From contig NW_020290057.1 in NCBI RefSeq assembly GCF_003144195.1, positions 39,059-103,058 of the forward strand: a stretch of 64,000 bases of DNA. The letters are read 5' to 3'. Both the position numbers and the translations under genes were made by a program. The DNA comes from Ceraceosorus guamensis (taxonomy: Eukaryota; Basidiomycota; Exobasidiomycetes; Ceraceosorales; Ceraceosoraceae). Shown here one piece after another: positions 1 through 64,000 of the stretch; position 1 is the stretch's first letter, and every line of letters starts with the position of its first letter. A model generated the notes under the pieces. The model had not been told where the DNA came from and did not search any database. It saw only the letters and a program-made list of their open reading frames with translations.

Positions 1-2173
1 CTCTTTGCCAGATCAAAAGTCGTCTTCTCGCTTTGTACAATGCGTTGCTTGCCCACATCTTCAGCCTGCTCGTCGTTCTCCTCCTCCTCCTCCTCCTCCT
101 CCTCCTCCCCCTCCTCCTCCTCCTCATCGCTAGCAGAAGGCAACAGCCTCCGCTTTGGCGGCAGTCCCAAACCAAGTGGCGCCGCTCGCTGCTGCGAGGC
201 GTCGCTCAGAGGTCGTTGAATGGATGTGGCAGCTAGAGGCTTGGCGCTTATGGCGTCGGCCAGGTTCCGAGGCTCTGCGACGTAAAATAGAATGTATGCG
301 GATCGATCGCTGGCGATGCCTTGGCGGAAAGGAGGTCTCATGGGCATCACGCTCGAGTCGTTCATCTCCACCCAACGATCCCCTTTGGGTGCCTTGACCT
401 GCGCAATGTAGTGCCCGCTATTGGGACTATTGCCGTGGTGATGAATTACAGCAAGGAGATTGTACCTCTGACTCTGTCCCTGAGCAGCTTTCGAGGCTGC
501 ACTGCCTTCCGACATGTGGCGCGGGGAAAGCACGAGCTTCTGAGGATAGTCTACGAGCTTGGACATCTTGCTTCCAAAGATGGTGAACCTCTTGAGATGC
601 ACAGTGAGCACAGTGGGCGCCTCATCTATCGACATTCGTTTGGTAGCATCTACCCTCTTCTTGCACCCTTCGCACAAATAGCGACTATTTCCCTGCGCAT
701 GTATCTGTTCCGTCCTTGTAAACGCATCGAGCGCGCTTTGCAACGTCGAGCCCCCGTTGCGAATGTCGACGCTGATGTCCAGCAGTGGATCAAAGGTATC
801 GGAGTTGTGATGACATCTGAGACAAGTCACCCTGCTGCGCAACCTTCCGCCAAAGATCTTGTGAACAAGCGTGGTGCGATTCAACGGATCTTCTGCCTTG
901 CTGCGAGCGAGCCGGAAATTGCGCAACAAAATCAACAAAAGCCCAAGCAGCGTCATCAGTCTCAGCGCGCGACGGACTGCAAACGCGGATGCCTACTCAC
1001 AGCTTTCCCGCTGCCCTAACTAGACAAGCGGCTTGCATGGCCTCTAGCAGAAACCTCAAAAATTCGTGCGCATCCTCCTGACATCCCCTCCTAAGCGTCT
1101 TGGCGTACGACTTGAGCTTCTGATGAAATTCGGAAGGAGCAGATGTTTTGCGCTGGACAAGGATCCTACGCGCTACATCTTGCATCGCTTCCAGCGCATC
1201 GAAAGGACGCGTAGCACCTCCCAGCGGACCGCGAAGCTGTGACAAATCGTGCTCCAGTAGCGTGTATGCGAGAGGAGGAATATGCACCAAGGATTGCAAG
1301 ACGGAGTTGAGGTAGCAGGTGTTGCCTTGATCCGGATGACACGGAGGTGGAGCAAGTGAGCAAACAGAACGATCCATCCAGAAGCGGCGGGCATGGACCC
1401 CCTGATGCTCACCAAAGTTGTGCAATCCTGCCCCCTCAGCACCGACGGACCCAGGCATCTTGAGAGATAACTTGTGGGCGTACAGCTCCTTTGCGCTCCC
1501 ACCCAACGACCTCGAGGAAGGCGTGCCGCGGGGAGACGCATGTATGCGCTCGCTCTCCTCGTCTGAGAGCTCCGACGCTGTCCGTGAGCGCTTGCGGTTG
1601 GGCGTTGGTGATGACTGAAGAAGCGGCGGTAGAATGGAGCCAGTTCAGGCTGCAAGCCACTTTGTGGGGAGCATCCGCCAAAGAATCGACACTCACCCTC
1701 GATGGACCCGCTTCGCCATACCCTGCTGCCCCGTTTGCCCGCTTGTCATTGACCTGCCCATTGTGCACGCCATTGATAGGCGTATATTTGACAGCTCTCT
1801 GCTTGAATTCGGTAGTCTGGAAGCGTATGGGGTTGCTGAGCAGCTCTTGCAGCTCCGACTCTAGCCTTTGACGTTCAGCCGCTTCCACGACAGAAGTGAA
1901 TGTCGGCTTGACGCGCTCTTCCTTGGTTTGAGTGGGAGTGTGAGTCTTTGATGGGTCCGAAGCGAGTTGCTCAAAGGGACGCTTGACAGAAGCTGGACTG
2001 CTTCGCTGAGAGGGAGGGGTCTGCAACGCCTTGAGCTTGGCGAGAGCGCTCTCGCTCGCCTTGTTGGACGTGTGCCGAGGCGTGGAGGGTCCACTGACCG
2101 CTTGACCATGTCGTGCGCCACTGCTGCTGGCTTGCAGCTGGCCTGCAAACGCCATCACACTCGTCTGACTCAT
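1..2173 (-). CDS. USP-family ubiquitin carboxyl-terminal hydrolase, 3' end outside window
   Basis: A cysteine protease of the USP (C19) family, which removes ubiquitin from proteins; it looks closest to the USP36/42 group. Modelled exons are 2173-1697, 1614-1413, 1325-1001 and 900 to beyond base 1, all with GT-AG introns in phase. About the first 634 residues are visible. The first ~220 residues are a Ser/Pro-rich, probably disordered tail. The Cys box GNTCYLNS is rebuilt exactly across intron 2 (catalytic Cys about residue 230). Two CxxC pairs (CLRC, CEGC) form the usual zinc site of the fingers subdomain. The His box SGHYIAQ (His about 498) is followed by WVEMNDSSV and the ILFY strand. Past the catalytic domain is a run of about 15 Glu (bases 75-125) that continues to the window edge without a stop. 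The start ATG at 2173 is followed at once by a good open frame. The nearest orthologue is an inference. Confidence 0.9.
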
Positions 2174-3373
2174 CTTCGCGTGCTTGGTGCGCGCACAGAT
2201 AAGCCCGAAAGAGTGTGAAGGTGTGAAGCGGTGTCGCACGATGCGCAATACTTGCGACTCCACTTTGAAAGGGACTAGACGCGTTCGTCTAAGGCAACGC
2301 TGCGCGATGCATTCGACTCGGGGGAAAGAGGACTCGAGTGGGCGCGGTTCGGCTCGGGCTGGCACTGACAATGAGGGGCTAGAGGTCTGATACTGGTTGG
2401 AGAGGGGGTATGTACTGAGTGCATTTGTAGTTGGAATGGGGCGATGGAAATGAGCAGGCGCGAGGCTTGGCTATTTGAATTTCCTCCGAGTCTTCGGATC
2501 AACCTCGAACGCGTGCATCGCGGCTCGAAGTTTTTTTTTTTTCTTTTGTGTGCTGCTTTCTTAGCGCGTTCCGCGTCGAAATGGGGTCTACAAACGATCC
2601 CGGCGGTGTACGGTAAAGCAAGTCATTCAAATTAGAATAATCTCAAGCAGGTCTCCATAGATTCAAGTTAGGTCTATTTAGATCTAATGTGGGTCTCCTT
2701 GGTCTCCTTGTGTCTACTTGGATCTAATTCAGGTCTACTTGGAACTAACTTAGTCCTCATTAGATCAATTAGATCAAATCAGGTCTGCTTAGATCCATCG
2801 CCGATCGAGCCAAAGCGTCCATATCGATCCACGACTCCACTTTGACTCTTCTCTCTCAAACACACAATTACAAATCCAAGATTCAAGAGCCACGATCAAA
2901 ACTTTTCATCCAGATTTTCGCATCTCGCGGAAAGGCGCGCGCGGTGGAACGCGTTTTGCCCGCGGGGTCGCGGTGTATGATGATGCGTGCACGCGTATAT
3001 CTGAAGCCCGCGGCGGCCGCCCAAGCGCGAACTTTATACCGGATTCGTGATTCACGTGATTGGTGATTGCTGAACTCGTGACTGAATCTCCATCACGCCG
3101 AGTCCCTCAACGTGTGCACACTTCGTACCTGGCCGACTCGCTCATGCGCGATCTGAAGGCACTCGAACATTCAAGTGAGAATTGACCAAGAATCTATATG
3201 CAAGTCTATGATTGAATGGTGTACACACGCGGACGTCTGGGGTTGGAACGTGCAGGGGTTGCATGAGTGGGGTGCGGACAGGTCGGCTTGAGGAGAGGGT
3301 CCTATTCGAAGCGAAAGGGGAGCAGAGCAGCCCGAGCGGAAATTCCACAGAGAGCTCGCTCTGGTCTTCGCCT
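2174..3373. other. Intergenic: USP promoter side and MFS 3' side
   Basis: No supported gene. It contains a 12-T run near 2529 and a degenerate tandem repeat (2645-2800, listed separately). Open frames here lack ATG starts or show no recognisable protein. Confidence 0.6.
2645..2800. repeat. Degenerate tandem repeat, unit about 20-25 bp
   Basis: Words of the form AGGTCTAxxTAGATCTAAT recur about seven times with substitutions and length drift. The tract is AT-richer than the surrounding DNA and lies upstream of the deubiquitinase gene. Its function is unknown. Confidence 0.6.
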
Positions 3374-5763
3374 CTACTTGATAGCGAGCTTGCTCCGTCT
3401 TCTAAGTGCCGGGCCATACTTTGAAAAGTAAAAAGGAACAGGAGAGACGAGGAGGCAAAGGCCTCCCAGTATGGAGCACATGTAGGGTACGCTCCACTCG
3501 AAAGCGGGCCGACCGAACAATGGGCAAAAAGCGCCAAAGGAGGATCTGGAGAGCGCAGCTGCGGCGAGTGCGGAAGCGACGTAGCTGAGGTAGCATTCGC
3601 TCACATAGACTCCCAAGCTATTGAAAGCAAAGATCAAGCCCAGTCCGAGCGGGATCTCGGCAATCATGGGCACGATCCAGTGGATGTTGGGAGTGCTGGT
3701 CCAGCCGAACATGAATAGACCAATGGCGAAACACGGCGCGGATAGGCACGTCATGCTCAGCCGCGCTTCTGGAACTGGCTTGCCTGCAGCTTGTCGTGCT
3801 CGAAGGTACCGCTTGTTGTAGTGTGCGACGACGGGAAAGGAGAGGACCATGCCGACGGCCAAGGGTAAGAAAGACAAACCGACTTCACCAGCGTTGAAAC
3901 CGTGCATCTTTCCAAAGACCACCGGAAAGGCTTCCAGGTATAGAAAGATGAGACCGCTGTTGAGCGACGAGCGCGAGCGACGAAAGAGGCAAAATGTGAG
4001 CGAGCGCTCGCGTCTGATCTTTTGCTGCGGGCAAGCAAGGTGACGCGGGCGTCGGCATGCAGCTCACTATGAGAAGCCCATCCAGGCAGCGGTGTACATG
4101 ACCGGAGGCTCCGTGACGAGCATGGTAAGAGGTCTGAGCATATGCGTATGAATCACATCCTTGACCTTTAGCGGTTCCTTTTCCAGCGGCGCGCGAATCA
4201 AGTCGTCGCCCGTCGTTTGGCGCAAAATGGAGGCCCTACGAACGACCAAGACGGGAACGTAGGATTCTCGCTGAAGGATCAAGCAGAGCGACCAGAATAC
4301 CATAGCCTGGATACACATCAACCAAAAGATCCATCTCCAGGCATTCGCATCTGCCAAGAAGCCTCCGACCTAGAAGATGTTGGCAATTCGAGGAATGAGC
4401 CCCCAAGCGGTCCTGCCTTCGGTCCCACCTGCACGCCACACTTTCTGCACTCACAATGGGACCGAGAATGGGCCCGAGAAAGGCAGAGAATGTGTAGCTC
4501 ATCATCGGAGCGACCCTCTCCCTCGGTTCAAAGACGTCGGATATCCAAGCGCCAGAATTCGATGCGGGTGCTGAGCCGCAGAGTCCAGCAAAGCTGCGAG
4601 GTAGGGATGTGTGGAAGAGTAGGAGCGGTCGGGTGCGGGGCGGGGCGGGAGACGTCGCGGCATCAGCAAGTGACGATCTTCTTCTCCCTGCCTGCCAGAT
4701 CTGGCGCCCCGCCCTTTTCCCCCCGCTGGCCATCTTCGATTGCGGCTTTCGCGCCCACGAAACTTACAAGCGCATGACTATAAGCGTCTGTTTGTTTGGC
4801 GCGAGGGCGCAGCCTACGTTCCAACACGTAAAGAGTGGTAGGCTGAGCAGATTGACCATCTTTCTCCCTCTTCTTTCCGAAAGGGGCGCCCAGATGCTCG
4901 GTCCTGTGCGCAAAAGTGCGAGATGCGTCGATGTGTCAACATGTGCTCTTGCTTGTCTCGTGCTCTTGCTCGTGATCGTGATCGTGATCGTGATCGTGAT
5001 CGTGATCGTGCCTTTCCCTAGCGCTTCCTCTGAGACCAAGCGAGACCGATGACTCACCAAACACCAATCCAGCAAGGTACACGCTAGTCACTGCGCTTCC
5101 TTGCAGACTAGTCATGCCCAGATCCGCAACGATCTTCTCGTATGCCCCGCTGGGTGCGCTCGCGGCAAAGCCCGTGTTGAAAAAGACAAGGGCGGCCAGT
5201 ATGGTGTAGGTCCACTTTGTGCTCTTGGGCAATCGCGTGGGTAGCTGGTCCGTGGGCAGCGAAAGCATCTCGGCTCTTTGAGTCGTTGTGGATCGCTTCA
5301 AGGCTGTTGCGGAGCATGTCGTCAAGCCTGCATCATCCGAACGATGCGCCTCGCCCTCTCCTTTGCGCGATTCGAAAGCCGACAGACCCTTTTCTGTGTC
5401 TTGCTGCTGCTGCTGCTGCGCTTCTGATCCTTTGCTCTTCTCGGTGGTGGTGGAGTAGAGGGCATGGGCAGGTGAAGGTGCCCTGGTGGTCGTCTGCGAC
5501 TCGTAATACGAGAAAGGAGTGTCACTTCGTCTACTTTCGCATGCCAAGGGTGAAGGAGACTTGGACACGGTGGGCGTGTCTGACGGGTGCTGGTGGACAT
5601 TCGCCTCGCCATGCGCACTCGCACTCGCACTCGCGCTCGCGCTGACATGTGATGCGGGAACATTCACATTCACATTCACATTCTGCAGCATGCTGGAACG
5701 CCTTTGGCTCACTTCAGGTGTTTGTCGACCGCTTGATGGCCCATCACCTTGCGACGAACTCAT
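3374..5763 (-). CDS. MFS transporter, DHA1 drug:H+ antiporter type
   Basis: A plasma-membrane-type major facilitator, 621 aa as modelled. Exons are 5763-5058, 4903-4768, 4593-4455, 4369-4068 and 3956-3374; all junctions keep frame. The first ~180 residues are a cytosolic tail rich in Ser/Gln/Thr with small repeats (VNVNVNV, SASASASAS). The membrane core follows, with the MFS loop GPSIWAPLSERRGRK just after the second membrane segment, FLGPILGPIVGGF in the middle and a hydrophobic C-terminal half ending SKYGPALRRRSKLAIK. This order is typical of the fungal DHA1 (polyamine/drug) group. Intron 1 holds a (GATCGT)n array. The first ATG of the frame is at 5763; the 6 codons upstream begin with TTG. 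Substrate cannot be read from sequence. Confidence 0.85.
4971..5010. repeat. (GATCGT)n hexanucleotide array in an intron
   Basis: Nearly perfect tandem units inside intron 1 (4904-5057) of the MFS gene. In one frame it would read Asp-His repeats. The conserved MFS loop is rebuilt only when it is spliced out. Confidence 0.85.
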
Positions 5764-7852
5764 GGCTGGCAAGCTTGCCAAGACTGATCGAATCGAATCG
5801 ACGCCAGATGTGCGATCTAACTCGCTGTGCGTTGCTTCAAAGGATAAGCAAAGGAGGCAGGATGTCCGGAGTCAGAGTAGGGAGGAGGATGATGATGGGT
5901 GTCCGAGCATCAGTCCCTCCGCGCCAACAATCAACCAAAAAGTCTCTTCTGTCTCTGCAAGTTCCAGCTCTTGCCCCGATGACGATCGATCGAAGTCGCC
6001 GACTCTTTCGAGGAGGAAGCAAGCAAGCAACATGCGCGCTGCCACATCACGTTCACATGTACGCTAACCGTGTCAACGTTTACGGTCCATCGTAGGCAAG
6101 AGATTCCGAGGTTGCAGCTAGTGGATGCGAGATCCGTCCACAATTGGTCCACGCTTGGGTAAGGAATCGTGAATGTGAGTGCCTGGGTTGCGTATGCCAG
6201 CACGAGCACGGTGTGTAGCTAAATGCAGCGACTGATTAGTGAGTCCAAAAAGTTCCATCCATTCATGCAGCAAGCAGCCGTCGGCAAATCATCGGAGCTG
6301 CATTTGATTGTACGCTTTCAAGATGTGAGAGTCAGATGAGTCTATCAATCACGAATCACGAATGAGTCGATCTGATGTGGACGGGGTTTGTACATGAAAA
6401 CAGGCAGAAGAGTTTCGAGTTTCGAGTTTCGAGTGCGGGTGGCCCGTGATACGCCGGTGCATTCACATTCGTGATTCAAAGATTCTTAAGATTCACATTC
6501 TCGATCGAGGTGCGAGTCAAAGTGCATGAAACAGCTATAGGCTTGCAGCGGCGAGTCGGCGCTAGGCTTTAGACATCAACGCCGATCAAAATCAACGGTC
6601 AAGAGTCGCGCGCGTGAGTTCTGAGTTCGGAATCTTCACATCTTGAATTAGAACCTCGAATTTGAACAACAATCAAGTGAATTTGATCTCCATCCCATCA
6701 GCCGCTGCATGCATGCATGCATGCATGCGCGTATGCACGGTGACATGTCTGCGATCTCTGCACCACGAAACTGAATTTGAATCTTGAATGTCGTCGGCAT
6801 GCAATTTTGATCATGAATCGAATCTTGAATTAAATAGAATCTTGAACATCAAGAAGTCTTCAGTCATGAGTTCACAACAAATCAATCACGTCAAGGTGAG
6901 TCTCGAAGCGACCAGTCTTGAATCTTGAAATCAGCATCTGAAATCAAATGAGATCTTGGATGTCACAAATGGATGTCCTTCAGCATCTCCAGTCACACGA
7001 CGACAGACTCACCACAATGTCACAAATGGATGTCCTTCAGCATCTCCAGTCACACGACGACAGCCTCAAAATTGTGGTGAGTCTGCAAGAACAACATTCC
7101 ACACTCGGTGGTGAATGAACGAAGCGATCGGGACATCCATCCATCCAAGATCGTATGCATGCTCGGTGCAACCATCTCAATTTCAATCACGTGAATGGAA
7201 GAATACAAGTGTACAGATCCATCATGATAGACTCGACTCAAGACTTGCACAGCCGCTGACCGGCATCGCATATAGCCCGACATCCGGAAAGGCGGATCTA
7301 CGCGTCGACGATCGATCGTTGCATCGCTGCCTGCAGCTTGATTGTGCACTTTTGCCTGACATGGGGTCACGTGAGCTCATCTTTGATCCGCGCGCGGAGC
7401 GCACGGAGCGCATCCTCCTCGTGCTGGGTTTGCTTTTTTTTTGTTCGGGGGTTCGCTAGGATGAGCATGTGCCACAGTCATGAGTCTTGAGTCTTGAGTG
7501 GTGAGTCAGGGTCCTGAGTCGCAATCTTGAATTGAGGGTGCTGGGCAGGGTCTCGTGACAAGAAAAGAGACGCTGTGACTCAAAGTTGATTCAAAGATTC
7601 AAGCTGGATTCACGATTGTGACAATCCTCATGACCTCAGACTCGATTGTCCCGCCACGTACCTCTGCGAGTCCCCGTGTCATCAGCAGGCTCCCTCCACC
7701 TTGCTGACATTACACGCACGCACGCACGCACGACTGCGATTCGGCGAGCAAAGACTCCAGACTCCCACGGGACTCACACCACATCACATTACGGTCTTGA
7801 CGAACTTTTGTAGCTGTCCCATCTTTTTCGCAAGCGTTCGCCGTGTCCAGCC
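5764..7852. promoter_or_regulatory. Divergent promoter region between MFS gene and ELP2
   Basis: About 2.1 kb with no supported gene. It is rich in short words of the type AATCGTGAAT, AATCACGAAT and CTTGAATC. It also holds a (GAGTTTC)n run (6411-6434), a GCAT run (6707-6728), an ACGC run near 7716-7732 and the 46-bp duplication at 6961-7063. Both flanking genes start from this interval, so it must hold their promoters; no specific site is identified. Confidence 0.55.
6961..7083. repeat. 46-bp perfect direct repeat with 12-bp inverted repeats
   Basis: Copy 1 is 6961-7006 and copy 2 is 7018-7063, identical over 46 bp. GACTCACCACAA (7006-7017) sits before copy 2 and its exact reverse complement TTGTGGTGAGTC (7072-7083) after it, so copy 2 lies in the loop of a possible hairpin. 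Confidence 0.9.
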
Positions 7853-10800
7853 ATGCAGCCGGCTGTGGATGCGACTGCGACTGCGACTGCGACTGCCAGC
7901 AAGAGCGCACAGCAGGCGGCGAGCCAGCCAGTGACTTCCTTGCCACCACCACCACCACCACCACTACCACCACCTACCACAGCTCACAGCCGACTGCAAT
8001 CAGAGGACATCTACATCTCCTCATCCGTCCAAAGATTATCCCACGTGGCCGACTGCACCACACTGCACCTCGATGATGCAAAGGGAGAACAGACAGCCTT
8101 GCCAGTGCTCGCTTTCGCTTCGGATAGAAGAGTCGCCATTTGCTACCCTACGCCCAGTGTGAGTGATGATGGACGCTTGTTTGCAGGACGCGCGAAAACG
8201 GAAGAGTAGGGCGTGCCCTTGCAATCTGACCACTCGCTCACGCCCCCCCTGCTTGCTTGCTTGCTTGCTTGCTGCATAGGCACTATCGACGCATACACTC
8301 CTACAACGACTACCAAGCCCCATCTCCGTCCTCAAATTCGCTCACAATCCCGCTCACCAAGCCGCGCCTCTTCTTCTGGCTGGTCTGACAGATGGTCACG
8401 TGTTCATTTGGCAAGCGTGGAGGAGCAGATATGGCGATGAGAAGCTGTGCAGGTTGTCGGATCAGGAACAGCTGGTGCCTGCGCATGCTCGAGCAGTCAA
8501 ATGGTCCTGCGTAGCTCGAGCAAAGAGCCACTCTCCCATCAAGGCGCTCGCTGTCCACAGACCCGCACAAGCAACAGTCAGCATCGGCAGCGCCGCTGCT
8601 GCGAGGGAGAAGGCGAAGAGCGACAGTGTAGTGCTGGTCACTGGCCACGCCGACTCTTCTTTGCGCGTATGGAGAGCAGCTCGTACAGATGCCTACGCTC
8701 CAGCTTCAGCCGAGCATTCTGATGAGCCTGCTCCGATCCAACTGGCACAAGGGCAAGCTCTGCAGCTGCAAAACGTGTCTTCGAGCTACAAAGCATCGCC
8801 TCTACCCTTGGATGCTGCGCTTGTACACGTCGATGAGAACACGGCTCTGCTCGCAGTGGCTTCCACAAGCAGCACGATCGCAATCTTTGGCTCGGTATCA
8901 GGAGAGGTGGGTTTGTGGGGTTGGGGAACAGTCTTGGGCTTCGCATCGCCCGCTTCCAGAGAGTACTGAAGCCCATTCGCCTTCGTCTCTTTTCGCAGTC
9001 TTTCGTGCCGCTGTGCGATCTTTCGGGACATACGGACTGGGTCAGATCGCTAGATTTCGTCCAACCTCGCCAGACCTCAAAGACCCTCTTGCTCGCTTCG
9101 GGAGCTCAAGACGGCTCCGTGCGTCTATGGAGATTCTGCTCCGCCGAAGACGCGGGTGCTTCCAGCTCCGAGGCTGTTGCGGAGAAGAGAGAGGCAGCAG
9201 CGCCACAGCAGCTGGACGCGTTCGATCAGTTGGCATCCAAATTGGAGAGCAATTTCAGCGCGCAGCCTAAAAGAGCTCGGGATCTGGTCTCCGCTTCGCA
9301 AAACTTTGTTTTGGGCGAGGAGAGGTGGAGAGCTAGATTGGATGCGCTCTTGGCTGCGCACGAAGGATGGGTCACTTCTGTTCGATGGGCTTCGTCGGCT
9401 CCTGTGCATGCTGGCGCGCGCGCACAATCTTCGACAGAGAGGGGGGCAGGAGCGTACGCTGCGCTCTTGTCCTCCAGCGCCGACAATAGTGCAATTCATT
9501 GGGGACCAGCTAGTGCACTTGCCAGCGCCGTCGATCAGCCTTTGGCTCGATTCGAAGCATCCGAAAGGACAGGCGAAAGCGAAGAGGACCAGTCGTGGAT
9601 GCCCTTGCATCGTTTCGGAGACTTGGGCACTCAAGGTACCGTCTCTTTGGGTTTGATGGGCGCTCTTTGGCTCCCTGAGCGAGCGTTCGCTGCGAGCGCT
9701 TCGGATGACGCTCCATCGAACGGCACTTTGAGGAATAGCGGTAGCGCCAACGTGGGCAAGGATGTGATCACGTACGGATGGAACGGGTCTTTCAGACGCT
9801 ACGTGGTGCGCAAGGAAGAAGAGACCCATGCGAGCGCATGGCGAAACGTGTTTGCTCCGGCTGGACATTGGCAACGCATCAATGCGGCAAAGTGGGAGCC
9901 GCAAGGCAAGTACTTTGCCACCGCTAGGTGAGGGTGGACCCCCCACGTTCTTGTTACGCGAGCAACCGAGCGATAATTTTGCGGGGCGCTGACTCTTGCT
10001 GGTTTGCTGTCAGCGACGACCGGACCACGCGCATACACGCCCGAGTGCGCATCGCACGATCCGCTCAGAAGTCACGCTCGGCTTGGCACGAAATTGGTCG
10101 ACCGCAGACGCACGGCCATGCGATACGTTCCTTGGCCTGGCTGGACCGCTTCGCATTGGCTTCTGCAGCGGACGAAAAGGTGGTGCGGGTGTTTGAGAGC
10201 ACGAGGGGGTTCGTGCAGAGCATTGCGAGGCTCGGATGTGCGCGAGGTGCGAAGAGGAGCAGCTCGGCCGTACTGCTCGTTCGACTGGGAGACGTCAACA
10301 CGACGGATGTGTCGCGCTTGAAAGAGGCGATCGAAAAGGTCGCGCAGCTTGCGACGACTTCGCAAAAAGGCCGACTGATCATCTTGTTGAATTCGCCTTC
10401 GTTTGAAGGCCTTGCTCAAGGGAGACCCATCAAGGCGTCGTTCGAAAAGGTCGAAAGCTTGCTCAAGGGCGTTTATGCCCTGGCTTGGGCTGTGGCGGTG
10501 CAAAAGGAACGTTTGGATGCGCAGATCGATGTGCTCTTTGCGGAAGATGTGCAGGTGCGAAGGAGCCGTCGCATGGCGCTGAGCCTGTGCCAGACGGAAA
10601 CGCTGCATGTTCTGGACGGTGAGTGGCGGCGCGCGCGCGGAGGTTTTTTATTTCCTTTGGGAGAGGGGGCAAATGGTGGGGGATGTTGTTGTTGACCCAT
10701 TTGGGTATTCTTGCTGCTCTCACAGACCGACCCGCTCCGCAGCGCGATGACTTGTCGCTCGACTTTGCCGAGCACATGGAGCGCATTCCTGCTCCTGCTC

Positions 10801-12479
10801 GGCAAGGTGACCAGGAAAAAGGCGAACAATCTGGCGAAGCGCTTCACACCTTTCCGCAGTACCGCAATGTGGCGATGGGAGGGACTTTTGATCACCTGCA
10901 TGTAGGGCACAAGATCTTGCTGAGCATTGCTGCGCTGCTCAGTCGAGATCGACTCATCGTGGGAATCACGGGAGACAGCATGTTGTCAAAGAAGGCCAAT
11001 GCGGAATTGTTGGAGGACATCGTGGAGAGGGTGGAGAGGGTGAACGAATTCTTGAAGAGGTTCAGGTATGGACAACCGCCCTTGGAGAGGTTCGTCAGGG
11101 AACTAAAAGATGTTGCTGGACCTGCTGGGACGGAGAGGGATTTGCAAGCTGTGCTCACCACGGACGAGACGATTTCCGGAGGAGATTTCATCGACAAGAT
11201 TAGAAGGGAACGCGGGCTTTGCGAGGTGCGAAGAGAAGTGATCGGTGTGATTGGCGCGCAGGGCCAGACGGATGTCAAGGGCGATGCAAAGGAGCTGGCT
11301 GCTAGCAAGATTGGAAGCACGGCCATCCGAGCTTGGTTGGCCAAGCGAAAGGACCAAGAAGATGCGACGTTGGCTAGACGTGAGACATCATCGGATGAGG
11401 AGGAGGAGCAGGACGGGGAGGAGGAGGAATTTTTGCGCTGCTGCTCTGCGACCGAGCAGGACAGACCGGTCGGGGCTAGCGTACCCCCGCTCGGTCTGTC
11501 CAATCGAGCTCTTCGATCCGTCGAAGAGGACATTCTCGAACCTCCATCAGCGTCCGGTCAGGATGTGGGCAAAGCGAGGATCTCCTTGTCCTCTGCATTT
11601 GCCCATGCTCCCACAGAGGAAGAATTGCACGCTACGACGCTCTGGCCAGAGGTGCACAAGTTGTACGGGCACGAATTGGAGTTGCTGCAGATGGACTGCG
11701 TCGAGATGGATGGGGCGAGATGGATCGCTAGCTCGGCTCAGGCAAAGAGCGTCAAGGATGCTACGGTCAGGATACATCGACACTTTGCGGCAGAGGCGCA
11801 GGGTCAGCCTTCTAATTGGCAAGAGGTGCATCGATTGGAAGGACACTCGTTGGGCGTCACGGCCATCGCATTTAGTCCCAGCAGTCCTGATGACGAACGC
11901 GCGCGATACTTGCTAACCGCGAGCAGAGATCGGACGTGGCGACTCTACGCTAGGGAAATGGTCGAGCAAAAGGCCGCCACTTGGAAATTCGTCGCCGAGT
12001 CGGGCAAAGCTCACACGAGGATCATCTATGGCGTATCGTGGGCACCGCAAGCCTTGCAGCAGCAGCAGCAGCAGCAGCATCGCGCTGGAGCCACACTGAT
12101 CTTTGCCACGGCTTCGAGGGACAAGACGGTCAAGATTTGGAGGTTGAGCATGCAAACTGCCTCCGTCGAGCTCTTGCAAACTTTCAAGTTGGCTCATGCT
12201 TGTACCAGCGTCGCTTTCCACACATCTCTGATGCTGGCTGTAGGATGCGAGAATGGCGATGTGGTCCTACTGGGTCCGCTCGAAGCTCGACGTGAGAAGA
12301 GGGAAAAGGATGCGCTGGGGCCGGGTAGGGAGTGGGAGGTCAAGGGAACGCTTTGGGAACATCATGCGGATGCTGTGACGCAGCTCGCTTGGAGACCTTG
12401 CGATGAGCCTGCTCGCCACACTCTACTTTCTGCTGCTGATGACGCCGTCGTTCGCCTATCCCTCGTCTATGTAGAGTAA
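7853..12479 (+). CDS. ELP2: Elongator subunit Elp2 with an internal CAB4-type phosphopantetheine adenylyltransferase
   Basis: Elp2 is the double-propeller WD40 scaffold of Elongator, which makes cm5U-type modifications on tRNA wobble uridines. Exons are 7853-8158, 8280-8906, 8999-9927, 10014-10618 and 10726-12479 (1406 aa), all GT-AG and in phase. Elp2 hallmarks before the insert are SGHTDWVRSLDF, SSADNSAIHWGP, GHWQRINAAKWEPQGKYFAT, SDDRTTRI and ADEKVVRVFEST (up to about residue 695). After it come GASVPPLGLSNRAL (from about 1072), TLWPEVHKLYGH, SRDRTWRLY and ASRDKTVKIWRL. Residues ~696-1071 are a full CAB4 module (separate entry). The Elp2 part alone is ~1030 residues, longer than the usual ~800, partly from an Ala/Pro-rich N-terminus and loops. 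Intron 1 carries a (GCTT)n run. The fusion is seen directly in one continuous frame; a functional link is inference. Confidence 0.93.
10237..11471 (+). other. CAB4: CAB4 (phosphopantetheine adenylyltransferase) module inside ELP2
   Basis: This part of the ELP2 reading frame matches eukaryotic PPAT, which turns 4'-phosphopantetheine and ATP into dephospho-CoA, the fourth step of CoA synthesis. It has the family's N-terminal domain (starting SSAVLLVRLGDVN, about residues 703-820), then the nucleotidyltransferase core: VAMGGTFDHLHVGHKILL with HxGH at about 881-884, LIVGITGDSML, LTTDETISGGDFIDKIR and KIGSTAIRAWL (STxIR at about 1020-1024). An acidic linker (EEEEQDGEEEE) leads back into Elp2. The only intron inside the module (10619-10725) falls between its two domains, not at a border with Elp2. 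No key motif is missing, so activity is plausible. Confidence 0.88.
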
Positions 12480-13080
12480 GCACCCTTGGTGCAACCTTGC
12501 TCGAATCAATCGTTTGGGCGTCTGAATGATTGCTCATTCGCTCGACGCGGTGTGTAACTCTAAGCCTTTATACAACCCGGAAACCCTTTTGAAGCTGAGC
12601 TTGAGGACTTGCGTCGTCTGCCGACAGTGTCGGATGAGGACTTTGCCTTGCCGGAGGGTTGGGAAAAGAAAGCCCGGTGTACCTGCACGACTTGTGTCTG
12701 GCGCAGGGTGTGATGGCTGCCTGCTGCATTTCCTCGACAAGATTCCTCATTCACTGGCCATGAATGTCGATAAGCGACGTCTTGAGAGGATGTGCAATTC
12801 TTGTCTTTCTTGTTGCCTTTGTCACGGCCAGCTATGGACCCTAGCCCAGATGCTTACCTGCACCGTGCTTGCTTGCTTGCAGAAACGTGGAGTAGAGGCC
12901 GGACGGTAGGTGTGCCACTTCTTTAGGCGCTGGAGCCTTGTTGAGAAGCTCGAGAAGAAGATTCAAAATTGACGGGAAAGCGCAGACGTAGGCAGATTGT
13001 GATGAGAGCGGGCGAGCGAGCGAGCGGGCGGGCGGAGTCCGAGTCAGTGTCAAAAGACCGTGGTGGAGCGTCCTCTCTCA
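12480..13080. other. Spacer between convergent ELP2 and TFIIIC genes
   Basis: About 600 bp with open frames on both strands. One minus pair can be spliced (donor GCAG|GTAAGC near 12865, acceptor near 12756) to give a frame ending CIKA, but it has no ATG. A 60-codon minus ORF (12568-12750) does start with ATG. Nothing is recognised. Confidence 0.4.
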
Positions 13081-14210
13081 TCAGGTGCCCATCCTTTCAT
13101 CCTCTTCATTTTTCTCAGCAGCATCGTCCTGCCTAACCCCTCTGCGAGCTCCTTGTTGCACCTCTCCAACTATCGCATCGTCTACCGGCATGGAATCATC
13201 TTGCTCTTGCCCCTGCTCCTGCTCCTGTTCTCGGTCCACTTGACTTGTACTCCCATCCTCATCCCGCACGCCTTGAGACCTGGCATGCTCCGAAACTCTC
13301 CGAACAGCTGTAGCTGCAGCCGCAGTAGCACTTCCAGCTGCGATCTTGCCTCTGCCAAGGGGCAAACCGGAAGCCTTTTTGAGCGCACGAAGCACGCCCG
13401 CTTGAGCTCTTTCTTCGTCTGTAAATTTGGGTCGACCAGGTTGCTTTTTGGTCGGAGCTATTGTTGTTGCTGCTCCTGCCCCTTCCCCTGTCCCTGCCCC
13501 TACTGCTGCTCGTGCTTCGGCGGCCGATGATGATGCTTTTTGCAAGTGGGCTACGCTGGAGCTTCCGGCCTGTTGGCGAGGCGGCGGTAAGGGTGGATTC
13601 GCTGGCCCCTCCCCCTCCTCCTCACGAGAAGACTTGAGCTCCGAGGCTGGACTGAGAAGAATGTGCGAAGTGCTGCTGGAACTGCAACGCAGCGGCGCTT
13701 CGAGATTGCTAGAGGCAGACAAGTCGATGGGTCGCACGGTTCGCGTCTTGGCTCCGCTCGGTGCTGAGATGAGCACAGCGAGGGTGTTTGTAAGCTGATC
13801 GAGTGTCCGATACGAAGCTTATGGAGGCTTATGCTTTGATGATGATGAAGAAGAAGAAGAAGAAGAAGAAGAAGAAGATGATCGCAGGACTCACGCTTCT
13901 GTACGCTAAAGAGCAACTCTGTACCCAACAGCTCGTCCCACTTGCCTACGAACAATGTTCCTCCGATGCGCACCAGCGGGGTCGACGTTTCCAGACCCTG
14001 CGAGCAGTTCGGGAAAGAGGCGGTGGAGGTGGAGGATGAGCGACGGCAGTAGACGACAAGAGGAGACGCGCAAAAGGCGGAACTTACGGTGAGGGACACC
14101 TCTCTTGCGCTCTTTAGCAACCTTCCCGCATCAGGTCCGACATCCATCACCACCAAATGCTCCTCCTCTTCGTACTCCCACTCCCACTCGTGCTCTTCAT
14201 TTTGTTTCTG

Positions 14211-14250
<40 letters not shown>

Positions 14251-14438
14251 TCGTGCTCCTGTTCCTCATACTCGTGCACCTCGTCGTTGTCGCCTTGCTC
14301 AGCACCCTGCGTCAAGCTCTGCTGCTGCTGCTGGACTCCCTCGGGAAGGGATGAGAATGCCTCGACTCGCTTGTGAGAGGATGTGAGGAGGTGAGGAGGA
14401 GGAGGAGGGAAGGGCTTGGGCAGAGGAGCGAGGGGCAT
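13081..14438 (-). CDS. TFIIIC triple-barrel subunit (TFIIIC_sub6 / tau55-like)
   Basis: A probable small subunit of TFIIIC, which recruits RNA polymerase III to tRNA and 5S genes. Exons are 14438-14088, 13997-13895 and 13817-13081 (396 aa), in phase. The domain is recognised from EEHLVVMDVG (about residue 91) joined across intron 1 to GLETSTPLVRIGGTLFVGKW and DELLGTELLF (residues 118-150), the strand pattern of the triple barrel. Ahead of it is a strongly acidic (EQ)n and (EW)n stretch (residues ~49-93). The C-terminal ~240 residues are low-complexity with one AT-hook-like GRPK. Intron 2 (13818-13894) contains a long CTT run; its acceptor was chosen because the nearer CAG breaks frame. The family call rests on short motifs, so it is less certain than its neighbours. 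Confidence 0.72.
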
Positions 14439-15311
14439 GCTTGGGCTTGCGCTCTGAACACAATCCTCGCCTCGCCTTTTGCTTTTATTCGTGCGCGTGC
14501 GATGCGCGAGTCACGTTATACCTGCAGTTGCGAGGCGAGGTGCGACGGTGAGGATGGATGGATGGATGGATGGATGGATGGATGGATGTGCGTGCTGCCT
14601 GGTGCGAATCTGAATGGACTGGGAGCAAGCTGATTGTCCGTCTGCGCTCGGCCCTTGTCGTTGCGCCTCTTGTGCTGGCAAATCGCTGATCGCTGATTGC
14701 TGATCTGATCGCTCGGCCTGAAGCGTAAATGTGGGTGCGCTATACAGCGTGCAAGGTGGTTGTGAGCGAGGAGCGGCACGGCACGACACGGCACGGGTTT
14801 GCATGCTGGGAATCACGAATCGCTGATCATCGAACTGAATCGTGAATGTGAATATTGATGTGATTCACGATTGAATGCAAATCAAGAATCAAGAATCACA
14901 ATCACGAATCATGATGGCAATTCAAGATGAGCAGCTCAGCACGGACCATCAGCAGCGGAAGCACGAAGCAGCAATCTTGAATCTTGAATGTGAATCGTGA
15001 ATTTGATGAATCAATTAAAAGCAGCATCGTTCGCTTGTTCGCTTGTTCGCTCGACGTGCAGCAGCCGTGCCGTGCACGTGATCTGCCGCCCGCCAGCTTT
15101 GCTTCCTGTTCACGTGATCCCCTTCTTGGACCCCCCCGCACATGCAGCATATGCATGGGCCTCAATCAGACACAGCACTCAATCACCAATCGTGAATCAA
15201 GACTTTGACTGCCTCCCAGCTCCAATCCATCCCAATCATCCTTGTCCACCGTTCCACGTCGCACATTTCATTCACGATTGTGACTCACGACTCTTGGCTC
15301 GTTCAGCAAAG
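14439..15311. promoter_or_regulatory. Bidirectional promoter region TFIIIC subunit / RIC1
   Basis: Divergent starts flank this 870-bp interval. It holds a (GGAT)n array (14553-14588) and a dense cluster of AATCACGAAT, GATTCACGATT and AATCGTGAAT words at 14810-15290. No gene seen. Confidence 0.55.
14553..14588. repeat. (GGAT)n tetranucleotide array
   Basis: About nine perfect units in the bidirectional promoter. Confidence 0.9.
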
Positions 15312-18300
15312 ATGTACTGGCCCACTGCCACTGCCCAGAGGTTGCACCTCTCTCCTTGCATCCCCACATCCGCGCCCGCCCAAGCCGATTCTTCCTCTTC
15401 CTCCTCCTCCTCCTCCGCCTCCTCCTCCTCCTCCTCCTCGTCGCACCTCATCGCGCTCGTACCATCACCCTCTCATCGCAGATTCATCAGCTCGGATGCC
15501 AGCACCATTCACTTGTGGACCACTCGTCCCGCACACTGTATAGCTGCGTTTGTGAGGACGCAGAGGAGCTTGGATCAGTATGGCCATAATGCAGGCGTCG
15601 TATGGAGGGATGAGGGCGCTTTCGCCGTTCTGGTGAGTAGCATACGCCCTCTCATCACATGGACCCTACGCTCTTTGCGGCCGTCTCTCGAATGCTTCAC
15701 GCTCACACCCCCGCGTGCCGCGCATGGCGCAGACGACGACTTCCCACCTGCTGCTCTACACCATCCTTCCCCTCGGAGGCCCTCCATTCTCCTACCTCCC
15801 CTCCACAGGTCCCACCTCCAAATCCAAAGCTGGCGAATTCTACGCTCCCTCGTTGCAATCCCTCGGCAACAACTTTGCGGCGGGAGCTGGTGAGAGGACA
15901 AACGAGCTTCGCGATGCTGCAAACACGGATTGGGCTTGCGAAGCGTGCGAGATCAGGTTCAGATTGGTGCTCAGGGTAGATGCTGGCGTGAGCAGGTATG
16001 TACACAACTCATCACGTGCTCGCGTTATCCTAGCCTGCTCCTCCGTGCTCTCCTCGACTCACAATCCTCTGCCCTCACACTGCCCCCTTGACAGCTTTCA
16101 GAGCACACCCACCCACATCTTGCTCGCTACCCTTCATCCACCTTCTCTGCAATGCATTCCCTGGCCTCCCGATGATCCTTCCCATCCTCCCAATCACGAT
16201 GCACCTCGAACCGCCCTCTTATCCCGTTTGGATTGGATCGTCCAGAGCTCTTCGGTTGATGGGCCCGCACGCGATGCGGAGGCGGGGCCAGAGGAGACAT
16301 CGGGACGATCAGCTGCGGGTGAGCGAGCAAGCGAGCGAGCGAGCGCCGTGGCAGTAATCTCGCACTCGCTTGCATGGCAACCGAGCGAGCGCCCTTCTAT
16401 CTGCTAGTCAAATGGCTCTGACTTTGGGTCTGTGCATCTCTTGCCCCCCACCCCCCACCCCCTTTATTCCTGGCAGTTCACGTCATTGCTCAGTCTTTTA
16501 GTGAGGAGCTAGCGACGCACGTGTGGATTACTTCCGACGGTCGAGCCTACCTTACCACTCTCACCTTTGACACCCGGGTGAGTTCAGACAGTTGGGCCTC
16601 GACGCCACGCGCTTGTCCCCGCTTGGCTAAACCATCGCGACTTCCATTGCGTTTTGCATCACGTCAAGACGGCGATTTGGCGCGGCAAATGTTTTCATGG
16701 GCCCATTCGATCTCGTCGAAGGTCTGCAGCTGGTAGGAGCGTCGCCTCCATGTCGGAGGAAGGGGGCGACGGATCGACGATGGATCATGAGCGGGACAAG
16801 AGTGCCCAGACTGATGTCGAACAGGCAGGAGGAGAGGAGGGGGCAGAAGAAGACGAGCCGGAGATTTCCCCGCCTATGGGTGCCCTGTCTCGCGGTACGG
16901 CTATCGGTATCAACGGTGCCTTTTCGCTCATAGCTATAGGTCTGTCTGGCGGATCGGTAGCAGTGTACACCTATCATCCCCACTCGGCAAAAGCTAGACC
17001 TTCTCACATGCTCAGCGTCAGAACGGCACTCAAGAGCACCGCTAGTTATCTCACCACGGGGCCGGTCAAGTCTTTGCAGTGGACCGAGGATGGGCATGCG
17101 CTGGCTGTTGCTTGGGAGAAGGGTTGGGCGGTGTGGAGCACGTATGGCAAGCTGATGGCTTGCAGTCTGACAGAGGGCTGGGAGAATGCGTGAGTTTGCA
17201 AATCACCCCAGGGTGATGGAATGACAAGCTGCATGGCGGCGCAGTGTCTGACGCTTGGGCAGCCTTGTACAAATCTTGCACCTGTGATGACAGCTCGCGC
17301 ACATTTACGGACCACTTTATGCGGGGCGTGCAGTCTGCTTTTTGGGGCCCTGGGAGCTGCGACCTTTTCATGCTCCATGTTCCTTCTGACGATCCTACAC
17401 CCACGAGTGCGTCTCAAGGGCTTGCCTTGCCTGCAAAAGAGCTCAAGATGGTCAATCCTAACAACCCTCCTCGCCCTTTGCAACTCTTCTGCCCCGCTCT
17501 TGGCGCGCACACAGGCAGGGATGGGCAATTATTTGCGCTACCCTTTGCAAAGAGCGCAATGGCTGGGCAGCACTCGCCCGATAATACGAGGTACGCCTTT
17601 GTCCAGCTCGATGATGCGTTGCTGGTCTACAGAGGTAGCGAGAGACCAGACATGAGCATCATCAATCCCGAATCGGATGTCTGGCAGCATGTCAAGGTGC
17701 GCCAAACGATACCTGCACCTCGCGAAACGCTCCTGACCCTTGGAGACACCCGTTTCGCTGCCCACGCAGATACCTCAAGCTTACATGGCGGCCAATTGGC
17801 CGATCCGATACGCTTGCATCAGCGCTGATGGGCGACTCATTGCCGTCTCTGGTCAAAGAGGGCTAGCGCACTTTAGCACGCTATCGGGACGGTGGAAAAC
17901 GTACTCGAACAAATCTCAGGAGAGGGCGTTTGCAGTGCAAGGAGGTTTGCAGTGGTATCAGCACGTGCTGATCGCAGCCGTGGTGACCGAATCATCGACG
18001 TTCGAAATCCGACTGTATTCAAGGGATTCGGATTTGGAAGACGCCAGGATCTTGTTCAAGGAGCAATTGGAAGCACCTGTAGTGCTCACGTGCCTCTTTG
18101 ATAATAGTCTCCTGGTATACACCCACGACAATACCTTCTTTCACTACCTCATCGATACGGAGCAGGACGATATCAGACTCAAGTTGTGCGGAAGCATCAC
18201 GTTTGATGGCGTTGTTGCAGAGCCGTCTAGAGTACGAGGCATGAGCTGGATGGTTCCGCCTTCGCAGCAACGTGAGTCGTGCCTGCCGGCGAGCCGCCGC

Positions 18301-20437
18301 CGCCCTTGGTTCGACTATTTCTCATCCTGTGTGCGCGTCTTATTTCACAGAGTTTGGAGACCCGATGGACGACCTGACCGTGGCTACCGTCATTTTCCTC
18401 ATCGACGGCAAACTCATGCTTCTGCGTCCCCGAAAGGTGAGTCGTGATCCGGCATGCTTTGTAGTCTCGACGCCGTAACGACCCAGAGTGACTAACGTGC
18501 TTCACGCGCCACTGCTCTGTCGCCTCTGTACGAATAACAGGCAGGCGAGGATCAAGACGAAGTGTCGTACGATATGCAAATCCTCGGCGATCGCATCGAG
18601 TACTACTGGACCCACTTGTCGGGTGTTGGTACACTGGAAAATTCTCTGTGGGGATACGACGGACATGGTATAAAGTTGTGGCTCGACGCGCTCACCATCG
18701 AGCAGGCGGAAAGGGTGGATGAGGAAGAGGACGAGGATACGCCAGAGTACAAGACGATCGAGGAGAGCGTCTCCATGCCTCTTGATTTCTATCCGCTATG
18801 TGAGTAGTAGACCGTTGCACGACGAACAGACTCGACGCCCCTTGTAGGCTGACCGACATGACCCTCTGATGTGCTTGTCTGTAGGCGTCTTGATCGAAAA
18901 GGGCATCGTCATAGGTGTCGAGCCCGAAGTATCTCTGCGACGCTCGCTCGACTTTACAATCTTTAGAAGCAGCACCACGACTTTGCTTTTCCTTCAGCAC
19001 GTCTTGCGTTGCTACCTCGCGCGCGATCAGCTCTTGGAAGCCGTGCTCTTCGCGAGTCATTACAGGGACCTGGTATACTTTGCTCATGCGTTGGAAATCT
19101 TGCTGCATGCGGTGTTGGAGGATGAAGCGGATGCGTTGCTGGAGGAGGCCGAGCAGCGCGGATCGTCGGCTCCCTCCAGCCCAACTCGGAGACGCCCCAG
19201 CATCGCACCCGCCAATGGCCTACCTGCCTCATCGAGCATGGACAGCGCGAATGTCGCAGACACGAGCAGCGGTTCGGCCATCGTTCACCCTTCCGGCACG
19301 GTGAACGGTCATGATCTTCCCAATCGCGCATTACTGCCCGTAGTGGTGGCATTCTTAGATCACTTTGACGAAGCTCTAGAAGTAGTGGTAGGCTGTGCAC
19401 GCAAGACGGAAGTTGCACGTTGGTCCTACCTGTTCGACGCTGTTGGTGCGCCTCGAGATCTGTTCGAGAGCTGCGTAGCAGCAGGCGATCTCAAGACTGC
19501 TGGATCTTATCTGCTCGTCCTGCACAACTTGGAAGCACTGGAAGAGAGCACGGCGCAAGCTATACGGCTGCTGAAGCTTTCCGCTGAAGCGCAGAATTGG
19601 ACCTTGTGCAGGGACCTGCTTAGATTTGCTAGGAGCATGGACGAGAGTGGACAGACGCTCAGACAGGCTGTCAACGAGGCTAGACTGCTTCCCGAGCTCA
19701 GCTCCCTGTACGCCCTTCCTACTCGGTCCGACCACGATGGCGAAGTCACGCTGTTTGTGCCGCAATCTGTGGGCGGAGCAGGAGCACCTGCGATTAGCAG
19801 GGGTGCGAGAGCAGAAAGCAACATTCCCCCTCCTCTCAACCGGGTCGTATCCGCACCCTCCCTGCTCGACGAAGCGCTCCTCGAAGAGTCAGAAGGTGGC
19901 GACTCTTTAGATGGCGCGCTTTCCTTGCGCACGCCCACAGCGTCCGCTCGACCTTCCCTCTCGCCCACCTCGCACCTCACACCTCAGCGAGCCAACTCCC
20001 TGTTCGGCGTCGCTTCGGAAGGTCCACCGATTCCTCAAGTCAACGTCAATGGACGAGTCCTGCCTTCTGTCCAGCAGCAGCAGCAGCAGATACAACGCAG
20101 CGCCAGCAGCTCCAGCATGAGTGCCAGCACCAGCAACGGTTCTACCGCGTCCGCCTCGGCGAATTTGGCAGCACCGCACAAGACGCACCGCAGTGGTCGC
20201 AATGCGACGGGAGCTGGAGCGGGCTTGGGCATGTCTTTGAGTCGAGTCGGATTGAGGAGCACGGATAGACTTTGGGATCCGAGCACCAATAGCCCAGTCA
20301 CTGGCAGAAGAACATCTACATCCACAGCATCGAGCGCGAGCGCAAATAGCTCGCCATCTCGGACAGCATCGACGGATCTACCTCTCCCCTCTGCAGATGG
20401 CCAAAACGAAAGGCAGGCTATAGCTGGTCCAGAGTAG
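15312..20437 (+). CDS. RIC1: RIC1, Rab6/Ypt6 guanine-nucleotide exchange complex subunit
   Basis: RIC1 with RGP1 activates Ypt6/Rab6 at the Golgi for retrograde traffic. The model is 1410 aa in ten exons: 15312-15632, 15733-15995, 16095-16318, 16477-16577, 16669-17189, 17294-17696, 17770-18271, 18351-18436, 18541-18799 and 18885-20437. Every junction is GT-AG and in phase. The start MYWPTATAQRL is the family N-terminus, here with an inserted Ser run. Middle motifs are WRGKCFHGP, GWAVWSTYGKLMA, NWPIRYACISADGRLIAVSG and SGRWKTY. The conserved RIC1 helical domain (residues ~905-1175) includes YLARDQLLEAVLFASHY and ARKTEVARWSYLFDAVG. The last ~230 residues are a Ser/Thr-rich tail. A nearer CAG at 17243 is out of phase, so exon 6 is placed at 17294. 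The 3' end faces NNR2, with stops 57 bp apart. Confidence 0.93.
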
Positions 20438-20482
20438 ACGCTCGAGGGCATTGCAAGGTCTTTTGCAAGGAGGTCATGATAT

Positions 20483-20488
20483 TTTATT
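20483..20488 (-). terminator. AATAAA polyadenylation signal for NNR2
   Basis: AATAAA on the minus strand lies a few bases after the NNR2 stop and within 60 bp of the RIC1 stop on the other strand. Confidence 0.5.
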
Positions 20489-20494
20489 GCACCG

Positions 20495-22090
20495 CTACAA
20501 TGATGCGCTGATCAAATCTCCAAAGTACCTGCATGGGGCGATGAATTTGAGCGCTCTCGAGTAAGGGATTGCGTCTTTGTACGGTGCGCAGGGCGTGGCA
20601 CTCACTCTTCGTACGCATTTCCGACCTCATCGATGGCATCGTGAGCCAACATGCTCCTCTTTTTGCGCTCGAACGCTTTCCTGCTCGAAGCTCGAGCGAT
20701 GAGCGCAGCTCCAAAAGCTGCCAAGAGCGGTCTCCTCTCCGCCTCGATACGATCCTTGTACGGCGAGACTTGAGCCCAGGCTATGAAAGTGCCCAGCGAG
20801 CCCGAAAGAATGTCGCCTTGGCCCCCGCAGCGCTTTAGCGAACCTGGTGCATCGACGTGCAGCACTTGCCTGTGCGGATGAATCAAGCGTGCACGTACGT
20901 TCTGTGAGCTGACTTTGGCAAGAGAGCGATGGGGGGGGGGGGGGGGGGCAACACTGTCATTCGACCCACTTTCCGTTGCTTATGCGGTCCACTTTGCCCT
21001 TTTGCAAGATGGTGCAGCCGAATTGTTTGGACAGCGCAACCACCGCATCGTCCGTGTCGGGATTGGAACGATCGACGTTCTGTACAGAGGGAGCCAAGCA
21101 GACTTGAGCGAACGCCGCCTCCCCAATGCCCCAAAAGAAAGCCAACGTTTCGCAATCGTTTGCAGCTCACCAGCGCATCGCACAGTCTACCGAATTCGAC
21201 GACGTTGGGCGTCAAGATGGCGTTGTTGTAGCCCATTAGCAAATTGGGCTCATTCGACAACAACCAAAGCCCGTCTGCATCCACCACGATTGGCAACTGT
21301 TGAGATTTGGCAAGCTGCGGACGGTTGGGGGGGAGATGGTGCAGGTATGCAAGTTGGCGGATGTGCATACACTCTGCATCTTTTCCACCCCACCGACTCA
21401 CTTGGATGGCTATCCTGCCAGCAGTCTGCATGTGCTTGTCCCTGCCCAGTCCCGGGCCCACTACGAGGGCGTGTAGTCTTCCCAAGATGGGTCTTAGCAC
21501 ATCCTTGAGCTGCTCGTCGTTTCTGCGTAGCGGCAAAGGTGGAACCTGAGCAGAATGGACATGGCTAGCTGAGATGCAAAAGAGGGGGGATGTGGGCCCA
21601 CCCAACGCGCTCACTTTTCTTGTCCCAGCAAAGTCATGACGATGAGATCGGGAGAGTAAGTCTTGATGACGTGACCGGCATCGGGCGAGCAGATGTTGAA
21701 GGACATGTCGCAGCCCAAGCGCATGCTGGTCATTGCAGCAAAGAAAGGAGCGCCTGAATAATCTGCGCTTCCTCCCACAATGCCCACCCTGCCTGCTTGA
21801 CCCTTGTGAGCTTCCGATGTGAGGGGAGGGATGAGGTTGCGCAAGTCTGAAAGTGCGCAAGGGTCGATTGCTGCTTGACGGGAAGAGTGCGATGACATGA
21901 TGGGCAGAGAGGCTTTGCTGGGGGGTCGAGAGGCGGAATGCACCAGTCTGCTGCGAGGAAGCGCGAGAGGTGCAGAAGCGCAAGCTGGAAGAGTGATGGC
22001 CAAGGTAGAGATCAGGGCAGCTTCAAGGGGAGTGCGCGTGAGAGTGCGCGTGAGGGTGAGGGTGCGGGTGTTGGTGCAGCTTCGAATCAT
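20495..22090 (-). CDS. NNR2: ATP-dependent (S)-NAD(P)HX dehydratase
   Basis: A metabolite-repair enzyme that dehydrates damaged NADHX/NADPHX back to NAD(P)H using ATP. Exons are 22090-21615, 21564-21402, 21314-21171, 21079-20970, 20869-20606 and 20528-20495 (396 aa). Family motifs run in order: [86 protein letters not shown] and the phosphate loop [14 protein letters not shown]. The first ~65 residues are Arg/Thr-rich and leucine-rich before a second Met (MSSHSS), suggesting a mitochondrial presequence and possibly two start sites. Intron 1 is only 50 nt; the closer CAG is out of frame. The final 11-codon exon (ending SASL) is chosen because it continues the C-terminal helix; without that splice the protein would stop at 20602. 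Intron 4 contains a G run of about 17. Confidence 0.9.
20931..20948. repeat. Poly-G run in NNR2 intron 4
   Basis: A homopolymer of about 17 G on the plus strand, inside the spliced region 20870-20969. Confidence 0.85.
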
Positions 22091-22649
22091 GGACGGGTAG
22101 CCGGCAAGGTGTTATATTCGACCAACGACTCGTCCAACTCTTCCTTGTGAGTCGGTCACTGGATGATGCCGCAGCAGGTCGGTGAGTGTGCTTCGAGCCA
22201 GCGCGTCCATCACGAGTGAAGGATGTGGAATGACAACTACGCACAGTCACAGTCGTGAATGCGAGTCTGACTCGCGCTGGAGGGCACGTACAGCTAACAG
22301 TCAAGTACCATCGCGAGCTTGGTCACCGTTCAGGGCCACGTCTGTCGGTCGGCCACATGTGGAGGGGTTGTACGTTCATCAACCGGGTCAACAGCGCATC
22401 ACGTGACCTGCTAGGAATTAAAGGTAGGGAAATCACCACGCTTGAGACTGTCGTGAGTTTCAAGTCAGGAAAGACCTTGATGGTAAGTCGTTATGAGTAC
22501 TGCACCTTGCACTCTCGCATGCGAAACGGACCCGCTCTATCTATCACCGTGGCTGGTGGGTGGGTATCATGCCGTGACAAAGGTGAGACAAGGGTTCGCG
22601 AGGACGACGATGCATTTGGCGATCCAGCCTGACACTCTGCGGACGCCGC
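22091..22649. promoter_or_regulatory. NNR2 promoter side / MFS 3' side
   Basis: No supported gene. A plus frame (22255-22632) is open but resembles nothing. One TCGTGAATG word occurs near 22253. Confidence 0.45.
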
Positions 22650-24523
22650 TCAAAGACTCTCTACCCCTCTAGGCTCGTACGGCAAGCCAAGCATGAGGAC
22701 GCTGGCCCCAACGAACAGGCTAGCCGAGACGAAAACGGGTGTAGTGGGAGAAGCGTCCGACCCGTAGGCAGCGATGAGCGGTCCGGTTATGCCAAAGATT
22801 CGCTGCACACCCATGGCCAATCCATCTCCCGTGCCGCGCGAATGGGTGGGAAAGACTTCGTAGGTGATGGCGTAGAGGATGCCGTACATCGCATTTTGAG
22901 ACAGGCTGGCGCCGCAATTCCAACCTAATACGGCGCTGGGCGTACGAGCAGATGTGAAGCCGAACAAGCAGGCCCTACGAAGCATTCGTCCATGACGAGG
23001 GCGCCTGACGTCAGCGTCGTGCTGGTCTCAACTTGGCTCGTGATCAGCTCTTCGAGCAACTTTTCTGCACTCACCCAGTGAGCAACGTGAAGAATGCCAT
23101 GGCAAAGCGTCTACCGAGATAGGGTAGCTCTACTGCGCCCGTGGCGATGATGCTACCTGGAATGCCCATGGCAGCGATGATGACAAGATCCCTGTACTGC
23201 TCCGCTTGGCTTTGTACTGGTGAAGAGGCGCTTCCCCCAACGGAGGAGATGTACAGGGCGATGAAGGCATTGTACAGCGCTGCAAGGTTGTGTGTGCGCG
23301 CGCTCTCCAGTACGTCAGTGCATGTCGAAATGAACCTCGGCCCTTCGAAGAAAGCCGATCGCACTCACGGTAAGCACATCCGATCAAACCCCAGCTAGCG
23401 CATATGAGCGTCGTGTTGAGAGTCATTCTGGGTGAGTGGAACAGGCTCTTGAAGCTGGCCGCATCGTATTGCGAAGCGCTCCGCTTCAGCTCCCTCTTCA
23501 CCTCTGCTTTCCATCTCTGCAGGCGTAGTGCGAAACTTGTTGTCCGGTGCCTCACACGCATCTCTTTGTCGCGGGTAGAGGCCTGCCGAAGTGCTGCCTG
23601 ATCGGTGGAGTTTGGAAAAGCAGCAGCAGTAGTGCGATGTGCTGGTGCGTCGGTACCCGCATCGGACCTGGTCTCTACGCCAATTGGGTCCTTTTCGTCT
23701 GGAGGGGAAGCGTCGACTCGATCGGCGGAAGAGGCAGTAGCGTGCTTTTCTGCATCCATTTCCGTGCCTGTGCCCGCGCTATTGAGATCCTGCTCTTCGC
23801 ACCTGGCCAAACTGTCGAGTGTGAGCGAGTGAGGCCTGCCGTTGGCGTGTGCGATGAAATCCAGCACTCTGATGGCTTCTGCATCTCTTCCCTTGACGAT
23901 CAGAAACTTTGGCGATTCGGGGATGGGGTAGATGAAGAAGCGCACAACCCACAGCTTTGAGTAGATGCAGAGCGAGAGTGAGCAGCAGGCAGAGCGAGCG
24001 AGCGAGCGAGCGAGCGAGTGCCTGCATTCGCTTTGATGGCGGATTCAAGATGCTCACGAGGAGAGTGACGCCTCCGACAGTGAACCAGGAGTACCTCCAG
24101 CCCATGTTCTCTGAGCGCGGACAGGGCAGCTCGGAGCATCTAAAGTTGGTGATGAAGGCCTGCAGATGTGGGGCAGAAGCGAAGCGGTGTGAGAGCACTG
24201 CAATCGACGTTGCGAGGGACGAGCGTACGCACCCAACCAATCAGGGCAGCAAAGAGCTGGCCAGCGCACCAAAAAGCGCTGAGGGCGGTGAGGATGTACT
24301 GCTTGTCGCCAGGCAGGAATTCGATGAGCATAGCGCCATCGACGGGCAAATTTCCGCCGATGCCGAAACCCGCAAGGGCGAGCAGCACGGCCAACACTGC
24401 AAAGGATGGAGCGAATCCCACGACCAACATGAACACCGAGCCTAGAAACAGCGTCGTCTGCGTAGTGGGCACGGAGGATGAGGAATGAGAACATCAGCAT
24501 ATGCAAGCACGCGTGTCCCTTTG

Positions 24524-24570
<47 letters not shown>

Positions 24571-25301
24571 CACTTCCACTGCCACTGTTCACCTCACCTG
24601 CCAAGCCAATTTCCGACCGACGACATCGGAGCCAAAGCCCCAAAAGAAGGCGCCGAATAGCAGACCGACATAGAGCGCCAGCGTCAAGAACTGCACGTGG
24701 CCTGGCTGGAATTCCAACTTGACTTGAGGCAGCGACATGGACAGCGACTGAAAGATGATCTGCGTGGGACAGAAAGGGGGGGGGAGGGAGGGGGACCGCA
24801 ATCGCAATGGCAATCATGAATGCGCATGCAAAGCAAGGAGATCGATCAGCATACAAGCCCGCTTCCCCTCGCTCACACCCACGCCCACACCCACCACCTC
24901 ACCGCTCGCGTGGGCCCCACACCGTCGCTGGCACTCACATTGTCAACTGCCCAACCGCATCCGCTCAACAGCACCATCCACATTTGGAATCTGCCAAAAC
25001 CCATCTGCGTGATATTTCTATTCACCAACAGCATCTTCCTCTGTATCACATCGTCCAAGCCCGAGTCCAATGCCAGCATGCGCTCACGCTTGTCCAACGA
25101 GGGCGGCGCTACAGTAGCTGAGTGAGAGCGCATCGACGTCTTGGAATGGCTGCGCGAAGGAAAGGGATTGGAAGGCGGGGTGCTGCTGACTGTGGTCGCT
25201 GCTGCTGCTGCTGACACGCCTAGATCCTGCTCTCGCTGCGTTGGAGACCTGCTGCTGCTACTGCCTGAGGGCGCATCGTCTGGATGTGCCGGTGTGCTCA
25301 T
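22650..25301 (-). CDS. MFS transporter, SV2/sugar-porter-like
   Basis: A 12-segment major facilitator of 655 aa. Exons are 25301-24939, 24759-24598, 24457-24233, 24159-24058, 23954-23369, 23279-23075 and 22974-22650; six of seven introns joints were checked by codon phase and all close. N-tail (~95 residues) is Ser/Ala-rich. The loop motif WGFGSDVVGRKLAW matches GxxxDxxGR(K) of the sugar-porter group; FGIGGNLPVDGAMLIEFLP is typical of the SV2/SVOP-like subgroup. IPESPKFLIVKGRDAEA matches the PESP loop after segment 6. A large cytosolic loop (~130 residues, charged) follows. The C-terminal half includes ILYAITYEVFPTHSRGTGDG. The ATG at 25301 is the first in frame. Substrate unknown; carboxylates or sugars are both possible. 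Confidence 0.86.
24524..24570. repeat. (CTGCTC)n array in an intron
   Basis: About seven units inside intron 2 (24458-24597) of the SV2-like MFS gene. Confidence 0.85.
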
Positions 25302-26318
25302 CTCGCGGAGGAGACAGGATTTGAGGGCTGGTGGAGCGTTGTTGTTGCGACTTGTGAATGGGAATGAAGTGGATGCGCGGGGGGGCGGGGCGATGGGCGA
25401 TTGGCGTGCAGGATGAAGATGCAAGCAGCACAATCGATATGGAGAATGACGAATGTGTGAGTGTGAACACGTGAATAATCAATCTCATGCGCTTGCCGAT
25501 GTGATGTGCCCGCCGGTACATGTGTGCGCATTCACGATTGCGATTCACCATTTGATTCAAGATTGCCCACCGCTCCAGCGTCTTCCTGCCCTGCCATGCC
25601 CTGCCCTGCCCTGCCCTGCCCATCTCCCCGGCAAATCCCTTTCTACTCATGGCTCGCGACTGCGCAACGAGTGGAAGACTCCTCACATTACTCACAACAA
25701 CTCGTGAATCGAAAATGTACGATGCGGTGCGGGCATAGCCGCATTCGCACACAACAAGTGAAGCGAAAGTCTCGCGTTGATTTGATTTTGTTTAGCTTCT
25801 TCTTGGCTCTTTCACACGTCACAGCAGCCGCCGCCCCTCTCTCTCTGCGCGTCTGACTTTGAAAGCGCTTTTGCCGAGCATGATCACGTGTCCGTACACT
25901 CACTCGTACGAGAGAGTCGCCTGTGGCAGCAATCGTGAATCTTGCATCACGTGAATGGAGACATTTTTGATCCTTGATTCAAGATTCAAGATTCGATTCT
26001 GGATTCCACATTCGTGATTCAAGATTCCAAATATTCTTGATTTGCGCAGGCGGGGGCACGCACGCACGCATCTCATCTACCAATTGGCAGGACATTCACA
26101 TTCACATTCACAATCAAGAATTTGAATCATTCGCAAGCCAACTCCATCTCAAACAACCCACATTTCGCCTCTTGCTTTCCCGCTTCTTGTTCCTTCACTT
26201 TGCTCTGCCTGCGCCCAACACCACCCACCTGAGCATCCGAGGCGAGGCAGGTAGAGGCCACTCATCTCCTGCGCACATCCACACCGCGCTTGAATCACTC
26301 TGCAGCCCTTCTTTCAAC
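25302..26318. promoter_or_regulatory. Bidirectional promoter region MFS / UTP21
   Basis: Divergent starts flank about 1 kb. It contains a run of CCCTG units near 25590-25620 and a cluster of CATTCACGATT, AATCGTGAAT and TTCAAGATTC words (25525-26110). No gene recognised. Confidence 0.55.
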
Positions 26319-26419
26319 ATGCCGTCCCTCACCACCACAAACCCTCTGCCATCGCCCACGTCCAGCAATGCACTCCACGCCATGCAGCACAAGCGAACCA
26401 AAAGGCGCAAGGATGTCAC

Positions 26420-26451
<32 letters not shown>

Positions 26452-29400
26452 CTCCTTCTGCAAAGTCTCAAGCGCAGCAAGCTGCAACCGCTCCTCCCGC
26501 TGCTCGCCCCCGCCCCCGCCCTCGTGCTACCAAACGCACACCGCTGTTCACACCATTTCGAGCATTGGGCTACGTCACGAACCACGTCCCATCGCACCTG
26601 CAAGTGCGCGTAGGTGGCAAAGATGCTGCATCCGCAGATGTCAACATACTCACCTGTCTAGGAGACACGTGGGCGCTGTGGGATCTCAAGCAGACCACCC
26701 TGCTCTTTGTCGCATCACCGCCCTTGCCCGTGCACATCGCCGACTTGGCCATTGCGGAGAATAACAAGCAGTTTGGAGTGTTGGCAGTCGCTGGCAACGA
26801 GATCATCGCCTACCATCGGAGCAAAGCCGTCAAATCTTTTGTGGCGCTGGACGAGACCTCTTGCGCACACACACTCCGCAGCTGCATCGTCTACGGCGAC
26901 ACCCTCCTCGCCCTCTCCTCCGATGGCTCGCGAGTCTTTGGCTGGAACCTGCTCCAACACCAACGCATCTCTGCCGCTGCCCTCGAACATGTCCATCATG
27001 CTTCCTTCGCCCTACCTCTGCTACCTCTGGTGGAGCCCAACACGTCGCTGAAGCTGCCATCCGACTTTGCTGCCAGCGTCATCCTTCACCCTGCCACCTA
27101 CGTCGACAAAATCCTGCTCGGAAGCGCTTCTGGCGACGTGGCCCTCTACAATGTCCGCACAGGCACCCTGCTCCACATCTTTCCCAGCACGGCGCTACTA
27201 CACGCAGTGGGTGGTCTGGGCGCACAAGATGCAATGCCATCCGCTCCTGCCGTCGTCGATCTGGCTCAGTCACCAGCATTGGATGTGGTCGCCGTTGCAT
27301 GGTCCAATGGCCTGGTGTTGATTCACGACATCAAACACGACGAGTCCTTGATGCGCTTGTCTGTCGAGTCGACGCTGTCTCGAGGCTGCCTTGCTTTCAG
27401 GTCAGATGGCTCGCAAGGTGGGAACACGCTTGCGGTCGGAAGCGCAGCGGGTGATGTGCACCTCTTCGACTTGGCTGCAGCTCCGTCCGTCAACATCGAG
27501 CCTCTCAGCAACGGTGATGGCGAAGCTGCAAATGGTCAACCCACAGCACGGCCAGTGCCCTTGATTCACACGCTCAGGGGAGCGCATGCAAGCGCCATCT
27601 CAAGCATCCGTTTTTTGCCCGGCAACCCTTTGCTCATTACGACTGGATCTGACAATGCCATTCGTCAGTGGTTCTTTGAGCCCTTGACTGGCCCCGGCGT
27701 CGTCAAGATTCCGGGCCAAGCTGTGCCCACTTCTCCCATCCCCAGGTTGCTGAAATCCAGAGAGGGCCATTTCAAACCTCCCCACCTGATCAAATTTTAC
27801 GGGGAGGAAGGCAGGGACATATTGAGCGCTGCAGAGGACAGAAGTCTTAGGCTCGTCAGCGTGGTCAGAGACTCGAGGAGTGCCGAGCTCAGTCAAGGTG
27901 CGTAAAAAAAGGGCGCCACCAGGTGTTAGCGTAGGCGATGAAGGCTTACTCTCGTCACACCAATGCATTCCTCTCAAGGTCCGCTGCTTTCGCGTGCTGC
28001 CCAGCTGTCTGTCGCGCCACATACTCTGAAGCTGTCCCGCACATCGTCGCTCGCCTTTAGCACCACGAGGGCTCGGGATTGGGACAATGTCCTCTCGGTT
28101 CACGCCGGCAGTAAAACTGCGCACCGATGGTCGACGCTGAACAGGCGCCTGAATAACCGCGCTTTCTCTTCCCAGTCGACTACAGACACGACCTGCTGTG
28201 CGGTGTCCGTGTGCGGCAACTTTGGATTCGTCGGCGATTCGAACGGCTTCGTGAGGGCATTCAACATGCAGAGCGGGGTGCTCAGGAGAAGCTACGAGGA
28301 CGCTTCTCGTGCTCGCAATCACACTCGTGTCCGGCCAACGTCAAATGCGACAGAACGATCGCCGGTCACAGGCATCATCAGCGATGCGGTGAATAGCATC
28401 GTGGCAGTTGCCAAGCTGAACGGCACGCTCTCGGTAAGTGTCAAGCGGAAAGTCTTCTGCAATTTCGTTCCCCACGCTAAAGGTGCTCCTCCTGCAGATC
28501 TACGACTTTCACACCACCGAAAGACTGAGCCACCTGAACCTGGGCAGTGCCATCGCTTCGATGAAGATGGATCGTACCACGGGCCTCGTAGCCACCTCGC
28601 ACGACGACTTGTCCATCAGATTGCTCGATCTTTCGACTCGCAAAGTGGTCAGACATTTTACGTCATTCAAGGGCCGCATCTTGGACATGGACATTTCCAC
28701 GGACGGGAGATGGCTGATAGTCTCTAGCCTGGACGGACTGGTGCGCACTTTTGACATTCCTTCTGCTCGCTTGATAGACGCTTTCAGACCCGAAAAGGTC
28801 GTGACCAGCTTGAGTTTCAGTCCTACTGGAGAGTTCCTTGCAACTTCTCACGTCGCTCAGCTGGGCATCTATCTCTGGAGCAACAGGACTCTGTTCAGCA
28901 ATGTGCCTGTAAGGGCGCTTGACGAGGAAGACGTCTGGAAGGACTTCGAAGACGACGCTGGACAAGTCGACAGTGTTGCTTTGCCGGGCATGGTTGGAGA
29001 GGAGGACACCGATGCGGCGCACGACTCGGCTCTCGACAGCTCGGAAGACGAAGACGAGGTTCGTCGCGTGTACACCAGTCCAGCCCAGATTTTTGGGGCG
29101 AATGAGGACAAGGACATGCCACTGGTCACACTCACCACCATGCCTCGCAGCAGATGGATGACGCTGCTGAATCTCGACATGATCAAAGCGCGCAATAAAC
29201 CCATAGAACCACCCAAGAAGCCAGAGAAAGTTCCATTCTTCCTTCCGCAGGTGGCCGGCACAGAGATTGCCTTTGATGCAAGTGCAACACCGAGCGAAGC
29301 GAGAGAGGTGCAGAGCGCTAGAAGGCTGCCATTTGCCGACGAGCTGGCTTCCGTTGGCATCGACAACGATTTCGTGCGGCGCCTGAAGAGAGCGCGAGAA

Positions 29401-29969
29401 ACGTCGGACTGTGAGTGAAGCACCGGCGCTTGACCATGTTGTGTTTCAAAAGACGCTTGCTGAACTTTTCAAGGGCTAATGTGCTATGCTCAACAGTCAA
29501 TGCTCTGTTCTTGTACCTGCACACCCTTTCAGCTCCGGCTTTGGATTTGGAGCTGCGATCTTTAGGTGGCCCAGCCCAGCTCACGCTTTTCATCGAAGCG
29601 CTTACGGCCAGGTTGGAACAGCATCTCGACTACGAAGCTGTTCAAGCTATGCTAGCCGTGTTCTGTCGCGTGCACACGGAAGAACTCATGCAGCATGGCG
29701 TCATTGTAGACGAGAAGCTTGCAGAGCGTCGACCTCCGTCCCACTCGTCTGATAGAAGAGCAGCACAGGCGACCGAATACCTTTCACTCGACGATTCTGC
29801 CGAGGCTGCGCTGGACGAACCTGCGACGAATGTCGAACAAGGGAAAGCGCTGACTGAGGCGGTCAGGAGATTGCTGGCGACACAGCATGCTGCCAATCAG
29901 CGGGTGGTGCAATTGTTGGATTACTGCTTAGGCAGCTTGTCGTTCGTTAGAGATGTACCCCTCGTGTAG
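26319..29969 (+). CDS. UTP21: UTP21, U3 snoRNP (SSU processome) WD40 protein
   Basis: A component of the UTP-B module that folds the 18S pre-rRNA in the nucleolus. Exons are 26319-27897, 27979-28433, 28498-29410 and 29497-29969 (1139 aa), all in phase. The N-terminus has KRTKRRKD and an Ala run, then LFTPFRALGYVTNHVPSHLQ, the family's opening strand. WD-type repeats fill residues ~80-800 (GSASGDVALYNVRTGTLLHI, GAHASAISSIRFLPGNPLLI, DNAIRQWFFE, KGRILDMDISTDGRWLIVSS). The conserved C-terminal Utp21 domain (from ~900) contains SRWMTLLNLDMIKARNKP, VPFFLPQ and GGPAQLTLFIEALTARL. An acidic stretch (SSEDEDEVRR) lies just before it. Length agrees with fungal homologues, slightly longer from the low-complexity N-terminus. 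Confidence 0.94.
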
Positions 29970-30527
29970 GGCCGGTCTGCAAGTCGTTTCATCCAGCCAC
30001 ACCCCTCATCCCCTGGTCACATTTGTATTTCCTGCTTTCGCCTTCACGACGGACAACCACATGCTAAGACAGAGCTGCTGTTCAGCCAACGGCCGAATTC
30101 CAAAGAGGCCTTCGTTGGGTGTGATGTGGTGATGCTTGTCGACGCAATTTTTGGCGTGCGCTCGACGCGTGTCCACGTGACGCGCGATTTCACGGGCGAA
30201 GCGCGCCGTGACGCGCTCCGCTCGATCGAGCCAGTCGAGTGCCCGCGCGGAAGAAAGGAATCGGATCTTGTGATTCATTCAAGATTCATGATTCACGATC
30301 GTGAATCTTTCACAGCAGCGAGGGTGTAAGCGTATCCTTCTTGCCTCACGATGCTTGATTCAGATTCGCGACTCGCGACGGCAGCATCTCCTCCCACGCG
30401 CTACGTTCGAGATTGTCGAGATTCAGATTGTCGAGAGTCTCTGTAGGCTCTGCCTCAAGTCACACCCGCTCTCTTCGATTGGCTCCGCCTCGCTTGACTC
30501 GGCCAACGTGCCACCCAGGCAGCGCTC
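29970..30527. promoter_or_regulatory. UTP21 3' side and TTI2-like promoter
   Basis: A 558-bp spacer. It holds the perfect 18-bp palindrome at 30290-30307. A minus ORF of 90 codons (30006-30278) starts with ATG but resembles nothing. Confidence 0.45.
30290..30307. promoter_or_regulatory. Perfect palindrome GATTCACGATCGTGAATC
   Basis: Two GATTCACGA half-sites back to back, 220 bp before the TTI2-like start. The half-site recurs in other promoters of this window. A role as a protein-binding site is inference. Confidence 0.5.
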
Positions 30528-32440
30528 ATGACGGTGGGAATGTCAGGAGAGGCAAGGGACGATGGTCGACTGTTGGATTTGTTGGACTTGACGATTCCTC
30601 CTCTGGATGCCTCGGAGCGCATCTCATGGTATCAAGATGATCAGGCGCTCGTCTCGCTCCAAAGCGTCCAGCGATGGCTGCATCGATTCGAGAAGCAGAC
30701 GGATTCCTCTCAGCCTGGACCCTCGCACCGACCATCTCAGCTTGGCATTATGGAACGTGGCAGCGTAATATTGGCAATGGCGCGATATCTGGGCCCTCGT
30801 CCTGCCGGTGCGGAGGGATGGGATACGCAAGCGTGCAGGAACGTTGCTCGAGGTGAGTATCGGTCTGTGCTTGCTCGTCATCGCATCGTCAAATGGTTTT
30901 GACGTCGTCGGATGCTTCGCGGCTGTTAGAGGTGCTGAGATGCAAGAGCCTGGCAATGTCACCGGGCGTGGGCAACGCTACTGATGAGCGCGCAGAGACG
31001 GGGCTCAGCTCTCTCGAATCCTTCACGACTCTCGTATGCCCTCGAGACGTCGTGCTGGTGCTGCTGCAAGAGCTGCCTCAACTTTTGCCCAGCCCTCGAG
31101 GCATCACTCCTGCCGGACGTGCGGCAAATATAACAAGCAATGCTCCGGTAGTAGGCTCCGACGACTTTTACGAGGAGCCACGCATCACCATCAACAATCA
31201 CGCCAATCATCGAGTGCGCGGCTTGGCGCTGGGCGTGGGCGGCATCGTTTGGATCATGGCGCACGCCGTCATTGCTGCGTGCACGAGTGGCAGTGGCGCG
31301 ATGGCTCAATCGCCTCGCGGGCACGCTACTGCACCTCCAGATGACTATAGCGCCACTTTCGCCCCATCCCTCCTGCCAGCTCTCTTGGCTCTCATAGGGG
31401 CACCTCAGCCCGCCAGCAGGCTATCTGGCCTACATGTCCTGCACGAGCTTCTACAATCGCTTCCAGCTGTCGTCGCCCATCTACAAAGATCCGGTCTGCT
31501 TTCGCTGGTGCAGGAGCATCTCGACAATAGCATGACCTACCTCTCCGAGCCGCTCGGCGCCGCTCTCTTGTTCAAAGCAGTGGAAGTCATGGCGATGCTG
31601 CCAGGGTGCCCAGAAAGCCAAGATTGGGCGGCAGAAGCGGCATTCGAGAGGATCCAGAGAGCTTGGGCGTACGCTCCCACCTCGTTGTCGGATCCCGATA
31701 ATGCCGGAGGCGCTGGTCCCGAGCTACCACCTGGCATGCCGATGGACGGCAAAGAGCAAGCAGATGTGCTGTGCGCGACCATGGAAGCGCTTCACTTGCT
31801 TCTCGTGCCCGACAATGCTGCCCGACGCCAACATCTCGAAGTCGGATCAATCGCAAAAAGCCTTGGATCGAGCCTGGAGTTCCTGAGCGTGCAATTGTGC
31901 TTCGAACCAAGCTTTGCAGGGGCAGATGCGGGTTGCGCAAGCTTGAAGACTAGCCATCGAACTCGAACGCAATTGGCGAGAGCAACTTTCGCGGCTCGTG
32001 CTATTCGTCAGATCTATGCAAGGACCAGCCAGAGTGGCTCCGATGGGGCTGTCGCCGAAGCAAGCGGGCGACCAATTCCATCGCCACCGGGTCTGGCAGT
32101 GTGGAGCCCTCGCGTGTTGACCAGTGCAGCGCGGTGTTGGGTCTGTTTGAGCGAGCTGGGTTGGGATCGAAAGCAGTCAATAGCGAATGGCGTTGCGCTT
32201 CATGAGTCGGGCGCGGAGGTGCAACAAGTTTGCGAGCTTCGTGAAGCTCTTGCTGCACTCGTCACCCAGCTGCGAGCCTCAGAACCCGAATGGTCGAGCA
32301 GGGTGAGCACAAGCTCTGACACGAGCGCTACACACCGTTCACGAAGCGCTGACTTGCTTGGCGCGATGCTATTTGTAATCTTCAAGTGTGTGCAGAGGTT
32401 GCTTGCCATCGCACCAGAGTGTGCCAACCTCTTTGCGTAG
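30528..32440 (+). CDS. TTI2: TTI2-like protein (TELO2-interacting protein 2 family)
   Basis: Tti2 is part of the TTT chaperone complex (Tel2-Tti1-Tti2) that matures PIKK kinases such as TOR and ATM. Exons are 30528-30852 and 30930-32440 (611 aa), phase-consistent. The protein is all-helical in character. The most family-like stretch is SRLSGLHVLHELLQSLPAVV followed by AHLQRSGLLSLVQEHLDNSM and TYLSEPLGAALLFKAVEV (about residues 275-340), which matches the HEAT-like region of Tti2; later helices include DLLGAMLFVIFKCVQRLLAI at the C-terminus. No catalytic motif is expected. The name rests on this one region and on overall length, so another HEAT-repeat family is possible. Confidence 0.58.
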
Positions 32441-33530
32441 CACCCGCAATGCGTGTTTAGTAGCGTTGAAGGCTCGCTCTCAGAAAATTGACGCAAGAAA
32501 GAACAATCCGTGTCGCCTCGCTAATGGCCAGGCGTAGAAGCTGGAGTGGATGGGTCATGCCATTCGTCGTAGTGTTCGCGTAGGGTACAGTTTAGCAAGG
32601 AGGTCGCAGTGGAAATCGGGAGACCACTTTGTGGGACGTGGACGCTTGCACAAAAATCGCTCGTACATGATGTCTGCAAGGCTCAGGTGAGCGACTAGAG
32701 GTTCTGAAAGAGGAATGATTCCCGATGTACAATAGCTGGCGAGCGTTGTGAGTCATCAAAGTGCAAAGTCGTATTCGGCAATAGCTGGGTTGTAACTTGC
32801 GGAACAATACCCACCGAATTAGCGAATGTTTCCATTGCGTGAGGCAATGCGAGTGGTGCCGCACCTTGAGGCGTCGCATGACCACTGTAGCTGACTCTTG
32901 CCCCCGTATCTGACCTGAAATTGGTTCCACGTATTTTCCATGGCTTGCGCACCTGCATTTTCACATCCAGGAAATGGATCATCTCGTGATTGAATGGCTT
33001 GTACGACGTTGACGATTTGCTTGAGACGTGTGACCCTGTTCCATTCACTACGCAAGCCATGTGTGCCAACGTTGCAGCTCGCAAAATGTACGCTCGCGCC
33101 GCCGTCTCACCTTCCTCCACTCAGCACTCACAGTCACACACGTTGCAAGCACTCTTCGACAAGGTCTTAATCACCATTGTTGCTTGCTGTCGAGAGCAAG
33201 CACCAATGCGGTATCCTTTCAAGCGCCGCCGAGACCAGGAGGCACGAGTCAAAGAGGGCCAAGTTGTACGCACGCACACCCTCTATGAGCAGTCGACGTA
33301 TGCCAAAACAAGCAAAGAGAATCATCGGGCCCTGCAGATGGCAACCTGAGACCTGAATTGTAGATTGATGATCACCCAAGACAGGGGGCCATGCGCTCGA
33401 TCACACATACACACACACAAACAGACAAACAAACAAACACACACAAACACACACCATTAGACTTGATGGCAAACCCAACCTCCCGTGCAACGCACGCAGG
33501 ATGTTGAAGATCAGGTGACCTTGAGGGGCA
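32441..33530. other. Left edge of gene-poor island; possible decayed minus-strand exons
   Basis: No complete gene. On the minus strand a frame ending near 32590 reads IIPLSEPLVAHLSLADIMYE and can be joined across a GTGGGT...CCAG intron (about 32748-32815) to upstream open sequence, but no ATG-initiated model closes. A CA/ACAA-rich microsatellite lies at 33402-33453. Confidence 0.3.
33402..33453. repeat. CA / ACAA microsatellite
   Basis: Mixed dinucleotide and tetranucleotide units at the border of the gene-poor island. Confidence 0.85.
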
Positions 33531-34208
33531 ATAAATGACGGGCAGAGCAAAGGGGCCTCAATGGACCAAAGAAATACAGTCCGACGCTAGCCAGCGCCAG
33601 TGCGCGCGAGGGCTAGCCAAACGAACAAGTAGCAAGACACAAGCTGCAATCATGGTTGGCCTGTGCAAGACCGGCTCTCCCCCAATTGATTCAAAAGTCA
33701 TGCTTGATTGTCAAGGGTGACACAGAAGACTATTGTCTGGAGCAAAATTGGAAAAGATTCAATATCTGCGGACCGACAGCTGCCAACTCTGCCCCGGGTG
33801 GCTTGCATCACCAATTTGCTCTAGGAGCAGATCACTTGGCAGTGCGAGAGCCTTTTCTTGCAATGGGCGTCCAGAGTGGAGATTGGCAACCACAGGAGCG
33901 TTGAGCAGATGTAGTTGCAATGCTCGACAGTCATTACAAGTCCATCCAGATGGCAACTGGACGCACAAACATCATGGCACCATCTGCCAAGGAGCAATTG
34001 CACAGAATGGCAGCAAGTGCAAGTGCAGGTGCGTCCAGCATCATCTTTATGAAGGACATTACTTGTGAAGACTGTTGGGGGCATGACAACAACTTTGGTC
34101 TCTCTGGTCTGGGTTGTGGACCTGGTCCTGCCTTCTTCCAGAGGTTGCTGGCTTTGCACGACTACCATGAGGTTGCCTCTGTCATCACTGATGGTGTCCA
34201 CAGAATGC

Positions 34209-34433
34209 NNNNNNNNNNNNNNNNNNNNNNNNNNNNNNNNNNNNNNNNNNNNNNNNNNNNNNNNNNNNNNNNNNNNNNNNNNNNNNNNNNNNNNNNNNNN
34301 NNNNNNNNNNNNNNNNNNNNNNNNNNNNNNNNNNNNNNNNNNNNNNNNNNNNNNNNNNNNNNNNNNNNNNNNNNNNNNNNNNNNNNNNNNNNNNNNNNNN
34401 NNNNNNNNNNNNNNNNNNNNNNNNNNNNNNNNN
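34209..34433. other. Assembly gap (225 N)
   Basis: Run of N. Open frames drawn through it have no meaning. Confidence 1.
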
Positions 34434-34734
34434 GCCTATGGATCTCGTCACGTTGTTGACTTTTTTCCCTTTGGAGTATATCACCAGCACATTCTCCTTC
34501 ATGTGCTGATGGCTGTCCAACTGATCTTCTTGGTGAGTTCAAGGTACGGTCGACAGGAGATGATGGTGTTAGGAGGCGCGCACAGCGTCCATGTGGGCGT
34601 GCAAGCACTCCCCTTGCAGAAGCATGCTGACTTTGGTCAACCTCTAGCTTTGACCACAAAGTGTGCGCATTGGATCTAGTCAGGTGGCTTGCCTGCTGGC
34701 ACAGCATCTCCGTGACATTCTTGAGGCAATTAGG

Positions 34735-35060
34735 GCAGAAGTTGGGGTGGATTGTCTCTTGGAGGTTGTTCATGGCACAGTGCCTATTCACTTGCTTGGG
34801 GACATAGTCACCAACGCTCATCACCCCCTGAATGCATACTGGCACAGAAGGTCCACCAATGAGCAGCCCATCAGGGAGCTGTGTGGTCAAACTTTCCTGC
34901 TGACAATTTGCATCACCAAGGACACTGTCTGCAGCACTCTTGCTGTCATTATTCACAATGAGGGCGTAGTCAAGTATGGTCTGTTGCAGGCACAAGCATA
35001 TATGCGCCTGATCTACCTCTGCACAGCAGTCTATTGGGCAGTAGAGGCCTGTGCAAGTAT
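34735..35060 (+). repeat. Unrecognised coding repeat, copy A
   Basis: Lies in a plus frame open to a stop at 35376. It shares with copy B the order HGT..IH..G.IV.NA..PLN, then WH, REL C, ICIT, CS LA I and EGVVKYG, and ends with the near-identical DNA GCCTGATCTACCTCTGCACA. Most differences between copies fall on third codon positions of this frame. Product unknown. Confidence 0.6.
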
Positions 35061-36295
35061 TGCGGTCTTGGAGGCAGGTCTAGAAGCCAGCAATGTTGCG
35101 CAGCTCATTTTCAATGCCAAGACAGAGCTGTATCAGCTAGATCTCGTGGCAGGATACCGCACAGGGTATGCTCCTGATGGCGATGATGAAGACTTGGACG
35201 ACTCCACCAGAGGCGGGCCGGAAGGACCAGGCGGTGCGGATCTGGTGGAGGCAGTGGATCAGGCGGCAGATTGGGCGGGGGCAACGGTCACAGAGGCATG
35301 TACAACACCACGCGCAGGATCAGGGCCAATGTCATGGGCCCTCCCCATTCAATTTGGCGCACCGTCCAGTGGCTGAATAATGGGAAGCTACAGGGGAAAA
35401 TGGTCTCAGCATCAATTCCTTGAGCTTGAAGAAGGGACTCAAGTGGAGGTGACCAGGGTCTACCTGGCAGAGTCTTCAACTCTGGCATTGCACTCGACAG
35501 CATCAAGAGCGTCCACCTCCCGCACCGCAACCTTGCGCACGGCAACCTCGAGTACTGCGACCTCACAAGCTTCACCCTTGTGCACAGCAACCTTGGGCAC
35601 CTCTCTGGACAAGGAGAATTGAGAAGACAATGCCGATGCTCAGTTGGAGGTGTCTGAACCACCGCACCAAAAGGAAGCAGAAGCAGAGCTTGGATTGGTC
35701 TGCAGTGACGGAGGAATCAAGTCTCCAACTTACTTTCCTCCCACTCCCCCAGGCTTTTGGGAGAACATTGAGGCGCTCACCACCAAAGCCAAAACAAGCA
35801 AACTCTTCCAAGAACCATTCAGAGGCGATCTCCGTGCTGGTGCTGCCAAGCAGCTGCCTAGCTCATCAAAGATCAATCTGGACGAGGTGGACCGCGCCCT
35901 GGAAAAATCCGTGCTGAGCAGCTTCCTTGCCGCCCATCCAAAAGCGAGGGTTCCAGAAGCCGCATTCTGAAAGATGCCAGCAAGAAGACGTCTTGAGGGA
36001 GCTTTCGGACTGTCTTCTTGGCGCCTCGTTCGTCTCGCTCTACCTGCTTCTCATCCCATCACTGGACATCTTCTTCTAAGAGCTTTAGCCTCTTTGCAGC
36101 TCTTAGCGTTGTCAACCTCCTCTGCCCAATCCGGCACAGGCCCCGTTAGGCGCCTATTGTTAAGCTTGGGTGAGCTGGTTGGTGTTGTAGCAGAAGAAGG
36201 CGTTTTGCCTTATTGGGAAGCTTGGCGCGCGAGGATGAAGGCTGGGGCTCCTCTTCAAGAACTGCCATTGCGTCCGAATTGCTCAAGGAACTATC

Positions 36296-36345
36296 GTCAT
36301 CGCTGTCCAAACTGCTGTCCGAACTGCTGTCCAAACTGCTGTCCG
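36296..36345. repeat. 12-bp tandem repeat
   Basis: About four units of CTGTCCRAACTG, alternating A/G at one position. On the minus strand it reads Asp/Ser-rich, on the plus strand Leu/Ser-rich. Confidence 0.75.
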
Positions 36346-38305
36346 AAGAAGACGGTGATAGGAGACCTGGCTGGCTCCTTAGTCTTAGGTGCCGTGCCAG
36401 TACGTATGATCTGCCAAAGGCAATGCGCAAGGATTCGAAGCTAGCGCAAGGTCAATGGTGAGTGCCATAAGAGTTGCCTGGGGGCTACGGTGTAAGATCA
36501 TTTGATTTCACTTTATGTCAAATTAGTCAGTTACAGCAGCAGAGATAGTTTCATGTCATGTATCTTTGCACTAATGCAGGTTACCTATTACTGGCGCAAT
36601 CAGACATTGGCCAAGATGCTGGGGCGTGCAGCCCCGCATGGATCAAGCCCAACAACCAACAAGGAAGCTCTACAGGTTGCCTACAGTTAAGGCGGTTACA
36701 AGTTGCCAGAACCTCTTTTGGGCGAGCCTGGCGGCCATCCCACCCCAGGTGCCACTGCCTCCAGCAGTGCAGTTTCTAATAAATCTCAAAATGAGCTGGG
36801 TCTTGACTTTGCTCGAGTCAAAGAGCTCCAAGATGCCGCTTCCTACCTCTTCTGCCGCTCGATACAGTGCGCTCTGCAAGTACACGAGATGACTGAGCGG
36901 TTCCTTGAGCAGTGGGCTGTTCTTGAGGACCCCTTCATCAATAGCTGGGACAATGAGGAGCTCTTGATTGAGCCAGCCTTGCAAGACAATCCTCAGCAGT
37001 TGCGGTATCCCAGCTAGCTTGGTCACGTTGAAATGAGGTTAAGACCGGCTAAGGGAAGACACTGTCTCCTGGTTCTGCCTCTAAGAAGGTGCTGAGTCCG
37101 CTGACCAGGGCGAGAGCGCGTGGCGTGGCGTGGCGTGGTGTGGTGTTGCATGGCAGAGGGAGCTGGAAAAAGTAGGCAACATGAGGTTGACACAAGTAAA
37201 AAGCCCTGCAGTCCACACAATCAGACAGATGGTCATATATGGTCAGTCACACGGAAAATCAAGATCACAGGTAATAGCTTGTCAATGAGACTCACAGAGG
37301 ACCTCAGGCTAGGTGCATCTACTCCTTGTTCTCCTCATGAGTTCAATGCTCCTTCTGGTCCAGGAGGCTGTCTGCCTCCATCAAGCGGTCTGAGAGCTGG
37401 ATACTCAAAGCAGAGATGAATGTTCAGCCAAAGAGACAACCAAGAATGATGGGGAAATGATTGAGAACAAGGCTGGGCTCAATCAGACTCACAGATTTCA
37501 TTAGCTTGACGGCCAACTCCTTGATCTTGTTCTGTTTACAGGCCTCCTCCAGGCGTTCCTTGCAGAGAATTGCCTCAAAGATTGTGTTGCGCTTGGCAGT
37601 GTCTTTGGCCTTGGGGACCGTGTCTGAGAGAGGTCTAGCGCATCAAGCTAGCACCGTTCTGACTCATGCCTGCCATTGCTTCAAACTCGCAGATCACTGT
37701 CTTTGAAGCAACACTCAAGGTCAACAAACAAGTGCAAGATTGTTCAGTATACTCCAACACTCAACATTGCAGAGATGAAGCGTCAGTTTGTTTACCTGAC
37801 AATGGAGATGATGGTTGGTGAGCAAGCAAGCAAGCAACAGCGATACAGTGGTGTTGTTACCAACTGCTGACAGGTCAGAATGAATGCACAAACAGGCCTT
37901 GAATGCGCACATGGCAGCAGTTGGCATCGCCAAGACACCACAACGTTAACATGAAGACTTCAGCAATGACAACAACCACAACAGATGCAATAATGATGGC
38001 AATCTGTCTCCATTTCCTCCTCTCAGGCGCAAGAAGCGCAATACCTCCGTCTCTGACCTCAGCTCATTGTGGTCATTGTGTGCAAGCTTGCTTGCCAACG
38101 TGTCTGCTGGTGAGTTGGCCTCACTGCTATACCAGCGTTGCGCGCGTCAAGGTCATCATTGCAAACAAACAGCAAAAAGGGCGCAGACGCCTTGAGCAAA
38201 TTGGTGAGTGGTTTCTACAAGCGTCAGCCCAGAGGACAGGCCTCCTGAGGACAGACTTTTGGACGCTGACAAGGTGATGTATGTCTACCCTAAGCCTTGG
38301 TCAAG

Positions 38306-38653
38306 ATGGCCGATGCGTTCGACCCAACCAAGGCCCTAAGGCAGAGCTCTCTTGAGATGCAAGAGCTGCGCAGTCTAGCCAGCATTCCACCTGCGCTCAG
38401 ATCTCCTAGCACGTCTGACCGCATCCACAACATCACTGATCTTGTGATCACCCGTGCCCAAGGCTCACTCACAGCAATCACAGCCTTGCGCATCTCAAGG
38501 CAGGCGTTGCAAGCAAACAGCAAGACGAGCTCCGATGCCATGAGCAATTCAGATGGCATGGATGAAGACAGCCCCGCCCCAAAGTCACCCACTAGCAACA
38601 CATCGACCTTGGTCTACCCAAATACAAAACCATGCTTGCGCTTCTCCAGGTAG
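38306..38653 (+). CDS. Hypothetical ORF, possibly a relic
   Basis: An ATG-started frame of 115 codons (MADAFDPTKALRQSSLEMQE...), mostly helical then a Ser/Asp-rich tail. No family recognised. It sits in the relic-rich island; it could be an exon or chance. Confidence 0.25.
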   Translation: MADAFDPTKALRQSSLEMQELRSLASIPPALRSPSTSDRIHNITDLVITRAQGSLTAITALRISRQALQANSKTSSDAMSNSDGMDEDSPAPKSPTSNTSTLVYPNTKPCLRFSR

Positions 38654-39344
38654 CGTGCCTATCTCGCACGCTCTGACTCCTCTCCTGTGCGCCCACGTGT
38701 CACCTTGATCTCATCCATCAATGTCAGCACTTTGTTGCCAACGCAGTCATTTTGCCAGCAAATTCGCAAGCCGCTTCAGCCCTCCAGTTAATGGCCCAGG
38801 TGGCATTAACCCTACACATGCGGCGCACCCGCTTCCGTCTTACAAGCACAATGGACTGATTTGTCAAATTGCCTGACCGCCTCCATCACTCCAGATTGCC
38901 TGGACGCCCCCAAGCAAAGCCGGCAGCAGCTTTGGCCAGCTCCTTTACCTGCCCTGTACCTATATCCACACCCTCAATGCAATTGGGGTCCAGTTGGGTC
39001 TTCATGTATGTGGAAACTCCAAAGCAACCCACCCCTGGCTTGCTCTTGCCACCTGGTGGGATGGTTTGGTGAGCAATAGTGCCATCAAACACCAGGAATG
39101 AAAAGTCCAAAAGGTAGAATTGTGCCCCCAAACTCTCAAAATCTGTGGCAGCACCAATGTTGAAGAAGATGGAAGGCCTTGTGTTACTTTGGCTGGCATG
39201 CAAGTTGGAGCTGAGCCCTTCAAAGGTGAAATCTTCTGCCCCAGAGTGCTGGTCAATGCCTCCATGTGGCTTGATGCAAGCCTGCAAAAGTATTCTGTCA
39301 CCTCTTGACTAATCTGGGCAGTGAAGATTGTGGCAAGGTTTTAG

Positions 39345-39660
39345 TGAACAGAGATTTGCATGGATTGTCCTTGAGTGTCCTCAATGGCACAGCAGCAATT
39401 CACGTCTTTGGATCCATTGTCAGCAATGCTTGCTACCCTCTAAACAACCACTGGCATCAACAATCAAAGAATCAACACTTCATGAGGGAGCTGTGCAGAG
39501 AATCATTCCAGCTGATGATTTGCATCACAGACAATGCCACTTGCAGCCACCTTGCCATTATTGTCCATGATGAGGGTATTGTCAGGTATGGGCCCTCCAG
39601 GCAGCGTTCTAAAAGTGCCTGATCTACCTCTGTACAGCCGGCTATCTGTGAGGCGGTAGA
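39345..39660 (+). repeat. Unrecognised coding repeat, copy B
   Basis: Plus frame open 39305-39622, then a stop where copy A continues, so this copy looks truncated. Aligns with copy A over about 300 bp at roughly two-thirds identity by eye. The minus strand here is broken by stops while the plus frame is open, which favours plus as the coding strand. Confidence 0.6.
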
Positions 39661-41135
39661 GCTTGCTAAGAAGGTGTCAGAAGCACCCACACATGCGCCA
39701 AGAAGCTTGGGCAAGTTTGTCACACAGTGGCCCGTTGCTTTCAGCATCAAGCGGCAGTTGTAAGCAACCCAAGGTTGGCCAAGTGTGCTTGAGGCAATGG
39801 AAGGTGTTGCCAAGCGTTGCGAGCAACAAAAAGATTGTGGATATCTCTTTGCAGAGGATGCGCTCAGCGCCAAGATCGCCAAAGAGCTCACAGACCAAGT
39901 GAAGGCATGGAGAGCCATTCTTCCAGCATGGCGAGTGCCACCGCCTTGGCCTGATCTTGGCGTCTGCACACATTTCTTCATGTCAATGCTTCAGTAACAA
40001 AGACTCATGCTTTGAGCATTGTAGTACGTCTTCAAACTCTCCAAATCGTGCAACTTGGAGACCTTCCAAGAAGAGCTCCGTGCAGGTACTCGTCACATTC
40101 CTCGATTGGCCACAAAGCACTGCCAAAACTTTGCGCTTGTGTTACAATGACATGTGATGCAGGCTTGTAGTGGACTGCTGCCGCTCTGAGCCGGTATCTT
40201 GCAAGACCCAGTGCAAACTTGTAGTGACCTACTGTGGAGCTATGAGAACGCTTGTGACCTGTCCAGACCACTCGTCCTTACTGCGCACTCCGCAAACTAG
40301 CGCTTAGCATCAACCTGCACGAAGACATGCAGACATAGTACAGTGCGTTGAGGTCTCAGCTCCCTGGCAGTCACAGAAGCAAAAGATATTTGGAGATCAA
40401 TTTTGCTTCGAAGCTGAGATAATTTGGGGCACTCGCTTATTCGGATATTGATGCAACTATATTCGCCACTTGAATGCGGCTCTGTAGAACTCGCAATGGT
40501 TCGCTTTTGGAACACGCCGCAGAGAGCCGAGTCTCATATAGATCCGGTGTTTCGCGGCGCCCATTTGTTTTCATTACAGGACGTCACAAACAGCACCGGT
40601 TAGCGGCAGGTTGCAGCTTTGATAGTAGGGCAGCTCGTGATATCCACGCTTGACGACAGCTAGCTCTGTAGCCATACAAGAAAGTTTGGCACATTTTCTA
40701 GCGCACCAAAACAGGGTGACAGAATGTAAAGCGAACGCGAACAATCATTTGGCGAAACAAGACGTCAAATTCTATATGCTTCACGTGCTTGTTCGACTGT
40801 CATCGACTGGAATGCAGGAATGCCTCAGGTGCTTGTCCGAGTGGAAACGATCCTCTCTGGTGCTTGCACCATGAGTTTTTCATTGTTTCGAATTAATCAT
40901 CGTCGACCAGAATGGCTTTTCGCTGTAAGTTGCTAGCAAAAGATAGCGCTACCGCGGATAAACATTAAAATTATTGTGTGCCCACGAACGCCTAAAAATA
41001 CGAACCGCATTGCCACTACGAGCTGAAGGCAGAGGTCTGACACAAAATGAGAGGGACTTATTCGTAGGTGTCGCCAAGCTCACCACGATCACGGCCGGTT
41101 AGAAGCCTGGTTTCGAATGACTTGTGGCACTGCCT

Positions 41136-42119
41136 TTACCACTCCCACTCCCACTCCCACTCCCACTCCGCACTGCCTGCCTGAAATGCTTGAGATAAGG
41201 GCTCCTTGATGCTTGAGAGCCGCAGCTTGAGTGTGACGACGTCCTTGATGTAGAACAACAGAGCATCAGCCCATTGGATCGCAAGTGATGGTACTTTGTC
41301 GACAGAGCTTGCTTCGCATCCTCTCTAATGCGAGTACTACTCGTTCTGGTAGCATATGGTTGAAACACCTCTCACTCGTTTGTTTATGTTAGAGACACCT
41401 GTTTTGAAGAGAGTCCAACTTCCAGCGGCGCTGAGCATCATTACACAACTTGGCGACGATTTTCGGTGTACTGATCGCGTACCTATTGTACAGCTAGAAT
41501 TTCTTCTCCTAGTCAGTGCTCCATCTGGACCAATGATCACATACTCGAAAAGCTGTTCGGATTTTTGAGAGCGCATCTGAAGGATCCTGAAGCGCCGGTG
41601 GCCCTGTCAGCTGTTTTGCTTGTTTCCTCGAGCGACAGTAGGTGCGCATGAGGCTGAAAAATAAATCACTTTTGGGCAGTGGCAGCGGCTTGAGCAGACT
41701 CACCGGCAAGCCGGACACAGCACGCCTTTCTTTCGCTCCAAAGTGTGGCTCTGAGCTGGGACAGGGAACGAGCGTCGGAAGAGAGTGTGCTGGAGGTGTC
41801 TATGGAGGCCAGCATAGATGGTCCAGCCGCGGATGACGCTGGTTTTCGCGTTGTTGGCGTGGTGGACACAGTTCGACGCGCCTCCGTTTGCGTAAGAAAC
41901 CTCGTTAACTGGAGACTGAAGCAAACGTCCCGTGACCAAAGTGCTTGAAGCTAACGCAGACTTCAAGTTGGATACTGGCAAAAGAAAGCGCCTCAGAGCA
42001 TTCTGTAGCTTCCAAGGGTTTCCAAGCCGCATTGATAGGTTTAAACGACTCAACTCGCTGAGCAAGGGCCGCATCGTCGAAACAAGCAAAGGTCGGGAAG
42101 TCCATCGCATCCAAAGCAT
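41136..42119 (-). CDS. Orphan protein with presequence-like N-terminus and (Glu-Trp)n tail
   Basis: Not recognised. Four exons join in phase into 268 aa: 42119-41704, 41653-41545, 41493-41399 and 41322-41136. Introns are short (50, 51 and 76 nt), with donors GTGAGT, GTATGT and GTGTCT. The N-terminus is rich in Arg, Ser and Leu with no acidic residue for the first ~20 (MLWMRWTSRPLLVSTMRPLL), like a mitochondrial presequence. The middle is basic and helical (KIVAKLCNDAQRRWKLDSLQ); then comes AIQWADALLFYIKDVVTLKL. The last ten residues are five Glu-Trp pairs encoded by a (GAGTGG)n array ending directly in TAA. It is the only spliced model found in the gene-poor island. Closed phase over three introns supports it, but no homologue is known to me. 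Confidence 0.42.
41141..41172. repeat. (CCCACT)n hexanucleotide array
   Basis: Five units; on the minus strand it codes the Glu-Trp tail of the orphan gene. Confidence 0.85.
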
Positions 42120-45100
42120 TCAAGGAAAGGGAGTCATCAGTAGCTTCTGACCGAATGAGGAAAGATCAAGTGTTTTTCGAGCAGTGGCGGAAGTAAGAGG
42201 AGACGCAAGACAAGACATACATCATGTCTTGTGGCTAAGTCACTGTCATTCAAGGTGGCGCCACCTACAAAGCCCGTAAAGGCTGGAGAATTTCAATCGT
42301 CAGGTATTCGGGCTTCATTGTTGAGAGATGATGTAATTGTCACAAGGTTAAATTGCGAAGGTGTAGGAGCGCCAGTGGGTCACTTCGACGGCAATAGAGA
42401 GGGGGCTCCGATGCGTCACGCGAATGCACGCGTTCGAGTTGACCGCTACAACTGCCTTCCTTTCCACAACAAACGAGACACAATCCCAACTTCGTTTTGA
42501 CTCAGTAATTGTTTTCTGAAAGGTCTGCAGTGAAGGTAAGTCGAGCTAGATCCGAGTTCTTTTACCCATCTGAAGCACGTAGTACGCCGCAGGCGTCGAA
42601 TTGCATGATCGCTCTCGCTTAATTCCGTTTTTCAGTTCGTCACACTTTATGATTACATCTTTTGGAGTGCCTCTAGTTTTACTGTTTTTACCTCGCATGA
42701 TTCGCTCGCCACGGGCTGCTATCCAATCTCTAACGGATTATTATCAGCCAGGAAATATCTAGTACGCTATCTCAAGCTACTTCCAGCGGAGACAACAGGC
42801 TCGACTGCACCTGGATACCGATCAGGGCACAAGAAGTCAGCCATCAGTCAGACTGAATCAAAAGTGCCCCTTTAAGGGTAGGGCTTATTGAGTGCGTGCA
42901 AAGCAATTTGGCGCAAAGGAGAATGAGTCAATGAAATGGGTGAATCAACAAGCATAGCGTGGCAATATTCTGCTGGAGCACCCAGCAATGCACAGTAGCC
43001 AGGTCAGCCTGACTTTCCTAGGTTGGAGCCGATCACAGTCAGGTGACAAGGGTACCAATTATCACAAAATCGCCGAACATGGAGCCAGGCATGCGCGCGT
43101 AATTGTCATGGCCACGTAACGTCTCTGTTTGCGCACGATCGGCCACAAAAGCAGATATATTGTAGTCGATGCCGTCCTGCAGTGCTGCCGAAAAATTACT
43201 CACTTTGGTGGCTTGCGGAGCGCTATAGGGGCCAGACGTCATCTTGAAGTTGCAAGAACTAGGCCGCAAACGTCCTACTTCTGACCGCTAAGCTCCAGAG
43301 GAGCGGCCTCTCCATGCGGACGGAAATGATTAAAGCTTCGAGCTTGTCAGCATCGCGACAGACTAGGCGCAACACCCGTAGCGTAGCTTGCGACGGCTAT
43401 CGATAGCTACCTTGCCATGCCAGCAGCCAGGCCAAGGGCCATCCTGACGCCAACCGCAGCAGCCACAACACTCATGGAATTGGAGCAGTGATACTGGTTC
43501 TCTCGATGACTGTGAGGGAATTAATGGGGGTTAGCATCCGAGACGGAAAGTTTGTCGACAAGCGGGACAAGCTGGTTGGGTCTTTGGGTGCCCTCACCCT
43601 GGCTTCGTAGTCTCCGATTCGTTGTGTACCTCCTCGCATTGCTCTGGAAGCCAGGACTCTGCATTGATGGATAGCTACAGAGCGTTGCAATCATGGCTAG
43701 AGGTGAGCTGGCCGCGCGGTAGCAACTGCAATCGTGCTGGGGTCTGGCTTCAGCTCATGATCGCGACGCGCGATGAAATTCGTGACTATGAGGGTAGACG
43801 CGCCTTTGTCCACATCCTTTACTGAATAGCGTAATGACGCACATATCTCGAGTACAAGCAGTAATACTTACGTCCCTTTGAGGTTTTTGAGAAATCCCCT
43901 CGTAAAAATTCAAAAGGCTCGCTTTTATGCCGTCCGTACTTTCTGGGGCGAAGGGAACAACGATGACACCAACCAGGAGCTGCAGCCAATCCACATTGGG
44001 TCAGCGTTGCCAAAGATACATGCGACTGCCCCACGCAGATGCTGCTCAATGATGTTGTTGGACAACGACATCGGGCATCGTTGTGGAGATTCTGCCCCCA
44101 TGCCGACATCAGCATATCGCTTGGATTTCGTCAGCCCCGACAGCCGTCATGCCTCTCGCCACGACCACTCAGTCCAGCAGGCGATCCACTCCACCCGCCG
44201 ATCAGATCACTCATTGCCTCTACTTTAGCCCTTTAAACGTGTCTAAGCCCCCAACGATATGCTGTTCGAAAGTCCACTCTTCATAGCCGTAAAGCGCTCG
44301 CAAAGCCAGAATCTCTATTCACGCGCTGCTTGCACCGACGATGGCCGTCCACCTCAGCTTGTAGACCTCCATCTGATGATTGTCCCAATACCGCGCCGCA
44401 CACGAGAGCGGGAGAGCGCGACGGGGGACAAGGTTTCTTTTGCCCTCGTTGGGTAGTCGAAGAAGGAAGCGGATATGAGACAAATCTCTGATTGGTTGAT
44501 CGAGTAGCTGCTGCCTGGGGACGTGAAGAAGCGCGCCTCCATCCTAATCGCTATGACATGGAGCCTAAAGAGGTGGAGGAATATGCAGCAATCAGAATCA
44601 TCGCGATTGCGCACGTCAACCAGTTGCTTGCAAGGTACAAGAGCCGAGGAAATTCTGAACTGCAGAACCAGCAGAAGGAGAAGGCCTTGCACGATTGTCA
44701 AGCACGACGCCGCCGAACAAAGAGCCGCATTTGTAGAGAGGCGGTGCGCAAGATCCTTGCTCAGAACAAAGCAGAGAATGTCGACGAGAGCAACATGTGG
44801 CTCATGGATCTCCTTGACGAGGCCTCATCCAGTACGCCATTGATAAGCGCATGGCATCCTGGAGGCCAAAGCTACCCACTCAAAAGTAGCTCAGGCTAAG
44901 GATCATGCACATGGGCACACTTCTCTTGAGTTTGCCCAGCAAGTCTGCCACGTTCAACACGGGACAGTCAGCACATCTGTCCTCATAGCATGCGCCCATC
45001 GAGCATCACTACCAGATGCTTCACAGGCGTGGCTACAACGGCTGGTCAATCGCTTGTGCGAAAGCAGGCCAATTTGCTGGGCAGTGGCTACACTGTGCGC

Positions 45101-46133
45101 ACGAGCCTTTGCAGCTATTTGCTGCTTGTGCTCTCCGCGTTGACTGCAGACGAGTGAGCTTGATTGGCGCACCAGGTTGCTGCCAACGGTCACAGCAGCC
45201 GTTGAACCATTACCTTGGTCTTGTACAACAGCAGGGACTGGCATGCAGAGGTGCGATTGCAGATGCATGGACCTCTTGGCTTCCTTGAGGCGCTGAATGG
45301 TCACCTATCTTGAAGCTTGTGCTCACAGCGACAGGTCCGCTTGCCGACGGTCGCAATCACCGGCAACATCGCGCTGCCGAAGAGCCAACCTTGAAGGAAG
45401 TGTGTGTGGCCTTATGCTGCATGCAGCCTGACTTCAGATGTTCCGCGGCCCAAGACCAACTGGCCGGTCTGGAAGGATTCGACGCCCGAAATTACGAATG
45501 AGAATGGAAAGTGTGTCTACCTGGATCAACACGCTGAACACGACGCTTTTTGCAAGCTAAGGGTTCCCAAGAGCCACCACGCAAGGACGACAAAATGTGG
45601 ACCAGAACAGACGTGGTATGAAGAGCAGTCGTATATTTGAAGCAGGGAGGTGATTTGGACAATCGATGATGAATCGAGATGATGACATATTCACGATTCC
45701 TTTGCGTACCCAATTCGCGCTCATCGAAGGCACCGCGATTTGTGTTGTGAGTTGTCGTGGAGGGAGGGGGGGCTTGCTGCGTGCATGCGCGGCTGATTTC
45801 AAATCGGCTGCACGCATGCTCACGGAAGTCACGCGTCGCTGCTGGTGCAAGTTGCGAGTCGAAGTGGCCTTTGCGCTGCAGATCTTCATCAGCTTGATCA
45901 GCTGACAGATGGGCTTAGCTAACGTCAGTCCACCATGCTGTGCGTTGATTGCGTCAAGTCTGTGGGAGTAGCGTTCTTCGAAGCGGATTCCCAACAATGC
46001 GGTCCTCACGATAAATCTGAGCATTCCCTCACACTCATCCTCACTTCTCCCGTTCGTGGGGCCCCTTGCGGTGCTTCTTGCGTGGGCCTGCCTGTACACC
46101 AGACCGCCGACCCTCTCGTTCGTCCTCCACGCC
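42120..46133. other. Gene-poor stretch with coding fragments
   Basis: No complete gene recognised. Pieces that look spliced occur on the minus strand at 43.5-44.0 kb: an exon-like frame (LLVGVIVVPFAPES... to a GAC|GTAAGT donor at about 43874) and a following frame (DVDKGASTLIVTNFIARRDH), plus a textbook intron at about 43500-43602. They do not close into a gene. A minus ORF of 67 codons (43242-43039, MTSGPYSAPQATK) starts with ATG. A plus frame (44558-44899) has its own entry; plus frames at 44.9-45.6 kb are open but shift frame. Decayed genes or elements are likely. Confidence 0.35.
44558..44899 (+). CDS. Hypothetical basic helical ORF
   Basis: ATG-started frame of 113 codons (MEPKEVEEYAAIRIIAIAHV, then a Lys/Arg/Gln-rich helix and NMWLMDLLDEASS). 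The frame is open for a further 22 codons upstream, so an earlier exon is possible. Family unknown; it may be part of a decayed element. Confidence 0.3.
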   Translation: MEPKEVEEYAAIRIIAIAHVNQLLARYKSRGNSELQNQQKEKALHDCQARRRRTKSRICREAVRKILAQNKAENVDESNMWLMDLLDEASSSTPLISAWHPGGQSYPLKSSSG

Positions 46134-47651
46134 ATGGCTCCAGCATCTCGAGGCCCGTACACGCAAGGCGCGGTCGTGGGCCAAGAAGGACCGGCCATCG
46201 TCTCGTCAGATGCAGTACCGCAAGGAAGATTAGACAACGTTCCAAGTCCACCGAAGAAGGAGGGCAAGGTATCCGCAAAGGGCAGCTTTGCTGGCATAGT
46301 CAGCGGGGCAACAAAGATGGCTGTCGGTCACCCATTTGATACGGTGAGTGGTGTCGAGACAGGGCCGAGATATGTGGCTTTCTGCAACTGTGCTATTCAG
46401 GCTCATCGAGCTGAATGTAGCGATGATCTTGTCCGCTTGGTCGCAAAGATCAAAGTGAGGCTGCAATGTACGCCTTACGGCACATACAGAGGCCCTTTGG
46501 ATTGTTTCCTACAGCTGGCTCGCAAAGAGGGCCTTCGAGCGCTCTACAAAGGTGCCACACCACCTCTTGTCGGGTGGGGAATATCCGATGCGGTTTTGAT
46601 GGGAACGCTTCACAATCTGAGGTTGGCATTGCAGAGGGCGACGGACACTGGCGAAGGGACTGGAAAGAGGCTGCCTCCTTGGGGACACGCTGCTGCTGGT
46701 TTAGGGTGAGTGATGCTGCTTGACCTCTTGAGCTATCTGTGACCTAAGATCCATCTTTCTTTGTCTTTTCAATCAGCGCTGGTTGGGTCAACTCGTTCCT
46801 TACAACGCCAATCGAGCTGCTTAAAGCCAAGCTACAGATGCAGTCACAGCGGATCAGTGCGGCTTCAAAGGCTAGCGAACACGTCGCAAAAGTTCACGGC
46901 TTCACGGGGCCGATCGATTGTGCGAGGCAAGTCATTCGAGCACAAGGCCTGATGGGATTATGGGGCACTTTGCCGGCCACTCTGATGTTCAGAAGCAACT
47001 TTGCGGTCATGTTCTGCAGGTGAGGGCACCATTCAGGCTTCTCGACGTCAGATGCTTTGTGCTCAAAGCAGTCGCGACTTCGCAGCTATGACTTCTTCCA
47101 AAGGACCTTCGAATCGTGGAACGGCACCAAGTGGGAAATAGGCTCGGGTACAGCGACATTCATCAGTGGAGGGCTAGCAGCAGAGTGTTTCTGGCTGACT
47201 GCGTTTCCTGCTGACGTCATCAAGGTTCGTGAAACTCTGCGCGACGCAGAGAAGTGTCGCGACCTGACCAACCTCCTGTCTCGTGTAGAATCGCATGATG
47301 GCCGACTCTCTTGAAAATCCAAAATTCCCAACCATACGTTCGGCCTTTGTCAGCGTATGGAGCCACGCTGGTCCCAATGCCCCGCTCTACTTGCGGATAC
47401 GAACATTCTACACTGGTTTCGTTCCTTGCCTGCTGAGGGCATTCCCTACCAACGCTTCTGCTCTGCTGGCATTTGAGGCAACCATGTCTCTGCTGGGAGC
47501 CGAGAAGGTGAGTACGCGCGAGCAGAGAGTGACTTGCAACGTGCTTACGGTTAAGCCCAACCTCTCCAACCATCAGACTACTACTCAATAGACGAGTCTG
47601 CACTCGCTGCTCGATCTACACAGCTTCAGATGCACTCAATGCCTGCTATGA
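46134..47651 (+). CDS. Mitochondrial carrier family (SLC25) protein
   Basis: An inner-membrane solute carrier of 375 aa. Exons are 46134-46343, 46449-46705, 46777-47019, 47086-47224, 47289-47507 and 47592-47651, all in phase. The three-fold repeat is complete: signature 1 HPFDT|IKVRLQ (rebuilt exactly across intron 1), signature 2 TPIELLKAKLQMQ and signature 3 FPADVIKNRMM, each PX(D/E)XX(K/R). Each has the matching second-helix segment (YRGPLDCFLQLARKEGLRAL, GPIDCARQVIRAQGLMGLWG, YTGFVPCLLRAFPTNASALL). An N-terminal extension of ~55 residues precedes the first helix. The last 20-codon exon is the weakest part; reading through its intron would add a different short tail. Substrate is not assigned; the KG(A/T)PPL(V)GW loop resembles the carnitine/amino-acid clades. 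It lies at the right edge of the gene-poor island. Confidence 0.88.
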
Positions 47652-47949
47652 TTCGAGTCACCGCGTAATGATCACCCCCACCACTTGCCCTAAGCTGTAG
47701 CTCGATTGTCTGCGTGCTGCTCCTTCGTGATCATGTTCTTGGTGCGCAGCGTCTAGATTTAGATTAAAGCGGTGATGTCATTGCGAACGAGACGAGCGCG
47801 GCATGCGAGAGGATGGTACATTGCCTGTGCGCCGCATGAATGGCAGGATCGAATCAGATGCTCGTCGCAGCACCCGTACGCTAAGATACTCACAGATGAA
47901 GAGAGGAAGGCGCGGTTGCATGACACGAGATTTGGCTGTGCGGATGGGT
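47652..47949. other. Spacer between convergent carrier and COX17 genes
   Basis: About 300 bp; nothing recognised. Confidence 0.5.
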
Positions 47950-48323
47950 TCAGATCTTGAAGCCGAGTTGTGCCATGCAAGCCCTGTGCTGGGAGACGAG
48001 ATCCTCGCACTTTCGAGCCTGTTCTCCGTGCTCCTCTACCGAATGACCGTACCTCAAGAAGCAGTCATCCCTCGCCGCTTTCGTGTCCGGACATGCACAA
48101 CAGCTGCAGATGGATGAGCAAGCAGCAGATGTGGAGGAGCGAGGTCAGATCATGGCACGAGAGATCTGGTCACCCGCGCATCCGCATCAGCATCCATACC
48201 AATACCTCGCACTCACGGTTTGATGCCTTTTGGGTTCAAAGGATTGACGGCCTTTTCCGACGTCTGCGGGTTTGCCACCGTCAAGGCGGGTTGGGAGACT
48301 CCGTTGATAACACCACTGGACAT
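47950..48323 (-). CDS. COX17: COX17, copper chaperone for cytochrome c oxidase
   Basis: Carries copper in the mitochondrial intermembrane space to Sco1 and Cox11 for cytochrome oxidase assembly. Two exons, 48323-48217 and 48103-47950, give 86 aa; the donor is CC|GTGAGTGC and the acceptor TCTGCAG. The start is [14 protein letters not shown], followed by a ~25-residue variable part. The copper site [10 protein letters not shown] is rebuilt exactly across the intron. Twin CX9[12 protein letters not shown] and [11 protein letters not shown], then the family ending AQLGFKI. The spacer between the two CX9C helices ([17 protein letters not shown]) is about six residues longer than in yeast. The gene is easy to miss because neither exon is long. 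Confidence 0.9.
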
Positions 48324-49608
48324 GGCGATGAATGGTGATGCTGGGTCTGACAGACCACTGTGGCGTGCTTGGTGGTGGTGATGATGATGATCGTGGGAGC
48401 GTGCGATGCTGAGGCGGCCTTTTGCTGCGAGAAGCTGTATATGATTGGTGGATGAGGATGTGTTGGGAAGATGATGTGATGATGAACCTGCATACATGTA
48501 CTCGTGACTGTGTGTGACTTGTGGTGAAGGCGTGATCATCCTGGCAGCTTACGGTAAAGTCCGAGCATTCACCAAACGCCGAAACAAAATCGACGAGGGC
48601 ATACACATACTTTTGAAATCTGAATCGTGAATTGAAGCCACAAGAGAAAGGGAGTCAATAGTGGGACGCTATAGGATCTTGTCACGTGGCGATAGCAATT
48701 TTGGAAGGTTCAGACCGTGCGCCGACTCTTGACTCTGGACGGTGCCGCATGATCATGGATGCGGGCAACATGCCGAAAGTTTGTACGCATGGCAGGCGTA
48801 CTGCCCGACGTGACGAGGATGCAATGCGGTCCGGGCATGCGTGCCTGGAAAGGCTGATTTGCGCGCGCACATTCCATTGACCAGACTCACAATTGACGGA
48901 GAGCGCGGAGTTCATGTATGGATTGACGATTGGATGGATGGCTTTGCGCGATCAGCGGCGCTCGCTCGCTGCAGCTGGGCTTGCTGGACTGGCAAGGCTG
49001 GCTGGCTGGCTGGCTGGATGCAATGCAATGCCTGTCAAAGCTTCGTTCGCACACCAGGCGGGCACATCGATAAAGCGACCAAGGCCGCCATGCAGCAGGG
49101 GCACTCACCACATCGGTCGGCTACACGGTCAAGTCGAACAGGTGAGTTCAAAGTCGAAAGTGTAAGTCACCCAGGAGTCACAAGTCACCTATCAGAGTCT
49201 CTCCTCGACGACCATTGTGTCTCCGACAACTCTTCACCGCGACAGTCACCAGCTCGAACACCGGAACACCGACTCTGCACCTCTAGACCCTGGCACTGGC
49301 TGCGCGCGCTATCATTCCTCTCCTGACCCGCACCGGCCTTGCCGTTCGTGTTCGCAACAACATAGATCCAGTCAGGCAGAGGCAGGACCCCCCGCGCTCT
49401 CTCTCTCACCTTTTGCATCTGCCTACTTCGTCCATCCTTTCCTCGCTTCCTTCCTTTCTTTCTTTCCCTCTCTCTCCCACCTCACATCGCCTCGACGCGT
49501 CGAGGGCAGCGCAATCACGCGCCATTCGTCTGCCCTTGCCAGCGACACGCTCTCCTCCACAAACATCGATCGTGAATATCACCTTGGCCCAAATTTGGCG
49601 CACACGCC
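48324..49608. promoter_or_regulatory. Bidirectional promoter region COX17 / PMT4
   Basis: Divergent starts flank about 1.3 kb. It contains AATCGTGAATT (near 48624), a GCTGGCTGGC run (near 49000), a CT-rich stretch before PMT4 (49395-49480) and ATCGTGAATA near 49570. No gene recognised. Confidence 0.5.
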
Positions 49609-52600
49609 ATGGCTTCCCTCGGACCGACGGCGCTGTCCATGCGCTCCAGAGGCGTGGCCAATGCCAATGGCAACCTCGTCGCATCCAACGACGGCTCTTA
49701 CGCCTCCAGCTACGACTCGGTGCACGACAAAGCAGCGTCAAGACCGCCGCAACGAGCAGCTTCGTTGGCAGACAAGCGTCTAGGAGGCGCATCATCCCAT
49801 GCAGATGCTCATGCTCTCGATGCTTCCCTCGCCCTGCCCAGCACCGAGGTGCTGCTGGTAGCTGGCGTCACCTTCATCGCTTTGGTGGTCCGCACATGGC
49901 ACCTGAGCGCACCCAGCAGTGTTGTGTGAGTGCTGCTCTAGCGAGGTCGCACCGTCGCATACACTCGTGTGCACACCTCTTCTTCCTCCGCATCGCCTAG
50001 TGCTCTGTCGCTGATGTCTGATTCTCGTCCTTGTTCACTGCTTCGTCTGTTCAGATTCGATGAAGTGCACTTTGGAGGATTCGCGACGAAGTACATCAAT
50101 CAGAGATTTTTCATGGACGTGCACCCGCCCTTGGGCAAGCTCCTTTTCGCGTTTGTTGCCTGGCTAGCTGGCTTCCGCGGCGATTTCGACTTTAAAGAGA
50201 TCGGCAAGGAGTACCTCATAGGCGAAGATCACAGACCAGTGCCTTACGTGGCCATGCGCCTGCTTCCAGCCCTCATGGGCGTCGCTCTCGCTCCCTTGAG
50301 CTACTTGACGCTCCGTGCATTGTCCTTGAGAGGCACCTCCGCCTTGGTGGGGGCGATGCTCGTCACCTTCGACAATGCGCTGACCACTCAGTCGCGCCTC
50401 ATCCTCCTCGATTCGCCTTTGCTCTTCTTCACTGCCATCACGACGTTCTGCTGGGTGTCTTTCTGCATCGAGGACAAGCGTCGCACGTTTGGTCGAGAGT
50501 GGTGGGTCTGGCTCACTTTCACCGGCGCAGGTCTCGGTGCTGTTGCCAGCGTGAAGTGGGTCGGCCTCTTCACGATTGCGACCATCGGGCTCAATACCAT
50601 TTTCCAGCTTTGGGCGCACTTAGGCGACGTCCGGCAGCCCATGTCGCGAGTCGGGCAGCACTTTGCTGCGCGTGCAGCGTTGCTCATCTTCTTGCCTTTC
50701 CTGTTCTATCTCTTTACCTTTTCAATCCACCTTGCCGTTCTTAATCGTAGCGGGGAAGGCGATGCATTTATGTCGTCTGGATTTCAGCACACCCTCCGAG
50801 GCCATTCGATGCCCGACACGTACGCAGATGTCGCCCTCGGATCGACCGTCAGCATCCGGCACAAGAACACGCAAGGGGGCTACCTCCATTCTCATCTGCA
50901 CAACTACCCAGGCGGCAGCGGGCAACAGCAGATCACTCTGTACCCGCACCGAGACGAGAACAACGAATGGTACATTGTCGGTGCGCCAGGCCCAGACGAT
51001 CCCCCACCACCTGTGGATGCCGACGGAGTTCCCCTCAGCGTCGACGGACCACACGACATTGAGAGGTACAAGACTGGACAGATCGAATTTCTCAAACACG
51101 GCATGGAAGTCCGTTTGATTCACCGCAAGTCAGACAAGCGCCTTCACTCTCACGACTCGAACCGTCCTCCCATCACTGAAAGCGACTACCAGAACGAAGT
51201 CACTGGCTATGGTTTCCCAGGTTTCCTCGGTGATGCCAACGACAATTGGCACGTCGAAATTGAAAGCCATGAACCTAGTGACCCTCGGTCTCGTCGCCGC
51301 GTCCGCGCTTTGCGCTCCACCATCCGCTTCCGCCACACTTTGACCGGCTGCTATCTTTTCAGTCACAAAATTCCGCTTCCTGACTGGGGTTTCGGCCAGC
51401 AGGAGGTCACGTGCAACAAGAACCCTCAGATGAGCAACAGCTTGTGGTTCATAGAAACGAACACGCATCCTCGCATCGAAGACGGGGGCCTTTCTCCGGA
51501 GACAGCGCAAGAGCGCAGACGGCTAGGGATTGACTTGGTAAACTATCTAGCCCCGTCTTTCTGGGCTCGTTTCAAGGAGCTGCAGCGTGTCATGTGGGAG
51601 ACGAACGCTGGATTGACTGAGCGTCACGCCTACGATTCTCGTCCTTCGACCTGGCCCACGCTGCGGAGAGGAATCAACTTCTGGGCGAAGGACCACAGGC
51701 AGATTTACTTGATCGGGAATCCGCTAGTTTGGTACGGAGCGCTGGTTGCCATCCTGGTATACCTGGGCGCTCGAGCTGTCTTGATGCTCAGGGCAAAGCG
51801 AGGAAAGCGGGACTTCAATGATTGTGAGATCAATAGCCTCATTGCTTTGTCAAAACAAGAAGCTGACATCTAGCCCATGTGCCTTGCAGCCGCCATCGTC
51901 TACTATGATCAAGTTTGTGGCTTTCTCTTCACTGGCTGGGCGATGCACTACCTTCCCTTCTGGTTGATGTCTCGCCAGCTCTTCATCCACCACTACCTGC
52001 CCGCTCTCTACTTCAGCATTCTACTCGTCGCAGCTGTCTTTGACGTCCTCACCTCGTCTCTGCGCCCCCGCTTCCGCTTGCAAGTGGCCGCAGTCTTCAT
52101 TGCGCTCACGATATTTGTCTTTAGCGTCTATGCGCCAATCACCTACGCTGGAGAATGGACGGGCCGAGCTTGCGAGCGAAGTCGCCTCCAGAAGACGTGG
52201 GACTTCAATTGCAGGTGAGTCATCCTTCCGCACTGCCGCATGTACAAGCAATCTCAACGGCTGACCTCTCGGTGGCTTTCAGAGAGTTCCCCGACTCTGT
52301 CTCCAAGTATGCAGACTTTGGACCTGCAGTACACACGGTCCCTCCCACACATGCCGAGGCGATCAACATTACAGGCACCCAGAGCCTCATCGACGCCGGA
52401 CCTCAGGCAGGTTACCATGCATTTGAGCAGGCGCCACCAAAAGCATTGTCCAGTGGTTCGGGCTTGAGCGGCAGTCTTGCGCCGTCAGTCGGAGAGCCTA
52501 TCGAAGCGGCCAAGGTTGTCGATGCAGTTCCTCCTGAGCCTGCTGCAGCGGTGCCTCAAGGCACCGAAAGCGCCGTCGCGGACGATAGCAAGGCAGCTCT

Positions 52601-52817
52601 CGAGGCTTCGATCAAGGCGGCGGATGCTGCACTCAAGGTGGAGGGACTCGATCAGGAGGGTGTGGAGGCTATCGTTCTCGAAGGCACCGCCGCTGTCAAG
52701 GCAAATGCCCCGGTCGAGGCTGCTCCGGCCAGCGTCTCGGAAGCTGCAAAGCCAGATGTCAACGCACCTGGAGAGATGGGGGATCCGGTCGACATTGCGA
52801 AAGAAGAAGGCGTGTAA
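49609..52817 (+). CDS. PMT4: PMT4, protein O-mannosyltransferase
   Basis: An ER membrane enzyme that moves mannose from dolichol-phosphate-mannose to Ser/Thr of secretory proteins. Exons are 49609-49925, 50055-51823, 51890-52214 and 52283-52817 (981 aa), in phase. The N-terminal cytosolic tail (~80 residues) leads to membrane segment 1, then the catalytic loop VVFDEVHFGGFATKYI (residues ~105-120; DE are the catalytic acid pair) and MDVHPPLGKLL. The MIR domain spans ~365-575 (GSTVSIRHKN, GYLHSH, NEWYIV). C-terminal membrane segments follow, with WAMHYLPFWLMSRQLFIHHY and WDFNCR. The PMT family normally ends soon after that point; here ~175 more residues follow, Ala/Glu/Pro-rich and without membrane segments (exon 4). 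In smuts PMT4 is known to be needed for plant infection; nothing here shows the lifestyle of this species. Confidence 0.95.
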
Positions 52818-52985
52818 AAGAGCTTCCATTTGGAATGCCGCTGCGTTCGACATCCTCAAGCGAACCCAGTCGCTCGAGTGACATGCTTGAGGGCGAGAGG
52901 CCGCAAAGGACCTGCACACATACAAATACAATTTGACGAGATTCAAAGCGCTCTGTCTCAATGTTCGATACACATGATGCTTGAT

Positions 52986-54437
52986 TCAGCTTTCTGGCTG
53001 CCCTCCGTCGGTCTCCAATAGGTTTGTCCCCCTCTCTCGAGTTGCCCAGCTGACGCCATAGTGCTCGAGCAGGATCTCCAGCTCTTCCACCTCATCCAGG
53101 CCTTCGAGTCGGGACCATCTGTGGGGCGAGCACTTGCCTGCGTCAGCCTCGCCAAGACTCGCGAGCGAGCTTCTATCGAGGTTGCGACGCCGCAGACCAA
53201 GTGAGTGGTCGACTCACCTCGACCTTTCTTCGGCATTCATTTGTGCCCAAACCTGCCTGAGATTCGTGCAACCCGAGTCTACGACTTTGCTATCCCCCAA
53301 CGTGGCTGCGCCTGCTTCGAAAGCTGACAAGAATTTCTCTGCATAAGCTGTAGGCGTGGTGCATTCCTTGGCACCCTCGAGAGTCAGGCCCCTTGCTGCT
53401 AGATTGGAAAGCATGACGGAGCCAAACTTGCTGGGTTTCGGTGCTTCCCCAAGCCGATCCGAGCCGGATATGCACATGTCGTAAGACAGTGCTGAGATGT
53501 TGTTGAAGCGACGGGAGAGGAAGCTCAAGAGCGACGTGCTGTCTTGCGCTGGCAGATAGCTGAGAACGCATTCCGCCAAGATGAGAGTGGGAAGAGAGGG
53601 ATGGAGGATGGACCAGAGGGTGTGTTGAAGTGCTGCCGACTTGCTAGGATCAGCCAGCTCTCTCAGGTCGCCGGGCAGGATGGTATACGAAGCACTCCGG
53701 AGCGCTGTTCCATTGGCCTCTGCTTGGCGATGACAAGGCCGATCTTAGCTTGGACGTATCGACATGAAGTGGCACTGCTGCTCGCTGCACTCACCCACTC
53801 GCATACCTTGCAGGCTTTTGCGCAGGGGATCCGCCCTTGCGATTCGCTCCACCTTTGCGCGTGTCAATTGTGAAAAGTCTAGCTCGACGTAGTGCGCCAG
53901 GCGTGCTGAAAGAGCTTCGTCGGCCTGAAAGAGCATGGAGCATGAGACATGCAACGCGTCTTGCTACGACGTGATGGTGTACAGGGCTTTTGGACTCACA
54001 AGTATGCGGAAATAACGAGCATCGCTGCCTGCACCCAGACTGATGATCTGCTTCTTTTGATCGCCCTTCCGCAAGAAGCGTTCCACATGCTGATCGATGG
54101 TGAGGCATCTGAGCGCGGTGCCGATATTGATGATGGGAGGTCTCTTGGGAAGAGGCAGAGGTGTGCCCATGGGCAATAGGTAGTGCGAAAAGGAGCTCCT
54201 TTCCGATGAGCCCTTCCTCTCAGCAGGAAGGTAACCTGCCTGCAAAGCTGAAAGGCGCGAGATCAAAGCGTCCGAATCGGTGGAGCGAATAGACTCATCT
54301 GCTAACAAGCTGGATCGAGTGCCGGGCTGCGTTGAGCTGGAAGTGGAAGCTGAAGCTGCACTGCTGCTGTTGCTGTTGCTGTTGCTGTTGTTTGCCCCGC
54401 CCCGACGGCGAGGTGCGCCTAAGGAAAGAGAAGCCAT
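52986..54437 (-). CDS. PPM1: PPM1, leucine carboxyl methyltransferase of PP2A
   Basis: Methylates the C-terminal Leu of the PP2A catalytic subunit with S-adenosylmethionine. Exons are 54437-54000, 53924-53807, 53719-53218 and 53118-52986 (396 aa), in phase. After an Asn/Ser-rich N-terminus (~45 residues) come DSDALISRLSALQAGYL, RPPIINIGTALR, IDQHVERFLRK and the SAM-binding strand KKQIISLGAGSDARYFRIL. Then HYVELDFSQLTRAKVERI, SYTILPGDLREL, PTLILAECVLSYL and FGSVMLSNLAARGL. The C-terminal piece WSRLEGLDEVEELEILLEHY is the family's closing helix. Convergent with PMT4, stops 168 bp apart. Divergent from CLF1. Confidence 0.94.
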
Positions 54438-55226
54438 GTTGAAGCGATGGTAATCAAGGTCTTTCAGTGGTGCGGCGACGTGGAAGAGAGGCGGCGGGAT
54501 GAGCTTGGATGTGGAGTTGCGGCTGAGGTGCAGATAGCAAAGTTACAAAATGACCAGAGCGCATCACAAATTTACGCAACAAGCACAATCAAGAATCAAC
54601 GCACGAACAATATGACTAAATCATACCAAAGCCAGGGATTATAAGGATATATACCTCAGAGTGTCCAGAGTTGAATCATCAATCTTGAAGGGCACAATCT
54701 TCAATCTTGATTACCGTGGTCGTGAGTGCATGGATTTCATCAACATTCGATTTGATTGTGATGAAGATGTGCATTTGTGATGTGATTCATGATTAGTTAC
54801 ATTGGTGATTCAACATTTGATTTGTGATTTGTGATTCACAGAGCGGGCCGCGTTAACAAAACACGTGAGGCACGCTCGAGGACTTTGGGCGCAAAGGGTG
54901 TGGGTGTAACCTGCATGGCGAAACATGCGAACAATCTGAATCAAGAATCGTGAATGTGCATGGCAAGGCTATGGGCAAGGGTACAAGCAGAAGCACAAAT
55001 CCACCCTCATCCACCATCTCTTTCTTCAAGTCGTGGCAGCAAGCGCGCCTCTACTCGTTCACCAGTGGAGTTGAGTGCCCCTCATTGCGCTGTCCAAGCG
55101 CAGCTCGATTGCCCTTTGGCTTTGGTCCGCGCAACCCCCCCTCTCCCCACTTCACTCATCGACTCGCAAGAGCAGCATCATAGCCACGGCGGGACAAGCA
55201 CGCAACGCAGCCCAACGCAGCGCAAC
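54438..55226. promoter_or_regulatory. Bidirectional promoter region PPM1 / CLF1
   Basis: AT-richer DNA with GATTCATGATT, GTGATTTGTGATTCAC and AATCGTGAATG words (54780-54955). No gene recognised. Confidence 0.5.
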
Positions 55227-57852
55227 ATGTCACGCGATGAGAGAGCGCCTCGCATCAAGAACAGGGCACCAGCGCCTGTTCAGATCAGCGCTGAGCAGCT
55301 GCTTCGCGAAGCTCAAGAGAGGCAAGAAGCTCCGCTCAAACGCGCCACCCAGAGGGTAGAGGATTTGGAAGAGCTGGAAGAATATCGAGGAAGAAAGCGA
55401 GCGGGCTTTGAAGCTGATGTCAGAAAGGACAAGTCAAAGGTGAGGCGAGGGCGCGGAGGAGGAGGAGGAGGAGGAGGAGGAGTGATGACATGGTTGTGTC
55501 GCCAAGAGATCGAATGCTGAGCTGAATCACATCTCCCTCTGGCTCGCCTCAGTTCATCGCGTGGATTCGGTATGCGGAGTGGGAGGCATCCCAAGGAGAG
55601 CTGCCTCGCGCTCGTTCCGTCTTCGAGCGCGCACTGGATGTCGATCCGCGGCATCCTCAGCTTTGGTTGCGCTACGTCGATCTGGAACTCAAGTCGCGCA
55701 ACATTCAGCACGCTCGCAATCTGCTGGACCGCGCGGTATCCATCTTGCCTCGCATAGATCAATTCTGGTACAAGTATGTTCATCTCGAGGAACTGCTGTC
55801 CAACGTCGTGGGAGCCAGGCAGGTGTTTGAGAGGTGGATGGCTTGGGAACCCGATGAGAGGGCTTGGGCCGCCTACGTCGGTATGGAGGTGCGCTACAAC
55901 GAGCTGGAGAATGCTTCTGCGGTTTGGGAAAGGGCGGTGAGCGTGCACCCTGAGCCCAAGCTGTGGATCAGGTGGGCCAAATTCGAGGAAGATCGCGGGG
56001 CAATGGATCGAGCTAGGCGCGTCTTTACTATGGCTCTCGAATATTTTGGCGAGGATGAGGACAAGATGGAAAAGGCGCAGACCGTGTACACTGCATTTGC
56101 AAAGATGGAAACGAGAGCAAAGGAGATTGAGAGAGCGAGGGTCATCTACAGGTACGCACTCGAACGGCTGCCGAGAACAAAAAGCAGCGGCATCTACGCA
56201 AGCTACACGCGATTCGAGAAACAATTTGGCAATCGACAAGGCGTCGAGGATACCGTGCTCGGCAAGAGACGGATACAGTACGAGGAAGAAGTGACCAGCG
56301 GCCTGCCTGGAGCTGCTACCAACTACGACACGTGGTTCGACTACACCAGGCTAGAGGAAGATGCTTACAGGGCAATCCTCTCTGGTGGTGCAGCTCGCGA
56401 CTCGCAAGAGGCAACAAAGGCTCAATCCAGGGTGAGGGACATCTACGAGCGAGCAGTGGCCAATATCCCGCCGTCCAAAGAAAAGCGGCATTGGAGGCGG
56501 TATATCTTCTTCTGGCTAGACTACGCGCTCTTTGAAGAGGTGGACGCTCAAGACGTTGAAAGGGCGCGCGAGGTCTACAAGGCTGCTGTTGCGCTTGTGC
56601 CGCACAAGGAATTCACCTTTGCGAAGCTCTGGCTCAACTACGCCGCTTTTGAGGTGCGAAGGTTAGACCTGACAGCTGCGCGCAAGATCCTCGGCACATC
56701 GATAGGTCTGTGCCCGAAAGAGAAGCTGTTCAAGGGTTACATCGATCTCGAGATCAGTCTCAAAGAATTTGATCGAGCCAGGAAAATCTACGAGAGGTGT
56801 CTGAGTTGGGACGCTAGCAATTCGAGGACCTGGATTCGCTTTGCAGAGCTGGAAAGAAACCTTTTCGACATGGATCGAGCTCGTGGCATCTTTGAGCTCG
56901 CCACGAAGCAGCCTGAGCTGGACATGCCCGAAGTTCTTTGGAAGGCTTACATCGACTTTGAATTCGATGAGAGGCAATGGAGCGCTGTGCAAGATCTATT
57001 CGAGAGGTTGCTGCGAAAGACGAAGCACGTCAAGGTGTGGATCTCGTATGCCAACAGTTCTATTGGAGCAGCCATCGCTGAAGAGGAAGATGAGGATCAA
57101 GGGGACGAGGACGAAGGAGAGGAGGAGGTTGCCCCCAAGCAGCTGACAGAAGAACAAATTGCCGAGAGGAGAGAAAAGAGAAGGGAAGCCGCAAAGAGGA
57201 GCAGGGACACCTTTGAGCGTGCATATGCTGATTTAAAACAAAGAGGACTCAAAGAAGAGGCGAGTTGGACTCGGGAGCGTTTTGCGGTAATCTGCGAAGG
57301 ATCTTTTTGGACTGATACATGACGTCTGCCTTCGTTCAACCATCCAGAGAGTCCTGCTGTTGGAAGCCTGGAAATCTTTCGAGTCGCAGCACGGCGATTT
57401 GGACGAGGAGCTCGCGCAAGGCGCAGCAGAGAATGCAAACCTGAAAAGCGTGGAAGCGAAGATGCCTCGTGTCGTCAAGAAGAGAAGACAGACTTCGGAC
57501 GGCGAAGGTCTGGAAGAAGTGAGTATTTGCACGGTGCTATGCCAGAACTTTGTCGTGCCCTTTGCTCAAGACCTTTTCTTCTCGCCCTGCAACTTCGCAG
57601 TACTACGACATGGTCTTTCCTGACGACGACGATGGCTCATCCAGCAGCTTCAAATTGTTGCAAATGGCGCATGCGTGGAGAGCCAAGCAGCAAGCGGCCG
57701 CGGCCTTTGCAGCCGCATCCAACGGTGCTGATGCTGAGCAGACCAGGGAGGCTACTGAGGCTGGTGGTGCTTCGGCGGTGACGGAAGAAGCGAGCGTCAA
57801 GCTAGACGGCGCTCGGCAGGTGGATGCGGAGGCAGGATCGGAAGACAGCTGA
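55227..57852 (+). CDS. CLF1: CLF1/Syf3 (Crooked neck), HAT-repeat spliceosome protein
   Basis: A scaffold of the NineTeen complex, needed for spliceosome activation. Exons are 55227-55439, 55553-57259, 57348-57518 and 57601-57852 (780 aa). The start ([20 protein letters not shown], then [14 protein letters not shown]) is highly conserved. HAT repeats fill residues ~72-640 with regular W..Y..FE / ARxVFERA units, for example [47 protein letters not shown]. Then come [27 protein letters not shown] and [10 protein letters not shown], followed by an Ala/Glu-rich tail. Intron 2 is read as GC-AG (57260-57347) because it joins GLKEE to RVLLLEAW, the expected continuity; a GT-AG alternative (57287-57347) adds nine residues. 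Intron 1 has a GGA run. Convergent with BUD13, another spliceosome gene. Confidence 0.96.
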
Positions 57853-58340
57853 GGCCGGTCACGCGTTGATGCATTGCGAGACGATTCAGACAATTCCACT
57901 ACTGTCAATCAGATGCTCGTCTCGCGAGGCCCGCGAGTCTGTTTGATCTTGTTTGCTGTGTCTTGACAAATCGCTACAGCGCTTCCCACGGTGCTGTTCG
58001 AGCGTGTAAACGCGAAAGGCAGGGCAGCGTCCAAGCGAGACCTGCAGTGGACCAGAAAAGAAAGTTCTGCGCAGCTTCTCTTTACATGTCTGATGGCGCT
58101 TTCGAAAGGCGGGGGAAAGAAGAAGTCATGAATCTCGCATTCGATAGGCAGTCAGATCCGAGGGTAGTCTTGTGCGCTTTGGTACATGAAATATTGTGCC
58201 CTTAAGTACGAGTATTCATGGTGTCTGATCGGTCTCGAGACGAGCAGCCGGTCCTATTGTATCCGTCGTGCAGCAGCTGAGCCGGCGTCTTTGACAACGA
58301 GGATAGCAACGTTTGGAAGAGCGTTACAAAACAACAGCTC
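57853..58340. other. Spacer between convergent CLF1 and BUD13
   Basis: 488 bp; no gene or RNA recognised. Confidence 0.5.
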
Positions 58341-59392
58341 TCAGTAATCTCTTCTCTTCCTGTCCTCTCTTTCATTTCGAGCTCTAAAGTACTTTGCCTC
58401 GAACCCGTTGCCTCTGTCAACCCCGTCCCAGCGGTAGCCCGGCAAAATGCCAAAGCGATTGGGTGGAGGTCGAGGTCCCTTGTACTTTGGTTTTTGAGGC
58501 CCTTCTTCTCTCTTCTTGGTCAGAAATCTCAGAGCTGGATCGTCTGCTCTCTCAACGGACTTGAGCTCAGCGTTGCGAGATAAGTCATCCGCTCCTCTGT
58601 AAAAGTGAAGCGTGAAATCGACCAGCATAAGCCTGGGCGCCGAGCTTGTTGCATGACAGGAAATTGCGCTCACCTAGCAAAGTTCTCCATGCCGACCAGT
58701 CGCTCCCTTTCCCTAGCTTCTTTTTGCATCTTCTTTTGAACCTCTCCCACATTCCACATGCCCTTCTCCCTTTCTTTCTTTTCGCTTTCGACCTCCTCCC
58801 TCTTCCTCTTCGCTTCTTCCTCTTTCAGATCCATTTTTCGGCCCGAAGAGTCACGGTAGACTGTCTCTTCCTGCTCGACATTGGGTCTTTTCCGAAAAGT
58901 GTCAGGTTCCGAGTTACCTGACTGGACCTCTCCTTGCAGAGCTTTAGCTCGCGCTTCTTCTTCTCGGGCCAGACGCTCTGCTTTCATCTCCTCGCGCGAT
59001 TTGAGACCAGCTTTGAATTGAGGCTTGGAAGGACCCGCAGATGCAGGTGATCCTCGCGCATCGTTGGCATCTGCGGCGGAAGTTTCTGCATCCACCTCGC
59101 TCTGAGACGTCTCAGCTTTCGTTTGACCTAGCCTGGACCACTTTCTCCTCTGCGAAGCCGCATCATCCACCACGACGGCTTGCAAGTCATCCTCATCTCT
59201 GCTTCCCTTCCAGCTCTCGTCCTCTGCAGACGTGAACTTGAGACCTTCCTGATCCGCCGCGTCATTTGCACGCCGCTTTTTGCGCTTCCTTTTGGTCCCT
59301 TCGCCATCGACTGAACGAGCTAGGATGGCGTCCGCTTTGGGTCCGGAGAGATAGCGCGAAGCCAGGTATGCTTGTAAATTTGGATCGGGCAT
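58341..59392 (-). CDS. BUD13: BUD13/CWC26, RES complex splicing factor
   Basis: Part of the RES (retention and splicing) complex with Snu17 and Pml1, acting in activated spliceosomes and nuclear pre-mRNA retention. Exons are 59392-58674 and 58596-58341 (324 aa), GT-AG and in phase. The N-terminal [17 protein letters not shown] is the family's start. The middle is charged and disordered (KRKRKKRR). The conserved C-terminal half has [46 protein letters not shown] and the signature [20 protein letters not shown], then [14 protein letters not shown]. Length is normal for fungi. Confidence 0.94.
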
Positions 59393-59691
59393 TTTGCAGC
59401 GTGAGCCTCAGAGGAAGGGATGTTTGAGGGAGTGTAGTGCAGAATCTACAAAGAGTTCGAGCGGGTCAGCGAGTGCGCAAGCCGCGCAAAGTGATGGTGG
59501 AGAGAAGAAGAGCTTCCCCTGTATGCGATCGCTGTTAACATGTAGCCTCGCCAAACGAACCCATGCAGCATGAATCGTAGACCGAAAGGGCAGATACGGA
59601 GGCGCTCAAAAGAGTGAACGATGTTGTTGGCCAAGCAGTGAAAAGGCTCAGTCGAGCCTTGCGACTCGAGAACCTCCCGTCGCACGTACAA
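59393..59691. promoter_or_regulatory. BUD13 promoter side
   Basis: About 300 bp between BUD13 and the small orphan gene; no motif recognised. Confidence 0.4.
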
Positions 59692-60158
59692 TCACGCAGA
59701 ATAGACGGAGTGCGCGACGGACTTGGCCGAATTGTCTGGCGACAGCTGAGGGGTCCGGAGAGACTTGGGGGGACTGGGCCTGCTTGATGCCCATGCCCAT
59801 TCCCTGCAGGACTCAGCAAGCGAGTGCCACTCACCTTCTCTGTGAGCCTCATCAGCGAGCTCTCCTTTGCTGTCGACTTCGAGGACGAGATGCCGGCTCG
59901 CAATGCTAATCCAGATCTGTAAAGACCCTTTGCGCAGCAATCTGAGCGAGTGGCTGCGCGCAGAGGAGCGGCTCGGCTCTGCGCAAGCTCAGCTGATCAT
60001 GCCGTCTCGGACCTTGTTCAGGTCGTTCAGCACCTTTTGCTCCTCGCGCTGAGCATAGGAGTATGATACGTTTGCTGGTGACACAATACTCCCCACCGCC
60101 ACCAGCACAGATGGGTTGAGTTGAAGGCTTGGACGACTTGACCAGCATGGATATTCAT
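59692..60158 (-). CDS. Small orphan protein, 91 aa
   Basis: Not recognised. Exons 60158-60034, 59941-59835 and 59735-59692 join in phase; introns are 92 and 99 nt, typical for the window. The most convincing part is exon 2, SIASRHLVLEVDSKGELADE, joined to AHREDNSAKSVAHSVYSA before the stop. Exon 1 (MNIHAGQVVQAFNSTHLCWW) is less sure: an alternative frame over the same bases is also open (SYSYAQREEQKVLNDLNKVR). A small mitochondrial protein is possible but unproven. Confidence 0.36.
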
Positions 60159-61320
60159 GCGACCTGCCGAGCCTGATGATCGAGAAGCTACTGCCTGCTT
60201 CGCACAGAGGCATGCATGGTTTGAAATCGAGGTGGAGAGACGCGCCAAAGGCCAGTGGGAAGCGGACGGTTGACTCGTGATTGCTTGAAGCCACGTGGCT
60301 CTATCTAAAAAGACCCGAGGGCGAGTGCGATGTGAGGCCACGCTCTAGCTCAATCAATCAAGAAGATGCTGCTGCTGCTGCTGCTGATGCTGCTGCACAA
60401 ACAGCAGTTTGAGTCAGAGTCACCCTTTAGCGCGCAGCCAGCGTAATCTTGCGGGTCTCGAGAGTGGCGAGATGCCGACACTCTGCTGTTCGGGGCTGTG
60501 CGGCTGTAGCCACCAGCTATATAGGATGCTGCATGGGGATGTTGCCAGCGCGCGCTCACCGCCACGCGTACGCGTCCGCGTTTGCGCGCCCGCCGCGCGG
60601 TTGTCATTGCTGCATGCATGCATGCATGCTTGCTTGCTGGCCAGCACACGCGCGCGGCCGTGCGCTGGTGGGCTGGTGGGCTTTTGGGTGCAACCGCACA
60701 GCCGCGCTGACAGCACGGCTGGCGCTGTTTGGGATGCTGGATGACTTGACTGACCTTCTCGTTCGTGCGCGCCCTGTGCATGCATGCATGCATATCCATA
60801 TATGATGCAGCAGCGCCAGCGTGCGAGAGCGCCACTCGCGACTGTGACTGTGACTGCTGTGCCGTGCCGCGCCGCGCCGCGCGTGCGCCCATGGTGCGTG
60901 CGCACATCAGCGAGATGCTCTCTCGCGCGCGCTCAAAGGGGCTGCTGGCCTGGCCTGGCCTGGCCGTCTGCGTCTGCTGCTGTCTTTGCGCTGAGCTTGG
61001 CTTGCCTTGCCTTGGCTTGCCTTGCCTTGCCTTGCCTTGCCTTGCCTTGCCTTGCCTTGCCTTGCCTTGCCTTGCGTGGATGGGATGGCATGGCCCATCC
61101 GCGCCGTTTGTTTAGTTTGATTGGGATCCTGACTGCTGCTAAGCACCGAGCTGAGGCGATTCTCTTCCCAACCACACCCCACTTGCGGACTCGTTGATCC
61201 TACCACCATCCTGACGTCTTGCCCTTGCGCATTTGAAGCTTTTGCGCTCGACCTCTACCACCTTCCACAAACGTCCTTCTTACTCTTCTCTCACACCCCA
61301 ACCAAGTCACAGAAGTCAAC
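60159..61320. promoter_or_regulatory. Upstream region of actin with microsatellites
   Basis: No supported gene. It carries GCAT runs (about 60610-60630 and 60777-60792), a CTG run (60368-60390) and a (CCTTG)n array. The last ~120 bp before the ATG are pyrimidine-rich, as in highly expressed fungal genes. Confidence 0.55.
61000..61075. repeat. (CCTTG)n pentanucleotide array
   Basis: About 14 units with one variant near the start, 245-320 bp upstream of the actin ATG. Confidence 0.9.
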
Positions 61321-63299
<1,979 letters not shown>

Positions 63300-64000
63300 G
63301 CGCCACATCGACTTTCACATTGGTCAATAGGCTGCTCTTGCTGCTGTTGCTCGACGTAGCTGGCGCGGAATGGTGGCGTTGCTGTCCTGTGCGTCCTCGA
63401 CTGCATGGTGGTGTGACACACTCGAGTGCTCTCTGTCCTGCTCCCCTTCCCAAGCCACACCTTCGTCTTTTCCTCCCTGAAATCCACCTCACGAAATGGC
63501 AATGTCGATTGAATGAAGTACAAATGGCGGCCGTAGTGTGTCTTTTGGTGCACCACGCACGGTCACAGTAGTGAGAGGTAGCGTCGTGAAGCGGGAGCTT
63601 GGGACATGCTCGCTCTGCCCAGCCTCTCTGATCCACAAATAGATCTCCGCGTGTACTTCGACATCGTCGCGAGGGGCGGAACGTGCATTGGGCGAGATCC
63701 TAGGCCGAGCCTCGATTTGGGAGGGGGGACAAGGACGAGGAGCGCATCATGACGGATTGAAAAAGAAAGTGCTTGGGGGAGGGGGGGGAACTCCTGAAGT
63801 GTGGGAGAAGACTTTGTGGATAATGAACTGCAGAGAGCTTCTTTGATGATGATGGGGGATGAGAGATGAGAGGACAGAAGGCGGAGCCCCATTTGCGAAG
63901 GGGCTTCTCGACCCTCGAAAGGGGACAAAGCTGGAGATGTTTCGTTTTTCTTTTTCTTTCTCTCTTGAGGAAGGGAGAAAGGGGAGAGGGAAGTGAGGGG
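63300..64000. other. Actin 3' region to window end
   Basis: Probable 3' UTR, then G-rich and CT-rich sequence near the right edge. No gene recognised. Confidence 0.5.

Follow-up and report, generated by a model that had tools for sequence, protein, structure and literature searches.

Domain insertions and fusions of proteins of the coenzyme A (CoA) pathway are already known kinds of architecture, and in COASY the domains are joined end to end. According to PMC8494682, COASY is the mammalian bifunctional CoA synthase, combining phosphopantetheine adenylyltransferase (PPAT) with dephospho-CoA kinase, and yeast Cab4 stands alone as a monofunctional enzyme, with dephospho-CoA kinase on a separate gene and with CAB1−CAB5 all essential. 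In the 64,000-nucleotide stretch of Ceraceosorus guamensis DNA analyzed here (the window), sequence comparisons indicate that one gene very probably encodes a single polypeptide of ~153 kDa, in which a CAB4-type PPAT occupies a loop in the second β-propeller of Elp2.

Several features of this locus are shared with the described systems, while others set it apart. Its catalytic domain resembles those of yeast Cab4 and of the archaeal-type PPAT 3do8, with the motifs GGTFDHLHxGH and STxIR, but unlike yeast Cab4 it is anchored within another protein through both its termini. As in COASY, a PPAT of the same pathway is found within a larger protein; however, the partner in COASY is the enzyme for the following step of CoA synthesis, whereas here it is an Elongator subunit. 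A COASY-type CoA synthase was considered and rejected, as the protein contains no CoaE (dephospho-CoA kinase) match at E 0.001 and CoaE matches were found on another contig, C27, so that the kinase, as in yeast, has its own gene. Archaeal-type PPAT also occurs in one frame with another domain, DUF359, in a Patescibacteria metagenome-assembled genome (L009), although the two are joined end to end there; DUF359 is a CoA-pathway kinase. The remainder of the protein resembles the solved Elp2 chains (5m2n, 4xfv, 8avg, and 8ptx) in the sequence of both propellers, in the HxDW and KLYGH motifs, and in the four arginines of the basic region, but differs from them in a low-complexity N-terminal stretch of ~50 residues, judged by eye, and in the 371 residues, enzyme included, that lie between chain residues 477 and 489 (8avg_B numbering).

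The gene model was obtained by listing the possible GT..AG introns within four selected intervals that lie between the ATG at 7853 and the stop at 12479 (Table 1). Nine combinations of introns leave the frame open; introns 1, 3, and 4 are common to all of them, and only the second intron varies, for which 8907-8998 was picked by its splice sites. The predicted product comprises 1406 amino acids (153.3 kDa), its frame being uninterrupted by any stop or frameshift. An in-frame stop lies 14 codons upstream of the ATG, and residue 1 is the sole methionine ahead of residue 512. The sequence-only reading had proposed a single spliced frame running from Elp2 through the enzyme and back into Elp2, which is borne out by this frame, open across both junctions, each of which falls within an exon and in frame.

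Table 1. Features of the Elp2-PPAT gene, in window coordinates
Feature	Position	Strand	Basis
Whole gene: Elp2 with nested CAB4-type PPAT, 5 exons, 1406 aa (predicted)	7853..12479	+	intron enumeration, translation
Exon 1: start codon 7853, ~50-residue low-complexity N-terminal stretch (by eye), then putative Elp2 start	7853..8158	+	
Intron 1, GTGAGT...GCATAG, 121 nt	8159..8279	+	
Exon 2, Elp2	8280..8906	+	translation
Intron 2, GTGGGT...TCGCAG, 92 nt; sole intron with ends picked from several open ones	8907..8998	+	
Exon 3, Elp2	8999..9927	+	translation
Intron 3, GTGAGG...TGTCAG, 86 nt	9928..10013	+	
Exon 4: Elp2 to residue 692 (10227), then N-terminal part of insert	10014..10618	+	
Insert, residues 693-1063, including intron 4	10228..11447	+	between last and first residues aligned to 8avg_B
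Intron 4, GTGAGT...TCACAG, 107 nt, within insert	10619..10725	+	
Exon 5: PPAT catalytic domain, acidic linker, remaining Elp2, stop	10726..12479	+	
PPAT catalytic domain, residues 868-1030 (GGTFDHLHVGHK ... STAIR)	10860..11348	+	Pfam, NCBIfam, PDB sequence, L009 alignment
Acidic linker at C-terminal end of insert, residues 1032-1071, 16/40 Asp/Glu	11352..11471	+	
Elp2 resumes, residues 1064-1406, from just ahead of GASVPPLGLSNRAL to end	11448..12476	+	alignment to 8avg_B

The identity of the flanking parts rests on a phmmer comparison with PDB sequences, in which the best four matches were the Elp2 chains 5m2n, 4xfv, 8avg, and 8ptx (E 1.3e-49 to 4.3e-47). The stretches passing the threshold were 277-362, 600-688, and 1065-1338 for 5m2n, and 567-692 and 1064-1264 for 8avg_B; the match thus reaches both WD40 propellers in the stretches 277-362, 567-692, and 1064-1338, and is not full length. 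Residues 1-276 and ~363-566 gave no Elp2 alignment at the threshold in this search and are WD40-like in part. Positions reported in PMC5286394 and PMC8113450, which also list human variant sites, as important in yeast Elp2 (201-204, 552-557, R626, R628, R654, and R675) are identical here at 12 of 14, with 202 and 552 differing; the three human ELP2 variant sites that could be mapped (H206, T405, and R462) are all identical, L98 lying outside the alignment. Human R462 corresponds to R679 of the predicted protein, near the Elp2-Elp3 interface. Additionally, matches to the Elp3 model and to the Elp1 propeller model were found in the same genome, on contigs C15 and C118, respectively.

The claims that Elp2 occurs on both sides of the enzyme and that the enzyme is inserted into an Elp2 loop, not fused end to end, hold in these alignments, as solved Elp2 chains align on either side of the insert within one frame. 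Residue 477 of 8avg_B aligns at residue 692 of the predicted protein and residue 489 at residue 1064, close to the boundaries of ~695 and ~1072 originally proposed, and in the four solved chains 11-13 residues remain between the two aligned parts. The insert is flanked by the KVVRVFE and GASVPxLGLSN segments of Elp2. Horizontal gain of the insert was also considered, and codon use does not separate it from the Elp2 parts (p=0.14; 45 of 300 shuffles reach the observed value). The longest word common to 10180-10300 and 11380-11520 is 9 bases, which is read as leaving no sign of how the insertion arose. No Rfam matches were found within the window.

Within the insert, Pfam PF01467 (cytidylyltransferase-like) matches residues 873-1006 with 27.9 bits against a cut-off of 21. 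Of five NCBIfam matches, the top three are PPATs, with E-values from 4e-23 to 4.5e-12 and with scores under their curated cut-offs; among them, PRK00777 (PPAT) has E=4e-23 and 82.2 bits against a curated cut-off of 104. The best PDB sequence for the insert is the PPAT 3do8 (E 7.9e-07), the next standing at E 0.026, and the catalytic motifs HxGH and STxIR are both present and aligned with L009. A one-sequence comparison of the protein with a provisional yeast Cab4 sequence gave E 4e-29, and none of 1000 shuffles reached the score of the catalytic part against that sequence. In contrast, the ~175 residues ahead of the catalytic domain show a weak likeness to the N-terminal part of the provisional Cab4 sequence (97 of 1000 shuffles reach the score, versus 697 and 684 of 1000 for two Elp2 stretches used as controls), and a few positions line up with it in a MAFFT alignment. 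The insert is likely to represent a whole CAB4, as had been asserted; the assertion stands for the catalytic domain (~868-1030), whereas the N-terminal portion of the insert is only weakly Cab4-like. An AlphaFold2 model of the catalytic domain, built from two sequences (the window and L009), was poor (mean pLDDT 43.8, pTM 0.40), and a Foldseek search with it, which placed 3do8 first (E=1.2e-3, TM 0.37) with other folds close behind and nothing past E 0.001, was given little weight.

Neither a separate CAB4 gene or other second PPAT nor a second Elp2 was found in the 23.8-Mb genome, in a search conducted exon by exon, with three PF01467 places scored and with Elp2 queries drawn from beyond residue ~310, which a much-split second copy could escape. 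One gene appears to supply both proteins. Among genome contigs, a search for PPAT relatives returned one bacterial PPAT, and searches of viral contigs with the PPAT and with a portion of the C-terminal half of Elp2 found no relatives.

Other readings of the locus were weighed against this evidence. Removal of the insert as a long optional intron, yielding unfused Elp2 alongside the fused form, is quite improbable. Among 91 pairs formed by 7 GT and 13 AG sites near the junctions, 46 keep the frame open from Elp2 part to Elp2 part, but these introns would be 1091-1271 nt long, whereas the four modelled introns span 86-121 nt, and no in-frame donor for such removal resembles the four donors of the gene (GTGAGT, GTGGGT, GTGAGG, and GTGAGT); the donor judged most similar by eye, GTGCGA at 10247, preserves the frame with 0 of 13 acceptors. 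Even with such splicing, the fused form would remain the sole source of PPAT found. Release of a free PPAT, through an internal start of transcription or translation or through proteolysis, is improbable as well. AUGs at residues 808 and 840, ahead of the catalytic domain, could give a shorter product, and the acidic linker could serve as a cleavage site; however, the first 115 residues of the insert contain no AUG, translation from an internal start would run on into the second Elp2 propeller since no stop follows the PPAT, and no processing motifs in the protein are listed by Pfam.

That the locus is an assembly chimera or a pseudogene is extremely improbable. There is no assembly gap in or near the gene, which contains no N (the single gap of the window is at 34209-34433), both joins are in frame and placed in an Elp2 loop, and the exon-by-exon genome search turned up no further CAB4 or Elp2 as a possible source. 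Stops and frameshifts are absent, and catalytic residues and Elp2 functional residues are retained.

The best reading is that the gene product serves as Elp2 plus the sole PPAT of the cell. The mRNA would be spliced as modelled, and the enzyme would be attached by a short linker on the N-terminal side and a longer acidic linker on the C-terminal side. The loop would lie at the surface and the propeller would adopt its usual fold around the insert, leaving Elp2 able to bind its Elongator partners. The PPAT would convert phosphopantetheine and ATP into dephospho-CoA as the only such enzyme of the cell. Most likely, the enzyme rides as a passenger in a loop that tolerates insertions. CoA supply may also be tied functionally to Elp3, which uses acetyl-CoA, although the passenger reading does not need this. 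It is rather unlikely that the nesting is itself functional, with PPAT carried on Elongator at two per dimer, CoA synthesis and acetyl-CoA-using wobble-uridine modification coupled physically and perhaps allosterically, and loss of Elp2 also stopping CoA synthesis.

No description of an Elp2-PPAT fusion was found in the literature search; an essential metabolic enzyme placed in the loop of an Elongator subunit, with a single copy of each found, is a combination absent from the literature searched. Given that yeast depends on its CAB genes for viability, the ELP2 locus is predicted to be essential in this genome as well, through CoA and not through tRNA. The insert would also mark an insertion-tolerant site in Elp2, and the gene offers a test of coupling between CoA supply and acetyl-CoA-dependent tRNA modification.

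The window corresponds to 39059-103058 of contig C62 in a genome of 23.8 Mb and 199 contigs, whose short introns and gene content suggest a fungus, and the gene within it that nests a phosphopantetheine adenylyltransferase (PPAT) in the Elongator subunit Elp2 contains no assembly gap. An in-frame stop is located 14 codons 5' of its ATG, and nine intron combinations, over the four intervals tried, keep the frame open; only the second intron varies among them, for which GTGGGT...TCGCAG was picked among the open alternatives. Both junctions between Elp2 and the insert fall inside exons and in frame. The codon use of the insert is indistinguishable from that of the Elp2 parts (chi-square p=0.14), its value being equalled in 45 of 300 shuffles and 619 of 1406 rotated blocks. 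As read from the assembled sequence, the nesting of PPAT in Elp2 is real, intact and in frame.

Positions of the nested gene and of other features recorded in the window and in L009, a Patescibacteria MAG
Feature	Position	Strand	Description
Elp2/PPAT gene	ATG 7853 to TAA 12479	+	four short GT-AG introns (121, 92, 86, 107 nt); product of 1406 residues
Repeat	6960-7068		just 5' of the Elp2/PPAT gene; 57-base unit, 1.9 copies, 98% match
Assembly gap	34209-34433		225 N; only gap of the window
Family matches	13551-57322		7 of 10 long frames scanned (out of 19 frames with 280 codons or more): TFIIIC_sub6, RIC1, NAD(P)H-hydrate dehydratase, Utp21, Tti2, protein O-mannosyltransferase, HAT repeats
PPAT frame in L009	4854-5930		archaeal-type PPAT and DUF359 domain in one frame

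The sequence-only reading had described an insertion inside Elp2, with Elp2 sequence on either side of the enzyme, and this is borne out by alignments to PDB Elp2 chains, which stop and restart around the insert. The top four PDB sequences returned by phmmer for the whole protein are Elp2 (E 1.3e-49 to 4.3e-47). In 8avg_B, chain residue 477 corresponds to residue 692 here and the alignment restarts at 489 (residue 1064), the aligned parts of yeast 5m2n stop at 472 and restart at 485 (residues 688 and 1065), and the 8ptx_B alignment breaks at 475 and restarts at 489, so that 11-13 chain residues are replaced here by about 371. Residues 1-276 and about 363-566 lie outside the threshold-passing phmmer alignments to Elp2, and Pfam WD40-type matches cover part of them. 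The insert begins 13 residues after R679, which aligns with R462 of 8ptx_B, a chain that we take to be human Elp2. The letters at H206, T405 and R462 of that chain agree with those in excerpts of PMC8113450, which place R462 of human Elp2 at the Elp3 interface, on a strand belonging to WD40 domain two; all three residues are identical here, and L98 is outside alignment coverage. In excerpts of PMC5286394, yeast Elp2 mutants at R626, R628, R654 and R675 show the traits of defective tRNA modification, and a role also seems likely for 201-204 and 552-557; of the 14 yeast positions so reported, 12 are identical here when mapped through the phmmer alignment, all but E202 (T) and E552 (H). Judged by residue conservation, the Elp2 part looks functional, and models for Elp3 and Elp1 match elsewhere in the genome.

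Residues 873-1006 match PF01467 at 27.9 bits against a cut-off of 21, and the HxGH and STxIR motifs are both intact. The insert alone matches five NCBIfam models, the best three of which are PPATs (E 4e-23, 2e-15 and 4.5e-12), none reaching its curated cut-off. Among PDB sequences the insert scores best against the PPAT 3do8 (E=7.9e-07; next E=0.026). Residues 867-1027 share 35% identity with an approximate sequence of yeast Cab4 (E=4e-29, one-sequence comparison); about 175 residues precede the catalytic domain, compared with about 140 in that Cab4 sequence, a loose line-up that is somewhat longer here. Against the same sequence, 0 of 1000 shuffles attain the score of the catalytic part and 97 of 1000 the local score of the N-terminal part, with 697 and 684 of 1000 for two Elp2 stretches serving as controls. 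On these counts, sequence comparison shows a PPAT catalytic domain and makes a whole CAB4 likely; the earlier description of a full CAB4 stands clearly for the former and is graded likely for the whole.

The PF01467 search of the genome gave three places, one being the Elp2/PPAT gene; motifs in the frames of the other two suggest a choline-phosphate cytidylyltransferase-like and an NMN adenylyltransferase-like protein. Searched at E up to 10, the insert returned its own two exons and nothing else, the archaeal-type PPAT model at E up to 1 the Elp2/PPAT gene alone, and the bacterial CoaD model at E up to 1 zero matches; a separate CAB4 gene, which the sequence-only reading had proposed looking for, was found nowhere in the genome by these exon-by-exon searches. 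Because the search ran exon by exon and its PF01467 matches missed ethanolamine-phosphate cytidylyltransferase, which is expected in such a genome, a second copy, strongly split, may exist. Elp2 stretches about 310-696 and 1072-1406 returned, besides their own gene, only weak matches at E 7.8e-4, 0.059 and 0.070. Dephospho-CoA kinase matches occur on contig C27, where the better stretch holds one stop that may be an intron.

Separate products from the locus were also weighed. Met occurs at residues 1, 512, 531, 808, 840, 873 and beyond, which leaves PPAT plus its N-terminal part without any AUG for a free start; a shorter PPAT could be started internally at AUG 808 or 840, but with no stop after PPAT it would carry part of Elp2. 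Alternatively, splicing out a long optional intron around the junctions would join Elp2 part to Elp2 part in frame, as 46 of the 91 GT-AG pairs tried there (7 x 13) would allow, although these introns would measure 1091-1271 nt and none of their donors resembles, by eye, the gene's own. The product is very probably a single bifunctional protein.

No description of CAB4 or PPAT fused with ELP2 or Elongator was found among the open-access full texts searched; elsewhere, as in protein databases with domain architectures, the arrangement may already be annotated. The nesting is a new domain arrangement, domain insertion itself being of a known kind. Two scans of viral_contigs gave zero relatives, and the genome_contigs search gave one Patescibacteria MAG with a match. 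PRK00777 (PPAT) is above cut-off in 11 of 286 genomes drawn from the phylum of that MAG, nine of these matches sitting in open frames of 321-382 codons.

In the single polypeptide, the enzyme would most likely loop out, on linkers, from a chain that folds as Elp2; the N-side linker is 4/11 basic and the C-side one 16/40 acidic. Elongator has two lobes, according to excerpts of PMC10018365, and these would bear two nested PPATs. Since Elp3 uses acetyl-CoA, as stated in parts of PMC11096365 and PMC7663514, a functional tie between CoA synthesis and Elongator is conceivable, and PPAT as a tolerated passenger in Elp2 is the simpler reading. Excerpts of PMC8494682 describe CAB1-CAB5 as essential in yeast, where Cab4 and Cab5 are monofunctional enzymes and Cab3 is the scaffold of a CoA-synthesising complex with Cab4 among its members; if that essentiality applies here, the Elp2 locus would be essential for CoA.
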